A DNA stretch of 59,759 nucleotides from Bacteroidota bacterium (GTDB lineage Bacteria; Bacteroidota; Bacteroidia; Bacteroidales; UBA7960). Of the stretch, positions 1-59,759 are shown in pieces. Under the pieces are notes generated by a model. It worked only from the letters and a program-made list of their open reading frames with translations, was not told the origin of the DNA and did no database searches. Positions within the stretch are counted from its first letter, which is position 1; every line of letters starts with the position of its first letter. The DNA lies in the NCBI GenBank assembly GCA_007693555.1, contig REDJ01000088.1, forward strand, positions 1 to 59,759, in the 5' to 3' direction. A program made the translations under genes and the position numbers.

Positions 1-1397
1 GTATGAAGCACGTTGGATTGAATGTGGCAGCCGATGCTTTTATCAATTCATCCATCACGGGTGCCAATGGAGGAATCATTTTCGTTGTGGCCGACGACCC
101 CAGTATGCACTCTTCGCAAAACGAGCAGGATAGCAGGTTTTACGGTAAATTTGCCATGATACCCATCCTGGAACCTGCCGATCAGCAGGAGGCTTACGAT
201 ATGGTGCATTACGGATTTGATCTTAGCGAAAAGTACCATATCCCGGTAATGCTACGCATTACAACCCGCCTTGCTCACTCAAGAGCCGGAGTTGCACGTA
301 AAACATTAAAAGAGCAAAATCAGGTTAAACTGCCTGAGAATCTCAAGCAGTTTATTCTTTTACCTGCAATCGCACGCAAGCAATACAAGACACTGCTCAA
401 CAACCAGCCCCACTTTGAGCAGGAGGCTGAAAATTCGCAGTTTAATAAATATACAGATGGGAAAGACAAAAGCATGGGTATTATAGCCTGCGGACTGGCT
501 TATAATTACCTTATGGAAAATTATGCGGACCGAAATATCCCCTACCCTGTATTGAAGGTATCGCAGTATCCTGCACCCAAAAAGCAGATTGAAAAGCTGT
601 ATAATGAATGCGACAGCATCCTGTTGCTGGAAGAAGGTTATCCCATTGTGGAGGAACTCCTCAGAGGGCTGCTTAACAATGGAAAACAGATAAAGGGACG
701 CCTTGATGGAACCATCCCGCGCGAAGGTGAGCTTAATCCCGTTATTGTGGCAAAAGCACTCGGTTTCAATATACCTGAACTGCGTGAAATACCCTCGTTG
801 GTGGCCGGTCGCCCACCATCACTCTGCAAAGGTTGCCCGCACATCGACAGTTATTTCGGACTCAATGAAGCCCTTGAAAAATATGGCAAAGGAAGAGTAT
901 TTTCCGATATCGGCTGTTATACCCTGGGAGCTCTTGCACCATACGATGCCATTAATACATGTGTTGATATGGGCGCTTCCATTACCATGGCCAAAGGTGC
1001 TGCAGATGCTGGGCTTAAACCGGCCATCGCGGTTATTGGCGACAGCACTTTTACCCATTCCGGTATTACCGGACTTCTGGATGCCGTTAATGATAAATCC
1101 AATATCACGGTAATAATTCTCGACAATGCTACCACCGGTATGACAGGGGGTCAGCCCTCGTCTGCACTGGGCAAAATTGAAGACATTTGCAAAGGCATTG
1201 GCGTGGAAGAAGAGCACATACGAGTTTTAAAACCACTTCCAAAAAAACATGAAGAAAACCTGAAAATTTTCGAGGAAGAGATTGCCTATGAAGGGGTAAG
1301 TGTTATTATTCCACGTCGCGAATGTATTCAAACCCTCAATAAGCGTATGCGCGACAAATTCAAGGCAAAAAAGAAAGCAGAAGTCGAAAAACAGTAA
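1..1397 (+). CDS. iorA: Indolepyruvate:ferredoxin oxidoreductase, alpha subunit (5' end outside window)
   Basis: Catalytic TPP-binding subunit that oxidatively decarboxylates aryl-pyruvates (from Trp, Phe, Tyr) to aryl-acetyl-CoA with reduction of ferredoxin. The visible 464 residues lack the N-terminus, which lies upstream of base 1; the Met codon at 3 is internal. Visible features, numbered from that Met: CKGCPH at 275-280, the TPP/Mg2+ signature GDSTF at 346-350 and LDNATTGMTGGQ at 373-384. The protein ends about 30 residues after IIPRREC with a Lys-rich tail. It has no C-terminal pair of CxxCxxCxxxCP clusters, which many IorA proteins carry. iorB follows after 94 bp, so the two are probably co-transcribed. 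Identification is firm; the exact aryl-pyruvate substrate is inferred from the family. Confidence 0.95.
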   Translation, partial: MKHVGLNVAADAFINSSITGANGGIIFVVADDPSMHSSQNEQDSRFYGKFAMIPILEPADQQEAYDMVHYGFDLSEKYHIPVMLRITTRLAHSRAGVARKTLKEQNQVKLPENLKQFILLPAIARKQYKTLLNNQPHFEQEAENSQFNKYTDGKDKSMGIIACGLAYNYLMENYADRNIPYPVLKVSQYPAPKKQIEKLYNECDSILLLEEGYPIVEELLRGLLNNGKQIKGRLDGTIPREGELNPVIVAKALGFNIPELREIPSLVAGRPPSLCKGCPHIDSYFGLNEALEKYGKGRVFSDIGCYTLGALAPYDAINTCVDMGASITMAKGAADAGLKPAIAVIGDSTFTHSGITGLLDAVNDKSNITVIILDNATTGMTGGQPSSALGKIEDICKGIGVEEEHIRVLKPLPKKHEENLKIFEEEIAYEGVSVIIPRRECIQTLNKRMRDKFKAKKKAEVEKQ

Positions 1398-1491
1398 ATG
1401 GATTTATTACGTGCCGGTTTATTTAACCGGAAAAGAAATGAACATTTACTGAAAGTTATTGCATTGTCAAAACTCAAAAAAAGTATCAAAA

Positions 1492-2076
1492 ATGAAAAAA
1501 GATATTATATTGGCCGGTGTGGGTGGACAGGGAATCCTATCCATCGCGGCAATCATTGGTTATGCAGCAGTACAATCAGGCCTGTACCTGAAGCAGGCAG
1601 AAGTACATGGAATGAGCCAGCGCGGCGGCGATGTGCAAAGCAACCTGCGCCTTTCCGATAAACCCATTGCATCAGATCTGATTCCTCACGGAAAGGCCGA
1701 CATGATCCTGTCGGTTGAACCCATGGAATCATTGAGATATCTGCCTTTTTTAAGTCCTGAAGGATGGCTGGTTACCAATACCAAACCTTTTATAAACATA
1801 CCCAACTACCCTTCAGAAGAAGATATAATGGTTGAAATTCAGAAACTCCCCCAGCATATAGCACTGGATGCTGAAACCATTGCGACAGAACTTGGCACCG
1901 TTAAGGCTGCCAATATTGTAATGCTTGGGGCTGCATCTCCATTTCTTGGTCTTGAATATGAAAAACTGAAGGATGCTATCAGGTTTTTCTTCGGGAAAAA
2001 AGGTCAGGAACTCGTGGATCTGAACCTGAAAGCTCTGGAAGCAGGAAGAGAATTTGCCAAAGAAAATATCCACTAA
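1492..2076 (+). CDS. iorB: Indolepyruvate:ferredoxin oxidoreductase, beta subunit
   Basis: Gamma-domain partner of IorA, 194 residues, normal length for IorB. It opens with the family signature GVGGQGIL at residues 8-15 and contains AEVHGMSQRGGDVQS, the conserved loop of the 2-oxoacid oxidoreductase gamma family. I start at the ATG at 1492 because the family begins just before KDIILAGVGGQG; an in-frame ATG at 1459 would add 11 unrelated residues. A different-frame ORF (1398-1661) between iorA and here has no protein-like character. No Fe-S motif is present in this subunit, so neither visible subunit carries a ferredoxin domain. Confidence 0.94.
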   Translation: MKKDIILAGVGGQGILSIAAIIGYAAVQSGLYLKQAEVHGMSQRGGDVQSNLRLSDKPIASDLIPHGKADMILSVEPMESLRYLPFLSPEGWLVTNTKPFINIPNYPSEEDIMVEIQKLPQHIALDAETIATELGTVKAANIVMLGAASPFLGLEYEKLKDAIRFFFGKKGQELVDLNLKALEAGREFAKENIH

Positions 2077-2128
2077 ATGTTGAAAAATAATCTTAAATGA
2101 TATAAGAAACCGGTACAGGATTTTTGGA

Positions 2129-2136
2129 TAATTTTG
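2129..2136 (+). promoter_or_regulatory. gcvP: Candidate -7 box upstream of gcvP
   Basis: TAATTTTG matches the Bacteroidota -7 consensus TAnnTTTG and is followed by TGCC. A matching -33 TTG at the usual 19-20 base spacing is not obvious. If used, it leaves a leader of roughly 165 bases before the gcvP ATG. I see no recognisable glycine-riboswitch fold in that leader by eye, but I cannot fold it. Confidence 0.35.
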
Positions 2137-2307
2137 TGCCGTTTTTTTTAATATCTCCGGGTATGGTTCGGGTGAAATGTTAACAAAATAAATACAGCTT
2201 TTCTGAACTAAACAATAATCTATAAAAAGCTGTTAACACGGTACATTTCAAAATACAAATCATTACAGATCGCTATTAAATCCAAACATATAAAAGTAAT
2301 ATTCAAT

Positions 2308-5196
2308 ATGATAACAAACAACTTTATTAGCCGTCACAATGGCCCTCGCGCCGGGGAAATTGAGAAGATGATCAAAAAAATCGGCGTTTCTTCAGTAGAT
2401 GAACTCATTGACCAGACAGTTCCCAGGGCCATCCGACTGAAAGAATCATTAAAAATGGGTAAAGGTCTTAATGAATATGAATATCTGAATCATTTGAAAT
2501 CATTGGGTGCAAAGAACAAAATATACAAAACCTATATCGGGATGGGTTATTACAACACCATTACTCCTGCTGTAATTCAACGCAACATCCTGGAAAACCC
2601 GGGCTGGTATACTGCCTATACCCCCTACCAGGCAGAAATTTCGCAAGGTCGTCTTGAGGCCCTGCTGAATTTCCAGACTGTTGTCAGCGACCTCACGGGA
2701 ATGGAAATAGCCAATGCATCGTTGCTCGATGAAGCAACTGCCGCTGCAGAAGCAATGATTATGCTCTTTAACTCACGCAGTCGCGAAGCCCAGAAAAAAG
2801 GCACCAATAAGTTTTTTGTTTCCAAAAGGACTTTTCCTCAGACTATTGACGTATTGAAGAACCGGGCCGAACCACTGGGCATTGAACTGGTTATTGACGA
2901 CTGCCGTAAAGTTGAATTCGATGAAGCCTTTTTTGCTGCCCTGGTGCAATACCCCGATGAAAGAGGTTCAGTTAACAATTTCAAGCCATTTGTTGAGAAA
3001 GTACAGGCAGCACAAATGAAACTGGTGGTTGCAACTGACCTTTTAAGCTTAACCATTTTAACGCCTCCGGTCGAATGGGGTGCTGATGTTGTGGTAGGTT
3101 CTTCCCAGCGTTTTGGTGTTCCTATGGGTTATGGCGGTCCTCATGCCGGATTCTTTGCCACCACCGATGAGTTTAAGCGTCAGATTCCCGGTCGTATCAT
3201 CGGTGTTTCCGTTGACCGGCTGGGAGCACACGCCATGCGTATGGCGCTGCAAACCCGCGAGCAGCATATAAAACGTGAGAGAGCTACTTCAAATATTTGC
3301 ACCGCACAAGCGCTGTTAGCCATTATGGCTGGCATGTATGCAGTGTATCATGGACCAGCAGGGCTGAAAAAAATTGGTCGTCATATCAATATCCTCACCG
3401 GTGTGCTAGCCCAGGAAGTTGGAAAATATGGCTACAAACAGGTAAATGAGCACTATTTTGACACACTCCAGATTGAACTTCCGGAAAATGTTTTCGCTGG
3501 CAATGTAAAATCCATAGCAGAATCTAAAAACATGAACTTCAGGGTTATTGATGAGAAAAATATCGGGATCAGCTTGGATGAAACCACATCATTAACCGAT
3601 GTTAATACCATGCTGGAAATATTTGCCCACGCCAACCATAAGGATTTTGAGACTTTCGTATGCGATCCGGTTGAATGTGAAAAAATAACTACCATTTCGG
3701 CTGAACTTACCCGCAAAAGCAAGTTCCTGCAACAGGGTGTTTTCAATTCCTACCATTCCGAAACGGATATGATGCGCTATCTTAAAAAACTGGAGAACAG
3801 AGATCTTGCGCTGAATCGCACCATGATCCCATTGGGAAGTTGTACCATGAAACTTAACGCTGCAGCTGAATTGTTTCATCTGAGCTGGCCTGAGTTTGCA
3901 AACATACACCCCTTTGTTCCTGCCGACCAGGCAGAAGGTTACCTGGAACTCATCCGCAATCTTGAAAATTATCTTTGTGATGTAACCGGATTTGCTGCCA
4001 TGACCTTTATGCCCAATTCCGGTGCATCAGGAGAATATTCCGGACTGGCGGTTATCCAGGCTTATCATAAAAGCCGTGGTGAAGGCCATCGCGATGTTAC
4101 CCTTATACCATCATCGGCACATGGTACAAACCCTGCCAGTGCAGTAATGGCCGGCACCAAAGTGGTTGTGGTAAAGTGCGATGATCATGGAAATATCGAT
4201 CTGGAAGACCTTAAGGAAAAAGCAGATAAGCATAAGGACAATCTGGCAGCCATCATGGTAACCTATCCATCAACCCATGGAGTGTTTGAAGAACACATAC
4301 TTGAAGTTACCAAAGTCGTTCACGATAACGGTGGTCAGGTTTATATGGATGGTGCCAACATGAACGCACAGGTAGGTCTTACCAACCCTGCCATTTGCGG
4401 TGCCGATGTATGCCACCTGAACCTTCACAAAACCTTTGCGATACCTCACGGTGGTGGCGGCCCCGGTGTTGGACCCATTGGTGTGGCTGAACACCTGGTG
4501 AAATTCCTGCCATCGCACGTTATGGTTAAAACCGGAGGTGAACAGGCTATTCATGCTGTTGCTGCAGCTCCTTTCGGAAGTGCATTCATCCTGCCCATTA
4601 CCTATGGATACATGAAAATGCTGGGTGGTGAAGGGATGACCGAAGCTACCAAAATCGCAATTCTCAACGCCAATTATCTGAAAGTAGCTCTTGAGAAGCA
4701 TTATAAAGTGCTTTATACCGGAGCAAACGGATGGGCTGCACACGAAATGATCCTCGATTGTAACCCGTTCAAACGTTCAGTAGGTATCGATGCCATTGAC
4801 ATTGCCAAACGGCTCATGGACTATGGATTCCATGCACCCACAGTTGCATTTCCTGTACCCGGAACACTAATGGTTGAACCCACAGAAAGTGAACCGCTTT
4901 CAGAACTCGACAGGTTCATTGATGCCATGATTGCTATCCGCGAAGAGATACGTGAGATTGAAGAAGGCAAGGCTGATAAAGACAATAATGTGATCAGGAA
5001 TGCACCTCACACCGCAAAAATGGTGATCAACAGTGACTGGGATATGCCCTACAGCCGTGAAAAGGCTGCATTCCCCATGCCCTGGTCGGAGGAAATCAAA
5101 TACTTTACTCCTGTTACCCGCATTGATGATGCTTACGGTGACCGCAACCTGGTTTGCACCTGCGAGCCCATTGAATCTTATGCACAACAGGATTAG
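2308..5196 (+). CDS. gcvP: Glycine dehydrogenase (decarboxylating), P-protein
   Basis: PLP enzyme of the glycine cleavage system; decarboxylates glycine and passes the aminomethyl group to the lipoyl arm of GcvH. At 962 residues it is the long single-chain form, both halves fused. The N-terminal half begins ISRHNGPRAGEIEKM, typical of GcvP. The PLP lysine is K708 in LNLHKTFAIPHGGGGPG. The C-terminal part has the usual EPTESE motif. gcvT and gcvH are not in the window. The start is supported by the conserved F-x-x-RHNGP beginning. A strong terminator follows, so it is probably monocistronic. Confidence 0.98.
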   Translation: MITNNFISRHNGPRAGEIEKMIKKIGVSSVDELIDQTVPRAIRLKESLKMGKGLNEYEYLNHLKSLGAKNKIYKTYIGMGYYNTITPAVIQRNILENPGWYTAYTPYQAEISQGRLEALLNFQTVVSDLTGMEIANASLLDEATAAAEAMIMLFNSRSREAQKKGTNKFFVSKRTFPQTIDVLKNRAEPLGIELVIDDCRKVEFDEAFFAALVQYPDERGSVNNFKPFVEKVQAAQMKLVVATDLLSLTILTPPVEWGADVVVGSSQRFGVPMGYGGPHAGFFATTDEFKRQIPGRIIGVSVDRLGAHAMRMALQTREQHIKRERATSNICTAQALLAIMAGMYAVYHGPAGLKKIGRHINILTGVLAQEVGKYGYKQVNEHYFDTLQIELPENVFAGNVKSIAESKNMNFRVIDEKNIGISLDETTSLTDVNTMLEIFAHANHKDFETFVCDPVECEKITTISAELTRKSKFLQQGVFNSYHSETDMMRYLKKLENRDLALNRTMIPLGSCTMKLNAAAELFHLSWPEFANIHPFVPADQAEGYLELIRNLENYLCDVTGFAAMTFMPNSGASGEYSGLAVIQAYHKSRGEGHRDVTLIPSSAHGTNPASAVMAGTKVVVVKCDDHGNIDLEDLKEKADKHKDNLAAIMVTYPSTHGVFEEHILEVTKVVHDNGGQVYMDGANMNAQVGLTNPAICGADVCHLNLHKTFAIPHGGGGPGVGPIGVAEHLVKFLPSHVMVKTGGEQAIHAVAAAPFGSAFILPITYGYMKMLGGEGMTEATKIAILNANYLKVALEKHYKVLYTGANGWAAHEMILDCNPFKRSVGIDAIDIAKRLMDYGFHAPTVAFPVPGTLMVEPTESEPLSELDRFIDAMIAIREEIREIEEGKADKDNNVIRNAPHTAKMVINSDWDMPYSREKAAFPMPWSEEIKYFTPVTRIDDAYGDRNLVCTCEPIESYAQQD

Positions 5197-5210
5197 TTAT
5201 TTATAAAAAC

Positions 5211-5259
5211 AAAAAAAAGGCTTATCGATGGATGGGCCTTTTTTATTTAAGCCTTTTTT
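5211..5259. terminator. Bidirectional terminator between gcvP and the toxin gene
   Basis: AAAAAAGGC at 5215-5223 pairs with GCCTTTTTT starting at 5236, or in an alternative longer fold with TAAGCCTTTTTT ending near 5259. The A-run on one side and the T-run on the other allow termination from both directions. It overlaps the stop codon of the convergent toxin gene. Confidence 0.8.
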
Positions 5260-5536
5260 GGGGGTTTTGGCGTGTATCAAAGAATTTAAGTAAAACTATT
5301 ACTTTTTCATCTTTAATTCTATAAAATATTGTTGTATGTCTGGTCAGCACAAAGCTTCTTAAACCTTCGATTGCTTTTTCTTCTTTTCCAATATGTGGAT
5401 GTTCTTTTAATAATTCAATGAGTCTTAAAGTTAATCTGAGAAATTTTCTTGCTGATGCTTCTCCCCATTCTTCTAATAAAAAAACTACTATGCTATCAAA
5501 AGATTTCCGGGCTCTCTTCGTCCAGAATACTTTCAT
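5243..5536 (-). CDS. ParE/RelE-superfamily toxin
   Basis: A 97-residue basic protein of the type II toxin fold. It begins MKVFWTKRARKSFDSIV, like ParE, has a central helix pair with EWGEASARKF, then the ParE-like strand segment GLRSFVLTRHTTIFYRI and ends FFDTRQNPQKRLK, matching the typical FDTRQNP end of ParE-type toxins. Members inhibit gyrase or cleave ribosome-bound mRNA; which applies cannot be read from the sequence. Its ATG overlaps the stop of the upstream antitoxin by 4 bases (ATGA), the usual antitoxin-first operon. Confidence 0.85.
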   Translation of the reverse strand: MKVFWTKRARKSFDSIVVFLLEEWGEASARKFLRLTLRLIELLKEHPHIGKEEKAIEGLRSFVLTRHTTIFYRIKDEKVIVLLKFFDTRQNPQKRLK

Positions 5537-5775
5537 AACATTTCTTTATATTTTCTGAGTACCTCATCATTTTCAACAAGGTTTACTTCATCTTCGCTCT
5601 CTTCCCAGGACAAAATAATTTCTTTTTTCTGTTTATCAGTAAGTGTATCCCATGCACTGACACGATCCTTCTGAATCAATGATTTCATCTCATTATAATA
5701 CTCAAGCAACAACTGCTCATTATCAATTTGATCAATGAGCTTATGTATATCGGATTTAAGTGTTGTTGTATTCAT
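5533..5775 (-). CDS. Putative antitoxin of the ParE-type pair
   Basis: An 80-residue acidic, helical protein directly upstream of and overlapping the toxin gene by 4 bases. It has no recognisable ribbon-helix-helix signature, but its composition (MNTTTLKSDIHKLIDQID at the N-terminus, then an Asp/Glu-rich tail) resembles the small addiction-module components that often precede ParE toxins in Bacteroidota. The antitoxin role is inferred from position, size and charge. It may also repress its own operon. Confidence 0.7.
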   Translation of the reverse strand: MNTTTLKSDIHKLIDQIDNEQLLLEYYNEMKSLIQKDRVSAWDTLTDKQKKEIILSWEESEDEVNLVENDEVLRKYKEML

Positions 5776-5846
5776 GTTTTTATTGTAAAAATAAGAAAAT
5801 CTAAAGAAATAATCAATTCTCTTCCTGGCTTCTGACAGACAAATAA

Positions 5847-5875
5847 AACCCCGGAAATTTACAAATTCCGGGGTT
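5847..5875 (-). terminator. Terminator downstream of hppA
   Basis: AACCCCGGAA at 5847-5856 pairs with TTCCGGGGTT at 5866-5875, a GC-rich 10-bp stem. Read on the minus strand it is followed by a T-rich stretch. It separates hppA from the toxin-antitoxin genes. Confidence 0.85.
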
Positions 5876-5898
5876 AAATCAAATTTTGTAATTAATTT

Positions 5899-8091
5899 TT
5901 ACAGCAAACTATAACTTACCGCCACACCAACTGTAACAACCGATGCCATTACCATAAGCTTGATGAGAATATTAAGGCTGGGGCCGGAGGTATCCTTAAA
6001 CGGGTCACCTACGGTATCACCGATTACAGTAGCTTTATGGTTTTCAGAACCTTTCCCGCCATAATGTCCTTCTTCCACATATTTTTTGGCATTATCCCAT
6101 GCGCCACCGGCATTGGCCATAAATATGGCAAGAGCAAATCCACTTGAAATAGTTCCTACCAGCAGTCCCGTAATTCCGGCAACGCCGAAAACAAGACCTA
6201 CGATAACCGGTATTAAAAGAGCAACCAATGAAGGTAAAAGCATTTCTTTTTGTGCTCCCTTAGTGGCGATGGCAACACAGCGGGCATAATCAGGTTGGCC
6301 TTCACCGGTTAAAATGCCTTCGATAGTCCGGAACTGGCAACGCACCTCCTCTACCATTTTCTGAGCCGCACGACCTACAGCATTCATGGTCATTCCACTA
6401 AAAAGGAAAACTGACATTACACCCAGAAAAATCCCGACAATTACTTTAGGATTCATAAGGTGTATCTCATAATGATGAATAAAATCAATAAAAGCAGCAT
6501 CGATGGCAGGCACACCGTTAATAAGTTCACCAGGCATGTCCAGGAATTTTACAAACATCATCCTGACTTCTTCAAAATAGGAAGCGAGAAGTGCCAGTGC
6601 AGTTAGAGCCGCACTACCAATGGCAAAACCTTTGCCGGTTGCAGCGGTGGTATTACCCAAAGCATCAAGAGCATCGGTACGCTTTCTGACTTCGGCACCC
6701 AGGCCGCACATCTCTGCATTTCCACCGGCATTATCAGCAATGGGCCCGTATGCATCTGTGGCAAGTGTAATGCCCAGTGTGGAAAGCATACCAACAGCAG
6801 CCACGCCAATTCCGTATAAACCAAAGTTCAGATAGTCTGTGTGAAAACTAAACCCCGTTGCAAAAGAATATGCCAGCGTAATGGCAACCACGATAATACC
6901 AAGGGGTACAGCAGCAGAAATCAATCCTGTACCTACACCACTAATGATAACCGTTGCGGCCCCGGTTTTACTGGATTCTGCAATTCTCTGGGTGGGTTTG
7001 TATGCAGAAGCCGTAAAATATTCAGTAGACTGACCGATACCTATACCAGCCAGCAAACCTATCACAATAGAACCCCAGATACCAAAATAATTGGGTAAAC
7101 CCAGATAATATAAAATAAGAAAAGCGAATATTACAATCAGGACAGCACTTACATTTACACCAAATCCCAAAGCATGCAATAATTGCTTCTGGGTGGCACC
7201 TTCTTTCGTCCGAACCATGAATACGCCCGCTATTGAAAGTAAAGTACCAACAGCTGCAATAAGCATGGGTGCAATTACGGCATTAAACTGCATTTCTGCT
7301 CCTGCCCCCATAAACGCAGCCGCTCCTAAAAGAGCTGTTGCCAGTATTGAAGCAGCAAAGGATTCAAAAAGGTCGGCACCCATGCCGGCAACATCGCCTA
7401 CATTATCACCAACATTATCGGCAATGGTTGCAGGGTTCCTGGGGTCATCTTCAGGAATTCCGGCTTCCACTTTGCCTACCAGATCAGCACCCACATCGGC
7501 AGCTTTCGTGTAAATACCTCCACCCACGCGGGCAAACAACGCCTGGGTTGATGCTCCCATACCAAATGTGAGCATAACTGCTGTAATGGTCATAAGTTTC
7601 CAGCCATCGGCAGTTTCCGGAATAAAGTGGTTCAGTATAAGGAACCAAACCGAAATGTCAACCAACACTAACCCAACGACCACAAGACCCATAACTGCAC
7701 CGCTGCGAAAAGCAAGGCGCAAACCCTGATTCAGGGAACTACGGCAGGCATTGGCAACACGGGCTGATGCATAAGTTGCAGCCTTCATTCCAAAGAAACC
7801 TGCCAGACCTGAGAAAAACCCCCCTGATATAAAAGCAAACGGCACCCAGGGATTCTGCACTCCCAGCCCATAGGCCAGTATGCTGAAGATAACCGTTATA
7901 ATCAAAAAGACAACAATAACTACCTTGTATTGTTGTCTTAAATAAGCTGAAGCTCCCTGCCTTACATGTTCAGCAATTTTTTTCATCATGTCAGTGCCCT
8001 CATCTTGTCGCATCATTTGCCGGAAAAAACCATAAGCAAATAATAAAGCCAGGGCGGCACTAAATGGTACCAACCAGAAAATTAATGGCAT
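5899..8091 (-). CDS. hppA: Membrane-bound K+-dependent-type pyrophosphatase (ion-pumping)
   Basis: Integral membrane protein of 730 residues with about 16 hydrophobic segments that couples pyrophosphate hydrolysis to export of H+ or Na+. The pyrophosphate-binding core [11 protein letters not shown] followed by [22 protein letters not shown] lies near residues 197-232. The segment [10 protein letters not shown] near residue 478 has Ala where K+-independent enzymes carry Lys, so this belongs to the K+-dependent class. That class includes Na+ pumps and H+ pumps; the ion cannot be decided here. The start is fixed by a strong AGGAGGG ribosome-binding site. It is monocistronic, with its own promoter and terminator. 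Confidence 0.97.
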
Positions 8092-8096
8092 TTTTT

Positions 8097-8103
8097 CCCT
8101 CCT
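8097..8103 (-). promoter_or_regulatory. hppA: Strong Shine-Dalgarno of hppA
   Basis: AGGAGGG on the minus strand lies 5 bases before the hppA ATG. This fixes the start and is unusual here, since most genes in the window lack a clear Shine-Dalgarno. Confidence 0.8.
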
Positions 8104-8152
8104 AAGAAATTAAATTAATACTGTGTTTTGATTTAGATGTTTTGGATGGGCA

Positions 8153-8182
8153 CAAATTTATAAATTAATTACAGATAACAAA
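8153..8182 (-). promoter_or_regulatory. hppA: hppA promoter (Bacteroidota type)
   Basis: On the minus strand a -33 TTTG (8179-8182) is followed after 18 bases by TAAATTTG (8153-8160), matching the -33/-7 consensus of the Bacteroidota housekeeping sigma factor. It lies about 60 bases upstream of the ATG. It is in the 309-base divergent region between hppA and the bifunctional nuclease gene. Confidence 0.65.
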
Positions 8183-8327
8183 TAAAAAGTTTTACCTGTT
8201 TTATATATGTTTTTTTATTGTGTAAAACTTCAATCTTTAGATAATAATAAAATATGAATCCAGCTTTATTAACCCGGTCATTACCTGAAAATTGAATGTT
8301 TTATATGTAAAAGTCATAAAATAACTC

Positions 8328-8335
8328 TAAATTTG
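8328..8335 (+). promoter_or_regulatory. Candidate -7 box for the bifunctional nuclease gene
   Basis: TAAATTTG matches TAnnTTTG and sits 65 bases before the ATG at 8401. No good -33 TTG is seen at the expected distance. The rest of the 8092-8400 interval is AT-rich and shows no gene. Confidence 0.45.
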
Positions 8336-8400
8336 TATTTAAGCCGGATTATAAAAATTAGATGTTGAACCAAAAGATAAAAACCTCTGTTTTTTTTTAG

Positions 8401-8994
8401 ATGGAAAAAATAAAACTTGAAATACTGGGAATTTCATACAGTCAGTCGCAATCAGGAGCTTATGCTCTGATATTAGGAGAAAACGGTGAAAAAAGGAGGT
8501 TGCCCATTATAATAGGTAGTTTCGAAGCACAGGCCATCGCAATTGAACTTGAGAAAATGAAGCCCTCCAGGCCGCTTACCCATGATTTATTAAAAAACTT
8601 TGCTCAAACCTTTAATATCATAATAAAAGAAGTAATTATATACAAATTTGCTGAAGGTATTTTTTATTCCAAGCTTATTTGTTTTGATGGTATTAAAGAA
8701 GTAGAGATTGATTCCCGCACATCCGATGCAGTTGCACTGGCAGTAAGATTCAAATGTCCTATTTATACTTATGAATCTATTCTCAGTGCCGCAGGTATTG
8801 TATTACAGGACGATGATAAAGGCACAGGAGAAGAAAGTATCCCTTCTGAACCCGAAGCTACCATTACAGATTATGAAAGCCTTAGCATCAAAGAACTGGA
8901 AGACCTGCTTATGGCTGCCATTGATGAGGAAGCTTATGAAAAAGCTTCCAAAATAAGAGACGAGATAAATAAAAGGAAATCTTCCAAAAAATAG
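8401..8994 (+). CDS. Bifunctional nuclease family protein (DUF151) with UVR domain
   Basis: 197 residues. Residues 1-140 are the bifunctional-nuclease/DUF151 domain, with family features LPIIIGSFEAQAIAIELE near 34-51 and the conserved RTSDAVALAVR (about 105-115). A short acidic linker is followed by a C-terminal UVR-type helical hairpin (about 160-193), with the pattern LEDLLMAAIDEEAYEKASKI. UVR motifs mediate contacts in UvrB/UvrC and ClpC/McsA partners. Plant and bacterial DUF151 proteins have been reported to cleave RNA and DNA; a physiological role in this phylum is not established. A strong terminator follows. Confidence 0.88.
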   Translation: MEKIKLEILGISYSQSQSGAYALILGENGEKRRLPIIIGSFEAQAIAIELEKMKPSRPLTHDLLKNFAQTFNIIIKEVIIYKFAEGIFYSKLICFDGIKEVEIDSRTSDAVALAVRFKCPIYTYESILSAAGIVLQDDDKGTGEESIPSEPEATITDYESLSIKELEDLLMAAIDEEAYEKASKIRDEINKRKSSKK

Positions 8995-9055
8995 AAATTA
9001 CTATTTGAAACACATTATTTTCTCAAAATCAACCCTCTTTTAAAAAAATATTAAT

Positions 9056-9088
9056 AGGTTTGCAGGCATTGTTTGCAAACCTTTTTTT
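9056..9088 (+). terminator. Terminator after the DUF151 gene
   Basis: AGGTTTGC at 9056-9063 pairs with GCAAACCT at 9075-9082 around an 11-base loop, followed by a run of T. A classical intrinsic terminator. Confidence 0.9.
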
Positions 9089-9147
9089 ATTGATATTATT
9101 TGATCGCATCTGATAGTTATTCTGTTTTACTCAAAACAATAATCACA

Positions 9148-10971
9148 ATGAGAAAAAAAATCCAACTCTTATCCATTCAGGCATTAATCTTTTCAATGAT
9201 CTTTCTGGCTTCCTGCTCCTCTGAATCAGAAGAAATCGAATCAGTAATTACCAAAACCTGGAAACTGGAACAGATCACTGATCAGGAAACCGGTGAAACC
9301 ATTGAAGCCCTTGAAGATGAATTTTTAAGCATATTAAATACCGAAGAGAATATTTTCAATCTTTCTTTTCCGGCTCTTGACCTGGCTTTAAGCGGATCAT
9401 GGACCATGGTAAATGACACCCTGATCCTGTTGCCCGAACTTGACGATCTGGCTCTTGAGATTGACTCTGTTATGTATGAAGCATCAAAGGGTGATGCCTT
9501 TATTCTTTTCTTTCACCAGGGAGAACTGATTGCCCAACAATCGGGTGATAAACTCACCGGAAAAGAACGTCCGATGTTTTTCACTGTGGATGAATTGTCG
9601 GAAGACGATTTGATAATATCAGACGATAAATTCACATATAATCTGAAATACGTACCCGCTGAAATAACAACCTTTGCATTCGGTATTACCAATATTATCA
9701 GGGGCTTGTTTGGGATGATTGTACTAATAGGAATTGCATGGATCTTTAGTGCAAATCGCAGAGCTGTTTCATGGAAAGTTGTTGGTATAGGACTGTCAAT
9801 ACAGGTGCTTATTGCATTTGGGATATTACAGGTTCCAGCAATACAGTATTTCTTTGAAATAGTAGGAAGTGTATTTGTAGGGATTCTTGATTTTACTAAG
9901 GCCGGGACCGAGTTTTTGTTTGGAGGCTTCCTTGATACCGAAACCTATGGATTCATATTCGCTTTCCAGGTATTGCCTACTATCGTTTTCTTCTCTGCCC
10001 TTACCAGTTTGCTCTTTTACCTTGGAATAATCCAGAAGATCGTTTACGGGCTAGCATGGCTGATGACCAAAGCCATGAAACTTTCAGGAGCTGAGAGTCT
10101 TTCAGTTGCGGGTAATATTTTCCTGGGACAAACCGAATCACCACTTATGATCAAAGCCTACCTGCCCGATATGACCAAATCGGAAATTTTGCTGGTAATG
10201 ACCGGCGGTATGGCAACCCTGGCCGGCGGAGTTCTTGCGGCTTACATTAGTTTCCTGGGTGGTGATGACCCGGTACAGAGATTGATCTTTGCCAAGCACC
10301 TTCTGGCAGCTTCCATTATGGCAGCACCGGGTGCAGTAGTAGTTACAAAAATCCTTTACCCCCAAACCGAAGAGATCGATGAAACCATGGAAATCTCCAA
10401 AGATCGCATTGGAAGCAATGTGCTTGATGCCATTTCAAACGGAACCGGAGAGGGACTCAGACTGGCGGCCAATGTAGCAGCCATGCTGCTTGTTTTTATT
10501 GCCTTTATAGCCATGTTTAATTTCATCGTAGGCTGGGTTGGCGACTGGACCAATCTTAACCCGAGAATTGCCGAAATTACCAACGGACAATATCAACAAT
10601 TATCGCTGCAGTTTATATTGGGTTATACCTTTGCTCCCATTATGTGGCTGATTGGTGTCAGCCTTCCTGATATTACACTCGTGGGAAGATTACTTGGTGA
10701 AAAAATCATTATGACTGAATTTATCGGGTATGTCAGTCTGGCCGAACTAAAGGAGCTTAACGCCTTTGCCGATCCCAAATCGATCATTATGGCTACTTAT
10801 ATGCTTTGTGGATTTGCCAATTTTGCCAGTATCGGCATCCAGATCGGAGGAATTGGTTCACTGGCACCCACACGCAGAGTTCTGCTATCGCAATTTGGCA
10901 TGCGAGCATTGCTTGGTGGTACACTGGCAGGATTGATGAGTGCTACGATTGTGGGTATGATTTTAGGGTAG
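9148..10971 (+). CDS. Lipoprotein-domain / NupC-type nucleoside transporter fusion
   Basis: 607 residues from the ATG at 9148, chosen because MRKKIQLLSIQALIFSM starts a lipoprotein signal peptide; an upstream in-frame ATG at 9100 would spoil it. The lipobox is LASC with Cys23. Residues about 25-180 form an acidic soluble domain (KTWKLEQI, GSWTMVNDTLILL) that looks lipocalin-like. Then come the membrane helices of a concentrative nucleoside transporter (CNT/NupC): AGTEFLFGG, the gate region FLGQTESPLMIKAYLP and GFANFASIGIQIGGIG near the C-terminus. CNTs import nucleosides with H+ or Na+. Classic NupC has about 400 residues, so the N-terminal domain is extra. Function of that domain is unknown. 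Confidence 0.9.
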   Translation: MRKKIQLLSIQALIFSMIFLASCSSESEEIESVITKTWKLEQITDQETGETIEALEDEFLSILNTEENIFNLSFPALDLALSGSWTMVNDTLILLPELDDLALEIDSVMYEASKGDAFILFFHQGELIAQQSGDKLTGKERPMFFTVDELSEDDLIISDDKFTYNLKYVPAEITTFAFGITNIIRGLFGMIVLIGIAWIFSANRRAVSWKVVGIGLSIQVLIAFGILQVPAIQYFFEIVGSVFVGILDFTKAGTEFLFGGFLDTETYGFIFAFQVLPTIVFFSALTSLLFYLGIIQKIVYGLAWLMTKAMKLSGAESLSVAGNIFLGQTESPLMIKAYLPDMTKSEILLVMTGGMATLAGGVLAAYISFLGGDDPVQRLIFAKHLLAASIMAAPGAVVVTKILYPQTEEIDETMEISKDRIGSNVLDAISNGTGEGLRLAANVAAMLLVFIAFIAMFNFIVGWVGDWTNLNPRIAEITNGQYQQLSLQFILGYTFAPIMWLIGVSLPDITLVGRLLGEKIIMTEFIGYVSLAELKELNAFADPKSIIMATYMLCGFANFASIGIQIGGIGSLAPTRRVLLSQFGMRALLGGTLAGLMSATIVGMILG

Positions 10972-11005
10972 GTTTACCCTTGAATTACTGAAATGATTAT
11001 GCTTA

Positions 11006-11797
11006 TCATTTGAGTGCGGCATATTGCTTATAGCACTGAAGAATTCTTTGATAGACAATATATTCTTTAGTACTTACTATGTATTCGTAACTCATGTTAC
11101 AGAAGTCCATAAAAATGTAATATTCCTGTTCACTTTCAATACCGGTAAGTCTTTTGATTATATCGTAATTTACAATCCGTGAAGCCCTTCTGGCAATTTC
11201 GGCCTCTTCTGTTAGTTCCCTGTATTTTGCAAGTTCGCGACCCCTTCTGCTGAATCTGTCATAGAGGGCTGTAATTGGACCCGGGATTATTATACCAGAA
11301 CTCTCACCAGGATCAGGCTGAAAATCCAACGGCGGCAGGTCAAGTTCAAAAGGGGGGTCCGGATCCTCAAAGTTCAGGAAAGCATATTTAAACTCCTGGA
11401 ATGTAGCATAAGGAAAAACTTCGACAGTGGGCAACTGGTATATTTTTTCTTTCAATGGGATGAAAATCTTTTCTCTTTTCTCCATTATATCAGCAGTTAT
11501 CCTAAGTGTATCATTCAAAAAACCTACCGCCTGAAACATTATGCTGTCACCTTCATTAGCCCATATAGTAAAAGCCCCTGTATTATCTGAAGTAGTCCCT
11601 CTGACACGATTCAGATTTATAATGTGAACATTGGAAATTGCAGAAGAGTCTCTTTCATCAAATACAAAACCCCCTAATGGCACCACCCGTGAATGAGTCT
11701 GTGCAGCCAGATACAAAGATGATCCCTGAACAACAAAAAATACGGCAATAATAATTTGCACCAAACTTGTATTTACGATGGAAAAAATACTGCTCAT
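11006..11797 (-). CDS. Secreted protein with carboxypeptidase-regulatory-like domain, orphan family
   Basis: 263 residues from the ATG at 11797, chosen because MSSIFSIVNTSLVQIIIAV starts a credible signal peptide; an upstream ATG at 11902 would add 35 non-signal residues. After the signal comes a beta-sandwich like the CarboxypepD-regulatory domain of TonB receptors (GGFVFDERDSSAISNVHI, then RGTTSDNTGAFTIWANEGD), then YQLPTVEVFPYATFQEFKYAFLN and a helical C-terminal part. It is clearly related to the protein at 30640-31302 (IHLPETVIYPWPTREQFRF and AFLN). Probably exported to the envelope. No catalytic residues recognised. It converges on the nucleoside-transporter gene. Confidence 0.8.
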   Translation of the reverse strand: MSSIFSIVNTSLVQIIIAVFFVVQGSSLYLAAQTHSRVVPLGGFVFDERDSSAISNVHIINLNRVRGTTSDNTGAFTIWANEGDSIMFQAVGFLNDTLRITADIMEKREKIFIPLKEKIYQLPTVEVFPYATFQEFKYAFLNFEDPDPPFELDLPPLDFQPDPGESSGIIIPGPITALYDRFSRRGRELAKYRELTEEAEIARRASRIVNYDIIKRLTGIESEQEYYIFMDFCNMSYEYIVSTKEYIVYQRILQCYKQYAALK

Positions 11798-12055
11798 AGA
11801 GATTTTACTGAATCGGGTTTCAATTTTGTAAATCGCACAAATAAAGTACCGAAAATCTGATACAATAAAACAATTTGAAATTGAACCCAATTTATCAGTC
11901 AAACTTATGAATTTTATTTGTTGAAATATTGTTTTGTCTGTTAATAATTCTCAAGGAATCGTTGTAAAGATGAGATTATATTCTAGAAGGCTCTAAAATT
12001 GAAACATGAGAATATTTTTCAAAATGATTATCTTTGAAATAAAAACTATTTTGCA

Positions 12056-12289
12056 GTGGAAATAAAAACAATTGACATAAAAGAGATCAAAGGAAAACAA
12101 GTAATAGATATTCCTGAGGAAATGAGAATTAATGACGATAAGGTATATATAAAAAAAGTTGGCAATACTCTCTATGTTATTCCTTATCACAATCCGTGGC
12201 AAAATTTATTCGAAAGCCTGGAATTTTTTACTTCTGATTTTATGGATGAAAGAAATCAGCCTGATAAGCAAAACAGGGAATCCCTTTAA
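12056..12289 (+). CDS. VapB-type antitoxin (AbrB fold)
   Basis: 77 residues with a GTG start. The N-terminal swapped-hairpin pattern KEIKGKQVIDIPEEMRIND followed by VYIKKVGNTLYVIPYH is typical of VapB/AbrB antitoxins, with an acidic toxin-binding tail containing SDFMDERNQPD. It lies 3 bases before the vapC remnant, the usual operon order. VapB neutralises the PIN-domain RNase VapC and represses the operon. Since the toxin is frameshifted, this antitoxin may have no local partner. Confidence 0.85.
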   Translation: MEIKTIDIKEIKGKQVIDIPEEMRINDDKVYIKKVGNTLYVIPYHNPWQNLFESLEFFTSDFMDERNQPDKQNRESL

Positions 12290-12292
12290 GAA

Positions 12293-12698
12293 ATGAAGTA
12301 TTTACTTGATACGAATATTTGCATTTACATTATTCGGCAGAAACCGGCCAATGTGATAAAAAAATTCTTATCACTTTCTTCGGGTAGTATAGGAGTTATC
12401 TGTAATTACACTGGCCGAACTTCAGTATGGCATTTCTAAAAGCTCGCAGCCTGACAAAAATGCCTCAGCTCTTGAGAAGTTTTTAATCCCATTGCAAATA
12501 ATTGAATTTAATGCTGCCGCATCGGTTGAATATGGCAAAATTCGTTCTAACCTTGAAAAAACGGGAAATGTTATCGGTTCAATGGATATGCTGATTGCTG
12601 CACATGCAAAAAGTTTAAACCTGACACTTGTAACTAATAATGAAAAGGAATTCCGAAGAGTTTCAGGTTTAGAAGTTGAAAACTGGGTGAATGAATAA
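12293..12698 (+). pseudogene. Frameshifted VapC toxin (PIN-domain RNase)
   Basis: Frame 1 from the ATG at 12293 gives MKYLLDTNICIYIIR and continues to about 12405, then runs into a stop near 12440. A shift by one base restores ITLAELQYGISKSSQ and continues to the stop at 12698, ending EVENWVNE. Across the two frames all acidic PIN residues are present: D of LLDTN, E of LAEL, D of GSMDMLIAAHA and the TNNEKEF end. The break is around ATCTGTAATTAC. So the gene is full length but interrupted by one extra base, either a recent mutation or a sequencing error. Intact VapC cleaves tRNA or rRNA. Confidence 0.85.
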
Positions 12699-12770
12699 AA
12701 CCATAATTAGTTATTTTAATTTAATATGCATATTATTTGAAAGTCCATCTCATTGAGTATAAATTTGAAC

Positions 12771-12801
12771 TTGCTTTTAAAGCCTATATAGCATAACTTT
12801 G
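12771..12801 (+). promoter_or_regulatory. thyA: thyA-folA promoter (Bacteroidota type)
   Basis: TTG at 12771-12773 and TAACTTTG at 12794-12801 are separated by 20 bases, matching the -33/-7 consensus. The thyA ATG lies 82 bases downstream. Confidence 0.6.
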
Positions 12802-12882
12802 AGCGGTTCAATTTTAGGGTTAATGTTAAAGATACCAACAAACCCCTATTAGACAAGCAAATTATTCAATACCAGTTTTATT

Positions 12883-13674
12883 ATGCAGCAATATCTTCAA
12901 TTGATGAAGCATGTGCTTGATACCGGTGTAAAAAAAGAAGACCGAACCGGCACAGGCACATTGAGTGTTTTCGGTTACCAGATGCGGTTTAACCTCTCTG
13001 AGGGTTTTCCCCTGGTTACTACGAAAAAGCTACATCTGAAATCCATCATATATGAACTTTTATGGTTTTTGAAAGGGGATACCAATATAAGGTATTTAAA
13101 GGAAAACGGTGTAAGTATTTGGGATGAGTGGGCCGACGAAAACGGAAATCTGGGTCCTGTTTATGGGGCCCAGTGGCGCAGTTGGAAAAGTGCAAACAGT
13201 TCTATTGATCAAATCAGCCGGTTAGTAGAACAGATTAAAACTAATCCTGATTCACGCCGTCATATGGTGAGTGCATGGAATGTTGGAGAAATTGATAAGA
13301 TGGCTCTTCCTCCATGCCACATACTTTTTCAGTTTTATGTGGCAAATGGTAAGCTTTCCTGTCAGCTTTACCAGCGTAGCGCTGATATTTTCCTGGGAGT
13401 ACCCTTCAATATAGCATCATATGCCTTATTCACTATGATGATCGCACAGGCATGTGACCTGGAGCCAGGTGATTTTGTGCATACCTTCGGAGATGCACAT
13501 CTTTATTCAAATCACCTGGAGCAAGCCAAACTCCAGTTAAGCCGTGAACCACGCCCCCTTCCTAAAATGATCATAAACCCGGAAGTAAAAAACATCTTTG
13601 ATTTTAAATTCGAGGATTTTTCTTTGCATGATTACAACCCACATCCACACATAAAAGCCAAAGTGGCAGTATAG
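12883..13674 (+). CDS. thyA: Thymidylate synthase
   Basis: 263 residues, the usual ThyA length (E. coli 264). Makes dTMP from dUMP with methylene-tetrahydrofolate, leaving dihydrofolate. The catalytic cysteine is C145 in [14 protein letters not shown]. The dUMP-binding segment [18 protein letters not shown] and the C-terminal IKAKVAV, which closes over the active site, are complete. folA follows after 33 bp, so the dihydrofolate made here is recycled by the next gene in the same operon. Confidence 0.98.
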
Positions 13675-13707
13675 AATTGTATTAACCTTTAAAACCAAAA
13701 TCAAAAC

Positions 13708-14202
13708 ATGAAGTTAATACTCATTGCAGCAGTTGCAAACAATAATGTAATCGGTGGAGATAATAAGCTCCTCTGGCATTTGCCTGCTGATCTAAAGAGA
13801 TTTAAAAAAATAACAATGGGGCATACCCTGATTATGGGTAGAAAGACTTTTGAAAGTATAGGAAAAGCTCTACCCGGGCGCAGAACAATCATCGTTACCC
13901 GCCAAAAAGATTATAAAGCCGAAGGATGCGAAGTTGTTCCGGACATCAAGGAAGCTATCTGTAAAGTTCGGGAAGAATCGGAAGTATTTGTTGCGGGTGG
14001 AGGAGAGATTTACCGGCAAATCATCAACCTGCATTATGCAAGACGTATTTACATTTCCCGCGTTTATGCCAATTTTGAAGGTGATAGCTTTTTCCCTTAC
14101 ATTGATCCGGAAAAATGGGAACTCATAGATCGTGAAGACCATCAGCCTGATGATAAAAACCCCTACCCCTTTGCGTTTTTAAAATACAAACGGAAGAGGT
14201 AG
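13708..14202 (+). CDS. folA: Dihydrofolate reductase
   Basis: 164 residues, typical chromosomal DHFR. Reduces dihydrofolate to tetrahydrofolate with NADPH. Visible motifs: AAVANNNVIGGDNKLLWHLPADLKRF in two parts (active-site loop with the WHLPAD segment, whose Asp protonates folate), then GHTLIMGRKTFESIG and VFVAGGGEIYRQ (NADPH binding). Co-transcribed with thyA. Ordinary sequence with no sign of a resistance-type variant. Confidence 0.98.
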   Translation: MKLILIAAVANNNVIGGDNKLLWHLPADLKRFKKITMGHTLIMGRKTFESIGKALPGRRTIIVTRQKDYKAEGCEVVPDIKEAICKVREESEVFVAGGGEIYRQIINLHYARRIYISRVYANFEGDSFFPYIDPEKWELIDREDHQPDDKNPYPFAFLKYKRKR

Positions 14203-14236
14203 ATTAAGGTTGAGGTTAAGAATTGGGTTTTAAATT

Positions 14237-15502
14237 TTAGGTTTTTTGTTTTTGCTTTCTTGCGGCCGGAAATAATACATTATTCAGGATAAGTCTGTAG
14301 CCAGGCGAGTTTGGAAACAGATTCAGATCGGTGGGAGGATCTCCCACAAAGTGGCGGTAATCTTCAGGGTCATGGCCTCCATAGAAAGTGAAAGTTCCCT
14401 GGCCGAAGCTACCGTGAATATACCTCACTTCATCTTTTGCTCTGGTTTCACCAAGAATGGTAACTGTTGGTTTTACCAGATGTCTTTTAAATGCAGTAGT
14501 TTGCCCCATGAATCCTTTAATGAGCGATTCATGGTTTTGAGTAAGCATAGTGGGTACGGGGTCCCATTTGGCTGAAAACTCAAAAAGTGAGAAAAAGTCT
14601 GTACGTTGATCGCGACCGGTTTTTGGCACATCTATGTCAGACTTGGCATATTCATAAGGATTTGTCACAATCTGGAAATTATGAAATGCGAAAGTACGTG
14701 AGAAGTCGAGCTTCTCCTGAGCATTGGGATCCATAGGATAACCATCAAAAACCTCGTGAACGATATCAACTCCTTCAGCAGCCAAAGCAATATCAATACT
14801 TTCAGGTGCCGAACACATGGCAAACATATAACCCCCTCCTGCAACAAATTGCTGAATGCTTTTTGCCACTGCAAGTTTCAAATCGGGGACCCTGTTAAAT
14901 CCAAGTTTTCGTGCCATTTCCTCAGCAATTTGCACATCCCTTTTATACCAGTCTGCATTTCGGTAGGCGGCCCAAAATTTTCCAAATTGCCCGGTAAAAT
15001 CCTCATGATGAACATGCAACCAGTCATAAAGAGGTAAAACACCTGCCAATACTTCTTCATCATAAATAGGATCATACGGTATTTCAGCATAGGTAAGTGC
15101 CAGGGTAACGGCATCATCCCATGGCAGACTATGTGGTGGAGTGTAAACTGCAATTTTGGGAACCTTATGCAGTACAATCTGCTCTTTATTTACATCGGGG
15201 TGTGATATTTCATTGATAATTGCATTTGCCTGCACGTCAGCAATCACCTGGTAAGATACTCCTCTTACAGCCAGTTCCTGTTCAAACCTCGTGTGATGCG
15301 GAAACATAAAACTCCCACCACGATAATTGAGCAGCCAGCTTACTTCCACATCATAGGTAAGCACATAATAGGCAATACCATATGCTTTCAGATGATTTCT
15401 CTGACTGTTGTCCATGGGGACAAGAATTTGTGCAGCATGGGCAACGAAAATGCTAATTAAAGCAAAAACAAAGGAAAGAAATAATCTTTTTATCAAGTTC
15501 AT
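14237..15502 (-). CDS. Secreted protein of unknown function (a family often labelled asparagine synthetase B)
   Basis: 421 residues with a Sec signal peptide (residues 1-23, cleavage near AHA). The mature start QILVPMDNSQRNHLKAYGIAY matches a Bacteroidota family that I recall being listed as asparagine synthetase B. Nothing supports that name: there is no N-terminal catalytic Cys2 glutaminase and no SGGxDS pyrophosphatase loop. Residues 222-234 (GGGYMFAMCSAPE, Cys230) resemble the nucleophile elbow of a class-I glutamine-amidotransferase-like fold, a possible hint of a hydrolase or a sugar-binding relative. Exported, role unknown. The name should be treated as a misannotation. Confidence 0.75.
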   Translation of the reverse strand: MNLIKRLFLSFVFALISIFVAHAAQILVPMDNSQRNHLKAYGIAYYVLTYDVEVSWLLNYRGGSFMFPHHTRFEQELAVRGVSYQVIADVQANAIINEISHPDVNKEQIVLHKVPKIAVYTPPHSLPWDDAVTLALTYAEIPYDPIYDEEVLAGVLPLYDWLHVHHEDFTGQFGKFWAAYRNADWYKRDVQIAEEMARKLGFNRVPDLKLAVAKSIQQFVAGGGYMFAMCSAPESIDIALAAEGVDIVHEVFDGYPMDPNAQEKLDFSRTFAFHNFQIVTNPYEYAKSDIDVPKTGRDQRTDFFSLFEFSAKWDPVPTMLTQNHESLIKGFMGQTTAFKRHLVKPTVTILGETRAKDEVRYIHGSFGQGTFTFYGGHDPEDYRHFVGDPPTDLNLFPNSPGYRLILNNVLFPAARKQKQKT

Positions 15503-15560
15503 ACTATAAATTTACACAAAATCTATCATACCTGAAGAAGGTGATAGTTTTAAAAAAAAC

Positions 15561-15602
15561 AAAACTTTTCTGCTATGAATAAATACGAACAGAAAAGTTT
15601 TT
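15561..15602. terminator. Strong inverted repeat between the secreted protein and dnaB
   Basis: AAAACTTTTCTG at 15561-15572 pairs with CAGAAAAGTTTT at 15590-15601 around a 17-base loop. A long, perfect 12-bp stem. It lies about 180 bases past the dnaB stop and about 60 bases upstream of the 15502 start codon, so it can terminate dnaB transcription or act in the leader of the next gene. Confidence 0.65.
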
Positions 15603-15738
15603 TATTATGCTATTGGTAAAACTGATTATACAGATCAGGAAATGGAATAAAAGAAACTGATAATTGATTTCTTTTTTTACTTTTCAAACCTTCGGTTTTC
15701 AGCTGTTGAAGTGGAAGTACATTAACATCATACACTTG

Positions 15739-15773
15739 ATCCCGTATGCACGGGATTTCGAACCTAAAGGTTC
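15739..15773 (-). terminator. Tandem small hairpins just after dnaB
   Basis: Two short hairpins lie within 45 bases of the dnaB stop: ATCCCGT-ATGC-ACGGGAT (15739-15756) and GAACCT-AA-AGGTTC (15760-15773). Neither has a strong T-run. They may slow RNA decay or act with the stem at 15561. On the minus strand the sequence GGTTCGAA also looks like a tRNA T-loop, but no tRNA surrounds it. Confidence 0.4.
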
Positions 15774-15779
15774 TCAACA

Positions 15780-17315
15780 TCAAAAGGGCACATCATCCTC
15801 ATCATCATCATTCATGCGCGATGGCAATGTAACTATATTTTGAGGGCTGTCAAAAGAGTCGGAAGGCCTCAGATCGCTGCCGGAGTCAAAGTCCAGCGTT
15901 TCATAATCCATGAATTTGGCAAATTTATCCACAAACCTTAGCGATACTTCAGCCTGCGGGCCGTTACGGTGCTTGGCAATAATGAACTCCGCCAATCCCT
16001 CGGTTGAATTTCCCTGCTCATCTTCATGTATTTTGTAATATTCGGGTCTGTAGATAAAACAAACCATATCTGCATCCTGCTCTATAGCTCCTGATTCCCT
16101 CAGGTCGGAGAGAATAGGTTTTTTTGAACCCCCTCGTGTTTCTACTGCGCGACTCAACTGTGAGAGTGCTATGATCGGAATATTTAATTCTTTGGAAAGA
16201 CTTTTCATAGAGCGGGAAATATTGCTAATCTCCTGTTCACGGTTTCCTCCTTTATCAGTGCTTCCTGACATTAGCTGAAGGTAATCCACAATTACAAGTT
16301 GAATATCATGCTGTGCTTTAAGTCGGCGACACTTGGCACGAAGCTCAAAAATGGAAAGTGCCGGTGTATCGTCTATATATAAAGGTGCATCTGTAAGATT
16401 GCCAAGTTTGGCATTGAGCTGCTCCCATTCATATTGCTCCAGTTGGCCTCGTTTAAGTTTATCAGCTGCAAGCTCAGATTCACTTGAAATCAAACGTGTT
16501 ACAAGCTGTACTCCCGCCATCTCCAATGAAAATATTGCCACAGGTTTTTTAAAATCAACAGCAATATTTCTTGCCATAGTTAGTACAAAAGCTGTTTTAC
16601 CCATTCCTGGCCGCGCAGCCAAAATGATAAGGTCAGATTTTTGCCATCCTGCAGTAACACGGTCTATGGCCGAAAAACCTGATGGTACACCACTGATATG
16701 TCCCTCCTGGTCGCGCGAGTTTTCTATTTGCTTTATAGCTTGTTTTACAAGCGACTGCATATCAGCATAGTTTCGCCTCAGGTTGGTTTCACTTAGTGCA
16801 AAAAGCTCTTTTTCTGCTTTGTCAAGGATATCAAATACATCAGATGAATCCTCATAAGATTCTTTGATGATTATATCGGAAATACGGATAAGCTCACGTT
16901 GTAAAAACTTTTGTAAAACAATACGTGCATGAAATTCAATATTTGCAGCCGATGCTATCCTGTTGGTGAGCTGTGAGATATAGTATGCACCTCCAACTGA
17001 TTCCAGTTCACCCTCCTGCTGAAGTTTTTGTGTTACGGTAAGAATATCTACCGGTTGGGAGTCAGAAAAAAGGGTATGGATTACCTTGAAAACTTTTTGA
17101 TGGGCCTCTTTATAAAAAACCTCAGGTTTTAATATATCCACAACATTGGTAAGTGCATTCTGCTCCAGCATCATTGCACCTAAAACTGCCTCTTCAAGAT
17201 CCAATGCCTGTGGAGGGACCCTCCCATGGTCACTTAACTGCGCCAGTCCTGCTATTGATATGGTTTTGGGGGTTCTTCGCGCTTGAGTACCCTGTTTCTT
17301 CTCCGTGTTTTCCAT
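15780..17315 (-). CDS. dnaB: Replicative DNA helicase
   Basis: 511 residues. N-terminal DnaG-interacting helical domain (about 35-140), linker helix, then the RecA-like motor: Walker A RPGMGKTA at 235-242, catalytic Glu in FSLEM (E265), Walker B VIVDYLQLM (about 341-349), the segment DLRESGAIEQDAD at 404-416 and the arginine finger R450 in AKHRNGP. It unwinds DNA at the fork as a hexamer. Its acidic C-terminus ends NDDDEDDVPF, very like the SSB C-terminal tip (DDDIPF). A second DnaB-like motor lies at 37901-38797. No intein is present. No operon partner is close. Confidence 0.98.
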   Translation of the reverse strand: MENTEKKQGTQARRTPKTISIAGLAQLSDHGRVPPQALDLEEAVLGAMMLEQNALTNVVDILKPEVFYKEAHQKVFKVIHTLFSDSQPVDILTVTQKLQQEGELESVGGAYYISQLTNRIASAANIEFHARIVLQKFLQRELIRISDIIIKESYEDSSDVFDILDKAEKELFALSETNLRRNYADMQSLVKQAIKQIENSRDQEGHISGVPSGFSAIDRVTAGWQKSDLIILAARPGMGKTAFVLTMARNIAVDFKKPVAIFSLEMAGVQLVTRLISSESELAADKLKRGQLEQYEWEQLNAKLGNLTDAPLYIDDTPALSIFELRAKCRRLKAQHDIQLVIVDYLQLMSGSTDKGGNREQEISNISRSMKSLSKELNIPIIALSQLSRAVETRGGSKKPILSDLRESGAIEQDADMVCFIYRPEYYKIHEDEQGNSTEGLAEFIIAKHRNGPQAEVSLRFVDKFAKFMDYETLDFDSGSDLRPSDSFDSPQNIVTLPSRMNDDDEDDVPF

Positions 17316-17481
17316 CTCACAAAAATAACTAATCCGAACCTAAAAAAAGGCGAAAAATCTGAATATAGTTTTCAACATACCTGTAAGCTTTGATGGATGT
17401 GGAAATCAACTGCATATAAATGTAACGAATTAAAATTCAGCATATTGCGAACATAATTCTGATATACAGATATTTACCTGC

Positions 17482-18969
17482 TTAAAAGTTAAATGATTGC
17501 CAAAGATTATATAATGCCTGAAGATTTTTGACCTTGACCTTGATATGCTCCTCAATTGCAGCTAATGCTGTTTGTTGATCCTCTATCATCATATTATTAA
17601 AAATCTTTTGATATAACGCATCAACTTCTTCAGGTACGACCAGATTCTGAGGTAATATTTCATAATCTGTTCCAAAATGTGCAAGAATATCTTCGGCTTT
17701 TTTCAAATCTTGTCCGGAAGGAAAAATGATCATATTTTCATAAAGAGGTTGCATTAGGTCCCTGAAAGTGTTTTTTAATTTTTTGAGTTTTTGTTTTTTA
17801 TTGGGTTGATTCAGTGCATATTGATCCAATAGTGCTTTTTCTTTCCGGACATTATATACCCATACAATTTCTGCTTCAGCGGTTTTATCAAGCAATACAT
17901 CGCAAATAGAATCTGAGGGAAATTGCCCTGGTTCAATTATCACATAATTTGGGTTATCCGATTCAGTTGTCATCCATCCAACCCCAAAGGGCATCATTTC
18001 ATAAGGCCTTGTACCATCAAAAACAGGCAATGCGGGTGCAAAAGTGAAGGTTTCAAGAAAAATCTGTTTTTTTTCTTTGGACGGAAAGAAAGTGGCGAGT
18101 TTAACTTTATCAATCCAGGGTTTTTTTTCTCTTATACTCTCAATTTGATTCTGAAATTCAGGTTTATTTGTTATTAAATCAGGCAGGTGGTCAATAGATT
18201 TTATTCCTTTATCATTGTACAAATCAAATTTTTGTCCCTCATCAATACCTTCCAAAAGAAAGATTGAGTCAGCAGGTACTTTCTTCCAGCAATGTCCGAT
18301 GAATTCGCATGGGTAAGGGTCATTGCAATGTTTCCCAATTGGAATGTCAGGAGAACTTTTCAGTGCAATGGTTTCTTTGAGTTCTGCTACCAGCCTGCCT
18401 ACCTCATCATGTTTTATCATAACATCATCAAGTCTGCTTTCCAAAGTAAAAATCTTCCAGGGGTCAATGTCATCGTTCTTGACAAATTCTTTGTCGATAT
18501 ATGCAATCTTAAAGTCATGAAGATTTAAGCCGCTACCCTTTATCACATAATACTGCAATGCCGCATCCCAATGATAAGTTTCAGAAATTGCCTTACTGCT
18601 CTTTACCTCTATAGCTTTCCAGTTGTTGTTTTCCTTATATAAGATATCCAGTGCAACCACCACATCATCATAGGAAAATGCTGCTTCATAAATTACATCT
18701 GTTTGTCCTGCTTCAATCAGACCCCGGGTTTTTTCCACAGATTTTGCCATTTGGAAGTGGGTTTTCGGAGAAGCATCAACACCTCCCGGGTATAGCTGCC
18801 TGGCAAAAATACCCACATTGGTACCTCTTACAAACTTTGCTCTTTGTTCAGGGCTGAGAGGATCGCGAAGAAAATAGCGGTTTTTATAAAGATAAAGTGC
18901 TTTGCGGCATTGCAGGCCTTTGATAAAAGTAGATTTGGAAAGTAATGCCTTCTTTTTTTGACTCATCAC
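17482..18969 (-). CDS. Cas4-like PD-(D/E)XK nuclease with DUF2779 C-terminal domain
   Basis: 495 residues in two parts. Residues 1-230 look like a RecB/Cas4-type nuclease: D108 and E121-V-K123 make the PD-(D/E)XK core, and four cysteines (C21, then C215, C221, C227 with CNDPYPCEFIGHC) match the N-terminal-one plus C-terminal-three Fe-S layout of Cas4/AddB. The C-terminal part carries the DUF2779 signature PALPVFDGTRPYEMMPF (311-327). DUF2779 proteins usually have DFET just before; here it reads FLET, so the first Asp is absent. A DEDDy exonuclease gene ends 14 bases upstream, so the two are probably one operon. Function unknown, presumably DNA processing. Confidence 0.8.
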   Translation of the reverse strand: MMSQKKKALLSKSTFIKGLQCRKALYLYKNRYFLRDPLSPEQRAKFVRGTNVGIFARQLYPGGVDASPKTHFQMAKSVEKTRGLIEAGQTDVIYEAAFSYDDVVVALDILYKENNNWKAIEVKSSKAISETYHWDAALQYYVIKGSGLNLHDFKIAYIDKEFVKNDDIDPWKIFTLESRLDDVMIKHDEVGRLVAELKETIALKSSPDIPIGKHCNDPYPCEFIGHCWKKVPADSIFLLEGIDEGQKFDLYNDKGIKSIDHLPDLITNKPEFQNQIESIREKKPWIDKVKLATFFPSKEKKQIFLETFTFAPALPVFDGTRPYEMMPFGVGWMTTESDNPNYVIIEPGQFPSDSICDVLLDKTAEAEIVWVYNVRKEKALLDQYALNQPNKKQKLKKLKNTFRDLMQPLYENMIIFPSGQDLKKAEDILAHFGTDYEILPQNLVVPEEVDALYQKIFNNMMIEDQQTALAAIEEHIKVKVKNLQALYNLWQSFNF

Positions 18970-18983
18970 TCACACCTATTGGT

Positions 18984-19709
18984 TTACAAAATGGACTCAA
19001 TGTTATCGTCGGCTAAATCTCCAAGATATGCATACTTTAAAAACAAACGTGCTGTTGTAACTACGTCCTTATTACAGTAAACCGCAATCCGCTTTAAGTC
19101 TTTTTCCACCCAATAAACTCTTGCCACATCTGCACCCATAATATCATCTTTGGGTGTGGGTATGCCAAATACAGCAGCCAGTAAGGCAAGCGAAGTATAG
19201 TTTTTGTAGTCGCCAAACTTCCACAGGTCCATAGTATCAAGGTGCGTTACCTCCCAGGGTTTTTTACCCTGCAGATTCATAATATCAGGAATAGGAATAC
19301 GATTGATCAACATGCGCCTGGCAATATAGGGAAAATCAAACTCCCGGGAATTATGCCCACATAAATAGTTGTCAGTTGCACTGAAACGTGTATTTAACAA
19401 ATCTGCAAAGTCAGTGAGTAACTCTGCCTCATCATCTGAATAAAAAGCTTTGCAGCGAAATTTTAACTCCTCATTTTCCTCATGAAAAAAACCTGCCGAG
19501 ATACAAACAATTTTACCAAATTCACTATAAATACCTGCCTTCTCAAAAAACAACTCTTCTGCAGTTTTTTCATCTTCGCTTTTTATCCGTTCAGCCTTTT
19601 TCACCCATAGTTCCTGAAAGTTCTCAGGTAACTGTTGAAATTGCGCAACCAAGGGTACGGTTTCCACATCCAGAAAAAGTATTTTATTTATATTGATGTT
19701 CTTAAGCAT
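18984..19709 (-). CDS. PolB-related 3'-5' exonuclease (DEDDy family)
   Basis: 241 residues of the stand-alone exonuclease family related to the proofreading domain of B-family polymerases. The catalytic set is complete: D14 and E16 in FLDVET, D125 in GHNSREFDFPYIARR, and Y211/D215 in YCNKD. It should remove nucleotides from 3' ends of single-stranded DNA or RNA. It precedes the Cas4-like/DUF2779 gene by 14 bases and follows the OmpA-family gene by 31 bases, so it may be transcribed with both. A pairing of two nuclease types suggests a joint DNA-processing step; this is inference. Confidence 0.88.
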   Translation of the reverse strand: MLKNININKILFLDVETVPLVAQFQQLPENFQELWVKKAERIKSEDEKTAEELFFEKAGIYSEFGKIVCISAGFFHEENEELKFRCKAFYSDDEAELLTDFADLLNTRFSATDNYLCGHNSREFDFPYIARRMLINRIPIPDIMNLQGKKPWEVTHLDTMDLWKFGDYKNYTSLALLAAVFGIPTPKDDIMGADVARVYWVEKDLKRIAVYCNKDVVTTARLFLKYAYLGDLADDNIESIL

Positions 19710-19740
19710 ATTGCAGATGTGTTTTTCAATGTTTTTAAAT

Positions 19741-21708
19741 CTAATTACCTGAGATTATACTGAATTCTGTCCGCCGGTTTTTTGCCCGGCCTTCTTCAGT
19801 TTCGTTTGTTGCAACAGGCTTTGTATCAGCATATCCTGCATAGGAAAGCCTGGTTTTTTCAATGCCTTGTTCCACCAAAAAGTTATAAACACTTAATGCC
19901 CTGTTTTCCGATAGTGTTTTATTGTAGGAATAGCTTCCCATGCTGTCGGTATGACCGCTGATTTCAATTTTAATATTGGGGTTTTGCTCTAAAAAATTAT
20001 AAAGTCGCCTGAGTTCAACTATAGATTCAGAAAGAAGTTCATGGCTGTCAAATTGAAAAAACACATTCCGCAATACTACAGATTCTCCTTCTCTTATGGG
20101 TTGCAGGGGAACATCATATATATGAGGATCCACACCTGTGCGCAAATCATCAAATGCGAAGTTCTCTGAGAAGAAAAGATATCCTTCACGCCAGACGTTA
20201 AGAGCCAGATTCCTTCTTACCGGTATTGGGATTAAAAATTCTCCGTTTACTTCGCTGGAAAAGGATTGTACCAGCATTTCTTCGGACTCAAGGTCAATCA
20301 ACTCAAAAGCGGCCCTTAGCCTCTGATTTGTTATTGCATCAAATACATAACCTTTCATATATGTAACCATCTGGGGCCGGGCTTCTTCATATAATTCAAA
20401 GAAATATAAATCGGAACCACCTTCTCCTCCGGGTTGCTCAGACGCGAAATATGCTTCTTTACCGGAGGCACCTACTACAAGTGAAATTTCATCGGCATAG
20501 GTATTGATGGGATAACCCAGGTTAACCGGTTTTTGCCATTTGCCATCCTCCCCCCTGGTGGTATAAAATAAGTCCATTCCACCCATACCTGTATGACCAT
20601 CCGAGGCAAAAAATAAAGTGCGGTTGTCAGGGTGAATAAATGGAGACATCTCCCTGCCCCTGGTATTGATAACCGGTCCAAGGTTCAATGGTTCAGACCA
20701 CTTCCCATCATTGCCCCTGACACTCATCCAAATATCCATGCGCCCAAAATTGCCGGCCCTGTTACTTACAAAATAAAGCGTACGTCCGTCGGGTGAGATA
20801 GAAGGCTGGGAATCCCATGATGAGGTATTTACAGGAGGACCAAGATTTACAGGTCTTGACCATCCGTCTCCAATACGTCGTGCATAATAAATGTCACAAC
20901 TACCCATACCATCAGGGCGGTTACAGGCCGTAAAATACAAATGCATGCCATCGGCAGAAATACTTTGTGCCCCTTCATTATACTGTGTATTAATAGGTGG
21001 TCCGAGGTTTACTGCAGGCGTCCATTCTCCGTTAAGCCGGTAACTCACATAAAAATCTTCATATTCACGTCCGAGATGAATGAAATTCTTATCCTCACGT
21101 GGTTTCTTTCGTGTAAAAATTAAGGTTTGCTCATCAGCAGTCAGGGTAGGTGCATATTCATCATGCTCAGAATTAATAGCCAACCCCAGATTTATGGGTT
21201 CAAACGGAACCGGATTTGCCATGGCTTCAATACCAAATTCGCTTTTTTGCAATAAATCTTCGCCTCGTTGACGGACATTCTCAGGCATTTGTTCATATTC
21301 AAGAAATATTTTGATTTTTTTATGGGCTTCCTCATAATTGCCAATGGCTAAAGCTGATTCGGAGTACTGGTAAAAAACACTGGGGTAAAAATCCTTGTCA
21401 ATCCTGATGGCTTGCAAATATGCCTGCATGGCATCTTCAAACCTCTGGGCCGATTGAAACATTTCTCCCATCACTATGTAAGCTTCAATAAAATCGGGGT
21501 CAAACCTTATGGCATTTTGAAAACTTTCTTCGGCAGAATCAATATCACGCATATTGTATCTGCTGATTGCCTCCTCAAAAGCTCTGATTGCCCTGTTATT
21601 GGTAGAGGTATATTCTCTGGCTCTTTGAGCACTCAAAAAACCTGCAAAACAAACAAAAATTATTGTAAAAAAGAATGCAGATAGCTGTATTGGGGGTTGT
21701 AATTTCAT
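19741..21708 (-). CDS. OmpA-family protein with TPR and PD40 repeats
   Basis: 655 residues from the ATG at 21708, chosen because MKLQPPIQLSAFFFTIIF starts a signal peptide; the ATG at 21753 would add 15 residues before it. Order of parts: signal peptide; TPR helices (about 15-140); a beta-propeller of PD40 repeats (about 170-420), with repeated NLGPPINT/SPDGRTLYFVSN blocks; a carboxypeptidase-regulatory-like beta-sandwich (about 435-520); and a C-terminal OmpA/Pal peptidoglycan-binding domain with SGHTDSMGSYSYN. It likely bridges outer membrane and cell wall. Proteins of this plan occur in gliding/type IX secretion loci (PorE-like), but no other such gene is seen here. Confidence 0.92.
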   Translation of the reverse strand: MKLQPPIQLSAFFFTIIFVCFAGFLSAQRAREYTSTNNRAIRAFEEAISRYNMRDIDSAEESFQNAIRFDPDFIEAYIVMGEMFQSAQRFEDAMQAYLQAIRIDKDFYPSVFYQYSESALAIGNYEEAHKKIKIFLEYEQMPENVRQRGEDLLQKSEFGIEAMANPVPFEPINLGLAINSEHDEYAPTLTADEQTLIFTRKKPREDKNFIHLGREYEDFYVSYRLNGEWTPAVNLGPPINTQYNEGAQSISADGMHLYFTACNRPDGMGSCDIYYARRIGDGWSRPVNLGPPVNTSSWDSQPSISPDGRTLYFVSNRAGNFGRMDIWMSVRGNDGKWSEPLNLGPVINTRGREMSPFIHPDNRTLFFASDGHTGMGGMDLFYTTRGEDGKWQKPVNLGYPINTYADEISLVVGASGKEAYFASEQPGGEGGSDLYFFELYEEARPQMVTYMKGYVFDAITNQRLRAAFELIDLESEEMLVQSFSSEVNGEFLIPIPVRRNLALNVWREGYLFFSENFAFDDLRTGVDPHIYDVPLQPIREGESVVLRNVFFQFDSHELLSESIVELRRLYNFLEQNPNIKIEISGHTDSMGSYSYNKTLSENRALSVYNFLVEQGIEKTRLSYAGYADTKPVATNETEEGRAKNRRTEFSIISGN

Positions 21709-21863
21709 AAACGCTAATTTGTTTTTCACTTGCCTGATTCCTGAAAACGACAAATGGATATAGCAAAAAATAACTGATGTTCAATTGTTATACAAACCTA
21801 AGAAAATTTCCTGCTGGATTTGTAAAATTTAAGAAAACACTTCAGCATGAAGCTATTATCAAG

Positions 21864-22520
21864 CTAAGGTATACTCATAAACTTGTGTGACTGCAGGGAA
21901 ATCATCCAGCGAGGGTTTTTTAAAATAAAATCAACAATGGAAGGTAACATTTTCTGGTAGCGGCTCCATTCAGGCTGTAAATATAAATGGCATTTTTCCT
22001 TGACCAGATGTATGTTTTGTTCAGCCCACTGAAAATCCTCTTCATCGTAAACAATCACTTTAAGCTCATCAGCTAACTGAAGCATATCTTTGCGGGGATT
22101 TTGCTGTGTCTTGGGAGACAGGCAAATCCAGTCAAAAGAACCACTAAGTGGATAAGTACCCGAGGTTTCGAGAAATAACCTGACATTGTTTTCCTTTAAT
22201 TTTGCACAAAGATTATCCAGATTGTACATCAGGGGCTCCCCTCCTGTTATAACTAATGCTTTGGCAGGATATAAGTTCACCTGGTTTACAATATCTTCAA
22301 CTGAAGTTAATGGATGAAGGTTTGCATCCCAGGATTCCTTTACATCGCACCAGTGGCAACCCACATCGCAACCGCCGATACGAATAAAAAATGCTGCTTT
22401 ACCGGTATTATATCCCTCCCCCTGTATGGAGTAGAACATTTCCATAACGGGTAATACTAACCCGCGGTCAAGCATTTCTTTCTGACCGGAACTAAGATTG
22501 ATTAAATTGCAGTTTACCAA
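21864..22520 (-). CDS. queE: 7-carboxy-7-deazaguanine synthase (radical SAM)
   Basis: 218 residues. Radical SAM enzyme that contracts carboxy-tetrahydropterin to 7-carboxy-7-deazaguanine on the way to queuosine. The [4Fe-4S] motif is C51-x3-C55-x2-C58 (CDVGCHWC), exactly the QueE spacing, followed by TGGEPLMY. The conserved FYSIQGEG at 29-36 is also present. The true start may be Met17 or Met26, since the family usually begins just before VMEMFYSIQGEG. The gene starts 1 base after folD ends, so ffh-folD-queE is probably one transcript. Other queuosine genes are not in the window. Confidence 0.95.
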   Translation of the reverse strand: MVNCNLINLSSGQKEMLDRGLVLPVMEMFYSIQGEGYNTGKAAFFIRIGGCDVGCHWCDVKESWDANLHPLTSVEDIVNQVNLYPAKALVITGGEPLMYNLDNLCAKLKENNVRLFLETSGTYPLSGSFDWICLSPKTQQNPRKDMLQLADELKVIVYDEEDFQWAEQNIHLVKEKCHLYLQPEWSRYQKMLPSIVDFILKNPRWMISLQSHKFMSIP

Positions 22521-22521
22521 T

Positions 22522-23403
22522 TCAGGAATAAATTTGTTTTTTTCTGGCTTTTAGTGTATTCATCAGCAGTGAAACTATGGTCATGGGGCCCACACCACCA
22601 GGCACAGGTGTAATATGAGAGCACCTCGGGGCCACCTCATCATACTTCACATCACCTTTCAATCTGAAGCCCGATTTGGTTTCGGACGATTCTATTCTGT
22701 GGATACCGACGTCTATAACAACTGCTCCTTCTTTAACCATATCGGCAGTAACAAACTCAGCTTTACCAATGGCAACAATCAGTATATCGGCCTGTGATGT
22801 AATTTGCCCGAGATTTTTTGTTCGGCTGTGACAAACTGTTACTGTAGCATTTCCGGGATTGGTAGTTCTTGACATAAGAATACTTACCGGGCGACCCACA
22901 ATATTGCTCCGTCCCAGCACAACACAGTTTTTGCCTTCAGTTTCAATGCCTGAACGTTTAATCAACTCCATAATTCCATTGGGAGTAGCTGACACATATG
23001 CCGACAAACCGATGGTCATTCGCCCCACATTTACTGGATGAAATCCATCAACATCTTTCTCCGGTTTGATAGCCTGTATCACTTTTTCTTCATCAATATG
23101 CTTTGGTAGAGGCAACTGCACAATAAACCCGTCAATTTCCGGGTCATTATTTAAAAACTCCACAGTTTCCAGCAGTTCTTTTTCTGATATATCACTTTCG
23201 AAATTATAGGTAGAGGAATCAAAGCCCACTTCCTTACATGCTTTTGCCTTGCCGGAAACATAGGTTTCACTTGCAGGGTCGTTGCCTACTAAAATAGCTG
23301 CCAGATGGGGTGGCCTTTCGTCAGCATCTGACATAGCTTTTACCTGCGCTGCAATCTCCTGTTTAATTTCCAATGCTATTTTTTTTCCGTCAATCAATTC
23401 CAT
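22522..23403 (-). CDS. folD: Methylenetetrahydrofolate dehydrogenase / cyclohydrolase
   Basis: 293 residues, normal for FolD. Interconverts methylene-, methenyl- and formyl-tetrahydrofolate with NADP+. Motifs: [16 protein letters not shown] (with the catalytic Tyr/Lys pair), the dinucleotide-binding [11 protein letters not shown], and [10 protein letters not shown] near the C-terminus. Downstream of ffh (54-bp gap) and immediately upstream of queE. It shares the folate pool with thyA and folA elsewhere in the window. Confidence 0.98.
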
Positions 23404-23457
23404 ACTTTCAGTTTTTCGGATACTATTTTTTAAAATGTAATCTTTATTTCAATAAAA

Positions 23458-24795
23458 TTATCTTCTCATACCAGGAGAACCCTTCATCATATTCATAAGT
23501 TTTCCTCCACCGCCCGACATCATTCTCATCATTTTGCGTGTATCGCCAAACTGCTTGATAAGCCGGTTAACTTCCTGAATGCTGGTACCGCTGCCATCTG
23601 CAATTCTTTTTCTGCGGCTGCCATTGAGTATAGCCGGATTTGCTCTCTCTTCGGGTGTCATGGAATAAATAATAGCCTCTATTCCACTAAAAGCGTCATC
23701 CTCAAGGTCAACATCCTTCATTGCCTTACCCATTCCGGGTATCATACCAACAAGGTCTTTCACATTTCCCATTTTCTTTATCTGCTGCATCTGCTTTAGA
23801 AAGTCATCAAAGTTGAACTGGTTTTTGGCGATTTTTTTCTGCAGTTTCCTGGCTTCTTCCTGGTCAAATTGTTCCTGGGCTTTTTCAACCAGTGAAACAA
23901 TATCACCCATGCCCAGAATCCGGTCGGCCATCCTCTTTGGGTAGAAAATATCCAAAGCATCTGCCTTTTCGCCAATACCCACAAACTTAATGGGTTTTTC
24001 CACTACAGATCTAACAGTAAGTGCGGCACCACCACGGGTATCACCATCGAGCTTGGTAAGTACTACACCGTCAAAATCAAGCCTGTCATTGAAAGCCTTC
24101 GCAGTATTCACTGCATCCTGCCCTGTCATGGCATCCACTACAAACAAGGTTTCCTGGGGGTTGAGGTTTTTTTTCAATGAGGCAATTTCATCCATCATCT
24201 GCTGGTCTATAGCCAATCGACCGGCAGTATCAACCACAACCACATTATGACCCATAGTTTTGGCATGATTTACCGCCTTTTTTGCAATACCTACAGGATC
24301 CTTTGAGCCTTCTTCGGTAAATACTTCTACCTGTATTTGTTCTCCCAATACTTTCAACTGGTCTATTGCAGCAGGCCGGTAAACGTCTCCCGCAACTAGC
24401 AAAACCTTCTTTGATTTTTTGTTTTTGAGGTAATGTGCCAGCTTGGCAGAAAAAGTTGTTTTACCGCTACCCTGCAATCCAGCAATTAAAATAATAGCCG
24501 GGCTTCCCTTTAAATTGATGTCCACATTGGTATGCCCCATCAAAGCGGTTAGCTCTTCGTGTACAACTTTAACCATCAACTGCCCGGGGGATACAGCTGT
24601 AAGAACGTTTTGCCCCAGCGCCTTTTCTTTTACACTTTCCGTAAAGTTTTTGGCAATTTTATAACTAACATCCGCATCAAGCAAAGCTTTGCGGACATCC
24701 TTAAGCGTTTCTGCAACATTGATTTCTGTTATATGTCCTTGCCCTTTTAAAAGTTTAAAGGCCTTATCAAGACGATCAGATAAATTATCAAACAT
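23458..24795 (-). CDS. ffh: Signal recognition particle GTPase
   Basis: 445 residues, full-length SRP54. N-domain helices, then the G-domain with GLQGSGKTT (G1, near residue 107), VDTAGR (G3) and TKLDGDTRGG (G4), then the Met-rich M-domain ending MMRMMSGGGGKLMNMMKGSP. Binds signal sequences and 4.5S RNA and delivers ribosomes to FtsY. First gene of the ffh-folD-queE group. I did not find a 4.5S RNA gene nearby. Start is well supported by MFDNLSDRLDKAF. Confidence 0.98.
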   Translation of the reverse strand: MFDNLSDRLDKAFKLLKGQGHITEINVAETLKDVRKALLDADVSYKIAKNFTESVKEKALGQNVLTAVSPGQLMVKVVHEELTALMGHTNVDINLKGSPAIILIAGLQGSGKTTFSAKLAHYLKNKKSKKVLLVAGDVYRPAAIDQLKVLGEQIQVEVFTEEGSKDPVGIAKKAVNHAKTMGHNVVVVDTAGRLAIDQQMMDEIASLKKNLNPQETLFVVDAMTGQDAVNTAKAFNDRLDFDGVVLTKLDGDTRGGAALTVRSVVEKPIKFVGIGEKADALDIFYPKRMADRILGMGDIVSLVEKAQEQFDQEEARKLQKKIAKNQFNFDDFLKQMQQIKKMGNVKDLVGMIPGMGKAMKDVDLEDDAFSGIEAIIYSMTPEERANPAILNGSRRKRIADGSGTSIQEVNRLIKQFGDTRKMMRMMSGGGGKLMNMMKGSPGMRR

Positions 24796-24818
24796 GTTCG
24801 TTAAACTTTAATTTTGTG

Positions 24819-24826
24819 CAAAATTA
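24819..24826 (-). promoter_or_regulatory. ffh: Candidate ffh -7 box with TTTGCAC extension
   Basis: On the minus strand TAATTTTG is followed by CAC, giving TAATTTTGCAC, the same extended form as at rpsF. It is 24 bases upstream of the ffh ATG. The -33 element is weak. Confidence 0.5.
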
Positions 24827-24998
24827 TCATTTATTATCGTTTTAACCAGCTATTTTTTGGCCTCTAAAAGTGACCATTCTGGTAAGAATTGTTAATAATT
24901 CGTTGAAAAATTAAAACCACTTGCAACTATTCTAAAGTTAAAATTTCATACATTTAAAAACGTATTACTTTAAGCAAAAACCGCAAGCGTGTTTTTTA

Positions 24999-25006
24999 TA
25001 CCTTTG
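24999..25006 (+). promoter_or_regulatory. Candidate -7 box for the TPR gene
   Basis: TACCTTTG is a perfect TAnnTTTG, 100 bases before the ATG at 25106. It lies in the 310-base divergent region between ffh and the TPR gene, which otherwise shows no gene. Confidence 0.5.
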
Positions 25007-25105
25007 TATTGTCAAACAGATAGGATCCATTTTTGTTATGAGATTTACATAATGAAACCAGGATGATTTTTATTTATACTGTTTGATTGTTTTAATACCT
25101 GATAT

Positions 25106-26503
25106 ATGAGTAATCAGCTATATGATTTAAATGATATACCCTGGCAGGTAAAGCGCTTAAGAGAGCTTGAAAGCAGGAAACAATCTGTTTATTTTGATGT
25201 AGATGATTTTGAAGAAATCATTGACCATTATGTAATAGGAGGAGAATACAGGAAAGCGCTTCAAATATCTGAATACGCACAAAAAGTTCACCACGGCTCT
25301 GTTCCCTTAATGCTTAAAAGGGCGCAGCTACTTGCCAGCATTAATAAGGAAGACAAAGCTCTGGAGATACTTAGCAGTGTTGAGGCTTTGGAACCCGAGA
25401 ATTCGGATATTTTCCTTACAAAGGGTGCAATATACTCTCAGCTCAAGCATTATGAGAAAGCTATTGAAGAGTATTCAAAGGCAATTGATAATGCCGATGA
25501 ACCCGATTACATCTATTGCAACATTGCCTTTGAATATGAAAACATGGGCAATTTTGACAAAACCCTTGAATATCTTACCAAAGCACTTGATTTGAACCCC
25601 GAAAATGACCTTGCCATATACGAGGCAGCCTATTGTTTTGACTTACTCTCACTTACTCAAGAAAGTATTGACTTTTTCAGTAAACTGATTGACCGCCATC
25701 CCTATTCAATTGAAGCATGGTTTAATCTGGGAGTTTCTTTTATCAATGCCGAGTTGTATGAAAAAGCATGCGAATCATTCGAATTTGCGCTGGCCATTGA
25801 CCCGGAACATACACCCACCTGGTTTCATCTTGGATATGCATTTAGCCTCAATGACAAATTTAAGGAGGCCATCAAAGCCTATAAAAATTCATTTGATGAT
25901 GATGATGGTGATGCAATGAAGTATTACTACATTGGTGAGTGTTATGAAAAGATGGAAGAATACGAAAAGGCTTGCCAATATTATAAAAAAGCAACAAATA
26001 TGCAACCTGATATAGCAGATGCATGGATTGGCATGGGGGTTTGTGAGCAGGAACTTGGAAATACAAAAACTGCCCTGAAATACTTACAAATGGGCTTGGA
26101 CCTGGATGAAGGCAATACCGGGTATTACTGTATTATTGCAGATATTTATATGGCCCAGGGAAGTTTTGACAAAGCAGTTTTTTTCTTTGAAAAAGCAATT
26201 GAATCAAGCCCGGATGAAGAAATCATCAGAATTGACTTTGCCGATGCAATGGCTGAAATAGAAGAATATCGGTTTGCTGAAGCCATTATTATTGAAGCAA
26301 TGGAAAAATTCCAATCAAGTGCAACTTTAAATTATCGAATGGCTGCTATTTTATACTTACAGGGAAAATCCCGTGAAGCATCCTATTTTCTTGAAGAAGG
26401 TCTGTTGCTTGATTATGAAAAAAACACTACCATGCTTGAACAATATCCCCAATTGAGAGAAAACAGCGAACTTATGGCATTGATAGACTTTTATCATCAA
26501 TGA
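25106..26503 (+). CDS. Cytoplasmic TPR-repeat protein
   Basis: 465 residues with no signal peptide or membrane segment. At least ten tandem 34-residue TPR units run from about residue 50 to 430, recognisable by repeated pairs such as AWFNLGVSFINAELYEKA, FHLGYAFSLNDKFKEA and YYYIGECYEKMEEYEKA. TPR superhelices bind other proteins; the partner is unknown. It is followed, 69 bp later, by the phosphosulfolactate synthase and then by DUF368 and aroE on the same strand, but gaps of 69-119 bp make a single operon uncertain. Confidence 0.9.
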   Translation: MSNQLYDLNDIPWQVKRLRELESRKQSVYFDVDDFEEIIDHYVIGGEYRKALQISEYAQKVHHGSVPLMLKRAQLLASINKEDKALEILSSVEALEPENSDIFLTKGAIYSQLKHYEKAIEEYSKAIDNADEPDYIYCNIAFEYENMGNFDKTLEYLTKALDLNPENDLAIYEAAYCFDLLSLTQESIDFFSKLIDRHPYSIEAWFNLGVSFINAELYEKACESFEFALAIDPEHTPTWFHLGYAFSLNDKFKEAIKAYKNSFDDDDGDAMKYYYIGECYEKMEEYEKACQYYKKATNMQPDIADAWIGMGVCEQELGNTKTALKYLQMGLDLDEGNTGYYCIIADIYMAQGSFDKAVFFFEKAIESSPDEEIIRIDFADAMAEIEEYRFAEAIIIEAMEKFQSSATLNYRMAAILYLQGKSREASYFLEEGLLLDYEKNTTMLEQYPQLRENSELMALIDFYHQ

Positions 26504-26572
26504 ATTTCCCTTTTATTCAAGCAAGACAATTGATATCACAAAACAAAAAGTGATTAAAAAAACAACTACATA

Positions 26573-27349
26573 ATGTTAAATCCACTTCCCAAGAGAGAGA
26601 GCAAGCCTCGTAAACTTGGCGTTGCTATGATGATGGACAAGGGTCTCAGCCTTCAGGAAACAGAAAATATCATTCAGGTAGCAGGGCATCTTATTGATTT
26701 TGCCAAACTGGGCTTCGGAACATCTCTTGTAAGTAATAACGTAAAAGAAAAAGTTAAGTTCTATCGCGATGCAGGCATCAAAGTTTTTGTCGGAGGCACC
26801 TTATTTGAAGCTTTTGTTGTAAGAAATGATTTTGATGGCTATGTGAAATATATTGATAACCTCGGAGTTGATGCTGTTGAAATTTCTGATGGCAGCATAA
26901 TTATGGAGCATATTACCAAGTGCGAATACATACAATATTTTGCAAAGCAGAGGACTGTTCTTAGTGAAGTAGGAGCAAAAGATGCCAGCGTGGAAACCGA
27001 CCATAACCAGTGGATTCATCATATGGATGCCGAACTAAATGCCGGAAGCAGTTATGTAATTGGTGAAGCCAGGGAAAGCGGAACCGTGGGTTTGTATGAC
27101 AAAACCGGCTCTGCCGATACCCAACTCATCCAGGATATTCTTAAAAAAGTCCCTTCTGAAAAAATCATCTGGGAAGCCCCTCTCAAATCACAGCAAGTTT
27201 GGTTTTTAAAGCTTCTGGGTTTTAATGTTAACCTGGGAAACATCGCTCCTGCTGATATGATACCTTTGGAAACATTACGACTGGGATTGAGAGGAGATAC
27301 ATTTTTTGATTTCCTGCCTAAAGAATACCAAAAGCATAAGCTCATTTAA
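26573..27349 (+). CDS. comA: ComA-family phosphosulfolactate synthase
   Basis: 258 residues of the ComA family, which adds sulfite to phosphoenolpyruvate to give phosphosulfolactate. The TIM-barrel pattern is intact: MMMDKGLSLQE near 20-30, the FAKLGFGTSLV strand, VEISDGSIIM, the IGEARESGTVGLYD region and WEAPLKSQQVWFLK (phosphate and Lys contacts). In methanogens the pathway leads to coenzyme M, and in Bacillus to spore sulfolactate. No ComB or ComC is seen here, and the product's fate in Bacteroidota is unknown. The symbol is by homology only, and is not the competence gene of the same name. Confidence 0.87.
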   Translation: MLNPLPKRESKPRKLGVAMMMDKGLSLQETENIIQVAGHLIDFAKLGFGTSLVSNNVKEKVKFYRDAGIKVFVGGTLFEAFVVRNDFDGYVKYIDNLGVDAVEISDGSIIMEHITKCEYIQYFAKQRTVLSEVGAKDASVETDHNQWIHHMDAELNAGSSYVIGEARESGTVGLYDKTGSADTQLIQDILKKVPSEKIIWEAPLKSQQVWFLKLLGFNVNLGNIAPADMIPLETLRLGLRGDTFFDFLPKEYQKHKLI

Positions 27350-27468
27350 AAAGGCAATGAACAGTACCTTAAAGGCAGTGCCATTTCTTTTCCCCAATTT
27401 ACATTTTTGCTTTTGATTAAAAATTTCATTTTTTCTTAAAGCCATTCAACAAATAACTTCCAAAAATA

Positions 27469-28413
27469 ATGTCAGAAAGAAGATTCAGTGATTATACCCT
27501 GTTAACTGCCCGTGGCTTGGGTATGGGTGCTGCAGATGTTATACCTGGCGTTTCAGGTGGTACAATAGCCTTTATAACCGGGATTTATGAAGAGCTGATT
27601 AACAGCATTAAATCAGTAAATAAAGATTTTTTCCGGATACTTTTTTCCAAAGGAATACCCAGTGCATGGAAGCATGTAAATGGAAACTTTCTGCTGGCTG
27701 TTTTATCAGGAATATTAATCAGCATATTCTCTTTGGCAAGGTTAATTACATGGCTTCTGGAAGTGTATCCAAAACTGGTTTGGGCATTTTTTTTCGGACT
27801 TATCATCGCCTCTGCCCTTCATGTAGGTAAGAAAGTTTCTAAATGGAATGCCGGCATAATAGCAACTATGATAGCTGGTACAGCTGTGGCAGCATGGATT
27901 ACAATTGCCACACCTGCCACAACTCCTGAAACATGGTGGTTTATCTTTTTATCCGGGTCAATTGCCATTGTTGCAATGATATTACCGGGGATTTCAGGAA
28001 GTTTTATCCTTCTTTTGCTCGGTAAATATGAATATATGCTAACTGCCGTAAGTAATTTTGATATTACAACTATCATCATTTTTGCAATTGGATGTGTGAT
28101 AGGTATTATCACATTTTCTAATATAATATCATGGCTATTTAAAAAGTTTCGCAATGCAACCTTGGCACTGCTTACTGGTTTTATGCTGGGGTCTCTCAAC
28201 AAGCTCTGGCCATGGAAAGAAACTATAACATACCGCATAAGCAGCAGTGGAGAAGAAGTGCCATTGCTTGAAAAAAGCATTTCGCCCATAAAATATGAAG
28301 CAATTACAGGCCAGGATGCTCTTTTGTGGCAGGTAATCGTGTTTATGGCCATAGGATTTCTGTTAATATTTACCTTTGATTTAATTGCAGCACGCAAAGC
28401 AAAAGTCAAATAA
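27469..28413 (+). CDS. DUF368 / PopT-family polyprenyl-phosphate transporter
   Basis: 314 residues with about eight or nine hydrophobic helices. Two half-repeats are visible: GAADVIPGVSGGTIAF at about 20-35 and AMILPGISGSFILLL at about 166-180, both with the PG(V/I)SG signature of DUF368. DUF368 members (PopT) have been shown to return undecaprenyl phosphate across the membrane for cell-wall synthesis; the present assignment is by family. 119 bp after comA, 95 bp before aroE. C-terminal tail is Lys-rich and cytoplasmic-looking. Confidence 0.88.
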   Translation: MSERRFSDYTLLTARGLGMGAADVIPGVSGGTIAFITGIYEELINSIKSVNKDFFRILFSKGIPSAWKHVNGNFLLAVLSGILISIFSLARLITWLLEVYPKLVWAFFFGLIIASALHVGKKVSKWNAGIIATMIAGTAVAAWITIATPATTPETWWFIFLSGSIAIVAMILPGISGSFILLLLGKYEYMLTAVSNFDITTIIIFAIGCVIGIITFSNIISWLFKKFRNATLALLTGFMLGSLNKLWPWKETITYRISSSGEEVPLLEKSISPIKYEAITGQDALLWQVIVFMAIGFLLIFTFDLIAARKAKVK

Positions 28414-28508
28414 TTATCACGATTTTAACAACACCTAGAATACAATGAAAAAATTGGGCAACTCTAAAGCATTTGAAAAATATCAATGAGAGCAAAAAAA
28501 GCATAGTT

Positions 28509-29264
28509 ATGTCAAAGAAAACACTGGGTCTTATCGGATATCCGGTTTCTCACTCATGGTCGGCAAATTATTTTAATAGAAAATTTCGTACAGAAAATTT
28601 ATCAGGGTTCCATTATAAGCTATTTTCGCTTCAAAATATTTCGGATTTGCCTCAATTAATTCAATCAGAACCTGAATTGATTGGTTTAAATGTAACTATA
28701 CCGCACAAGGAAAATGTTTTGATTTATCTCGATGAAATGGATAAGGCTGCCAGAGAAATAGGTGCTGTTAATACAATCAGAATTGATAGAAACGGGAGAA
28801 CGCTTACCGAAGGTTTCAATACTGATGTTATTGGTTTTGAAAAAAGTCTGGTAAAGTTTGGAGTTAACCTGCCGGAGAAAGCACTTGTTTTGGGTACAGG
28901 TGGAGCATCAAAAGCTGTTGAATGGGTCCTCAGCAAATATCATTGTGAAATCACTTTTGTCAGTCGTTTTAAGAACCGAAAAAATGATTTGAATTACCAG
29001 GAATTATCCGATATATCGCTGAGTGAGTTTCCCCTCATCATAAATACTACTCCTTTGGGTATGTATCCCGATGTAAGTCAGTTACCTCCCATGCCCTATC
29101 ATACTTTGTCCAGAAAAAATATTTTGTTTGACTTGATTTATAATCCTGAAATAACCCTCTTTCTCAGGCAAGGTATAAAAGCGGAATGTAAGACCATTAA
29201 CGGCATTTATATGCTTGAACAGCAGGCTGAAGCAGCATGGAAAATATGGAATAAAAATAAATAA
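28509..29264 (+). CDS. aroE: Shikimate dehydrogenase
   Basis: 251 residues from the ATG at 28509, which places LGLIGYPVSHSWSANYFN at the N-terminus as in the family; the upstream ATG at 28473 would add 12 residues. Reduces 3-dehydroshikimate to shikimate with NADPH in aromatic amino-acid synthesis. Substrate motif NVTIPHKENV (with the catalytic Lys), Asp in GFNTDVIGF, and the NADP loop LVLGTGGASKAV are all present. The first motif reads SHSWSANYFN rather than the usual SHSxSPxxHN, as in many Bacteroidota AroE proteins. It converges on the J-domain gene with a 23-bp gap. Confidence 0.95.
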   Translation: MSKKTLGLIGYPVSHSWSANYFNRKFRTENLSGFHYKLFSLQNISDLPQLIQSEPELIGLNVTIPHKENVLIYLDEMDKAAREIGAVNTIRIDRNGRTLTEGFNTDVIGFEKSLVKFGVNLPEKALVLGTGGASKAVEWVLSKYHCEITFVSRFKNRKNDLNYQELSDISLSEFPLIINTTPLGMYPDVSQLPPMPYHTLSRKNILFDLIYNPEITLFLRQGIKAECKTINGIYMLEQQAEAAWKIWNKNK

Positions 29265-29287
29265 AAGCTGAGTGTATCGCTTCAGTT

Positions 29288-29809
29288 TTATTCTGAAAAC
29301 TTCTTTTTGTATTTCCAGATAATTATCAACATTACCGTAATAACAAAACCCATTAAAATACCCGGAACTGAATTGATTTCCTCAGGCTGTTTAACCAGGA
29401 GCCGGTATAAACCGTAGATCATTGCAAAACAGCCGGCAAAAAGCAAAGTAAGAAACAATACGAGGTCAAAGTATTTTTCTATTTTTTCCATTTTTGGGTT
29501 GGCATCCGCTTCTGTATCATATCGGGCATACCTATCTCCTCTGGCCCTGTATTTAACTTTACCAGGTCTGTAATATACTTTTTGAGAGGGGAATCCATTA
29601 CGTAACCGCATGTCATACATTCTCCTTTTTTCCTCATTACATAAAACCTGGTAAGCTTCATTGATTTTTTTGAAATCTTCGTGCGCATGTAAGTCAGGAT
29701 TGATATCAGGATGAAGGCTTTTTGCCTTTTCCCTGAATGCACGACGAACATCATTCTGGTTTGCAAAACGGTTGACGCCCAAAATTTTATAATAATCTAC
29801 AAAGGCCAT
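29288..29809 (-). CDS. Membrane-anchored J-domain protein
   Basis: 173 residues. The N-terminal J domain (about 4-66) has the DnaK-activating HPD at 33-35 (LHPDINPDLHAHEDF) and the YYKILGV start typical of DnaJ. There is no Gly-rich or zinc-finger region. Two transmembrane helices follow at about 115-135 and 148-165 (DLVLFLTLLFAGCFAMI and ILMGFVITVMLIIIW). It would recruit DnaK to the inner membrane; dnaK is 4.4 kb away on the other strand. The client is unknown. Confidence 0.88.
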   Translation of the reverse strand: MAFVDYYKILGVNRFANQNDVRRAFREKAKSLHPDINPDLHAHEDFKKINEAYQVLCNEEKRRMYDMRLRNGFPSQKVYYRPGKVKYRARGDRYARYDTEADANPKMEKIEKYFDLVLFLTLLFAGCFAMIYGLYRLLVKQPEEINSVPGILMGFVITVMLIIIWKYKKKFSE

Positions 29810-29843
29810 TCACTCGTTAAATAAAGCTCAATTTATCAACAAA

Positions 29844-30032
29844 TTAAAAAACCCATTTGTTGGGTAAATTTATTGAAAATATAAAGATAACCGGTAAATT
29901 TTCGTTTTCCATTTGCTTGTATCTTAATAACTTTAATGCAGAGTCATTTATTTTAAATCCGTATTGACCGGTAAAACTTTCGGGATTTAGCTTCACTTCT
30001 ATTTTATGATCTCCCTCAGATCCCCGGTGGAG
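29844..30032 (-). pseudogene. Possible C-terminal fragment of a lost gene
   Basis: One minus-strand frame is open without a good start from 30032 to the stop at 29844. It reads protein-like near its end: KIEVKLNPESFTGQYGFKIN, then a helix and a hydrophobic strand NLPVIFIFSINLP. It has no clear start, and a stop lies right upstream. This fits a decayed 3' end of a gene, but chance is not excluded. The rest of the 417-base gap (29810-30226) shows only the rpmB promoter. Confidence 0.25.
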
Positions 30033-30140
30033 CTAATTACCTGTCAACAGGAAATTATTGAAAGGTCTGTCTTCAACAAATCTGAATTTATAAATTTCAC
30101 CGAACACAAAGGATAATTTATCAAAAAAACCGCAAAAGAT

Positions 30141-30171
30141 TTGCCTATAAAAAAAATAATACCGTACTTTG
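30141..30171 (+). promoter_or_regulatory. rpmB: Candidate rpmB promoter
   Basis: TTG at 30141-30143 and GTACTTTG at 30164-30171 lie 20 bases apart, followed by CACTCC. It resembles the TTTGCACYCC starts seen before rpsF and rplU. The -7 first position is G rather than T. Confidence 0.45.
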
Positions 30172-30226
30172 CACTCCTCAAAAAAACAGATAAAAATAGT
30201 ATCCAATTCATAAATATTTTTGTAAG

Positions 30227-30466
30227 ATGTCGCGAGTTTGTCAGATAACCGGAAAAAAACCTATTACGGGCCATCGTGTATCCCATTCTAACATTAAAAC
30301 CAAAAGAAGGTTTCTGCCCAACCTTATGGTAAAGAAGTTTTATCTTCCTGAGGAGGATCGTTGGTTTAGCCTGAAAGTTTCTGCTAAAGCCATTCGCATT
30401 ATTAATAAAGTTGGATTTAGCAAAGCATTGAAAGAAGCGCGCGAAAAAGGTTATTACAAAGACTAA
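30227..30466 (+). CDS. rpmB: 50S ribosomal protein L28
   Basis: 79 residues. Begins [21 protein letters not shown] and has [10 protein letters not shown] and the C-terminal helix [13 protein letters not shown], all standard L28. L33 and its companion small gene, often next to rpmB in this phylum, are not here. A strong terminator follows, so it is a single-gene unit. Its single Cys means the zinc-free type. Confidence 0.96.
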
Positions 30467-30486
30467 ACAGGGAAAAATTTATTTTT

Positions 30487-30520
30487 AAAGCTGTCTGATG
30501 CATCAGGCAGCTTTTTTTTT
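30487..30520 (+). terminator. rpmB terminator
   Basis: AAAGCTGTCTGATG pairs with CATCAGGCAGCTTT (one mismatch) and is followed by a T-run. Clear intrinsic terminator. Confidence 0.92.
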
Positions 30521-30639
30521 AGAACAAAGAGGTGTGAGTTGTGTTAATTTTGTAAAAAATGAATTTTATTTGATACTTATTTAATCGCATTTCTTAATAT
30601 TATCATTATTTTTAAATCCGGAAGTATAAAAACTTTTTT

Positions 30640-31302
30640 ATGTTATCTGTTTTCAGGTATATTGCAATTACATTATTTATTTTATGGGTTCTTCCTTCTT
30701 TTTCAAATATAAGTAATGAGGAGCCGGAGCAGGACCGACCTCGCAGGGTAGTTCAGTTCAGTGGTCTTGTTTTAACCGGAGACAGCCTGAAACCTGTTCC
30801 TTTTACAAACATCTGGGTGAAAAACACACGAAGAGGAACTATTACTGACTTTCAGGGATTTTTTTCTATCGCAATAAGGGAATTGGACACATTGCGTTTT
30901 ACTGCGGTAGGCTTTAAAGATATCAACTATGTAATCCCTGATACATTAACATCCAACAGATATTCTGCCATACAACTTATGACCCAGGATACAATTCATT
31001 TACCTGAAACTGTAATCTACCCCTGGCCAACACGCGAACAATTCCGATTTGCCTTTTTAAATACAGAAATACCTGATGATGATAATGACCGGGCATTACG
31101 AAACCTGGAAAGAGCTGAAATGCGCGAGCGCCTTGAAAAAATGCCCCTTGATGGTTATGCCAATTTTCGCCATATGACTGACCAGCACGCTCAAAGATTG
31201 TATTATGCCGGCCAGAGACCACCTATGCGCATATTTGACCCATTTGCATGGTCGCAATTCATACAAGCCTGGAGAGAAGGACGATTCCGAAGAAGTGATT
31301 AA
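30640..31302 (+). CDS. Secreted protein with carboxypeptidase-regulatory-like domain, orphan family
   Basis: 220 residues; signal peptide at 1-24 (IAITLFILWVLPSF). Then a beta-sandwich VVQFSGLVLTGDSLKPVPF with RGTITDFQGFFSIAI, then IHLPETVIYPWPTREQFRF and AFLNTEIPDDD, then a Arg-rich C-terminus. It is a paralog of 11006-11797: the same order of domain, the same LPxxxxxPxxTxxxFxxAFLN block. It is followed 164 bp later by a TonB-dependent receptor, but co-transcription is uncertain. Envelope role, function unknown. Confidence 0.8.
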   Translation: MLSVFRYIAITLFILWVLPSFSNISNEEPEQDRPRRVVQFSGLVLTGDSLKPVPFTNIWVKNTRRGTITDFQGFFSIAIRELDTLRFTAVGFKDINYVIPDTLTSNRYSAIQLMTQDTIHLPETVIYPWPTREQFRFAFLNTEIPDDDNDRALRNLERAEMRERLEKMPLDGYANFRHMTDQHAQRLYYAGQRPPMRIFDPFAWSQFIQAWREGRFRRSD

Positions 31303-31466
31303 AAAACTCTGAGAACAAATATGCAATAATCAACGGTTTTTTCTGTTATAAATATCAATCCTGTAAAGGATTATCAGGAATATAATCTTCAGTAAGTATT
31401 ATTAATTTGCTAATTTTGTCGGTCCAAAAAATAAAGGCTATCCTCTCTAAATAATTTTTTAATTCT

Positions 31467-33914
31467 GTGAAGAAGTTATTTTCAATCTGTTTTCTATCAG
31501 GTTTGTTTCTTTTCAATTTCTCAATATGGGCCCAACAAGCCACCATAGAAGGTATTGTTACGGATGAAAATAACAACCCTCTTGACCTGGTCAGCATTGC
31601 TCTGGAGGGAACATCTCAAGGAACCTCAACCAATATGAATGGTTTTTACAGGCTCAGGATTACCCCCGGAACAACACATAAACTTATTTTTTCTTACCTG
31701 GGTTACCAAATAGAGGAATTTGAAATTAAGGCAGATCCCGGTGAAGAAATAACCCTGAATGTGCAGCTAATGCCCCTTGCCATGCTTCTTCCGGAATTGG
31801 AAGTACGCGACAGACAGGTTATTACAAGTCAATATATGAGAATTGACCCACGTCTTTCTGCTATCATTCCGGGTCCGGGAAGTGACGTGGAAAGTCTTAT
31901 AAAAACCATGCCTGGAGTTACTTCTACTACAGAACTCTCAACACAATATTCAGTGAGAGGAGGAAATTTTGATGAGAATCTTGTTTATGTGAATGGAATA
32001 GAGATTTACAGACCCTTCCTTGTAAGGTCAGGCCAACAGGAGGGCCTTAGTTTTTTAAACTCTGATTTGGTTTCTTCCATAACTTTTTCATCAGGGGGGT
32101 TTGATGCAAAGTATGGTGATAAGATGGCTTCGGTTCTGGATATAACCTACAAAACTCCGGAAGAATTTGCCGGGTCTTTTTCAATTAGTCTGCTTGAAGG
32201 CTCTGTGCATATTGAAGATGCGCGCCTGGATAACAGATTAAGATATTTATTTGGGTTCAGACATAAATCCAACCAATATTTGCTTGGAACTCTTGATACA
32301 CAAGGTGACTACAAACCTGAATTCACCGATATTCAAGGGATGATAAGTTATGAATTTAATCCTCAGTGGGAGCTGAATTTTTTGGGGAACTTTTCGCGTA
32401 ATCAATACCTTTTCACTCCCGAAGTGCAACGTACTCGTTTTGGAACCGTAACAGAGGTAAGACAGTTTACCGTATTTTTTGACGGACAGGAAACAGATCG
32501 GTTTCTTACCGCACTGGGGGCATTTTCTTTGAATTACACACCTGATCCCAAATACAAATTCCAGTTTATTACATCTGTTTTTCAAACCGATGAAACAGAA
32601 AACTTTGATATACGAGGCAGATATCTTCTTGAAAGGGTAGAAACCGATTTTGGTTCATCTGATTTCGGCCAGCCTACTGGCACCCCTTTGGGTGTGGGCT
32701 CTTTTCATAATCATGCACGAAATTACCTGAATGCAATTGTATGGAATGCAGAACATAAAGGAGAAATCAGGAATGATAACAATACTTTTAGATGGGGGGT
32801 AAAATATCAGTTTGAAGATATTTTTGACAGGTTAAATGAATGGTCAATGGTAGATTCAGCCGGGTATGCAATACCACGATATCCAAACAATACTATTTTG
32901 TTACAGGATACTGTAAATACAAGAATTACACTACAGTCAAGCCGAATATCAGGATATATTCAAAACTCATGGGAGATAAATCGCCCCAGAAGTCGTTATA
33001 TCATAACGGGTGGTTTGCGAACTAATTACTGGACATACAACAACCAATGGCTGTTTTCTCCAAGAGCCACTGTACTTTACAAGCCTGAATGGGCACCCCG
33101 AATGGTTTTCAGAGTATCCGGCGGAGTTTATCAACAACCGGCATTTTATAGAGAGCTAAGGGATTTCCAGGGACAATTGAATGAAAATATCAGGGCACAG
33201 GAAAGCTTACAGTTTGTGCTGGGTGCAGAGTATAACATGCAGTTATGGGGAAGACCTTTTAAGTATACCAGTGAAATCTACTATAAAAAATTTAATAATC
33301 TTATCCCTTACGAGCTTGATAATGTTAGGATACGTTATTACGCAAACAATACTGCTACCGGTTATGGTGCAGGAATAGACATGAAAATCAATGGTGAATT
33401 TGTACCCGGAGTGGAGTCATGGGCAAGTTTATCAGTCATGAAAACTGAAGAAAAAATTGACGGTGCTACTTTCACTTTACCTGATGGCTCAGAAGTACCA
33501 TTAGGCTACATACCCCGACCTACCGACCAAAGATTTAATTTCAGCTTGTTTTTTCAAGACTTTCTGCCCCGAAACCCCAGTTACAAAGTCAGCCTGGCAT
33601 TGATATACGGAAGCGGCTTACCCCTTGCACCTCCATCTGAGCAAAAAACCAGGAATATTACCACAATGCCCCCCTATCGGAGAGTTGATATCGGCTTTTC
33701 CAAAGAACTTATAGGAACCGATTCGCGTCTGGGTGAGAATAGCTTCTTCAGAAATATAAAATCTATGTGGATAACCGCTGAAGTTTTCAACCTGCTTGAA
33801 ATCAACAATACTATCAGTTACCTTTGGATAAAGGATATCTCCAACGATATGTATGCAATTCCCAATTATTTGACATCAAGGTTAATCAACTTAAAACTTA
33901 TCACTCGTTTTTAA
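31467..33914 (+). CDS. TonB-dependent outer-membrane receptor
   Basis: 815 residues. Signal peptide (1-22, ending IWAQ), then a carboxypeptidase-regulatory-like domain (about 24-110, ATIEGIVTDENNNPLDLVSI), then a plug domain with SVRGGNFDENLVYVNGIEIY, then a 22-strand-type beta-barrel ending in LINLKLITRF with a terminal Phe, the usual outer-membrane barrel end. It imports a large substrate using TonB energy; the substrate is unknown. There is no SusD lipoprotein next to it, so it is not a glycan-type SusCD pair. Length is short of SusC (about 1000), nearer to ferric or vitamin-type receptors. Confidence 0.93.
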   Translation: MKKLFSICFLSGLFLFNFSIWAQQATIEGIVTDENNNPLDLVSIALEGTSQGTSTNMNGFYRLRITPGTTHKLIFSYLGYQIEEFEIKADPGEEITLNVQLMPLAMLLPELEVRDRQVITSQYMRIDPRLSAIIPGPGSDVESLIKTMPGVTSTTELSTQYSVRGGNFDENLVYVNGIEIYRPFLVRSGQQEGLSFLNSDLVSSITFSSGGFDAKYGDKMASVLDITYKTPEEFAGSFSISLLEGSVHIEDARLDNRLRYLFGFRHKSNQYLLGTLDTQGDYKPEFTDIQGMISYEFNPQWELNFLGNFSRNQYLFTPEVQRTRFGTVTEVRQFTVFFDGQETDRFLTALGAFSLNYTPDPKYKFQFITSVFQTDETENFDIRGRYLLERVETDFGSSDFGQPTGTPLGVGSFHNHARNYLNAIVWNAEHKGEIRNDNNTFRWGVKYQFEDIFDRLNEWSMVDSAGYAIPRYPNNTILLQDTVNTRITLQSSRISGYIQNSWEINRPRSRYIITGGLRTNYWTYNNQWLFSPRATVLYKPEWAPRMVFRVSGGVYQQPAFYRELRDFQGQLNENIRAQESLQFVLGAEYNMQLWGRPFKYTSEIYYKKFNNLIPYELDNVRIRYYANNTATGYGAGIDMKINGEFVPGVESWASLSVMKTEEKIDGATFTLPDGSEVPLGYIPRPTDQRFNFSLFFQDFLPRNPSYKVSLALIYGSGLPLAPPSEQKTRNITTMPPYRRVDIGFSKELIGTDSRLGENSFFRNIKSMWITAEVFNLLEINNTISYLWIKDISNDMYAIPNYLTSRLINLKLITRF

Positions 33915-34173
33915 CCTGTCTTTTTGTCACCTTTTTGTCATAAATTCATATATAAAAACCTTTGCCGAAATTCTGCCTTAGTCTTTTATACAATTCTTTT
34001 TAATCCCTTGATTTTCAGTTTTTTTAAAACAGATACCCGTTTTACTTTGGGCAAAATACAGAATTTTTTGATGTCATAATAACCATAAGATTTGATAAAA
34101 AATGTATTGGCATAATACTTGAAAAGTTTTGATGGAAAATAACATTGCACATAAATTAAAAACAAAAGATAAA

Positions 34174-36087
34174 ATGAGTAAAATTATTGGAATAGACTTA
34201 GGAACAACAAACTCATGCGTAGCGGTAATGGAAGGTAATGAGCCCGTTGTAATACCTAACAGCGAGGGTCGTCGTACTACTCCATCCATTGTGGCTTTTA
34301 CTGAAAATGGTGAAAGAAAAGTAGGAGATCCTGCCAAAAGACAGGCCATCATAAACCCCAAAAAAACTGTTGCATCCATAAAGAGGTTTATGGGTGAAAC
34401 ATTTGAATCTACTTCAAATGATCGTTCACGTGTATCTTATGAGGTTGTCAAAGGTGACAATGCAACACCCAGGGTAAAAATTGACGACAGGATGTATACA
34501 CCCCAGGAAATTTCAGCAATGGTATTACAGAAAATGAAAAAAACTGCTGAAGATTATCTTGGTAAGGAGGTTACAGAGGCAGTGATTACCGTACCCGCAT
34601 ATTTTAATGACTCACAGAGACAAGCAACAAAAGAAGCAGGTGAAATTGCAGGGCTTAAAGTGAGAAGAATTATCAATGAGCCTACTGCCGCCTCGCTTGC
34701 CTATGGCCTTGACAAGAAAAATAAGGACGTAAGAATTGCCGTTTTTGACCTTGGTGGTGGTACATTTGATATATCTGTACTCGAACTTGGAGATGGTGTT
34801 TTTGAGGTGAAGTCAACACATGGTGATACCCATCTGGGCGGCGATGATTTCGACAACATGATCATTGATTGGCTTGCCGAGGAATTCAAAAAGGATGAAA
34901 ACATAGATCTTCGCAAAGATCCTATGGCCATGCAGCGATTGAAAGAAGCGGCTGAAAAAGCAAAAATCGAATTATCAAGCTCAACCTCCACCGAAATCAA
35001 TTTGCCTTATATAATGCCTGTTGATGGCATTCCAAAGCACCTTGTGCGTACATTGTCTCGTAGCAAATTCGAACAACTTTGCGATAAACTCATTCAGGCC
35101 ACCCTCGAACCTTGTAAAAAAGCACTGGGCGATGCCAACCTTAGCCCTTCAGATATTGATGAGGTTATTCTTGTGGGAGGTTCAACGCGTATTCCAGCCA
35201 TCCAGGAACTGGTAGAGAAGTTCTTCGGTAAGAAACCTTCCAAAGGGGTTAACCCTGATGAGGTAGTAGCCATTGGTGCTGCTATTCAGGGAGCTGTGTT
35301 AAGCGGTGAAATCAAAGATGTGCTGCTGCTGGATGTAACACCTCTTTCCCTGGGTATTGAAACCCTTGGCGGTGTTATGACAAAGCTCATTGAAGCCAAT
35401 ACAACTATACCTACCAAAAAAACAGAAACATTCTCTACTGCCGCAGATAGTCAAACATCTGTAGAAATTCATATTCTTCAGGGTGAAAGACCGATGGCAA
35501 AAGATAACCGTACCATTGGACGTTTCCACCTGGATGGAATACCACCGGCCCCCAGAGGAGTTCCCCAAATTGAAGTGATGTTTGATATTGATGCCAATGG
35601 TATCCTTAATGTTTCGGCTAAAGACAAAGCCACAGGTAAATCTCAGAATATCCGTATCGAAGCCTCAAGCGGACTTAGCGAAGATGAAATCCAGAGGATG
35701 AAAAAGGAAGCTGAGGAGAATGCTGAAAAAGATAAAAAAGTAAAAGAAGAAACTGAAAAGGTCAACGCAGCTGACAGTTTGATTTTTCAAACCGAAAAAC
35801 AGCTGAAGGAGTTTGGAGAGAAAATACCGGCCGAGAAAAAGCAACCCATCGAACAGGCCCTCGAAGAGCTGAAAACAGCTCATAAGAGCAAAGACCTTGC
35901 GGCTATTGATACGTCTATGACAGCTTTGAATGCTGCATGGCAAGCAGCAAGTGCAGAAATGTACAATGCAACACAGGATCAGGGAGAACCCCAGGCGCAG
36001 GATGCCGACCAAAATCAATCCGGTGGTAAAGACGATGGAAAAGATGACGGCGAAGTTACTGATGTGGATTTTGAAGAAGTAAAATAA
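34174..36087 (+). CDS. dnaK: Chaperone DnaK (Hsp70)
   Basis: 637 residues from the ATG at 34174, giving the universal start [21 protein letters not shown]; an upstream ATG at 34129 would add 15 residues. ATPase domain with [20 protein letters not shown] and [10 protein letters not shown], inter-domain linker [19 protein letters not shown], substrate domain, and helical lid ending in [14 protein letters not shown], the GrpE/DnaJ-linked tail. grpE and dnaJ are not adjacent; the J-domain protein at 29288 is in the same window. No CIRCE element is obvious before it. Confidence 0.98.
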
Positions 36088-36107
36088 ATTAAGGAAATAT
36101 TCTTTTT

Positions 36108-36145
36108 AAAAAAGCGAATGTTGTTTGCAGACATTCGCTTTTTTT
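36108..36145 (+). terminator. dnaK terminator
   Basis: AAAAAAGCGAATGT pairs with ACATTCGCTTTTTT around a short loop, followed by more T. It can also act on transcripts from the other strand, since tpx ends at 36177. Confidence 0.92.
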
Positions 36146-36176
36146 ATTTTTTTATTCTTATTAAATCCCGGTATTG

Positions 36177-36695
36177 TCAGAAAGCCAGTTTTTTTGCCAC
36201 ACTGATGGCATTGTCATAATCCGGTTGATCGGCAATCTCTTTAACTATCTCTACATACTTTACCATATCATACTGATCAATTATTATGACACCTCTGGCC
36301 AATTGCCTGAATTCCTCAATAAGGAAACCGTATTTAATGCCAAAATCCGTTTCACGATGATCCGATACTACTATAGTTTTATCAATACCTTCTGCTGCAC
36401 AAAATCTTTTCAATGCTGTAGGTAAATCAGTTGAAATGGTTATGATTTGAACATTATCAAGCTTAGAGGCCTCAAGATTAAACCTTCGGGTTTGTTCTGC
36501 ACATACATCTGTATCTACAGAGGGAATGGAAGAAATAATTCTCACTTTTCCCTGATAGTCGCTAAGCTTAACAGGCTTAAAATCCTGACCAACAGCAATA
36601 AAATTTTTGGCATGATTACCTGATCTTACTATTTTTCCCAATAAAGTGACAGGATTTCCTCCAAGTGTCACTACATTCGAATTTCTTTTCATCAC
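36177..36695 (-). CDS. tpx: Thiol peroxidase, atypical 2-Cys peroxiredoxin
   Basis: 172 residues. Reduces hydroperoxides with thioredoxin. The peroxidatic Cys65 sits in SVDTDVCAEQTRRFN, matching the Tpx motif, and the resolving Cys99 in RFCAAEGI, at the family's spacing. Two Met codons start the gene (MMKRN); the second may be used. The gene converges on dnaK's terminator. A possible -7 box TATATTTG (36814-36821, minus strand) lies 119 bases upstream; the rest of 36696-37048 has no recognisable gene. Confidence 0.96.
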   Translation of the reverse strand: MMKRNSNVVTLGGNPVTLLGKIVRSGNHAKNFIAVGQDFKPVKLSDYQGKVRIISSIPSVDTDVCAEQTRRFNLEASKLDNVQIITISTDLPTALKRFCAAEGIDKTIVVSDHRETDFGIKYGFLIEEFRQLARGVIIIDQYDMVKYVEIVKEIADQPDYDNAISVAKKLAF

Positions 36696-37048
36696 ATATT
36701 ATTTTATTTGGAAGAATACGTATTCAATTAGTTGCGAAACCTGCTAAAAGCATTAATTATAAAATACTTCAATCATATTAAATAAATGAATCGATTACAT
36801 CCTTTGAAAAAATCAAATATATTTATTTTAAACAAGAAAACCTATTTTTTTAAAACGAAAGCTCTCTTTTTGCACACTAAACAGTAAATTTTTGGATTAA
36901 TGAGCTTATAAGATTAAATCACTTAAGGAAACAAGCAAATCAGAATATTTGTTCGACATATTATTGCAACCTTTGTCATTTCTGCCAAAGGGAATGTTAC
37001 ATCCATTAAAAACATTGTTGTCTGGTAAAATACAAAATTCGTTGTTTA
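36696..37048. other. Gene-free stretch upstream of tpx
   Basis: AT-rich sequence with no open frame of any merit on either strand. Only the candidate tpx -7 box at 36814-36821 (minus strand) stands out. No RNA gene is recognised by eye. Confidence 0.5.
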
Positions 37049-37171
37049 TTAAAACCCAGATTGACTTGGCCGAGCTTACGGTTCCTCACTCCACTTCGTT
37101 TCGTTTGGAATGACAATCAGTTGAGTTGTTTATTTTCATTCCAACCGAAGGGAGGAAACTCAGGGTTTTAA
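37049..37171. repeat. Imperfect inverted-repeat element (MITE/REP-like)
   Basis: About 123 bases bounded by TTAAAACCC (37049-37057) and its complement GGGTTTTAA (37163-37171). Inside, GTTCCTCACTCC and TTTGGAATGACAA on the left are mirrored by TTCATTCCAACCGAAGGGAG and GAAACTC on the right. The two arms flank a centre near CAGTTGAGTTG. It codes for nothing and sits in a gene-free gap between tpx and the DUF2148 gene. The sequence style (TTCGTTTGGAATGAC) is that of dispersed short repeats. Copy number cannot be checked from one window. Confidence 0.5.
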
Positions 37172-37190
37172 CCGGACAATAATGATTTTT

Positions 37191-37226
37191 AAACTAAAAA
37201 AGCAGGCTCTTTTAAAAAGCCTGCTT
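37191..37226 (-). terminator. Terminator of the DUF2148 gene
   Basis: AAGCAGGCT at 37200-37208 pairs with AGCCTGCTT at 37218-37226. On the minus strand it is followed by a T-run (AAAAAA on the plus strand at 37195-37201). It lies past the 37270 stop. Confidence 0.85.
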
Positions 37227-37269
37227 AAAGGTTTGCGAAATAAATCAGAATTACGTTCTGGAGTTTGAA

Positions 37270-37812
37270 TTATTTTTTTCTGTCAAAAAACGGGTTTTTA
37301 GATGAGGCACTTAAGGGTACACCCCAAATAACTTTGACACTGCTACTGAAAATCTCCAGATTTAATGCAGCTACACCTATTGTATGCATAATTCTGTTAT
37401 CAATTCTGTTATCTGCGGCAACCGCAACAGCAGAACCAACCGCAATACCCAAATCACCTGTATTGTAAACACAGGGCACCAGCGGATATTTTTCTTTTGT
37501 TGCGCAATCAGCAAATCCACACAAACTACAAACTTTTAATCCCAGGGTTTTAATACGTGTACCAATCAGAAATACCGCATCTGCACTTGCCAGTATGTTA
37601 TCTGCATCCCGAATAAATATATCGTATTCCCTTTGTTCTCCGATTTTTCTCATTTCCATAGCCACTAATCTTATATTATCATCGGTGAGGATTGCCATTT
37701 CCAGATTGTCTGCACCTTTACCTTTTGGGGCAGTTCGGGCAGCCACCATCATCTTTTTTGCTACTTCAATAACAGTTTTCTTTCTTTCGTCAATTTCATT
37801 TATTATAGCCAT
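37270..37812 (-). CDS. DUF2148 ferredoxin-like protein
   Basis: 180 residues, no signal peptide. Family DUF2148, proteins that often carry Fe-S or other redox centres. Cysteines group as VCSLCGFADC with a further Cys in LVPC, the pattern expected for a metal or Fe-S site. The N-terminal half (TAPKGKGADNLEMAIL) is the conserved family block, and the C-terminus GVPLSASSKNPFFDR is also conserved. No operon partner: both sides carry terminators. Function unknown, cytoplasmic redox role plausible. Confidence 0.82.
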   Translation of the reverse strand: MAIINEIDERKKTVIEVAKKMMVAARTAPKGKGADNLEMAILTDDNIRLVAMEMRKIGEQREYDIFIRDADNILASADAVFLIGTRIKTLGLKVCSLCGFADCATKEKYPLVPCVYNTGDLGIAVGSAVAVAADNRIDNRIMHTIGVAALNLEIFSSSVKVIWGVPLSASSKNPFFDRKK

Positions 37813-37844
37813 AAACCAAAAATTTAATTTTCGCCTAAATTAAT

Positions 37845-37882
37845 AAAAAGCCCGGTTTGATATGCATCAACCGGGCTTTTTT
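37845..37882 (-). terminator. Terminator of the DnaB-like gene
   Basis: AAAAAGCCCGGTT pairs with AACCGGGCTTTTT around a loop containing TGATATGCATCA, itself self-complementary. T-runs on both sides make it bidirectional. Confidence 0.92.
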
Positions 37883-37900
37883 CTCTAATTTATAATGATT

Positions 37901-38797
37901 TTACTTATCGGTAAACTTGGCAAGACTTTCAATAAACCTCAAAGGAACGATATTTTCTTCCTGACTATTTTCATATTTACCAATAATAACTTCCACAAGG
38001 TTTTGACTATCGGCACCATTTTCAACTCTTTTGTACAAATCTGAACGATGTAATAACATTACAACATCCGATAGTTCTGTCAAAAAGGCAGGTAACTCAT
38101 TCAAAGATGGTCTTTTTGAGTATTTGCCATTATAAGACCCCGGCAATTGTGAAAAAAGAACAACCGGAACATTAAGTTCTTTAGCAATATCCTTTACAAG
38201 TTTTACAATCTTGCTTAATTGCCCCTCACGGCTGTCTTTGTCTGTAATTGAAGTTGACAACAGCTCAAGATAATCAATAATAATAAGTTCAACATTATGC
38301 ATGAGTTTTAATTGTCTGGTTTTTTTTACCAGTTCGTCAGCAGAAAGATAAGGTGTATCATCCATAAACATATTCGCCTTTGCAATATGGCTGACCAGAG
38401 TGAATACATGATCTCTCTCACTGGGCTTGAGTTTTCCCGTCATGAGTTTTTCAAGTGACATCCCCGTTTCACTTTCAATAAGACGATTTGTAATTTTTGT
38501 ACTTGATCTTTCGGGAGAAAAGATGGCCACAGAGTGATTGTTTTTGATGGCCACGTTATTGGCAATGGAAAGCATTAGGGCAGTTTTTCCCATTCCTGGT
38601 TTAACTGCAATGGTTGTGAGTTGTCCTTTTTTAAAACCTGATATTACCTTATCAATATCTTTAAAACCTGATGACAACCCATTAATCATTTGGTTTTCAC
38701 CGAAATTTTGCTGAAGTGCCTGATTTACCATTTCTCTTAAACTGGTAAACTCAAACACTTCAGAACGCTCTGTAATTTCTAAAGTGTTTTGTTCCAT
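37901..38797 (-). CDS. DnaB-like RecA-fold ATPase lacking the primase-binding domain
   Basis: 298 residues that align only with the motor half of DnaB. Walker A is KPGMGKTA (66-73), the catalytic Glu is E96 in FSPERS, Walker B is IIIDYLELL (172-180) and the sensor Gln is Q217 in FSQL. It lacks the N-terminal DnaG-binding domain. The arginine finger of DnaB (R450 in KHRNGP of the true DnaB at 15780) is Glu276 here (KYENS), and DLRESGAIEQDAD reads SLNELPAFLTELSD. So it may bind and hydrolyse ATP but is unlikely to be a normal ring helicase. Monocistronic; role unknown. It could be a regulator or loader-like protein, or a domesticated phage helicase. Confidence 0.85.
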   Translation of the reverse strand: MEQNTLEITERSEVFEFTSLREMVNQALQQNFGENQMINGLSSGFKDIDKVISGFKKGQLTTIAVKPGMGKTALMLSIANNVAIKNNHSVAIFSPERSSTKITNRLIESETGMSLEKLMTGKLKPSERDHVFTLVSHIAKANMFMDDTPYLSADELVKKTRQLKLMHNVELIIIDYLELLSTSITDKDSREGQLSKIVKLVKDIAKELNVPVVLFSQLPGSYNGKYSKRPSLNELPAFLTELSDVVMLLHRSDLYKRVENGADSQNLVEVIIGKYENSQEENIVPLRFIESLAKFTDK

Positions 38798-39006
38798 AGC
38801 TTATGGTTTTTAATTAAAATCGTTTCGTTCAAATTTAGCAAAAAAAAACCTCATTTCTGAGATTTCAGTTTATAGATTCAGTTTTTTTATGATTAAATAA
38901 ATAATGGCTCAAAAGGAATTAAACCGGTAGTTTCATAAACGATAAGCAAGGTAATAACAGGAACTGGTGAAACAAAACGGCTACTAAGCAAGTGCAGTTC
39001 TTTTAT

Positions 39007-39387
39007 TTACTCCTTATACACAACCTCATGAGGTATATCAAGATCCTGGATAAGAGAACGCCAGTCTTCATAAAGTTCATCTTCCGAATCATGTGTATGC
39101 CATATAAGTTTAACATTGTTAAACTTTTCATGGTTTTTGTGAAATAATTCGAGGATTTTATAAATATACTTAGAAGAACTGGTATTAAAATAATTTACTT
39201 TGAAAACAATACTTATGGGAGCTTTAGGCTCATCGGATAAAAACTTATTGACCCATTCAACAATTGGTTCAAAAAATTCCATTGCATTGGGCGGAAATGA
39301 ATTACCGGAAATTTCAAATATCCCCCTTTTGGGATCAAAATGAATTCCAAACGTACCTTTTGCCGGTGAAATAAAAAGTTTATTCAT
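39007..39387 (-). CDS. SiaC-family phosphoprotein (DUF1987)
   Basis: 126 residues of the DUF1987/SiaC family. In Pseudomonas aeruginosa SiaC is phosphorylated on a threonine by SiaB and dephosphorylated by the PP2C phosphatase SiaA, controlling a diguanylate cyclase and biofilm. The conserved segment VNYFNTSSSKYIYKIL (65-80) is present with the phospho-acceptor Thr69. No SiaB kinase or SiaD cyclase is next to it; a PP2C-like protein is 4 kb away at 42975 but is a likely pseudophosphatase. A possible -7 box TAGGTTTG lies at 39428-39435 on the minus strand. Confidence 0.88.
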   Translation of the reverse strand: MNKLFISPAKGTFGIHFDPKRGIFEISGNSFPPNAMEFFEPIVEWVNKFLSDEPKAPISIVFKVNYFNTSSSKYIYKILELFHKNHEKFNNVKLIWHTHDSEDELYEDWRSLIQDLDIPHEVVYKE

Positions 39388-39802
39388 GTATAAATCTTTC
39401 GTAGCTCGATTCGCTTTATTTCGGTATCAAACCTAATACAATTTTATCAATTAGGACCTTCATTTCCCGATTTAATTATGCTTCATCCAACGACTGATTT
39501 TAATATAATGGGTAAGTCTAACATATTATTAGACCAAAAGGCACAAATAATAGCTTCAGTGTGAAACTTTTTTTCAATACTTAATAATTATTATTTTTCA
39601 ACAAATAATGATGTAATATTGCGACTCTTGTTTATCTTTCCGACCTAAATTCTAGAACAAAAGATTTATTATATTATGATTTACATTGAACCATTTATTG
39701 TTGTTATTGTTTTTTCAATGCATAATAATGAGTTTGTATAAATCAATTTTTTAATGTTTAAAAAGGAAACACCTCCACATTTTTAATAAGCCACTCAAAA
39801 AA
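39388..39802. other. Divergent regulatory gap between the SiaC-like gene and merR
   Basis: 415 AT-rich bases without a credible gene. On the minus strand TAGGTTTG (39428-39435) is a -7 match for the SiaC-like gene. On the plus strand TATCTTTC near 39635 is a near match for merR. No clear terminator or RNA fold is seen. Confidence 0.4.
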
Positions 39803-40684
39803 ATGATTAAGTATTCTATAAATGATCTAGAAAAAATAACCGGCATAAAGGCGCATACCATTAGAATCTGGGAAAAGCGCTATAATGTTGTTTGCCCGCA
39901 AAGAACCGATACCAATATTAGATTTTACAATGATGAAGACCTGAAAAAGCTTTTAAATATAAGTACTTTAAACAAGCACGGTTTTAAAATCAGTGATATT
40001 ATTAAATTGAGTCATGAAGGGTTGTGTCAGAAAGTTCTGGAAATCTCAAACACTTCAAATGATTACGAAAGTTATATAAACAATCTCATAGTGTCCATGA
40101 TAGAAATGGATGAAGATAAATTTGAAAAAGTTCTTACATCGGCAGTAATAAAAATAGGATTTGAAAGGACCATAACCAATATAATATATAAATTTCTTGA
40201 AAAGGTGGGATTGCTTTGGCAAGTTGGCACCATTAACCCTGCCCAGGAACATTTTATTACCAATCTTATCAGGCAAAAACTCATTTTAGCTATTGACGGC
40301 CAGGAAAATTCACCAAAACCGGATGCCAAAACATTCTTATTGTTTCTACCTGAAAAAGAATTACACGAATTAGGATTATTATTCTATTCGTATATTATTA
40401 AAAGAGCCGGTCACAGAGTAATTTACCTGGGTCAATCGGTACCCTTAAAGGATATTCTTGAAGTTATTAAAATACGTAATGCTGATTTTATTTTAACCTA
40501 CTTTGTTGCAGCACTCGATGCCAAAGAAATACCTCTATACCTTAAAAAGATTTCAGAGGGTTTTAGCGGAAATGATATTTTTATTACAGGATACCAGGTT
40601 GATCAAATCGAGGAAAAACTACCGCAAAATATCAAAACTTTGCGTGATGCCGAGGAATTTAAATCCTATCTTAACAGAATCTGA
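39803..40684 (+). CDS. MerR-family regulator with B12-binding domain (CarH/LitR-like)
   Basis: 293 residues. N-terminal MerR helix-turn-helix (about 1-75: YSINDLEKITGIKAHTIRIW, then RFYNDEDLKKLL). A helical segment follows with the motif W139-x9-E149-H150 (WQVGTINPAQEH), which in CarH sits over the cobalamin and senses light. Then a cobalamin-binding Rossmann domain (about 173-285) with E186-L-H188-E-L-G191, the ExHxxG cobalt ligand motif, and GHRVIYLGQSVP. So it has every sequence element of an adenosylcobalamin-dependent photoreceptor repressor. An ECF sigma gene follows 349 bp later. No carotenoid genes are in the window. Target unknown. Confidence 0.9.
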   Translation: MIKYSINDLEKITGIKAHTIRIWEKRYNVVCPQRTDTNIRFYNDEDLKKLLNISTLNKHGFKISDIIKLSHEGLCQKVLEISNTSNDYESYINNLIVSMIEMDEDKFEKVLTSAVIKIGFERTITNIIYKFLEKVGLLWQVGTINPAQEHFITNLIRQKLILAIDGQENSPKPDAKTFLLFLPEKELHELGLLFYSYIIKRAGHRVIYLGQSVPLKDILEVIKIRNADFILTYFVAALDAKEIPLYLKKISEGFSGNDIFITGYQVDQIEEKLPQNIKTLRDAEEFKSYLNRI

Positions 40685-40723
40685 TTGCCTAATTTCGATT
40701 ACAAAATACTTAAACAAAAAAAT

Positions 40724-40750
40724 CAGCCCTGACAAGGGGCTTTTTTTTTG
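40724..40750 (+). terminator. merR terminator
   Basis: AGCCC pairs with GGGCT around TGACAAG, then nine or more T. Short stem but strong T-run. Confidence 0.8.
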
Positions 40751-40847
40751 AATGGATGTTAAACATTCTCAAAAAATACGTTAACAAGCTCATAGGCCCA
40801 ATAAAATTTTGTATATTTATTTAAGAAAATAAATTAAACAAAAACAG

Positions 40848-40889
40848 AGATAAATAAGCCAATAAAAGTATTTAACTTTTTATTTATCT
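40848..40889. repeat. 10-bp inverted repeat between merR and the ECF sigma gene
   Basis: AGATAAATAA (40848-40857) and TTATTTATCT (40880-40889) are exact inverted copies 22 bases apart. It lies upstream of the ECF promoter and could be an operator for a dimeric regulator such as the adjacent MerR, or an AT-rich hairpin of no function. Confidence 0.35.
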
Positions 40890-40963
40890 TCCACAAAACG
40901 AGCTCTTTGTCAAACAAATCGGTTTTTTTACGAAACTTAATTTGTTAAATTATTAAAAAACAC

Positions 40964-40993
40964 TTGACATTTGGTTTTTTGTGTTTAACTTTA
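40964..40993 (+). promoter_or_regulatory. Promoter of the ECF sigma gene
   Basis: TTG at 40964-40966 (within TTGACA) is 19 bases before TAACTTTA at 40986-40993, close to the TTG-N19-TAnnTTTG plan. The ATG is 40 bases downstream. TTGACA also allows a classical sigma-70 reading with 16-base spacing. Confidence 0.55.
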
Positions 40994-41033
40994 CAACAAA
41001 TTAATTAAACAGTTAACTCAAAACCTTACAGAT

Positions 41034-41534
41034 ATGACAGCTATAGAATTTAATCACAAACTATTGGGATTGCAGAAGAACCTGAAGTATTTCGCATATA
41101 CACTTACTTCAAATTATGACGATGCCCAGGATCTTGTTCAGGAAACTTTTGTAAAAGCTTTAACAAATCGCGACAAGTTTACTGCCGACACAAATCTTAA
41201 GGCCTGGACTTTTACCATTATGAAAAACACTTTCATAAACAACTACCGTCAGAGTGTGCGTAACAATACCATTCTTGATAAAACTGATGACCTGTATTAT
41301 CTGAATTTATCTAAAGAAAGCAGTATAGGTCTTCCGGATTCAAATTACAGAGTTAAGGAAATACAGAAACAAATTGCAAAAGTTGATAAAGATCAGCGCA
41401 AACCTTTCGAAATGTATAATGCAGGTTATAAATATAAAGAGATTGCTGATAAGCTTAATTTATCCATTGGAACAGTGAAAAGCCGTATTTTCTTCACACG
41501 AAAAAAACTGATGGAAGCTCTCAAAGACAACTAA
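41034..41534 (+). CDS. ECF-type RNA polymerase sigma factor
   Basis: 166 residues with sigma regions 2 (about 10-75: YDDAQDLVQETFVKAL, then NLKAWTFTIMKNTFINNYR) and 4 (about 110-160: YNAGYKYKEIADKLNLSIGT and VKSRIFFTRKKL). No sigma-1 or sigma-3, and no anti-sigma gene follows, so it is an orphan ECF. 349 bp after the CarH-like regulator, with its own promoter and terminator. In some bacteria CarH/LitR proteins control ECF sigma genes that drive photo-protection; here that is inference from position. Confidence 0.92.
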   Translation: MTAIEFNHKLLGLQKNLKYFAYTLTSNYDDAQDLVQETFVKALTNRDKFTADTNLKAWTFTIMKNTFINNYRQSVRNNTILDKTDDLYYLNLSKESSIGLPDSNYRVKEIQKQIAKVDKDQRKPFEMYNAGYKYKEIADKLNLSIGTVKSRIFFTRKKLMEALKDN

Positions 41535-41570
41535 CAGATTGTTCTCCCTATATATATATTCCTGTTCTTT

Positions 41571-41603
41571 ACCCCTGTTTGATTCTGCAAACAGGGGTTT
41601 TTT
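41571..41603 (+). terminator. ECF sigma gene terminator
   Basis: ACCCCTGTTT pairs with AAACAGGGGT, then a T-run. Strong intrinsic terminator. TAACTTTA at 41621-41628 just after it may be the lysC -7 element. Confidence 0.92.
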
Positions 41604-41683
41604 ATTAGCCCGTCTTTTGCTAACTTTACCGCTTTGAAAATATTCAGTATTGTCAGGTTATTTCAGCAGGTAACTATTATAAG

Positions 41684-42982
41684 ATGAAGGTATATAAATT
41701 TGGCGGAGCATCTGTAAAAGATGCACAATCAGTAAAAAATGTTGCTAAAATTATTAACCAGCATGCTGAGGGTCAACTTATAGTAGTTGTATCAGCTATG
41801 GGTAAAACTACCAATGCACTTGAAAAACTTACCGAAGCTTATTTCTCCCAAAATAATAATGAAACAGATGATATTTTTAATAGTATCAAAGAATTTCATA
41901 TTGGTATTGCCAGAGAGCTTTTCCCTGAAAACCATGTTGCGTTTAATACTATTGAACAAAGATTTTACCACCTTTATTACTACCTTAAGGAGCCTCCCGG
42001 AAAAAATTACAATTTTGAATATGACAGAATTGTTTCAACCGGAGAATTTGTTTCTACAGAAATTATATCACACTATCTTTCCTTCAATGGGATGAAAAAC
42101 CAATGGTTTGATGCAACAGGTCTTATTATAACAGATGCAAACTATAGGGATGCAAATATAGATTGGCTGAAAACTGAAAATGCGATTAAAAACCGTATTC
42201 TTTCTTTTTTTAAAAAAAATGCAAGCGAAAGCAATCCCATTGCTATTACCCAGGGGTTTATAGGGGGTACAAACCAGGGATTTGTTACCACACTGGGCAG
42301 GGAGGGTTCTGATTACACTGCAGCGATTATTGCATATGCTCTCAAAGCCGGTGAAGTAGTAATATGGAAAGATGTGCCAGGACTCTTAAATGCTGACCCA
42401 AAAGTATTTGAAAAGACACGTTTACTTGAAAACATTTCATACCAGGAAGCCATTGAGCTTGCTTATTACGGAGCAACTGTAATACACCCCAAAACACTTA
42501 AGCCACTAATTAAAAAAAATATTCCCCTAAAGGTAAAATCCTTTTTTAACCCTGCCGGGGAAGGAAGTATAATCAATCAGGAATTTATAAATGACAACCA
42601 GTACCCCTCATACATTCTTAAAACCAATCAGGTTCTTTTGTCTATTTTCCCAAAAGATTTTAGTTTTATTGCTGAACAAAATCTTTCGCGCATCTTCTCT
42701 GAGTTTGCAAGAGCAGGGATAAAAATAAATCTTATGCAAAATTCGGCACTTAGTTTTTCAGTGTGTTTTGATGAGGATAAAATCAAAACCCCTGTTTTAC
42801 TTAAAAACCTTGAAAAGATATACAATCTGAAATACAACAAGGGTGTTGAATTAATTACGGTAAGGCATTACGAAAAGGTAAACCTCAGCGAATTGCTTGA
42901 AGGGAAAGAGATTCTGATGGAGCAAAAAAACAGAACTACATTTCAATGGGTGGTCAAAAAACGTCAGCCCGTCATCAATTAA
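41684..42982 (+). CDS. lysC: Aspartate kinase
   Basis: 432 residues, monofunctional. Phosphorylates aspartate, first step to Lys, Thr, Met and diaminopimelate. The substrate motif reads MKVYKFGGASVKDA (KFGGAS where KFGGTS is usual), with VVVSAMGKTTNAL, TLGREGSDYTAAIIA (ATP/Asp binding) and VWKDVPGLLNADP. The C-terminal third (about 300-430) holds ACT-type regulatory folds, so feedback control by an amino acid is likely. The last 8 bases overlap the end of the convergent PP2C-like gene. Confidence 0.95.
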   Translation: MKVYKFGGASVKDAQSVKNVAKIINQHAEGQLIVVVSAMGKTTNALEKLTEAYFSQNNNETDDIFNSIKEFHIGIARELFPENHVAFNTIEQRFYHLYYYLKEPPGKNYNFEYDRIVSTGEFVSTEIISHYLSFNGMKNQWFDATGLIITDANYRDANIDWLKTENAIKNRILSFFKKNASESNPIAITQGFIGGTNQGFVTTLGREGSDYTAAIIAYALKAGEVVIWKDVPGLLNADPKVFEKTRLLENISYQEAIELAYYGATVIHPKTLKPLIKKNIPLKVKSFFNPAGEGSIINQEFINDNQYPSYILKTNQVLLSIFPKDFSFIAEQNLSRIFSEFARAGIKINLMQNSALSFSVCFDEDKIKTPVLLKNLEKIYNLKYNKGVELITVRHYEKVNLSELLEGKEILMEQKNRTTFQWVVKKRQPVIN

Positions 42983-44315
42983 GTCTTTTTTCCCGGAAAT
43001 CATTTAAAAAAGCCTGATTGGCATTTTCGCAACGAACACCGGTTTTTTCTAAACTGAAATCCTGATAGAAATCTGGATTGAGCTCTTCACGAGAAGAATA
43101 GAGCAAGGGTATAGAAATTTGTGTTCCTGCTATGGGATTTTCTTCGCTGTCAAATCTGCCTCTATTGGGTGGATGGTTCCTGATAAACCAGGAGCAAACT
43201 CCAAATTGATTGTATATCCTGCTCCAGTTATCTCCTGACCGAACCTGGTATATTCTGTCCTGTGGTATTAAGTACTCCGGTGATTCAGTTGCAGATTCAT
43301 CATCAATAAAATCTTCGTCGGCCGCTTCAGCTGGAGCTGTAATTTCAATTCTTTGTTGCGGAACCGGATTAAACAGAAACATATCATAAAACATGTAAGT
43401 TAATAAAAGCACTACCAAAGCAATCAGAGTATATTTTACAGCAGGTTGCTCCAGCTTTTCAAGTATGGGATTGCTGCTCGTTTTGATACCTTTTTCTTCT
43501 TCACTTTCATTGGGTTTGTCTTTTTTTAGCGGTTTTTCTGTTTTTATAATTTTTTTCCCTTTTACCTGTAATGGATAAAACTGTCGATTCTTATTATCAA
43601 GGTTGTAAAATGAGATCAACTGGATTGAAACACTATCTTCAGCACCTGCCAGCATAGCTGTGTCAATCAATCTGTAAACTTTCGTCTGCACAGGCATGGG
43701 ATCAGACAAAATTTTCAGCATTGATTTTTCGTTGATAACCTCATAAAAACCGTTGCTGCAAAGAACTATAATATCATCATTAATTGCATTGAGAGGCTCC
43801 GGGTTAATGTATGGTTCAATATTTTGTTTTTGACCCAGAAAATTACCATTAACAGTTTCATCACCGGCATCCTTAACTGCTGAGGTTTCCAGATCACCGC
43901 GTGCTATTGTATATACCTTACGGCCATTAAAGAAATAAATACTTGAATTGCCTATAGTACAATAGTAACATTCATTGTCACGAAACAACAAAATCGAACA
44001 ACTTACGCGTGGGTTATTGAAGTCAGGATTTTTTCGGGCATACTCAAAAATAAACCCATTGGCATACACAAGAGCATTATATATGGCTTCAGAAGGTTTC
44101 TCAACAAATTCATTCTCAAGGTAGTACTTTATTCTTTCTGCTGCAAGTAAAGAGGGTTTTGTAATAGTATCTTCAATTATATTACCATCGCAAATGAGAA
44201 ATACGAAGCCGTTTACACATTCAAAAAAAGAGATTTCATCTGAATTGATCTGCTGTGATTTCTCTTTTTCACTATGATTGGCATATTCAAAATTTTTCAG
44301 CTTCTTATTTGCCAT
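42975..44315 (-). CDS. PP2C-like pseudophosphatase with transmembrane helix and LysM-like outer domain
   Basis: 446 residues. N-terminal PP2C/PPM fold (about 20-240): D43-G44 of motif 2 is kept but the following GG is missing (CDGNIIED), GDS reads G122-N-S, the metal Asp of SDG is replaced in S187-N-G, while D227 of the last motif remains. A charged linker, one transmembrane helix (295-315) and then an extracytoplasmic part with a LysM-like repeat (354-404: IYQVRSGDNWSRIYNQFGV to TQISIP). The outer part would bind peptidoglycan. Likely a non-catalytic PP2C sensor or scaffold. The gene ends convergently with lysC. Its targets are unknown. Confidence 0.78.
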   Translation of the reverse strand: MANKKLKNFEYANHSEKEKSQQINSDEISFFECVNGFVFLICDGNIIEDTITKPSLLAAERIKYYLENEFVEKPSEAIYNALVYANGFIFEYARKNPDFNNPRVSCSILLFRDNECYYCTIGNSSIYFFNGRKVYTIARGDLETSAVKDAGDETVNGNFLGQKQNIEPYINPEPLNAINDDIIVLCSNGFYEVINEKSMLKILSDPMPVQTKVYRLIDTAMLAGAEDSVSIQLISFYNLDNKNRQFYPLQVKGKKIIKTEKPLKKDKPNESEEEKGIKTSSNPILEKLEQPAVKYTLIALVVLLLTYMFYDMFLFNPVPQQRIEITAPAEAADEDFIDDESATESPEYLIPQDRIYQVRSGDNWSRIYNQFGVCSWFIRNHPPNRGRFDSEENPIAGTQISIPLLYSSREELNPDFYQDFSLEKTGVRCENANQAFLNDFREKRLN

Positions 44316-44418
44316 ATTTTGCCTGTTAACTTTTTAAAAATGGTAATCCGTCTTAACTTTTTGCAAAAATACTAATTTATAAGCTTCTTTATTTATCTGT
44401 GGAATAATGAAAAGAGGA

Positions 44419-45195
44419 TTATTTTTTTTCTGCATTTACTATTTGAACAAAATCATTGACACTTAACTGTTCAGCACGCTGGCCATGAAGCTTTTCCGGC
44501 AAATCCTTCCAATTGATATCAAAAACTTTCAATGAATTTCTCAGGGTTTTTCTTCTTTGGTTAAATGCAGTTTTCACGAACAAAAAAAATCTTTTTTCAT
44601 CGCAGGCCAGTTTCTGAATATTATTTCTTTTAAATCTTATAACAGCAGATTTCACTTTGGGAGGAGGATTAAACACATTTTCATTCACCTGGAAAAGATA
44701 TTCCACATCATAAAATGCCTGGCACAGAATACTAAGTATTCCGTTAACCTTACCTCCGGGACCTGACACAACCCGCATAGCAACTTCTTTTTGAAACATC
44801 CCAACCATTTCGGTGACCTGATTGCGGTTTTCAAGGATTTTAAATAATATTTGTGATGATATATTGTAAGGAAAATTTCCAATGATGGCGAGATTTTGCT
44901 CACCAAAAAACTCTGTAAAACTTATCTTTAAAAAGTCCTTCTCGAGAATTTTTTGATGAAACCCTGGGAAAAGATGTCTGAGATATTCAATAGATTCTGC
45001 ATCTAGATCTATTCCCCACCAATCAAAATCTTTGCTTTCTATCAAAAATTCAGACAGAATTCCCATTCCCGGACCAACTTCAAGTACTGTCCTGTAATTG
45101 CCATGTCCTGTAAGGCTTTCAACTATTCGTTTGGCAATAGTTTCGTCGCGCAGGAAATGCTGACCCAGTTTTTTTTTGGGTTTTACCTTGTTCAA
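44419..45195 (-). CDS. rsmA: 16S rRNA adenine dimethyltransferase
   Basis: 258 residues (KsgA). Dimethylates A1518 and A1519 in the 3' end of 16S rRNA during 30S assembly. SAM motif VGPGMGILSEFL, the catalytic GNFPYNISSQI and the NPPPKVKSAVIRF segment are all present. KKKLGQHFLRD begins the protein as in the family. 15 bases after the TPR gene start region, so rsmA is read divergently only from lysC's PP2C neighbour; it is on the same strand as that gene and may be upstream of it (103-bp gap). Confidence 0.97.
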   Translation of the reverse strand: MNKVKPKKKLGQHFLRDETIAKRIVESLTGHGNYRTVLEVGPGMGILSEFLIESKDFDWWGIDLDAESIEYLRHLFPGFHQKILEKDFLKISFTEFFGEQNLAIIGNFPYNISSQILFKILENRNQVTEMVGMFQKEVAMRVVSGPGGKVNGILSILCQAFYDVEYLFQVNENVFNPPPKVKSAVIRFKRNNIQKLACDEKRFFLFVKTAFNQRRKTLRNSLKVFDINWKDLPEKLHGQRAEQLSVNDFVQIVNAEKK

Positions 45196-45210
45196 AACTC
45201 TGTGTTTATT

Positions 45211-47040
45211 TTAATTAATCAGGTCACCCCTTAAATACCTGAATCTATTACGTGCTGTTATAGTATAAAGGCTGCCGGGATATTCTGTTATCAGCTTTTG
45301 ATATAAACTCATGGCCTCATCATTTTCCTCAAAAACATCTTCATACAGGCGAGCTCTTTCAAATAGTGCCTGTGATGCAAAAAGGCCTCTGCCATACAAT
45401 TCAGTTACTTTGATCAATAAATCATCTGCCTTATGATAATCACCCGTTCGAATCATAATTTTAGCTTTTGCCATGAGAACATTATCCTGGATCTGATGAT
45501 TGGGGAATTCTTGCTGAAGTGAATCCAGCACCTTTACAGCCTTATCAAATTTATTCATAAAAGTATGCATTTCCGCTCTTGCAAACATCTGAAGAGGCTC
45601 AGAAGTACCATCTTCTTCTAAATTATCCTGAATCAAAATAGAAAGTGCCATGGCATCATTGGCTATCAATCGCGAGGTAGCAGCTTTTAAAACATCCAAT
45701 TGGGCTTTGGCCCATTTGAATTCGCCCATATAATATGACAAACGGGCATTCTTAAATCTTGCTTCATGAGCCAGGGGATCATCTCTGAAGGTTTTATCAA
45801 CCTGAGCATACAAAAGGTGGGCATCCCACATGTCTCCCTTCAGAAGCAAAATATCTGCAAGCTCAATTCTGCACTCTGCTTTTACCCTGTTTGAAACATT
45901 TGGAAGATCAATCACAGTTTGTAATAACTCCGATGCTTGCCGGTTGTTATCAAGATAAAATGCTTTGAGATTGGCAAGATTGCGAATCAATGTTACGGTT
46001 TGTGCCCTGACTCCCATTTCATCAATTGCTTTTACATAGTCCTTCTCAACTTCCCTGAGTAAATCATAATCAACTGCATATCCCTGGGTAGCTTGCTTAT
46101 AATTCACATTGAGCAAACCAATGCGTGCTTCCAGGTAATAGGGTTTCAGATCTCCCATTTCAAGAACTAACTGAAATGCCTGCCTTGAAATATCAAATAC
46201 ATTATTGGATGCACTTAATTTTGCCACTTCAAAAATCAGTTGGCCATCCTGTTGCATTCGCCTGTCAAGAACACGGGCCTGACGCAATGCCATGGCAAAA
46301 TCTTTTTGTTGTAAAGACAACCATAACAACATCTCTGCAAAGAGTGTATTTGCAGGATTTTCCTGCGAACGTCTTAACAGAACCCTTCTTAAAGCATCAC
46401 TTTTTTGAAAATCAGGATCATTATTCAGTGCATCCTGCAACAGACCCTGCACATTCTCAAGATAAGAATCATCGATTCCAACCAAATCAATGTATTCGGT
46501 CATCATTTCATCTATTAGCCCCTTCCGAGAATAAATTGAAGCAATCTGCAAATGAAACGCACTGGTATTGCCCAACATTTTCCTTCCCCTGTAATAGGTT
46601 TCAAGGGCCAGATCTTCATAGTCTCTGAAAAGAAATGCATTCGCCAGGTCATTTACCGAAGGGGGGTGAGCAGGTAAGTTATCAATCAAAGCCTGTGTAT
46701 GTCTTCTGAATTTCCGGTTATCTCCCGATTTGTCAAAAACATATGCCATATCAACCTGAAACCGGGCACGACCGGGGTTATCCTGTATCTGTTTTTCTAC
46801 CAAACGCTCTGCATCTCTGTATCGATTAAGCTCGATGAGGCATTGCAGGTAATTATTGTAAATAACAGGAGTGGGATTTTTTTCAAAAAGTTCTTCATAA
46901 AGCACCACAGCCTTCTCGAAATTCTCCTCGCGCATATATTGAGCAGCCAATCGCTCATCTGCGGAAGCATCTTCTGTTCTTTGCCCAAATGCAATAGATT
47001 GAGAAAAAATTATTATGATGGAAAAAAGCAGAGTTTTCAT
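45211..47040 (-). CDS. Secreted TPR-repeat protein
   Basis: 609 residues from the ATG at 47040, since MKTLLFSIIIIFSQSIAFGQ is a clear signal peptide; the upstream ATG at 47058 would add 6 residues. After the signal the whole protein is helical TPR-type repeats, with recurrent AEMLLWLSLQQKDFAMAL, AQYMREENFEKAVVLYEELF and GDYHKADDLLIKV blocks. No enzymatic motif. Probably periplasmic or outer-membrane bound. It is directly upstream of rsmA (15-bp gap), a possible operon, and 65 bp after serS ends. Confidence 0.85.
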   Translation of the reverse strand: MKTLLFSIIIIFSQSIAFGQRTEDASADERLAAQYMREENFEKAVVLYEELFEKNPTPVIYNNYLQCLIELNRYRDAERLVEKQIQDNPGRARFQVDMAYVFDKSGDNRKFRRHTQALIDNLPAHPPSVNDLANAFLFRDYEDLALETYYRGRKMLGNTSAFHLQIASIYSRKGLIDEMMTEYIDLVGIDDSYLENVQGLLQDALNNDPDFQKSDALRRVLLRRSQENPANTLFAEMLLWLSLQQKDFAMALRQARVLDRRMQQDGQLIFEVAKLSASNNVFDISRQAFQLVLEMGDLKPYYLEARIGLLNVNYKQATQGYAVDYDLLREVEKDYVKAIDEMGVRAQTVTLIRNLANLKAFYLDNNRQASELLQTVIDLPNVSNRVKAECRIELADILLLKGDMWDAHLLYAQVDKTFRDDPLAHEARFKNARLSYYMGEFKWAKAQLDVLKAATSRLIANDAMALSILIQDNLEEDGTSEPLQMFARAEMHTFMNKFDKAVKVLDSLQQEFPNHQIQDNVLMAKAKIMIRTGDYHKADDLLIKVTELYGRGLFASQALFERARLYEDVFEENDEAMSLYQKLITEYPGSLYTITARNRFRYLRGDLIN

Positions 47041-47076
47041 ATAACTGATAAGGTACAAAATTCAAAACGTTAATCC

Positions 47077-47104
47077 CTCCCTAAATGTTTTGTTTTTTAG
47101 GGAG
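47077..47104 (-). terminator. Weak hairpin after serS
   Basis: CTCCCTAAA pairs with TTTAGGGAG around ten bases of T-rich loop. No good T-run follows on the minus strand, so termination is doubtful. Confidence 0.35.
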
Positions 47105-47105
47105 T

Positions 47106-48377
47106 TTAACTAATCATTTCGAAACCTGTATAAGGGATTAGTACTTTGGGAACTCTAATACCCTCCGAAGTCTGGTTATTTTCCAGAAGAGCAGCTAATA
47201 TTCTTGGCAGAGCAAGTGCACTACCGTTTAATGTATGTGCAAGAGATATTTTTCCTTCCTTATTCTTGAAACGGAGTTTCATCCTGTTGGACTGAAAAGT
47301 TTCAAAATTGGAAATGGAACTTACCTCTAACCATCTTTTTTGAGCGGAAGAGTATACTTCCATATCATAAGTCATTGCACTGGCAAAACTCAGATCACCT
47401 CCGCATAATCTGGCTACCCTGAACGGAAGTTCTAGTTTTTTGAGAAGACCGGAAACATATGTAAGCATTTCCTCAAGTGTGTCATAGCTTTTTTCCGGAT
47501 GAGTAACCTGAACGATTTCTACTTTATCAAACTGATGCAGCCTGTTAAGTCCGCGAACATCTTTTCCATAAGACCCTGCTTCTCTTCTGAAACATACGGA
47601 ATAAGCGGTATTTTTGATGGGGAGTTCATCCTCCTGCAGAATCATATCGCGATAAAAGTTTGTAACAGGCACTTCAGAGGTAGGTATCAGAAACAAATTA
47701 TCAATGGGCACGTGGTACATTTGCCCGTCTTTATCTGGCAACTGGCCGGTGGCAAAGGCAGAGGCTTCATTAACAAGTAAAGGTGGCTGATATTCAGTAT
47801 AACCGGCTTTTATCGCTTCGTCAAGGAAAAAACTTATAAGAGCCCTCTGCAGCTTGGCTCCCTTGCCTTTATAAACCGGAAAACCGGCTCCTGTAATTTT
47901 TGTTCCAAGTTCAAAGCCAATAATGTCGTATTTTCCGGCAAGCTCCCAGTGAGGCAAAGCATTATCTGGTAATTCTCCAATAATGCCTTCCTGATTTATA
48001 ATTTCATTTTCTTCTGAACTTTGTCCTGCCGGTACGCTCTCATGAGGCACATTTGGTAAAAGCACAAGAAGATTACTCTGGTCATCTTCAAGTTTATTAA
48101 GCTGCCCCTGAAGCTCTTTCACCTGTTGTTTCAACTCAGAAGTTTTTTCGCGCAAAGCATTTGCTTCAGTTTGCTTACCTGATTTGAACAAATGCCCTAT
48201 TTCTCTGGCAATACTATTACTATCTGCCAGGGTATCATCCAGCTTTTTTTGAATAGATCGTCTTTCAGTATCAACTGCCAATAATTTTGATACTATTTCT
48301 GTTGCATTGAAATTCTTTATTTTAAGTTTATTAATAACTTCATCAGACTGTTCACGAATCAGGTTTATTTGCAGCAT
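47106..48377 (-). CDS. serS: Seryl-tRNA synthetase
   Basis: 423 residues, class II synthetase. N-terminal coiled-coil arm (about 25-105, NKLKIKNFNATEIVSKL and LNKLEDDQSNLLVL) that grips tRNA-Ser, then the catalytic core with motif 2 CFRREAGSYGKDVRGLNRLHQF and motif 3 NGSALALPRILAALLEN. Charges tRNA-Ser. A candidate -7 (TAATTTTG, 48460-48467 on the minus strand) lies upstream. Ordinary for the family, start well supported (MLQINLIREQSDEV). Confidence 0.97.
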   Translation of the reverse strand: MLQINLIREQSDEVINKLKIKNFNATEIVSKLLAVDTERRSIQKKLDDTLADSNSIAREIGHLFKSGKQTEANALREKTSELKQQVKELQGQLNKLEDDQSNLLVLLPNVPHESVPAGQSSEENEIINQEGIIGELPDNALPHWELAGKYDIIGFELGTKITGAGFPVYKGKGAKLQRALISFFLDEAIKAGYTEYQPPLLVNEASAFATGQLPDKDGQMYHVPIDNLFLIPTSEVPVTNFYRDMILQEDELPIKNTAYSVCFRREAGSYGKDVRGLNRLHQFDKVEIVQVTHPEKSYDTLEEMLTYVSGLLKKLELPFRVARLCGGDLSFASAMTYDMEVYSSAQKRWLEVSSISNFETFQSNRMKLRFKNKEGKISLAHTLNGSALALPRILAALLENNQTSEGIRVPKVLIPYTGFEMIS

Positions 48378-48547
48378 AGTAAAATTTTTATGATTAAAAA
48401 AGTTTCAGACTATTAGAAGATAGGTTTGATTTGATACTTAAAAAAGACTTTACCAGAGGCAAAATTATGAAATTTAAGAATAGATGAATTATATGCCTGC
48501 ATTGGAAAGCAGATGTTATAGATAAATCGATAAATCAGCATTAACCA

Positions 48548-48572
48548 AAAAACCCGCCAAAGGCGGGTTTTT
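48548..48572. terminator. rpmA terminator
   Basis: AAAAACCCGCC pairs with GGCGGGTTTTT around AAA. Compact stem-loop with T-runs on both strands, placed past the rpmA stop. Confidence 0.92.
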
Positions 48573-48601
48573 AAACTTTACGTATGAGAATTCAACCTAC
48601 C

Positions 48602-48865
48602 TTATTTTTGCACAACAGGCTCAACATATACATACGACTTGCCTTCTGATTTCTTTTTAAATACGACTGTACCATCAACAAGGGCAAACAATGTATGATC
48701 CTTACCCATCCCGACATTTTTACCGGGATTGTGCTTGGTTCCTCTTTGTCTAACTAAAATATTGCCGGCTTTGGCTATTTGTCCGCCAAATAGTTTAACG
48801 CCGAGTCGTTTGCTTTCCGACTCTCTACCGTTGCGTGAACTACCGACTCCTTTCTTATGTGCCAT
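48602..48865 (-). CDS. rpmA: 50S ribosomal protein L27
   Basis: 87 residues. Begins [20 protein letters not shown], standard L27 whose N-terminus reaches the peptidyl-transferase centre. Not preceded by the extra cleavable N-terminus seen in Firmicutes L27. Directly downstream of rplU (38-bp gap), one operon. Confidence 0.97.
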
Positions 48866-48903
48866 AATATTTAAATATTTTCGGGGTTACTAAATCCGGG
48901 GTA

Positions 48904-49212
48904 TCAAATAAGTTCTTCAATTTGAATTTGAGTCATTGGTTGCCTGTGACCATTCATCTTCTGATATCCTTTTCTTCTTTTCTTTTTAAAAACCAACACC
49001 TTGTCGGCTTTTACATGTGCCAGTACTTTAGCTTTTACTTTGGCACCATCTACAACAGGAGCGCCTACTTCAACCTTTTTACCATCGGTCCTGAGGAGTA
49101 CTTTTTCAAATTCAACTTCAGCACCTTCCTCCTGAACCAACCGGTTTACAAAGATCTTCTGGTCTTTTTTTATCTTGAACTGCTGTCCTGCTATTTCTAC
49201 AATTGCGTACAT
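48904..49212 (-). CDS. rplU: 50S ribosomal protein L21
   Basis: 102 residues, MYAIVEIAGQQFKIKKDQKI and the C-terminal KKRRKGYQKMNGHRQPMTQI are diagnostic. First gene of rplU-rpmA. A clean promoter lies 45 bases upstream. No extra gene sits between L21 and L27. Confidence 0.97.
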   Translation of the reverse strand: MYAIVEIAGQQFKIKKDQKIFVNRLVQEEGAEVEFEKVLLRTDGKKVEVGAPVVDGAKVKAKVLAHVKADKVLVFKKKRRKGYQKMNGHRQPMTQIQIEELI

Positions 49213-49256
49213 TTTACAGCTTGAATTAAAATTTCTGACTTTGTTATAATGGGGTG

Positions 49257-49286
49257 CAAAGATAAAAATAAATATTCACACAACAA
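49257..49286 (-). promoter_or_regulatory. rplU: rplU-rpmA promoter
   Basis: Minus strand: TTG (49284-49286), 19-base spacer, TATCTTTG (49257-49264), then CACCCC. A near-perfect Bacteroidota -33/-7 pair and the best promoter in the window. Confidence 0.75.
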
Positions 49287-49348
49287 GGCATTGCCTTAAA
49301 ATTATCTTCTTATTTTATCAAAATTAATCCGAAGCTATACTCTTATTT

Positions 49349-50272
49349 CTAATGCAATAAACGATCTAACCAGTTTTTCAACCTGTAAGGGGGTCGGTTA
49401 GCAATATATACTCCGGTAAGAATAACAAGTATCCATATAAAGAATGAAATAAGAAAAAGTTCTCCGTCAAAAATTCCCCAGGCAATAGAAACTATGGGCA
49501 TCAGATATGTAACACTTGATGCAAAAAGAGGCGATGTACGCTTTATTAGCCAGAAGTTGGCAATTATGGCCAATGCGGTTCCGAATACAGATAGAATTGC
49601 AATGTAACCTAAACTCTCCCAGCTCTTTTCGGCACTTCCCATTAAATGGAAAAAATCAGTGTAAAACCCCAGGTAAACAATAGCAGGAACCCCAATAAAC
49701 ATAAAAGCAAGTGAAGCGATGGTAATCGAATCATAGTCCGTTAGGAAATTCTTAATAAAATTCATATTTATGGCATAGCAAATGGTTGCCAGAATTACAT
49801 AAAGCGATGGCAGCAAATTTAAATTACCACTTCCTGCACCTGCAGCAAATAACAAGCCTGCTGCACCAATAAAACCCGTTATCACACCGGCCACATTAAG
49901 AAAATGTGTTCTGCGTCCAAAAAACCATATACCCAATAAAAGTGTAAACAAGGGTGTAAGAGAATTTAATACCCCGGCCATTAAACTGTCGAGCTCGGTC
50001 TGGGCCATGGCAAATAAAAAGGCGGGAAAGGCATTGCCGAATAATCCGGCAATAAGAAAAAGATGAAAATTCTTTATTTTGATTTTTGATAATCTTGTTA
50101 TTGCAAAAGGCAGCAATGCCAGAAATGATATGGAAACCCTGAGAGCCCCCACCTGGATGCTGTCAAAAGTAACAAGCCCCCTTTTTATGAGAATAAATGA
50201 ACTGCCCCAGGTTAGCATAAGTGCGAAGAGCACCAGCCAGTCAACTAAAACAGGTTTTTTTTCTTCCAGCAT
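49349..50272 (-). CDS. EamA/DMT-family transporter
   Basis: 307 residues with ten hydrophobic helices in two halves of five, the EamA duplicated fold (drug/metabolite transporter). WGSSFILIKRGL near 23-34 and FAMAQTELDSLMAGVLNSLTP are typical. Probably exports an amino acid or metabolite; substrate unknown. Stands alone with no operon partner. 76 bp upstream of it is the terminator of the next gene. Confidence 0.88.
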   Translation of the reverse strand: MLEEKKPVLVDWLVLFALMLTWGSSFILIKRGLVTFDSIQVGALRVSISFLALLPFAITRLSKIKIKNFHLFLIAGLFGNAFPAFLFAMAQTELDSLMAGVLNSLTPLFTLLLGIWFFGRRTHFLNVAGVITGFIGAAGLLFAAGAGSGNLNLLPSLYVILATICYAINMNFIKNFLTDYDSITIASLAFMFIGVPAIVYLGFYTDFFHLMGSAEKSWESLGYIAILSVFGTALAIIANFWLIKRTSPLFASSVTYLMPIVSIAWGIFDGELFLISFFIWILVILTGVYIANRPPYRLKNWLDRLLH

Positions 50273-50370
50273 CAGATTTTTTCAAGAAAACTGCACAAAG
50301 GTAACATGACAATCCTTAAAAAAGCGAATTTCAATATCAAATTTTAAAATGCAGAAATCAACGTATAAAA

Positions 50371-50405
50371 AAAATGTGCGGAATACCTTTGAATGGTATT
50401 CCGCA
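50371..50405 (-). terminator. Terminator of the aromatic-rich secreted protein gene
   Basis: TGCGGAATACC pairs with GGTATTCCGCA around TTTGAAT, then, on the minus strand, a T-run. Strong, perfect 11-bp stem. Confidence 0.93.
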
Positions 50406-50439
50406 CCTGGAACTGATCTTAAAATCTTTTTTAATTCTT

Positions 50440-52002
50440 TTATCTTCCGGAGGGTCGGCTGCTTCTTGACTGACCGGAACTTTGAGTCCTTTGTGGTGCA
50501 GCTGAGCTTCTGTTATTTGAGCTGCCACTTCTTTGTACTTTAGTACCTGAGTTTCCCGACCTGTTATTGCTACCCGAACTTCTTACTGAGGGTGCAGATT
50601 GCCTGGGAGCTCTGGCAGGTTCGGACCTTCCAACTGAGGAAGGCTGCGAACTGTTCCTTCCGGGCGATACAGAAGATGGAGCATTGCGAGGAGCTGATGT
50701 ATTGCGCTCAGGTGCGCTGCGGCTCACATTTCTGTTAGGTGCGGGTGCTGTTTCCCTGCGCTGCCGCTCACTAACCCTATTGGCCGGCTGACGGTTCTCG
50801 GTTCTTGCCGGTGAATTAGTTACTTGCCTGCGCTGTGGCTCACTTACCCTATTGGTTGGTTGCCGGTTTTCATTCCGTGCTGGTGCTGCACTATTTTGTC
50901 TGCGTTGTGTACTACTATTTTGTACCGCAGGTCTCCTGTTTTCAGAGCTGTTTGTTACACGTGCATTTTGACCGGCACCAGAGTTTTGTCTTACTGCATT
51001 GTTGTCGCGTGCAGTCCTGTTATTGGTTGGAGCAGCTACCCTTCTCTGGTTTTCTGAACCGGAGGTTCTTATACCCACATTGGTGTTGGTTTGGGTTTCA
51101 TGCCTTCCTCCTCTGGTATTTACTGCAGTATTTCCACCAGGAACTGTTCTGCCGCTTGAATGTCTCTGTGTAAAAAGCACCTCACCTTCTCTTCTCTTCT
51201 CAGGTCGATTGTAGGTATTTCTATAGCTTCCCCTATTAATATTAACAACTACTGTTGTGGAGTGCCGACGAATACCGGTGTAATAGTAGTTTCGGTAGAA
51301 GCCACAGCGATGATGCCTCCAGGGACGGTAGTAAGTATAATAGTGGCCATACCAGTTATAATGGTATCCGTAATAAAAGTGCCAGTAGTGAGGAGTCCAG
51401 GTGTGCCACCATACGGGGTAATATGCCCAGCGCCAGGGTGAGCGCCATACCCTGTAATAGGGTCTGTGTATGTAAACAATTACCGGCCAGGTTGCAATTT
51501 CATAATAGGTTGTGGTAACTACATTTACATTTCTTTGCCTGTTAACTTTGCCCCTATACGCAGGATTGGGAGTCTCGGCATAATTGGGTTCCACGATATA
51601 ATTTGGCCCGTACAATGCCTCATCACCTATGAGCTGCACCTGAACAGCACCACTGCGCAGTGTTCGAACCACAAATACTGCCACATCCTGATATTCATAT
51701 TGATTTAGAGCAACTCGCAAAACAATGTTATGCACATCTCCTTCTTTATAATCAAATACCATTATATAATCAACATATCCATCACCCACAAGGTCAAGGT
51801 TATTGATCATTGTTTCAGGATCATTAAGACTTCTTTCAAACCCCTCAAGGGTTTCAGATTCCTGGAAGAGATTCATTACGGCAAAAAGATTCAGGTTGTC
51901 TCCGGGAAGTCCCAGGTATTCTTCCGACCAGTTTTGTGCCGTCAGTATGCTGCTTCCTAAAATGAAGAGCGCAAAAATCGGAGTTAAGATCAGCTTTTTC
52001 AT
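50440..52002 (-). CDS. Secreted protein with an aromatic/His-rich core and a basic low-complexity tail
   Basis: 520 residues with a signal peptide (1-22). Residues 25-165 form an ordinary soluble domain (DYIMVFDYKEGDVHN, QLIGDEALYGPNYI). Residues 172-247 are extraordinary: in 76 residues there are 19 Tyr, 10 Trp, 2 Phe and 9 His. The remaining 270 residues are Arg/Asn/Ser/Pro/Gln-rich with recurrent RxNRQPxNRVSxxQRR units. No enzyme motif. The composition suggests binding of metal, DNA, polysaccharide or a surface. It is on the minus strand, divergent from rpsF. Function unknown. Similar Tyr/Trp-rich secreted proteins occur in Bacteroidota. Confidence 0.75.
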   Translation of the reverse strand: MKKLILTPIFALFILGSSILTAQNWSEEYLGLPGDNLNLFAVMNLFQESETLEGFERSLNDPETMINNLDLVGDGYVDYIMVFDYKEGDVHNIVLRVALNQYEYQDVAVFVVRTLRSGAVQVQLIGDEALYGPNYIVEPNYAETPNPAYRGKVNRQRNVNVVTTTYYEIATWPVIVYIHRPYYRVWRSPWRWAYYPVWWHTWTPHYWHFYYGYHYNWYGHYYTYYRPWRHHRCGFYRNYYYTGIRRHSTTVVVNINRGSYRNTYNRPEKRREGEVLFTQRHSSGRTVPGGNTAVNTRGGRHETQTNTNVGIRTSGSENQRRVAAPTNNRTARDNNAVRQNSGAGQNARVTNSSENRRPAVQNSSTQRRQNSAAPARNENRQPTNRVSEPQRRQVTNSPARTENRQPANRVSERQRRETAPAPNRNVSRSAPERNTSAPRNAPSSVSPGRNSSQPSSVGRSEPARAPRQSAPSVRSSGSNNRSGNSGTKVQRSGSSNNRSSAAPQRTQSSGQSRSSRPSGR

Positions 52003-52253
52003 ATCTTTAGGTTTTAAGGTGAATTATCTTCTGACCAGTAGGAACCAAAAGCCATGCCAAAGTTCACATATCCTGATATGTTATTGAATTACAACTATTT
52101 AATGAATCAATAAATATTTACTTATTTCTGAATGCATATTTAAAACTTGATTCATTCAAAAATGTATCCTTGCTTATCACACATTGTTAATAATACCCAA
52201 CAAATTCCCGAAAAATTATTGAATGGATTTCACAATAAGTTTAATTTTTTGAT

Positions 52254-52261
52254 TAATTTTG
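52254..52261 (+). promoter_or_regulatory. rpsF: rpsF -7 box with TTTGCACTCC extension
   Basis: TAATTTTG, followed by CACTCCG, matches TAnnTTTG. It shares the TTTGCACYCC pattern with rplU and rpmB. The rest of the 329-base divergent gap (52003-52331) has no gene. Confidence 0.6.
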
Positions 52262-52264
52262 CAC

Positions 52265-52298
52265 TCCGTTTTTAAAACGGAATTATTACATGTAATAA
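52265..52298 (+). promoter_or_regulatory. rpsF: Two adjacent perfect palindromes in the rpsF leader
   Basis: TCCGTTTTTAAAACGGA (8-bp arms, one-base centre, 52265-52281) and TTATTACATGTAATAA (perfect 16-bp palindrome, 52283-52298) lie in the 5' leader just after the promoter. In many bacteria the S6:S18 complex represses its own operon through a leader RNA; this is a candidate but does not match the known motif by eye. Confidence 0.45.
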
Positions 52299-52331
52299 AT
52301 TATTTATCAATTAAATTAAACTTAAAGTCAA

Positions 52332-52688
52332 ATGGTAAGACAATACGAAACCGTTTTCATTATGACTCCCGTTTTATCTGATGAACAGATGAAGGAAGCG
52401 GTAAGTAAGTTTCAGAAGTTTCTGAAAGACAAAGGAGCAGAAATTGTTTTTGAGGACCATTGGGGATTGCGTAAGCTTGCGTATCCAATCCAGAAAAAGT
52501 CCACAGGTTTTTATCACCTTATTGAATTCAAAGCCGAACCGGCACTTATTGCTGAGATGGAGCTTGAAATGAAAAGGGACGAGCGCATTATTCGCTTTCT
52601 AACAGTATCACTTGATAAGTATGCAGTAGCATACAATGAGAAAAGACGCAGAGAAAAAGAAACTGTAAAAGCAGAAGAAACAAAGTAG
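52332..52688 (+). CDS. rpsF: 30S ribosomal protein S6
   Basis: 118 residues, [20 protein letters not shown] with the central [25 protein letters not shown] typical of S6 and a Lys/Glu tail. S6 pairs with S18 in the 30S platform. First of rpsF-rpsR-rplI, 26 bp before rpsR. Confidence 0.97.
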
Positions 52689-52714
52689 TTTAAACCCAAA
52701 AACAATTTTAGAAA

Positions 52715-52987
52715 ATGGCAAATCAACAAAATTCTGAAATAAGATATCTTGCACCCATTGCAGTAGATATCAAAAAGAAAAAATACTGCCGCTTTAAAAA
52801 AGCAGGTATAAAATATATCGACTACAAAGACGCAAACTTTTTATTGAAGTTTGTAAACGAGCAGGGAAAAATTCTTCCCCGTCGCCTAACGGGTACTTCT
52901 ATGAAGTATCAGAGAAAAGTTTCAAGAGCAATAAAAAGAGCAAGGCATCTTGCCCTTATGCCATACGTAGCAGACCTTTTAAAATAG
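52715..52987 (+). CDS. rpsR: 30S ribosomal protein S18
   Basis: 90 residues, [20 protein letters not shown] and [31 protein letters not shown] in two parts are diagnostic. Keeps a single Cys, so it is the zinc-free form. Its stop codon overlaps the strong ribosome-binding site of rplI. Confidence 0.97.
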
Positions 52988-52993
52988 GGAGGA
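52986..52993 (+). promoter_or_regulatory. rplI: Strong Shine-Dalgarno of rplI
   Basis: AGGGAGGA, 6 bases before the rplI ATG, overlapping the end of rpsR. One of only two strong Shine-Dalgarno sequences noticed. Confidence 0.75.
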
Positions 52994-52999
52994 AAAATA

Positions 53000-53449
53000 A
53001 TGGAAATAATTTTGATTCAAGACGTTCCCAACCTGGGATTTAAAGATGATATCGTAAATGTAAAAGACGGCTACGCCCGTAATTTTCTTATTCCAAAAGG
53101 TATGGCAATAATGGCTTTACCGTCGGAAAAGAAAAAACTTGCTGAAACTCTAAAGCAAAGATCTTTTAAAGAAGAAAAAGTTAAGAAAGAAGCCGAAAAG
53201 CTGGCCGAAAAAATGGAAGACATTCATGTTAAGATCGGAGCTAAGGTAGGTACTTCAGGAAAAATATTTGGTTCTGTTAATGCTTTGCAAATTGCCGATG
53301 CCATTAAAGAACAATATGATATTGACATTGACCGCAAAAAAATTATGGTTGATGGAGAATCAGTTAAAGAAGTAGGTGTATACAAAGCCAAAGTGAATCT
53401 TCATAAAGAAGTTCGCTTTGATATTAAATTTGAAGTTTTAGCTGAATAG
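53000..53449 (+). CDS. rplI: 50S ribosomal protein L9
   Basis: 149 residues; N-terminal MEIILIQDVPNLGFKDDIVNVKDGYARNFLIP in two parts binds 23S rRNA, then a long connecting helix and the C-terminal domain. Usual third gene after rpsF-rpsR. Terminator follows. Confidence 0.97.
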   Translation: MEIILIQDVPNLGFKDDIVNVKDGYARNFLIPKGMAIMALPSEKKKLAETLKQRSFKEEKVKKEAEKLAEKMEDIHVKIGAKVGTSGKIFGSVNALQIADAIKEQYDIDIDRKKIMVDGESVKEVGVYKAKVNLHKEVRFDIKFEVLAE

Positions 53450-53470
53450 AATATATTATATCTCAAAATA

Positions 53471-53503
53471 AAACCTGCTCTGTGTCCGGGGCAGGTTTCT
53501 TTT
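53471..53503 (+). terminator. rpsF-rpsR-rplI terminator
   Basis: AAACCTGC pairs with GCAGGTTT around a 12-base loop, then T-rich sequence. Good intrinsic terminator. Confidence 0.88.
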
Positions 53504-53536
53504 TACTTATTTTTTTAGCTTTTTGATAAGTTACAA

Positions 53537-54298
53537 ATGCTCACAGCATCACGCATAAAACAAATCAGCTCTCTCTCTCAGAAAAAATTCCGGAAGGAAT
53601 TGGGATTGTTTGTTGCCGAAGGAGAAAAGGTGGTAACAGAGCTGCTTGAGAATGCAAACTGGGAAATACATCAAATTTTTGCAATAGATAGCTGGTTTGA
53701 TAAACACAACGTACCGGCAAATATACTAGCTGAAAAAGTTAGTCCCAAAGATTTAAGCCGGATTAGCACACTTGTAACCCCCAACCAGGTGCTTGCAGTT
53801 GTAAAAATACCTGAAAGAATTATCGACAATATTCGTTTGCAAAAACGATATACTTTGCTGTTGGATAATATTCAGGACCCGGGTAATTTTGGGACAATAT
53901 TGCGCACCGCAGACTGGTTTGGAGTTGAAAATATCATTTGTTCTGAAAATACAGTTGAGCTCTATAATCCAAAAGTAATACAGGCAAGTATGGGCTCTTT
54001 TATGCGCGTTAATGTTTTCTATAATTCTCTTAAAAAGTTCTTAGAAAGACTGCCATCTGGTTTTCCTGCAATGGGGGCTATGTTGGAAGGTGAGAATATT
54101 CATCAAAGTAAATTACCCAAAGAAGGCATTCTAATCATCGGAAATGAATCGAGGGGTATTTCACCAGATTTGACAAAATATATAAACCACAAATTAAATA
54201 TTCCTTTAAATCGCCTGCGAGGAAAAAATAATTTTCCAGACTCACTCAATGCAGCAGTAGCGAATGGTATTATACTTTCGCATTTGAGTAAACATTAA
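53537..54298 (+). CDS. TrmH/SpoU-family RNA 2'-O-methyltransferase
   Basis: 253 residues. N-terminal RNA-binding domain (QKKFRKELGLFVAEGEKVV), then the SPOUT knot fold: LDNIQDPGNFGTILRTADWF (motif 1), IIGNESRGISPDL (motif 2) and the C-terminal PDSLNAAVANGIILSHL (motif 3, usually ESLN). Methylates ribose 2'-O on rRNA or tRNA; the target nucleotide is not evident, a rRNA is most likely for this clade. It follows rplI after 87 bp and a terminator. Confidence 0.92.
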   Translation: MLTASRIKQISSLSQKKFRKELGLFVAEGEKVVTELLENANWEIHQIFAIDSWFDKHNVPANILAEKVSPKDLSRISTLVTPNQVLAVVKIPERIIDNIRLQKRYTLLLDNIQDPGNFGTILRTADWFGVENIICSENTVELYNPKVIQASMGSFMRVNVFYNSLKKFLERLPSGFPAMGAMLEGENIHQSKLPKEGILIIGNESRGISPDLTKYINHKLNIPLNRLRGKNNFPDSLNAAVANGIILSHLSKH

Positions 54299-54353
54299 GG
54301 GGTTAAAATTGTATATATTATTAAGTGAAAATTAAAAGAAGTAATTTTGTAAT

Positions 54354-54587
54354 ATGGAAGTTTTCATTTTGGCATTTATACTTGTAGCAGTTGCCGTAGG
54401 TGGGATTGCAATAAAAATGTTTGTACTCCCTGGTGGTACCTTTACCAAAACCTGTGGCAGCACATTTGACCCCAAAACAGGCGAACGTAAGCCCTGTGCA
54501 TGTGCTACAGGACAACCGGAGGATTGTCATAACTCAGAGGAAAATAAATCCTCTGAACTGATTATCAATTTGAAAAAAACAGAATAA
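54354..54587 (+). CDS. Small membrane protein with four cysteines, NqrM-like
   Basis: 77 residues: one N-terminal transmembrane helix (about 2-24) and a soluble tail with C34, C48, C50 and C58 in the pattern C-x13-C-x-C-x7-C (KTCGST, KPCACATG, EDCHN). NqrM (DUF539) has the same plan: one helix, then a CGG start, a CDC pair and a final Cys, and it is needed to insert iron into NqrD/NqrE. The gene converges on apbE and lies next to the nqr operon, as nqrM often does. I therefore call it a likely NqrM counterpart; overall identity to NqrM may be low. Confidence 0.7.
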   Translation: MEVFILAFILVAVAVGGIAIKMFVLPGGTFTKTCGSTFDPKTGERKPCACATGQPEDCHNSEENKSSELIINLKKTE

Positions 54588-54666
54588 TACTCTTCGTAAA
54601 AAAATCCAATTGGAGCTCCGAATCCAGGAGAATTCATATTTAATAGAGGGTGTTTTGGTTAGAACA

Positions 54667-55677
54667 TCAAAGTTCACTCCTGGGAATAACATTTAACCCC
54701 TCTGTAATAAAAGTTTCAAAATCTTTCTCATTAACAGAGTAGATGAAAAATGCCTGTAAATCGTCGCGAGCATCAATAAATTCAACAGATTTTTCCAAAC
54801 CCATCACCATAAAAGCAGTAGCAAAAGCATCGGCAGTCATAGCATCATCTGCAAATACAGAAACGCTAAGCAGGTTATGAGTGACAGGGCGACCGGTTTT
54901 GGGGTCTATAGTATGAGAAAATCTTTGACCTCCTTCTAAAAAATACTTTCTTGTTGTACCTGAAGTAGCTACTGCCCTGTTATGCAATTCAACCAGATAA
55001 TCCCATTCCTGGCTGGCAAACATATCACGTGCAGGTTTTTCAAGCCCAATACGCCAGCCGGTTCCATCTGGCTTCAGACCTTTTGCTATCAAATCTCCTC
55101 CAATTTCTACCATATATGTTTCAACACCTTGTGATTCAAGATACATACCTGCAAGATCAGCTGCATAACCTTTTGCAATTGCGTTAAAATCAAACTGAAC
55201 TTCCGAAATGGTTTTCAGAACCCTGTTACCTTCAATTGAAACTTTTTGAAAGCCTACAATTTGTCTCAGGCTATCTATTATGGATTGAGTCATCTTTATC
55301 CTGTCTTCAAATCCAAACCCCCATGCATTTACCAAAGGACTTATTGTAGGATCAAACGCTCCTTTTGTCTCCTCTGCAATTTCAAGGCTTCTTTTCAGAA
55401 CTGTAAGAAAATGTTCGTCTGCCAGTGTGGTTTCATTTCTGTTGATGCATGAAATGGTTGAATTGGGAATATAATATGACATAGACTGATTAACAACATT
55501 AAAAACACTGTCAATACCTTGAGAATAATCCCTGCCTTTATCGCAATAATAGGAAACTGAATAATATGTACCAAAAACCACCCCCCTTATATTGGTAAAT
55601 TTGGGCTCACGCTGTAAACTTCCACAGGATATTAAAATCACAAGAAAAAAAATGCCCAGGATACTAGTTTTATTCAT
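54667..55677 (-). CDS. apbE: FAD:protein FMN transferase, lipoprotein
   Basis: 336 residues. Lipoprotein signal with lipobox LISC (Cys18), so it is anchored facing the periplasm. Transfers FMN from FAD to Thr/Ser of NqrC and NqrB (and RnfG). Conserved YMVEIGGDLIAKG, ATSGTTRKYF and SHTIDPKTGRPV, plus the Mg2+-binding ADDAMTADAFATA, are all present. 11 bp after the CDF gene, with nqr genes just beyond. It is the assembly factor for the nearby Na+-NQR. Confidence 0.96.
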   Translation of the reverse strand: MNKTSILGIFFLVILISCGSLQREPKFTNIRGVVFGTYYSVSYYCDKGRDYSQGIDSVFNVVNQSMSYYIPNSTISCINRNETTLADEHFLTVLKRSLEIAEETKGAFDPTISPLVNAWGFGFEDRIKMTQSIIDSLRQIVGFQKVSIEGNRVLKTISEVQFDFNAIAKGYAADLAGMYLESQGVETYMVEIGGDLIAKGLKPDGTGWRIGLEKPARDMFASQEWDYLVELHNRAVATSGTTRKYFLEGGQRFSHTIDPKTGRPVTHNLLSVSVFADDAMTADAFATAFMVMGLEKSVEFIDARDDLQAFFIYSVNEKDFETFITEGLNVIPRSEL

Positions 55678-55688
55678 TGTTTTTTATT

Positions 55689-56588
55689 TTAAGAATTTCT
55701 TATTAAGGGTTCGGTATGTATTGAGATGTGAGTTTCTTCACCATAAGTTTTACGCAGGTTTTTTTCGAGGTCGATGGTAATATTGTGAGCTTCTTCAATG
55801 TTTAAATGATTTTTCACTTTGATATGAATATCAATAGCAATATGATTTCCAATTTTCCTTGTTTTCAAATCATGAGGGTCGTGAACTCCTTCAACAGCAG
55901 AAGCTATTTCAAGAATCTCCTGCTCATGCTCCCTGGGCAGGGATGTTTCAATGAGTTCAAGCAGCGTATCCCGTGTAATCCTTATGGCAATCTTAAAAAT
56001 AAAGAAGGATACAATAATTGCAGCCAATGGATCAAGTATAACCCAGTTATCTCCCAGAAAAATTGCTCCGCCAATTCCCAGCAAAGTTCCGAAGGACGAA
56101 TAAACATCACTGCGATGATGCCACGCATTTGCAACCACTGCCTGACTATTAGTTTCATTACCCACCTTTATGGTATATCTGAAAAGAATTTCCTTAATTA
56201 GAATAGAAATAATAGCAGCATATAAAGCCCCCATACCTGGTTTGGGTATTAAATCACCCTGATGTACAGAATAAATTTTCATTACTCCGTTGTAAAACAA
56301 ACCCAGGCCAACCAATATCAATACACCACCCACAAAAGCTGTAGCTAAAGTTTCTACTTTTCCATGTCCGTATTTGTGATTATGATCTTTCGGGCGAGAT
56401 GCAACTGATAAACTACTTACTACAACCAAATCTGTAGCAAAGTCACTGACCGAGTGCACTCCATCAGCCACCATGGCCGAGCTTCGCGCCAAAATACCGG
56501 CAATAATTTTAATAACGGTAAGAACCAGGTTGGATATAAATCCAATCCAGATAATCCGCCGGGCCCGCGCATTGGAAGAATTTACCAT
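55689..56588 (-). CDS. Cation diffusion facilitator family transporter
   Basis: 299 residues, six helices and a C-terminal cytoplasmic metal-sensing domain. The CDF metal site is H45-x3-D49 (ADGVHSVSDF) and its partner HHRSD in AWHHRSDVYSS, whose His/Asp pattern suggests Zn2+, Fe2+ or Mn2+. Antiports cation out of the cytoplasm against H+. It lies between the nqr terminator and apbE and is probably co-transcribed with apbE. Whether it supplies metal for NQR assembly is unproven. Confidence 0.92.
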   Translation of the reverse strand: MVNSSNARARRIIWIGFISNLVLTVIKIIAGILARSSAMVADGVHSVSDFATDLVVVSSLSVASRPKDHNHKYGHGKVETLATAFVGGVLILVGLGLFYNGVMKIYSVHQGDLIPKPGMGALYAAIISILIKEILFRYTIKVGNETNSQAVVANAWHHRSDVYSSFGTLLGIGGAIFLGDNWVILDPLAAIIVSFFIFKIAIRITRDTLLELIETSLPREHEQEILEIASAVEGVHDPHDLKTRKIGNHIAIDIHIKVKNHLNIEEAHNITIDLEKNLRKTYGEETHISIHTEPLIRNS

Positions 56589-56610
56589 GAATTATGAGTG
56601 ATGATAATCA

Positions 56611-56639
56611 AAAAAGCCCTGATTTTTTTTATCAGGGCT
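56611..56639 (-). terminator. Terminator at the end of the nqr operon
   Basis: AGCCCTGAT pairs with ATCAGGGCT around a T-rich loop, then T-run on the minus strand. It separates nqrF from the CDF-apbE pair. Confidence 0.88.
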
Positions 56640-56645
56640 GCAAAG

Positions 56646-57908
56646 TTAACCACCAAAATCGTCTAAGTCAATATTTTCTTCCGGTACTCCGAGATTATCA
56701 AGCATTTTTAACACTGATTCATTCATGATTGGCGGACCACAAAGGTAATATTCAACTTCTTCAGGTTCCTCATGCTTACTAAGGTAGTTGTCAAGAACCA
56801 CCTGGTGAATAAATCCGGTGTATCCATCCCATTTATCTTCGGGTAAGGGTTCGGAAAGAGCAATATTAAATTTAAAATTTGGAAAATTCTTTTCAATTTT
56901 ACGAAAATCTTCCTCATAAAAGACTTCACGTTTTGAGCGTGCTCCATACCAGTAGGAAACTTTTCTGTCAGTTTTTAAAGTTTGGAACAGGTGGAATATA
57001 TGCGACCGCAGAGGCGCCATGCCTGCACCACCTCCAATATAAACCATTTCTCTTTTGGTATCCTTGATGAAGAATTCGCCATAAGGACCTGAAATTGTTA
57101 CTTTATCACCAGGTTTTCTGGCAAAAACATATGATGAACAAATTCCGGGATTTACCTTCATGAACTGGTTCTTTTCATTATCCCATGGCGGTGTAGCAAT
57201 TCTGATATTTAGTTTGATAATATTTCCCTCTGCAGGATGATTTGCCATGGAGTAGGCCCGGAAAACAGGTTCAGAGTTGCGCATTTTCAAATCCCACATA
57301 TTAAGTTTATCCCAATCTTCACGAAACTTTTCCTGTACCTCAATATCTTTTCCAAAATCAACTTCACAAGGAGGTACATCAATCTGGATGTATCCACCTG
57401 ACTCGAAATCAAGCTCTTCCCCTTCGGGCAATTTTACAACAAACTCCTTGATAAAGGTTGCCACATTGTCATTGGATACAACTTCGCATTCCCATTTTTT
57501 AATACCGAATATCTCGGCGGGAATTTGAATATTCATATCCTCTTTCACCTTAACCTGGCAGGAAAGCCTCCATTTGTCCTGAACTTCCTTACGGGTAAAA
57601 TATCCAATTTCTGTGGGGAGAATATCACCGGCTCCATCGAGCACCTGGCACTTACAAACCGCACATGTACCGCCTCCTCCACATGCACTGGGCAAATATA
57701 TGCCGTTTTCTGCCAGTGTATTAAGTAATGTTCCACCGGCATTTGCCGTCAGTTCCTTATCATCGTTAATAGTAACTTTGACGGGTCCGCTGGGGATAAG
57801 TTTATGACGGGCATAAAGCAGTACACCAACCAGCATCAGCATAACGGCAAGAAACATTACCACACTTAAGGTAACAACCCATAAATTACTTGCTTCTAAT
57901 AATATCAT
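56646..57908 (-). CDS. nqrF: Na+-translocating NADH:quinone oxidoreductase subunit F
   Basis: 420 residues. One N-terminal helix, then a [2Fe-2S] ferredoxin domain with C76, C82, C85 ([10 protein letters not shown]) and C117, then FAD-binding RAYSMANHP and NADH-binding [12 protein letters not shown]. Entry point for NADH electrons, passed via FAD and 2Fe-2S to the membrane subunits. Ends with the family's LDDFGG. Last of the visible nqrC-D-E-F order. nqrA and nqrB are outside the window. Confidence 0.98.
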
Positions 57909-57936
57909 GGTTCAAAAAATTTCAAAAAGTTGATAG

Positions 57937-58554
57937 TTATAACTCTATTCCCATAAAACTCATAAATGCTATACCCATGAGTCCGGTTATGATATAAGTA
58001 ATTCCTAGACCCCTTAATGGATCAGGAACATTCGAGTAACGTATTTTTTCACGAATTGCAGCTATTCCGACAATGGCAAGAAAAAATCCAACGCCGCTAC
58101 CCAAACCAAAAGAAACAGCCTCTGTTATGTGACCAAAATTTCTTTCCTGCATAAAAAGGGACCCTCCTAATATAGCACAGTTTACAGCAATAAGCGGGAG
58201 AAAAATACCAAGACTACTGTAAAGTGTTGGGCTGAATTTTTCAATGATCATTTCAACTAACTGTACCATGGCAGCAATAATAGCAATAAACATGATAAAT
58301 GTGAGAAAACTTAAATCTACTGTAGCAAATTGGGGTCCCAGCCAGGAGAGTGCTCCTCTTCCAAGAATAAAACTTTCAAGCAAATAATTTACCGGTACGG
58401 TAAATCCAAGCACAAATATTACTGCTGCACCCAAACCCACCGATGTGTTTACTGTTCGGGAAACAGCAAGATAAGAACACATTCCCAGGAAGTAGGCAAA
58501 AACCATATTGTCAATAAAAATTGACTTAACAAATATATTTACTAAATCTTGCAT
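57937..58554 (-). CDS. nqrE: Na+-translocating NADH:quinone oxidoreductase subunit E
   Basis: 205 residues, six helices. Half of the symmetric NqrD/E pair that holds an intramembrane Fe centre, with C26 in LGMCSYLAVS and C126 in AVNCAILGG as its two ligands. Their iron is what NqrM delivers in Vibrio. 28 bp after nqrF start region; 37 bp from nqrD. Ordinary length. Confidence 0.97.
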   Translation of the reverse strand: MQDLVNIFVKSIFIDNMVFAYFLGMCSYLAVSRTVNTSVGLGAAVIFVLGFTVPVNYLLESFILGRGALSWLGPQFATVDLSFLTFIMFIAIIAAMVQLVEMIIEKFSPTLYSSLGIFLPLIAVNCAILGGSLFMQERNFGHITEAVSFGLGSGVGFFLAIVGIAAIREKIRYSNVPDPLRGLGITYIITGLMGIAFMSFMGIEL

Positions 58555-58591
58555 TTTTTCTATTTTTTAGATGAATAAATACTAATCATCA

Positions 58592-59251
58592 TTAACTTAC
58601 ATCAACAAGACCTCTGTCCCGATGACGATGTATCCAGATTATAACACCTACAGTAATCAGAGCCATTGGGGGTAATATCATGAAACCATTATCCACGTAG
58701 CCGATGTCATATACAAAATTAGGTATCATTTGATACCCCATAAGAGTACCTGATCCTAAAAATTCTCTGATAGCAGCTAACAGAAGAAGAATACTTCCAT
58801 AACCTGCTGCATTTCCTATGCCATCAAGAAAAGATGGCCAAACTTTATTTTGCAAGGCAAAAGCTTCTAACCTGCCCATGATTATGCAGTTGGTAATAAT
58901 AAGACCTACAAAAACTGATAACTGTCGGCTTACGTCATAAACAAAAGCCTTAAGAACCTGGTCAACCAGAATAACCAATGATGCAATTACAGTAAGCTGC
59001 ACAATAATACGAATCCGCGGTGGTATGCCATGACGCAGTATAGATATAATAACATTGGCTAATCCCATAACCGCTACGACGGCAATTGCCAGTACCAGAG
59101 AAGCTCTCAACTGGACAGTTACAGCCAGCACAGAACATACCCCGAGTACCTGAACGGTAATAGGATTACTTGTACCAATGGGCTCACTTAACAATTTTCT
59201 GTTTTTTGGTGAAAACAGAGTTTCTTTGGGGGCTGAATTATTTCCGCTCAT
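58592..59251 (-). CDS. nqrD: Na+-translocating NADH:quinone oxidoreductase subunit D
   Basis: 219 residues, six helices, the partner of NqrE. Iron ligands C39 in VLGVCSVLAVT and C122 in ITNCIIMGR are present. It has a 20-residue cytoplasmic N-terminal extension before the family's NPITVQVLG. Its ATG overlaps the nqrC stop by 4 bases. Confidence 0.97.
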   Translation of the reverse strand: MSGNNSAPKETLFSPKNRKLLSEPIGTSNPITVQVLGVCSVLAVTVQLRASLVLAIAVVAVMGLANVIISILRHGIPPRIRIIVQLTVIASLVILVDQVLKAFVYDVSRQLSVFVGLIITNCIIMGRLEAFALQNKVWPSFLDGIGNAAGYGSILLLLAAIREFLGSGTLMGYQMIPNFVYDIGYVDNGFMILPPMALITVGVIIWIHRHRDRGLVDVS

Positions 59252-59759
59252 AATGTTTTTTGTTTTTCAAAATAAGGTTTATAAACTTGAAGGCCATCCC
59301 GTAACATCGCCGTTACACCATTGGATGTGATTGTACCACCGGAAATTCCATCTACAGCATGGGGGTCATCAGCGGGAGCTCTCCCCCGCACTACTCTAAC
59401 GGATTGAAATTCACCAGTATCATCAAATATCCTTTTTCCAATAAATTGCTGTTCAAAGGGAGGATCTGCTATTTCCGCACCAAGACCGGGTGTCTCACTT
59501 GCATGATCAAAATTGGCTCCGGCAATCGTATTCAAATCTCCTTTGAAGCTCAGATACCCCCAGATTGCACCCCACAATCCGTTACCTCTTACCGGAATAA
59601 TATAGTAAAGTTCACTCTCAACATCGGCAATAAACAAGGGAAGCTGTCTTTCTTCAACAGGTTTTCTGTTTTCATCACGCAAATCCACTTCAAAAGCATC
59701 TCCATCAATCTCCTCACCTAAATGATTCAGTACCTTGGTATCTATAATATATTGCTCAA
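59248..59759 (-). CDS. nqrC: Na+-translocating NADH:quinone oxidoreductase subunit C (N-terminus outside window)
   Basis: The frame is open to the last base of the window; the GTG at 59688 is internal, since in-frame residues VLNHLGEEIDGDAFEVDL continue upstream. Visible part is the periplasmic FMN-binding domain (FMN_bind). The ApbE target is the threonine in DGISGGTITSNGV near the C-terminus, where FMN is phosphoester-linked. The motif has SGGT where many NqrC have SGAT. apbE is 3.5 kb away. The N-terminal helix is not visible. Confidence 0.95.
   Translation of the reverse strand, partial: EQYIIDTKVLNHLGEEIDGDAFEVDLRDENRKPVEERQLPLFIADVESELYYIIPVRGNGLWGAIWGYLSFKGDLNTIAGANFDHASETPGLGAEIADPPFEQQFIGKRIFDDTGEFQSVRVVRGRAPADDPHAVDGISGGTITSNGVTAMLRDGLQVYKPYFEKQKTL

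Follow-up and report, generated by a model that had tools for sequence, protein, structure and literature searches.

The window, a stretch of 59,759 nucleotides from a Bacteroidota bacterium of the order Bacteroidales (GCA_007693555.1, contig REDJ01000088.1), carries close to its end a small gene beside apbE and a set of nqr genes. The following features were identified:

53537..54298, plus strand: SpoU-type rRNA methyltransferase, 55 bp upstream of the small gene and on the same strand
54354..54587, plus strand: candidate Bacteroidota NqrM gene, 77 aa, single helix, four Cys
54357..54425, plus strand: N-terminal transmembrane helix, codons 2-24, the stretch closest to NqrM
54453..54455, plus strand: codon of C34, the aligned counterpart of C33, which is the first Cys in proteobacterial NqrM
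54495..54503, plus strand: C48-x-C50
54525..54527, plus strand: codon of C58
54667..55677, minus strand: apbE, FAD:protein FMN transferase (flavin loader of NqrC), PF02424 E 2e-84, convergent with the small gene
55689-56588: CDF cation transporter gene, between apbE and nqrF
56646..57908, minus strand: nqrF (TIGR01941, E 1e-196)
57937..58554, minus strand: nqrE, whose C26 and C126 coordinate the intramembrane [2Fe-2S] cluster; NCBIfam equivalog over the cut-off
58592..59251, minus strand: nqrD, with the ligands C39 and C122; NCBIfam equivalog over the cut-off
59248..59757, minus strand: nqrC, partial, cut by the contig end, with FMN_bind domain and SGGT flavinylation motif

An earlier note on this DNA had described the protein as one N-terminal helix followed by four cysteines, encoded convergently with apbE and followed by nqr genes with intact iron ligands, and the window bears out each of these points. 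All four cysteines (C34, C48, C50 and C58) fall exactly at these positions in the translation, and residues 2-24 are confidently predicted by AlphaFold as an N-terminal helix, the only confident part of the model (pTM 0.37). With a single predicted N-terminal transmembrane helix and a length within 60-90 residues, the protein has the size and build of NqrM. The minus-strand apbE faces the small gene, and nqrF, nqrE, nqrD and the partial nqrC follow on that strand, with the CDF gene intervening after apbE; the four ligand cysteines of NqrD and NqrE are present in their translations.

The SpoU-type gene is a conserved upstream neighbor of the small gene in the window's family and in related Bacteroidales families, and the two are possibly co-transcribed. 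The CDF gene recurs between apbE and nqrF in many relatives of the window's family. The source genome carries both NQR and RNF, the latter on a different contig (C159), where an rnf cluster that looks complete (B, C, D, G, E, A; L132:10415-16233) has a gene for an RseC/MucC protein upstream.

Conservation of the small protein

The ORF at 54354-54587 is a true gene and not a chance frame, since relatives were found in 35 of 59 related genomes (first set, own genome included) and several residues are invariant in 16 aligned relatives, namely all four Cys, K21, F30, D39 and P40. An overlapping 69-aa ORF on the minus strand was rejected. The C-terminal tail SSELIINLKK (window 54550-54584) is kept within the genus and shows a faint likeness to the tails of the family f42 proteins described below (SSKFIIKVDKLK).

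Two profiles were used, A1, built from the 16 aligned relatives of the window's own family only, and A4, which is phylum-wide. Among 392 sampled Bacteroidota genomes, A1 recovered 36 solid relatives, whose middle pair is usually C-xx-C outside the window's family, against C-x-C within it. The scan of named genomes places the family across the phylum, in Bacteroidales MAGs (many of them from one sediment series), Flavobacteriaceae, Crocinitomicaceae, Chitinophagaceae and others. The four-cysteine plan is present in 80/80 kept loci, which were selected by likeness to the window protein.

Relationship to NqrM

Scans of the 77-aa protein and 21 relatives against Pfam and NCBIfam matched no model over the cut-off, leaving noise of faint zinc-ribbon, CcoS and FeoB-associated hits, and a PDB sequence search gave no match. 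The earlier note had proposed a search with the NqrM profile (PF04400, DUF539). This profile, which does detect an NqrM-like sequence, is blind to the family: neither the 77-aa protein nor its relatives matched over the curated cut-off, and no such match was present in the 72 NQR-bearing Bacteroidota genomes tested (0/72). Short matches below the cut-off in 33 of the NQR-bearing genomes look like chance. Viral contigs searched with an NqrM-like query also gave no match.

We assembled a reference set of 12 proteobacterial NqrM sequences from plasmid records and chromosome-sized records filed as plasmids, and the resulting model ranked the window's family first among 18,551 small ORFs; at E<=0.1, its matches (39/39) all belonged to the window's family or to f42. 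Profile-profile comparison with NqrM (hhalign) gave 75% for the window clade, 83% for a wider set and 95.6% for A4. Against A4, the real-family controls CcoS and the NqrF N-terminus reached 12.8% and 17.9%, respectively; the reversed NqrM control gave 3.2%, and permuting the helix columns of NqrM in 200 trial alignments gave a mean of 5-9% and a maximum of 71.5%. It is mainly the helix that yields the match, with the register kept between Met1 and the first Cys; the tail contributes the Cys plan but little score, and permuting the NqrM tail leaves the match undiminished. We conclude from these profiles that the window's family is a remote homologue of NqrM, although by strict membership it stands outside PF04400.

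Occurrence with NQR and RNF

NQR status was assigned in the 392 sampled genomes, 70 of which have NqrD over the cut-off; NqrF passed its cut-off in the same 70 genomes and in two fusion proteins. Co-occurrence with nqr, which the earlier note had put forward as a check, is near perfect: A4 finds the family in 57/70 NQR-positive genomes and in 1/322 NQR-negative ones, and relatives are thus rare in genomes without nqr; the earlier note had held that common relatives there would speak against its proposal. Fisher's test gives p = 1e-54, a value that ignores the relatedness of the genomes, many of which are kin, and so overstates their independence. The solid A1 matches lie in NQR-positive genomes in 36/36 cases.

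The single NQR-negative match is a broken remnant in G431 (L166, G431:C1:946014-946127), with in-frame stops directly after the helix (...VKDGRFSC*HVKDN). It is also the only match in the RNF-only genomes (1/26), where intact copies are absent (0/26). G431 has an RNF-type gene and neither nqrA nor nqrD over the cut-off; because of the stops and the lack of both genes, this copy looks like a gene decaying after the loss of NQR. A role of the family in RNF was rejected, no RNF-only genome of the 26 holding an intact copy.

In 58 nearer relatives, the family is present in 48/52 genomes with any nqrA or nqrD (two of them assigned from nqrA fragments alone) versus 1/6 without. The exception here is G044, an NQR-negative MAG, 91% complete, with an intact relative. 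Conversely, no family member was found in G037, which is NQR-positive and 98% complete. Among the listed members of genus g41, those with NQR carry the gene and those without it do not. Apart from G044 and the G431 remnant, the family was found only in NQR-bearing genomes. As a separate observation, G047 (C12, C42, C165), a 79% complete MAG, has three nqrA genes and no nqrD over the cut-off.

Linkage and joint transfer

In 15 genomes, drawn from seven families, no more than 8 kb separates the small gene from nqrD, and its immediate neighbor is usually apbE. In most genomes of the Flavobacteriaceae type it is unlinked to nqr, yet it tracks NQR; at the one such locus that was read, it is found near lipA and sigma/anti-sigma genes. 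In family f35 (G107, G134, G169, G204, G244, G252, G331, G375), the nqr operon is split, with nqrF on a contig separate from that of nqrC-D-E.

The NqrF of G212 shares 78% identity with a Sphingobacteriales NqrF but 56% with those of two genomes from its own family; the best identity of its small protein (69%) is to the small protein of that same outsider. Judging by these identities, the nqr cluster of G212 was horizontally acquired with its own small gene included. NqrF and the small protein are both nearest to the same outsider, so nqr and the small gene moved together as a cassette.

Departures from the four-cysteine plan

Family f42 accounts for 12 of the 13 NQR-positive genomes without the family among the 392 sampled. 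In 10/10 f42 loci read, another small protein of one helix, in which the motif CCGGGxC...C is invariant, adjoins apbE or lies on the same stretch (L103:7357-7587, minus strand; also L101, L104-L108, L111, L114 and L115). No Pfam model matches it over the cut-off. Profile comparison with NqrM gives 93.5%, and the f42 protein looks like another NqrM branch.

Four conserved cysteines with the first near residue 33 characterize the window protein and most lineages, but not most other Bacteroidales families, in which the relative reads roughly GxFPxxHVxxNxxMRxxGIxC. In 20 such loci (L144-L163, notably L145, L154 and L159), the position of C34 holds His in 10/20 and Glu, Ser or Arg in the others, with L157, L160 and L162 scored partly by eye. 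Beyond the helix, the His types retain one or two Cys and the Glu/Ser/Arg types two to five, which often form a C-terminal cluster. The ligand cysteines of the [2Fe-2S] cluster in NqrD and NqrE are invariant in 31/31 loci read, including Bacteroidales loci whose small protein lacks the first Cys. A lack of cysteine conservation, which the earlier note had named as grounds for refuting its proposal, is thus seen in part: the cysteines are kept in most lineages, but C34 is replaced in most other Bacteroidales families. The four-cysteine site is therefore not universal, though the tie to NQR is.

The first Cys of NqrM (Cys33) is reportedly essential in Vibrio. We offer tentatively, as a possibility somewhat less likely than not, that NQR in many Bacteroidales may be matured by an NqrM that dispenses with this supposedly essential residue and employs either His with a single Cys or a Cys cluster shifted to the C terminus. 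NqrM could then not work through one fixed four-cysteine iron site, and the phylum would have evolved several chemistries for loading the same NqrD/NqrE cluster.

Proposed function and alternative explanations

We suggest, with good confidence, that the product of the gene is a diverged form of NqrM, anchored in the membrane and acting specifically in the maturation of NQR. The identification as an NqrM candidate made in the earlier note is supported by the remote homology and by the co-occurrence with NQR. NqrM is a maturation protein that seems to be needed for inserting the [2Fe-2S] cluster (PMC12174285), and the proteobacterial protein has been linked to the NqrD/NqrE cluster (PMC12174285, PMC6209661), iron delivery there being itself a proposal. 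Because of the homology to NqrM and the occurrence with NQR, the small protein most likely assists in getting iron into NqrD/NqrE. Its helix would anchor it in the inner membrane, and the short Cys domain is most likely cytoplasmic, since positive charges come after the helix. This domain may bind iron or an Fe-S intermediate and pass the iron to those cysteines of NqrD and NqrE that coordinate the intramembrane cluster, while ApbE would separately attach FMN to NqrC and NqrB.

The protein could instead be a small permanent accessory subunit or an assembly scaffold of NQR, with the cysteines forming a structural zinc or disulfide site. Such a role would suit the close tracking of NQR, the weak resemblance of some members to zinc ribbons and the retention of relatives that lost most of their Cys; we consider it unlikely given the homology to a [2Fe-2S] cluster maturation protein (PMC12174285) and the preservation of the four-cysteine plan over most of the phylum. 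That the small gene adjoins apbE in several families might also suggest a partner of ApbE in flavin loading rather than of NqrD/E. RnfG/RnfD-type subunits of RNF are ApbE substrates too, and intact copies are nevertheless missing from the 26 RNF-only genomes, while a CxC/CxxC site suits a metal more than a flavin, which makes this role very improbable.

Slightly less probable still is convergence, in which a small helix-plus-Cys protein unrelated to NqrM merely resembles it and has come to lie near nqr by chance. PF04400 does not match and the similarity sits mostly in the helix, as would be expected under convergence, but permuting the helix columns abolishes the match, real single-helix families reach at most 18% against A4, and chance leaves the co-occurrence and co-transfer with NQR unexplained.

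NQR is a sodium pump of Bacteroidota, anaerobic and marine groups included. Its origin has been placed in this phylum (PMC12174285), and in the literature searched we found no description of NqrM outside Proteobacteria. In Bacteroidota, the small protein very probably fills this gap. A named NqrM candidate is now available for nearly every NQR-bearing genome sampled, together with a profile for annotation. Natural variants without the Cys reportedly essential in Vibrio allow the working of NqrM to be tested directly, and for expression of Bacteroidota NQR in other hosts the finding would indicate which helper to add.

Comparison with known systems

CcoS/FixS (PF03597), which acts in cbb3 oxidase maturation, is also a small single-helix respiratory assembly factor and has an SGQY/F segment after the helix; its matches are faint (E about 0.015), and it differs in lacking the Cys plan, in a profile comparison of 13% and in serving a different enzyme. 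The FeoB-associated Cys-rich membrane protein (PF12669) likewise combines a single helix with Cys, but its faint matches (E 0.1 and 0.5) are below the cut-off and it is tied to FeoB rather than to NQR. Neither the PF12669 nor the PF03597 profile matched the window protein over the cut-off, and neither feoB nor ccoNOP lies beside the window gene, whose neighbors are SpoU, apbE, CDF and nqr. RseC/MucC (PF04246) is a membrane protein with Cys that acts as an accessory of RNF/Rsx, the sister pump of NQR; it belongs to another family, has its Cys domain before two helices and serves RNF rather than NQR.

From NqrM itself the Bacteroidota family differs by the lack of a PF04400 match, by the absence of the NqrM CGG in most members, and by a longer first loop (13 residues) and a conserved GxF-type segment ahead of the Cys; most other Bacteroidales families also lack the first Cys, unlike NqrM. 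In contrast, NqrM and the window protein both have one N-terminal helix and a first Cys at position 33/34 after S or T. The middle pair is CxC in gamma- and betaproteobacterial NqrM, as in the window, and CxxC in the alphaproteobacterial one, as in the Flavobacteriaceae types, and a last Cys after this pair is common to NqrM and the Bacteroidota family. Both genes sit by apbE or nqrF, and both are tied to NQR.
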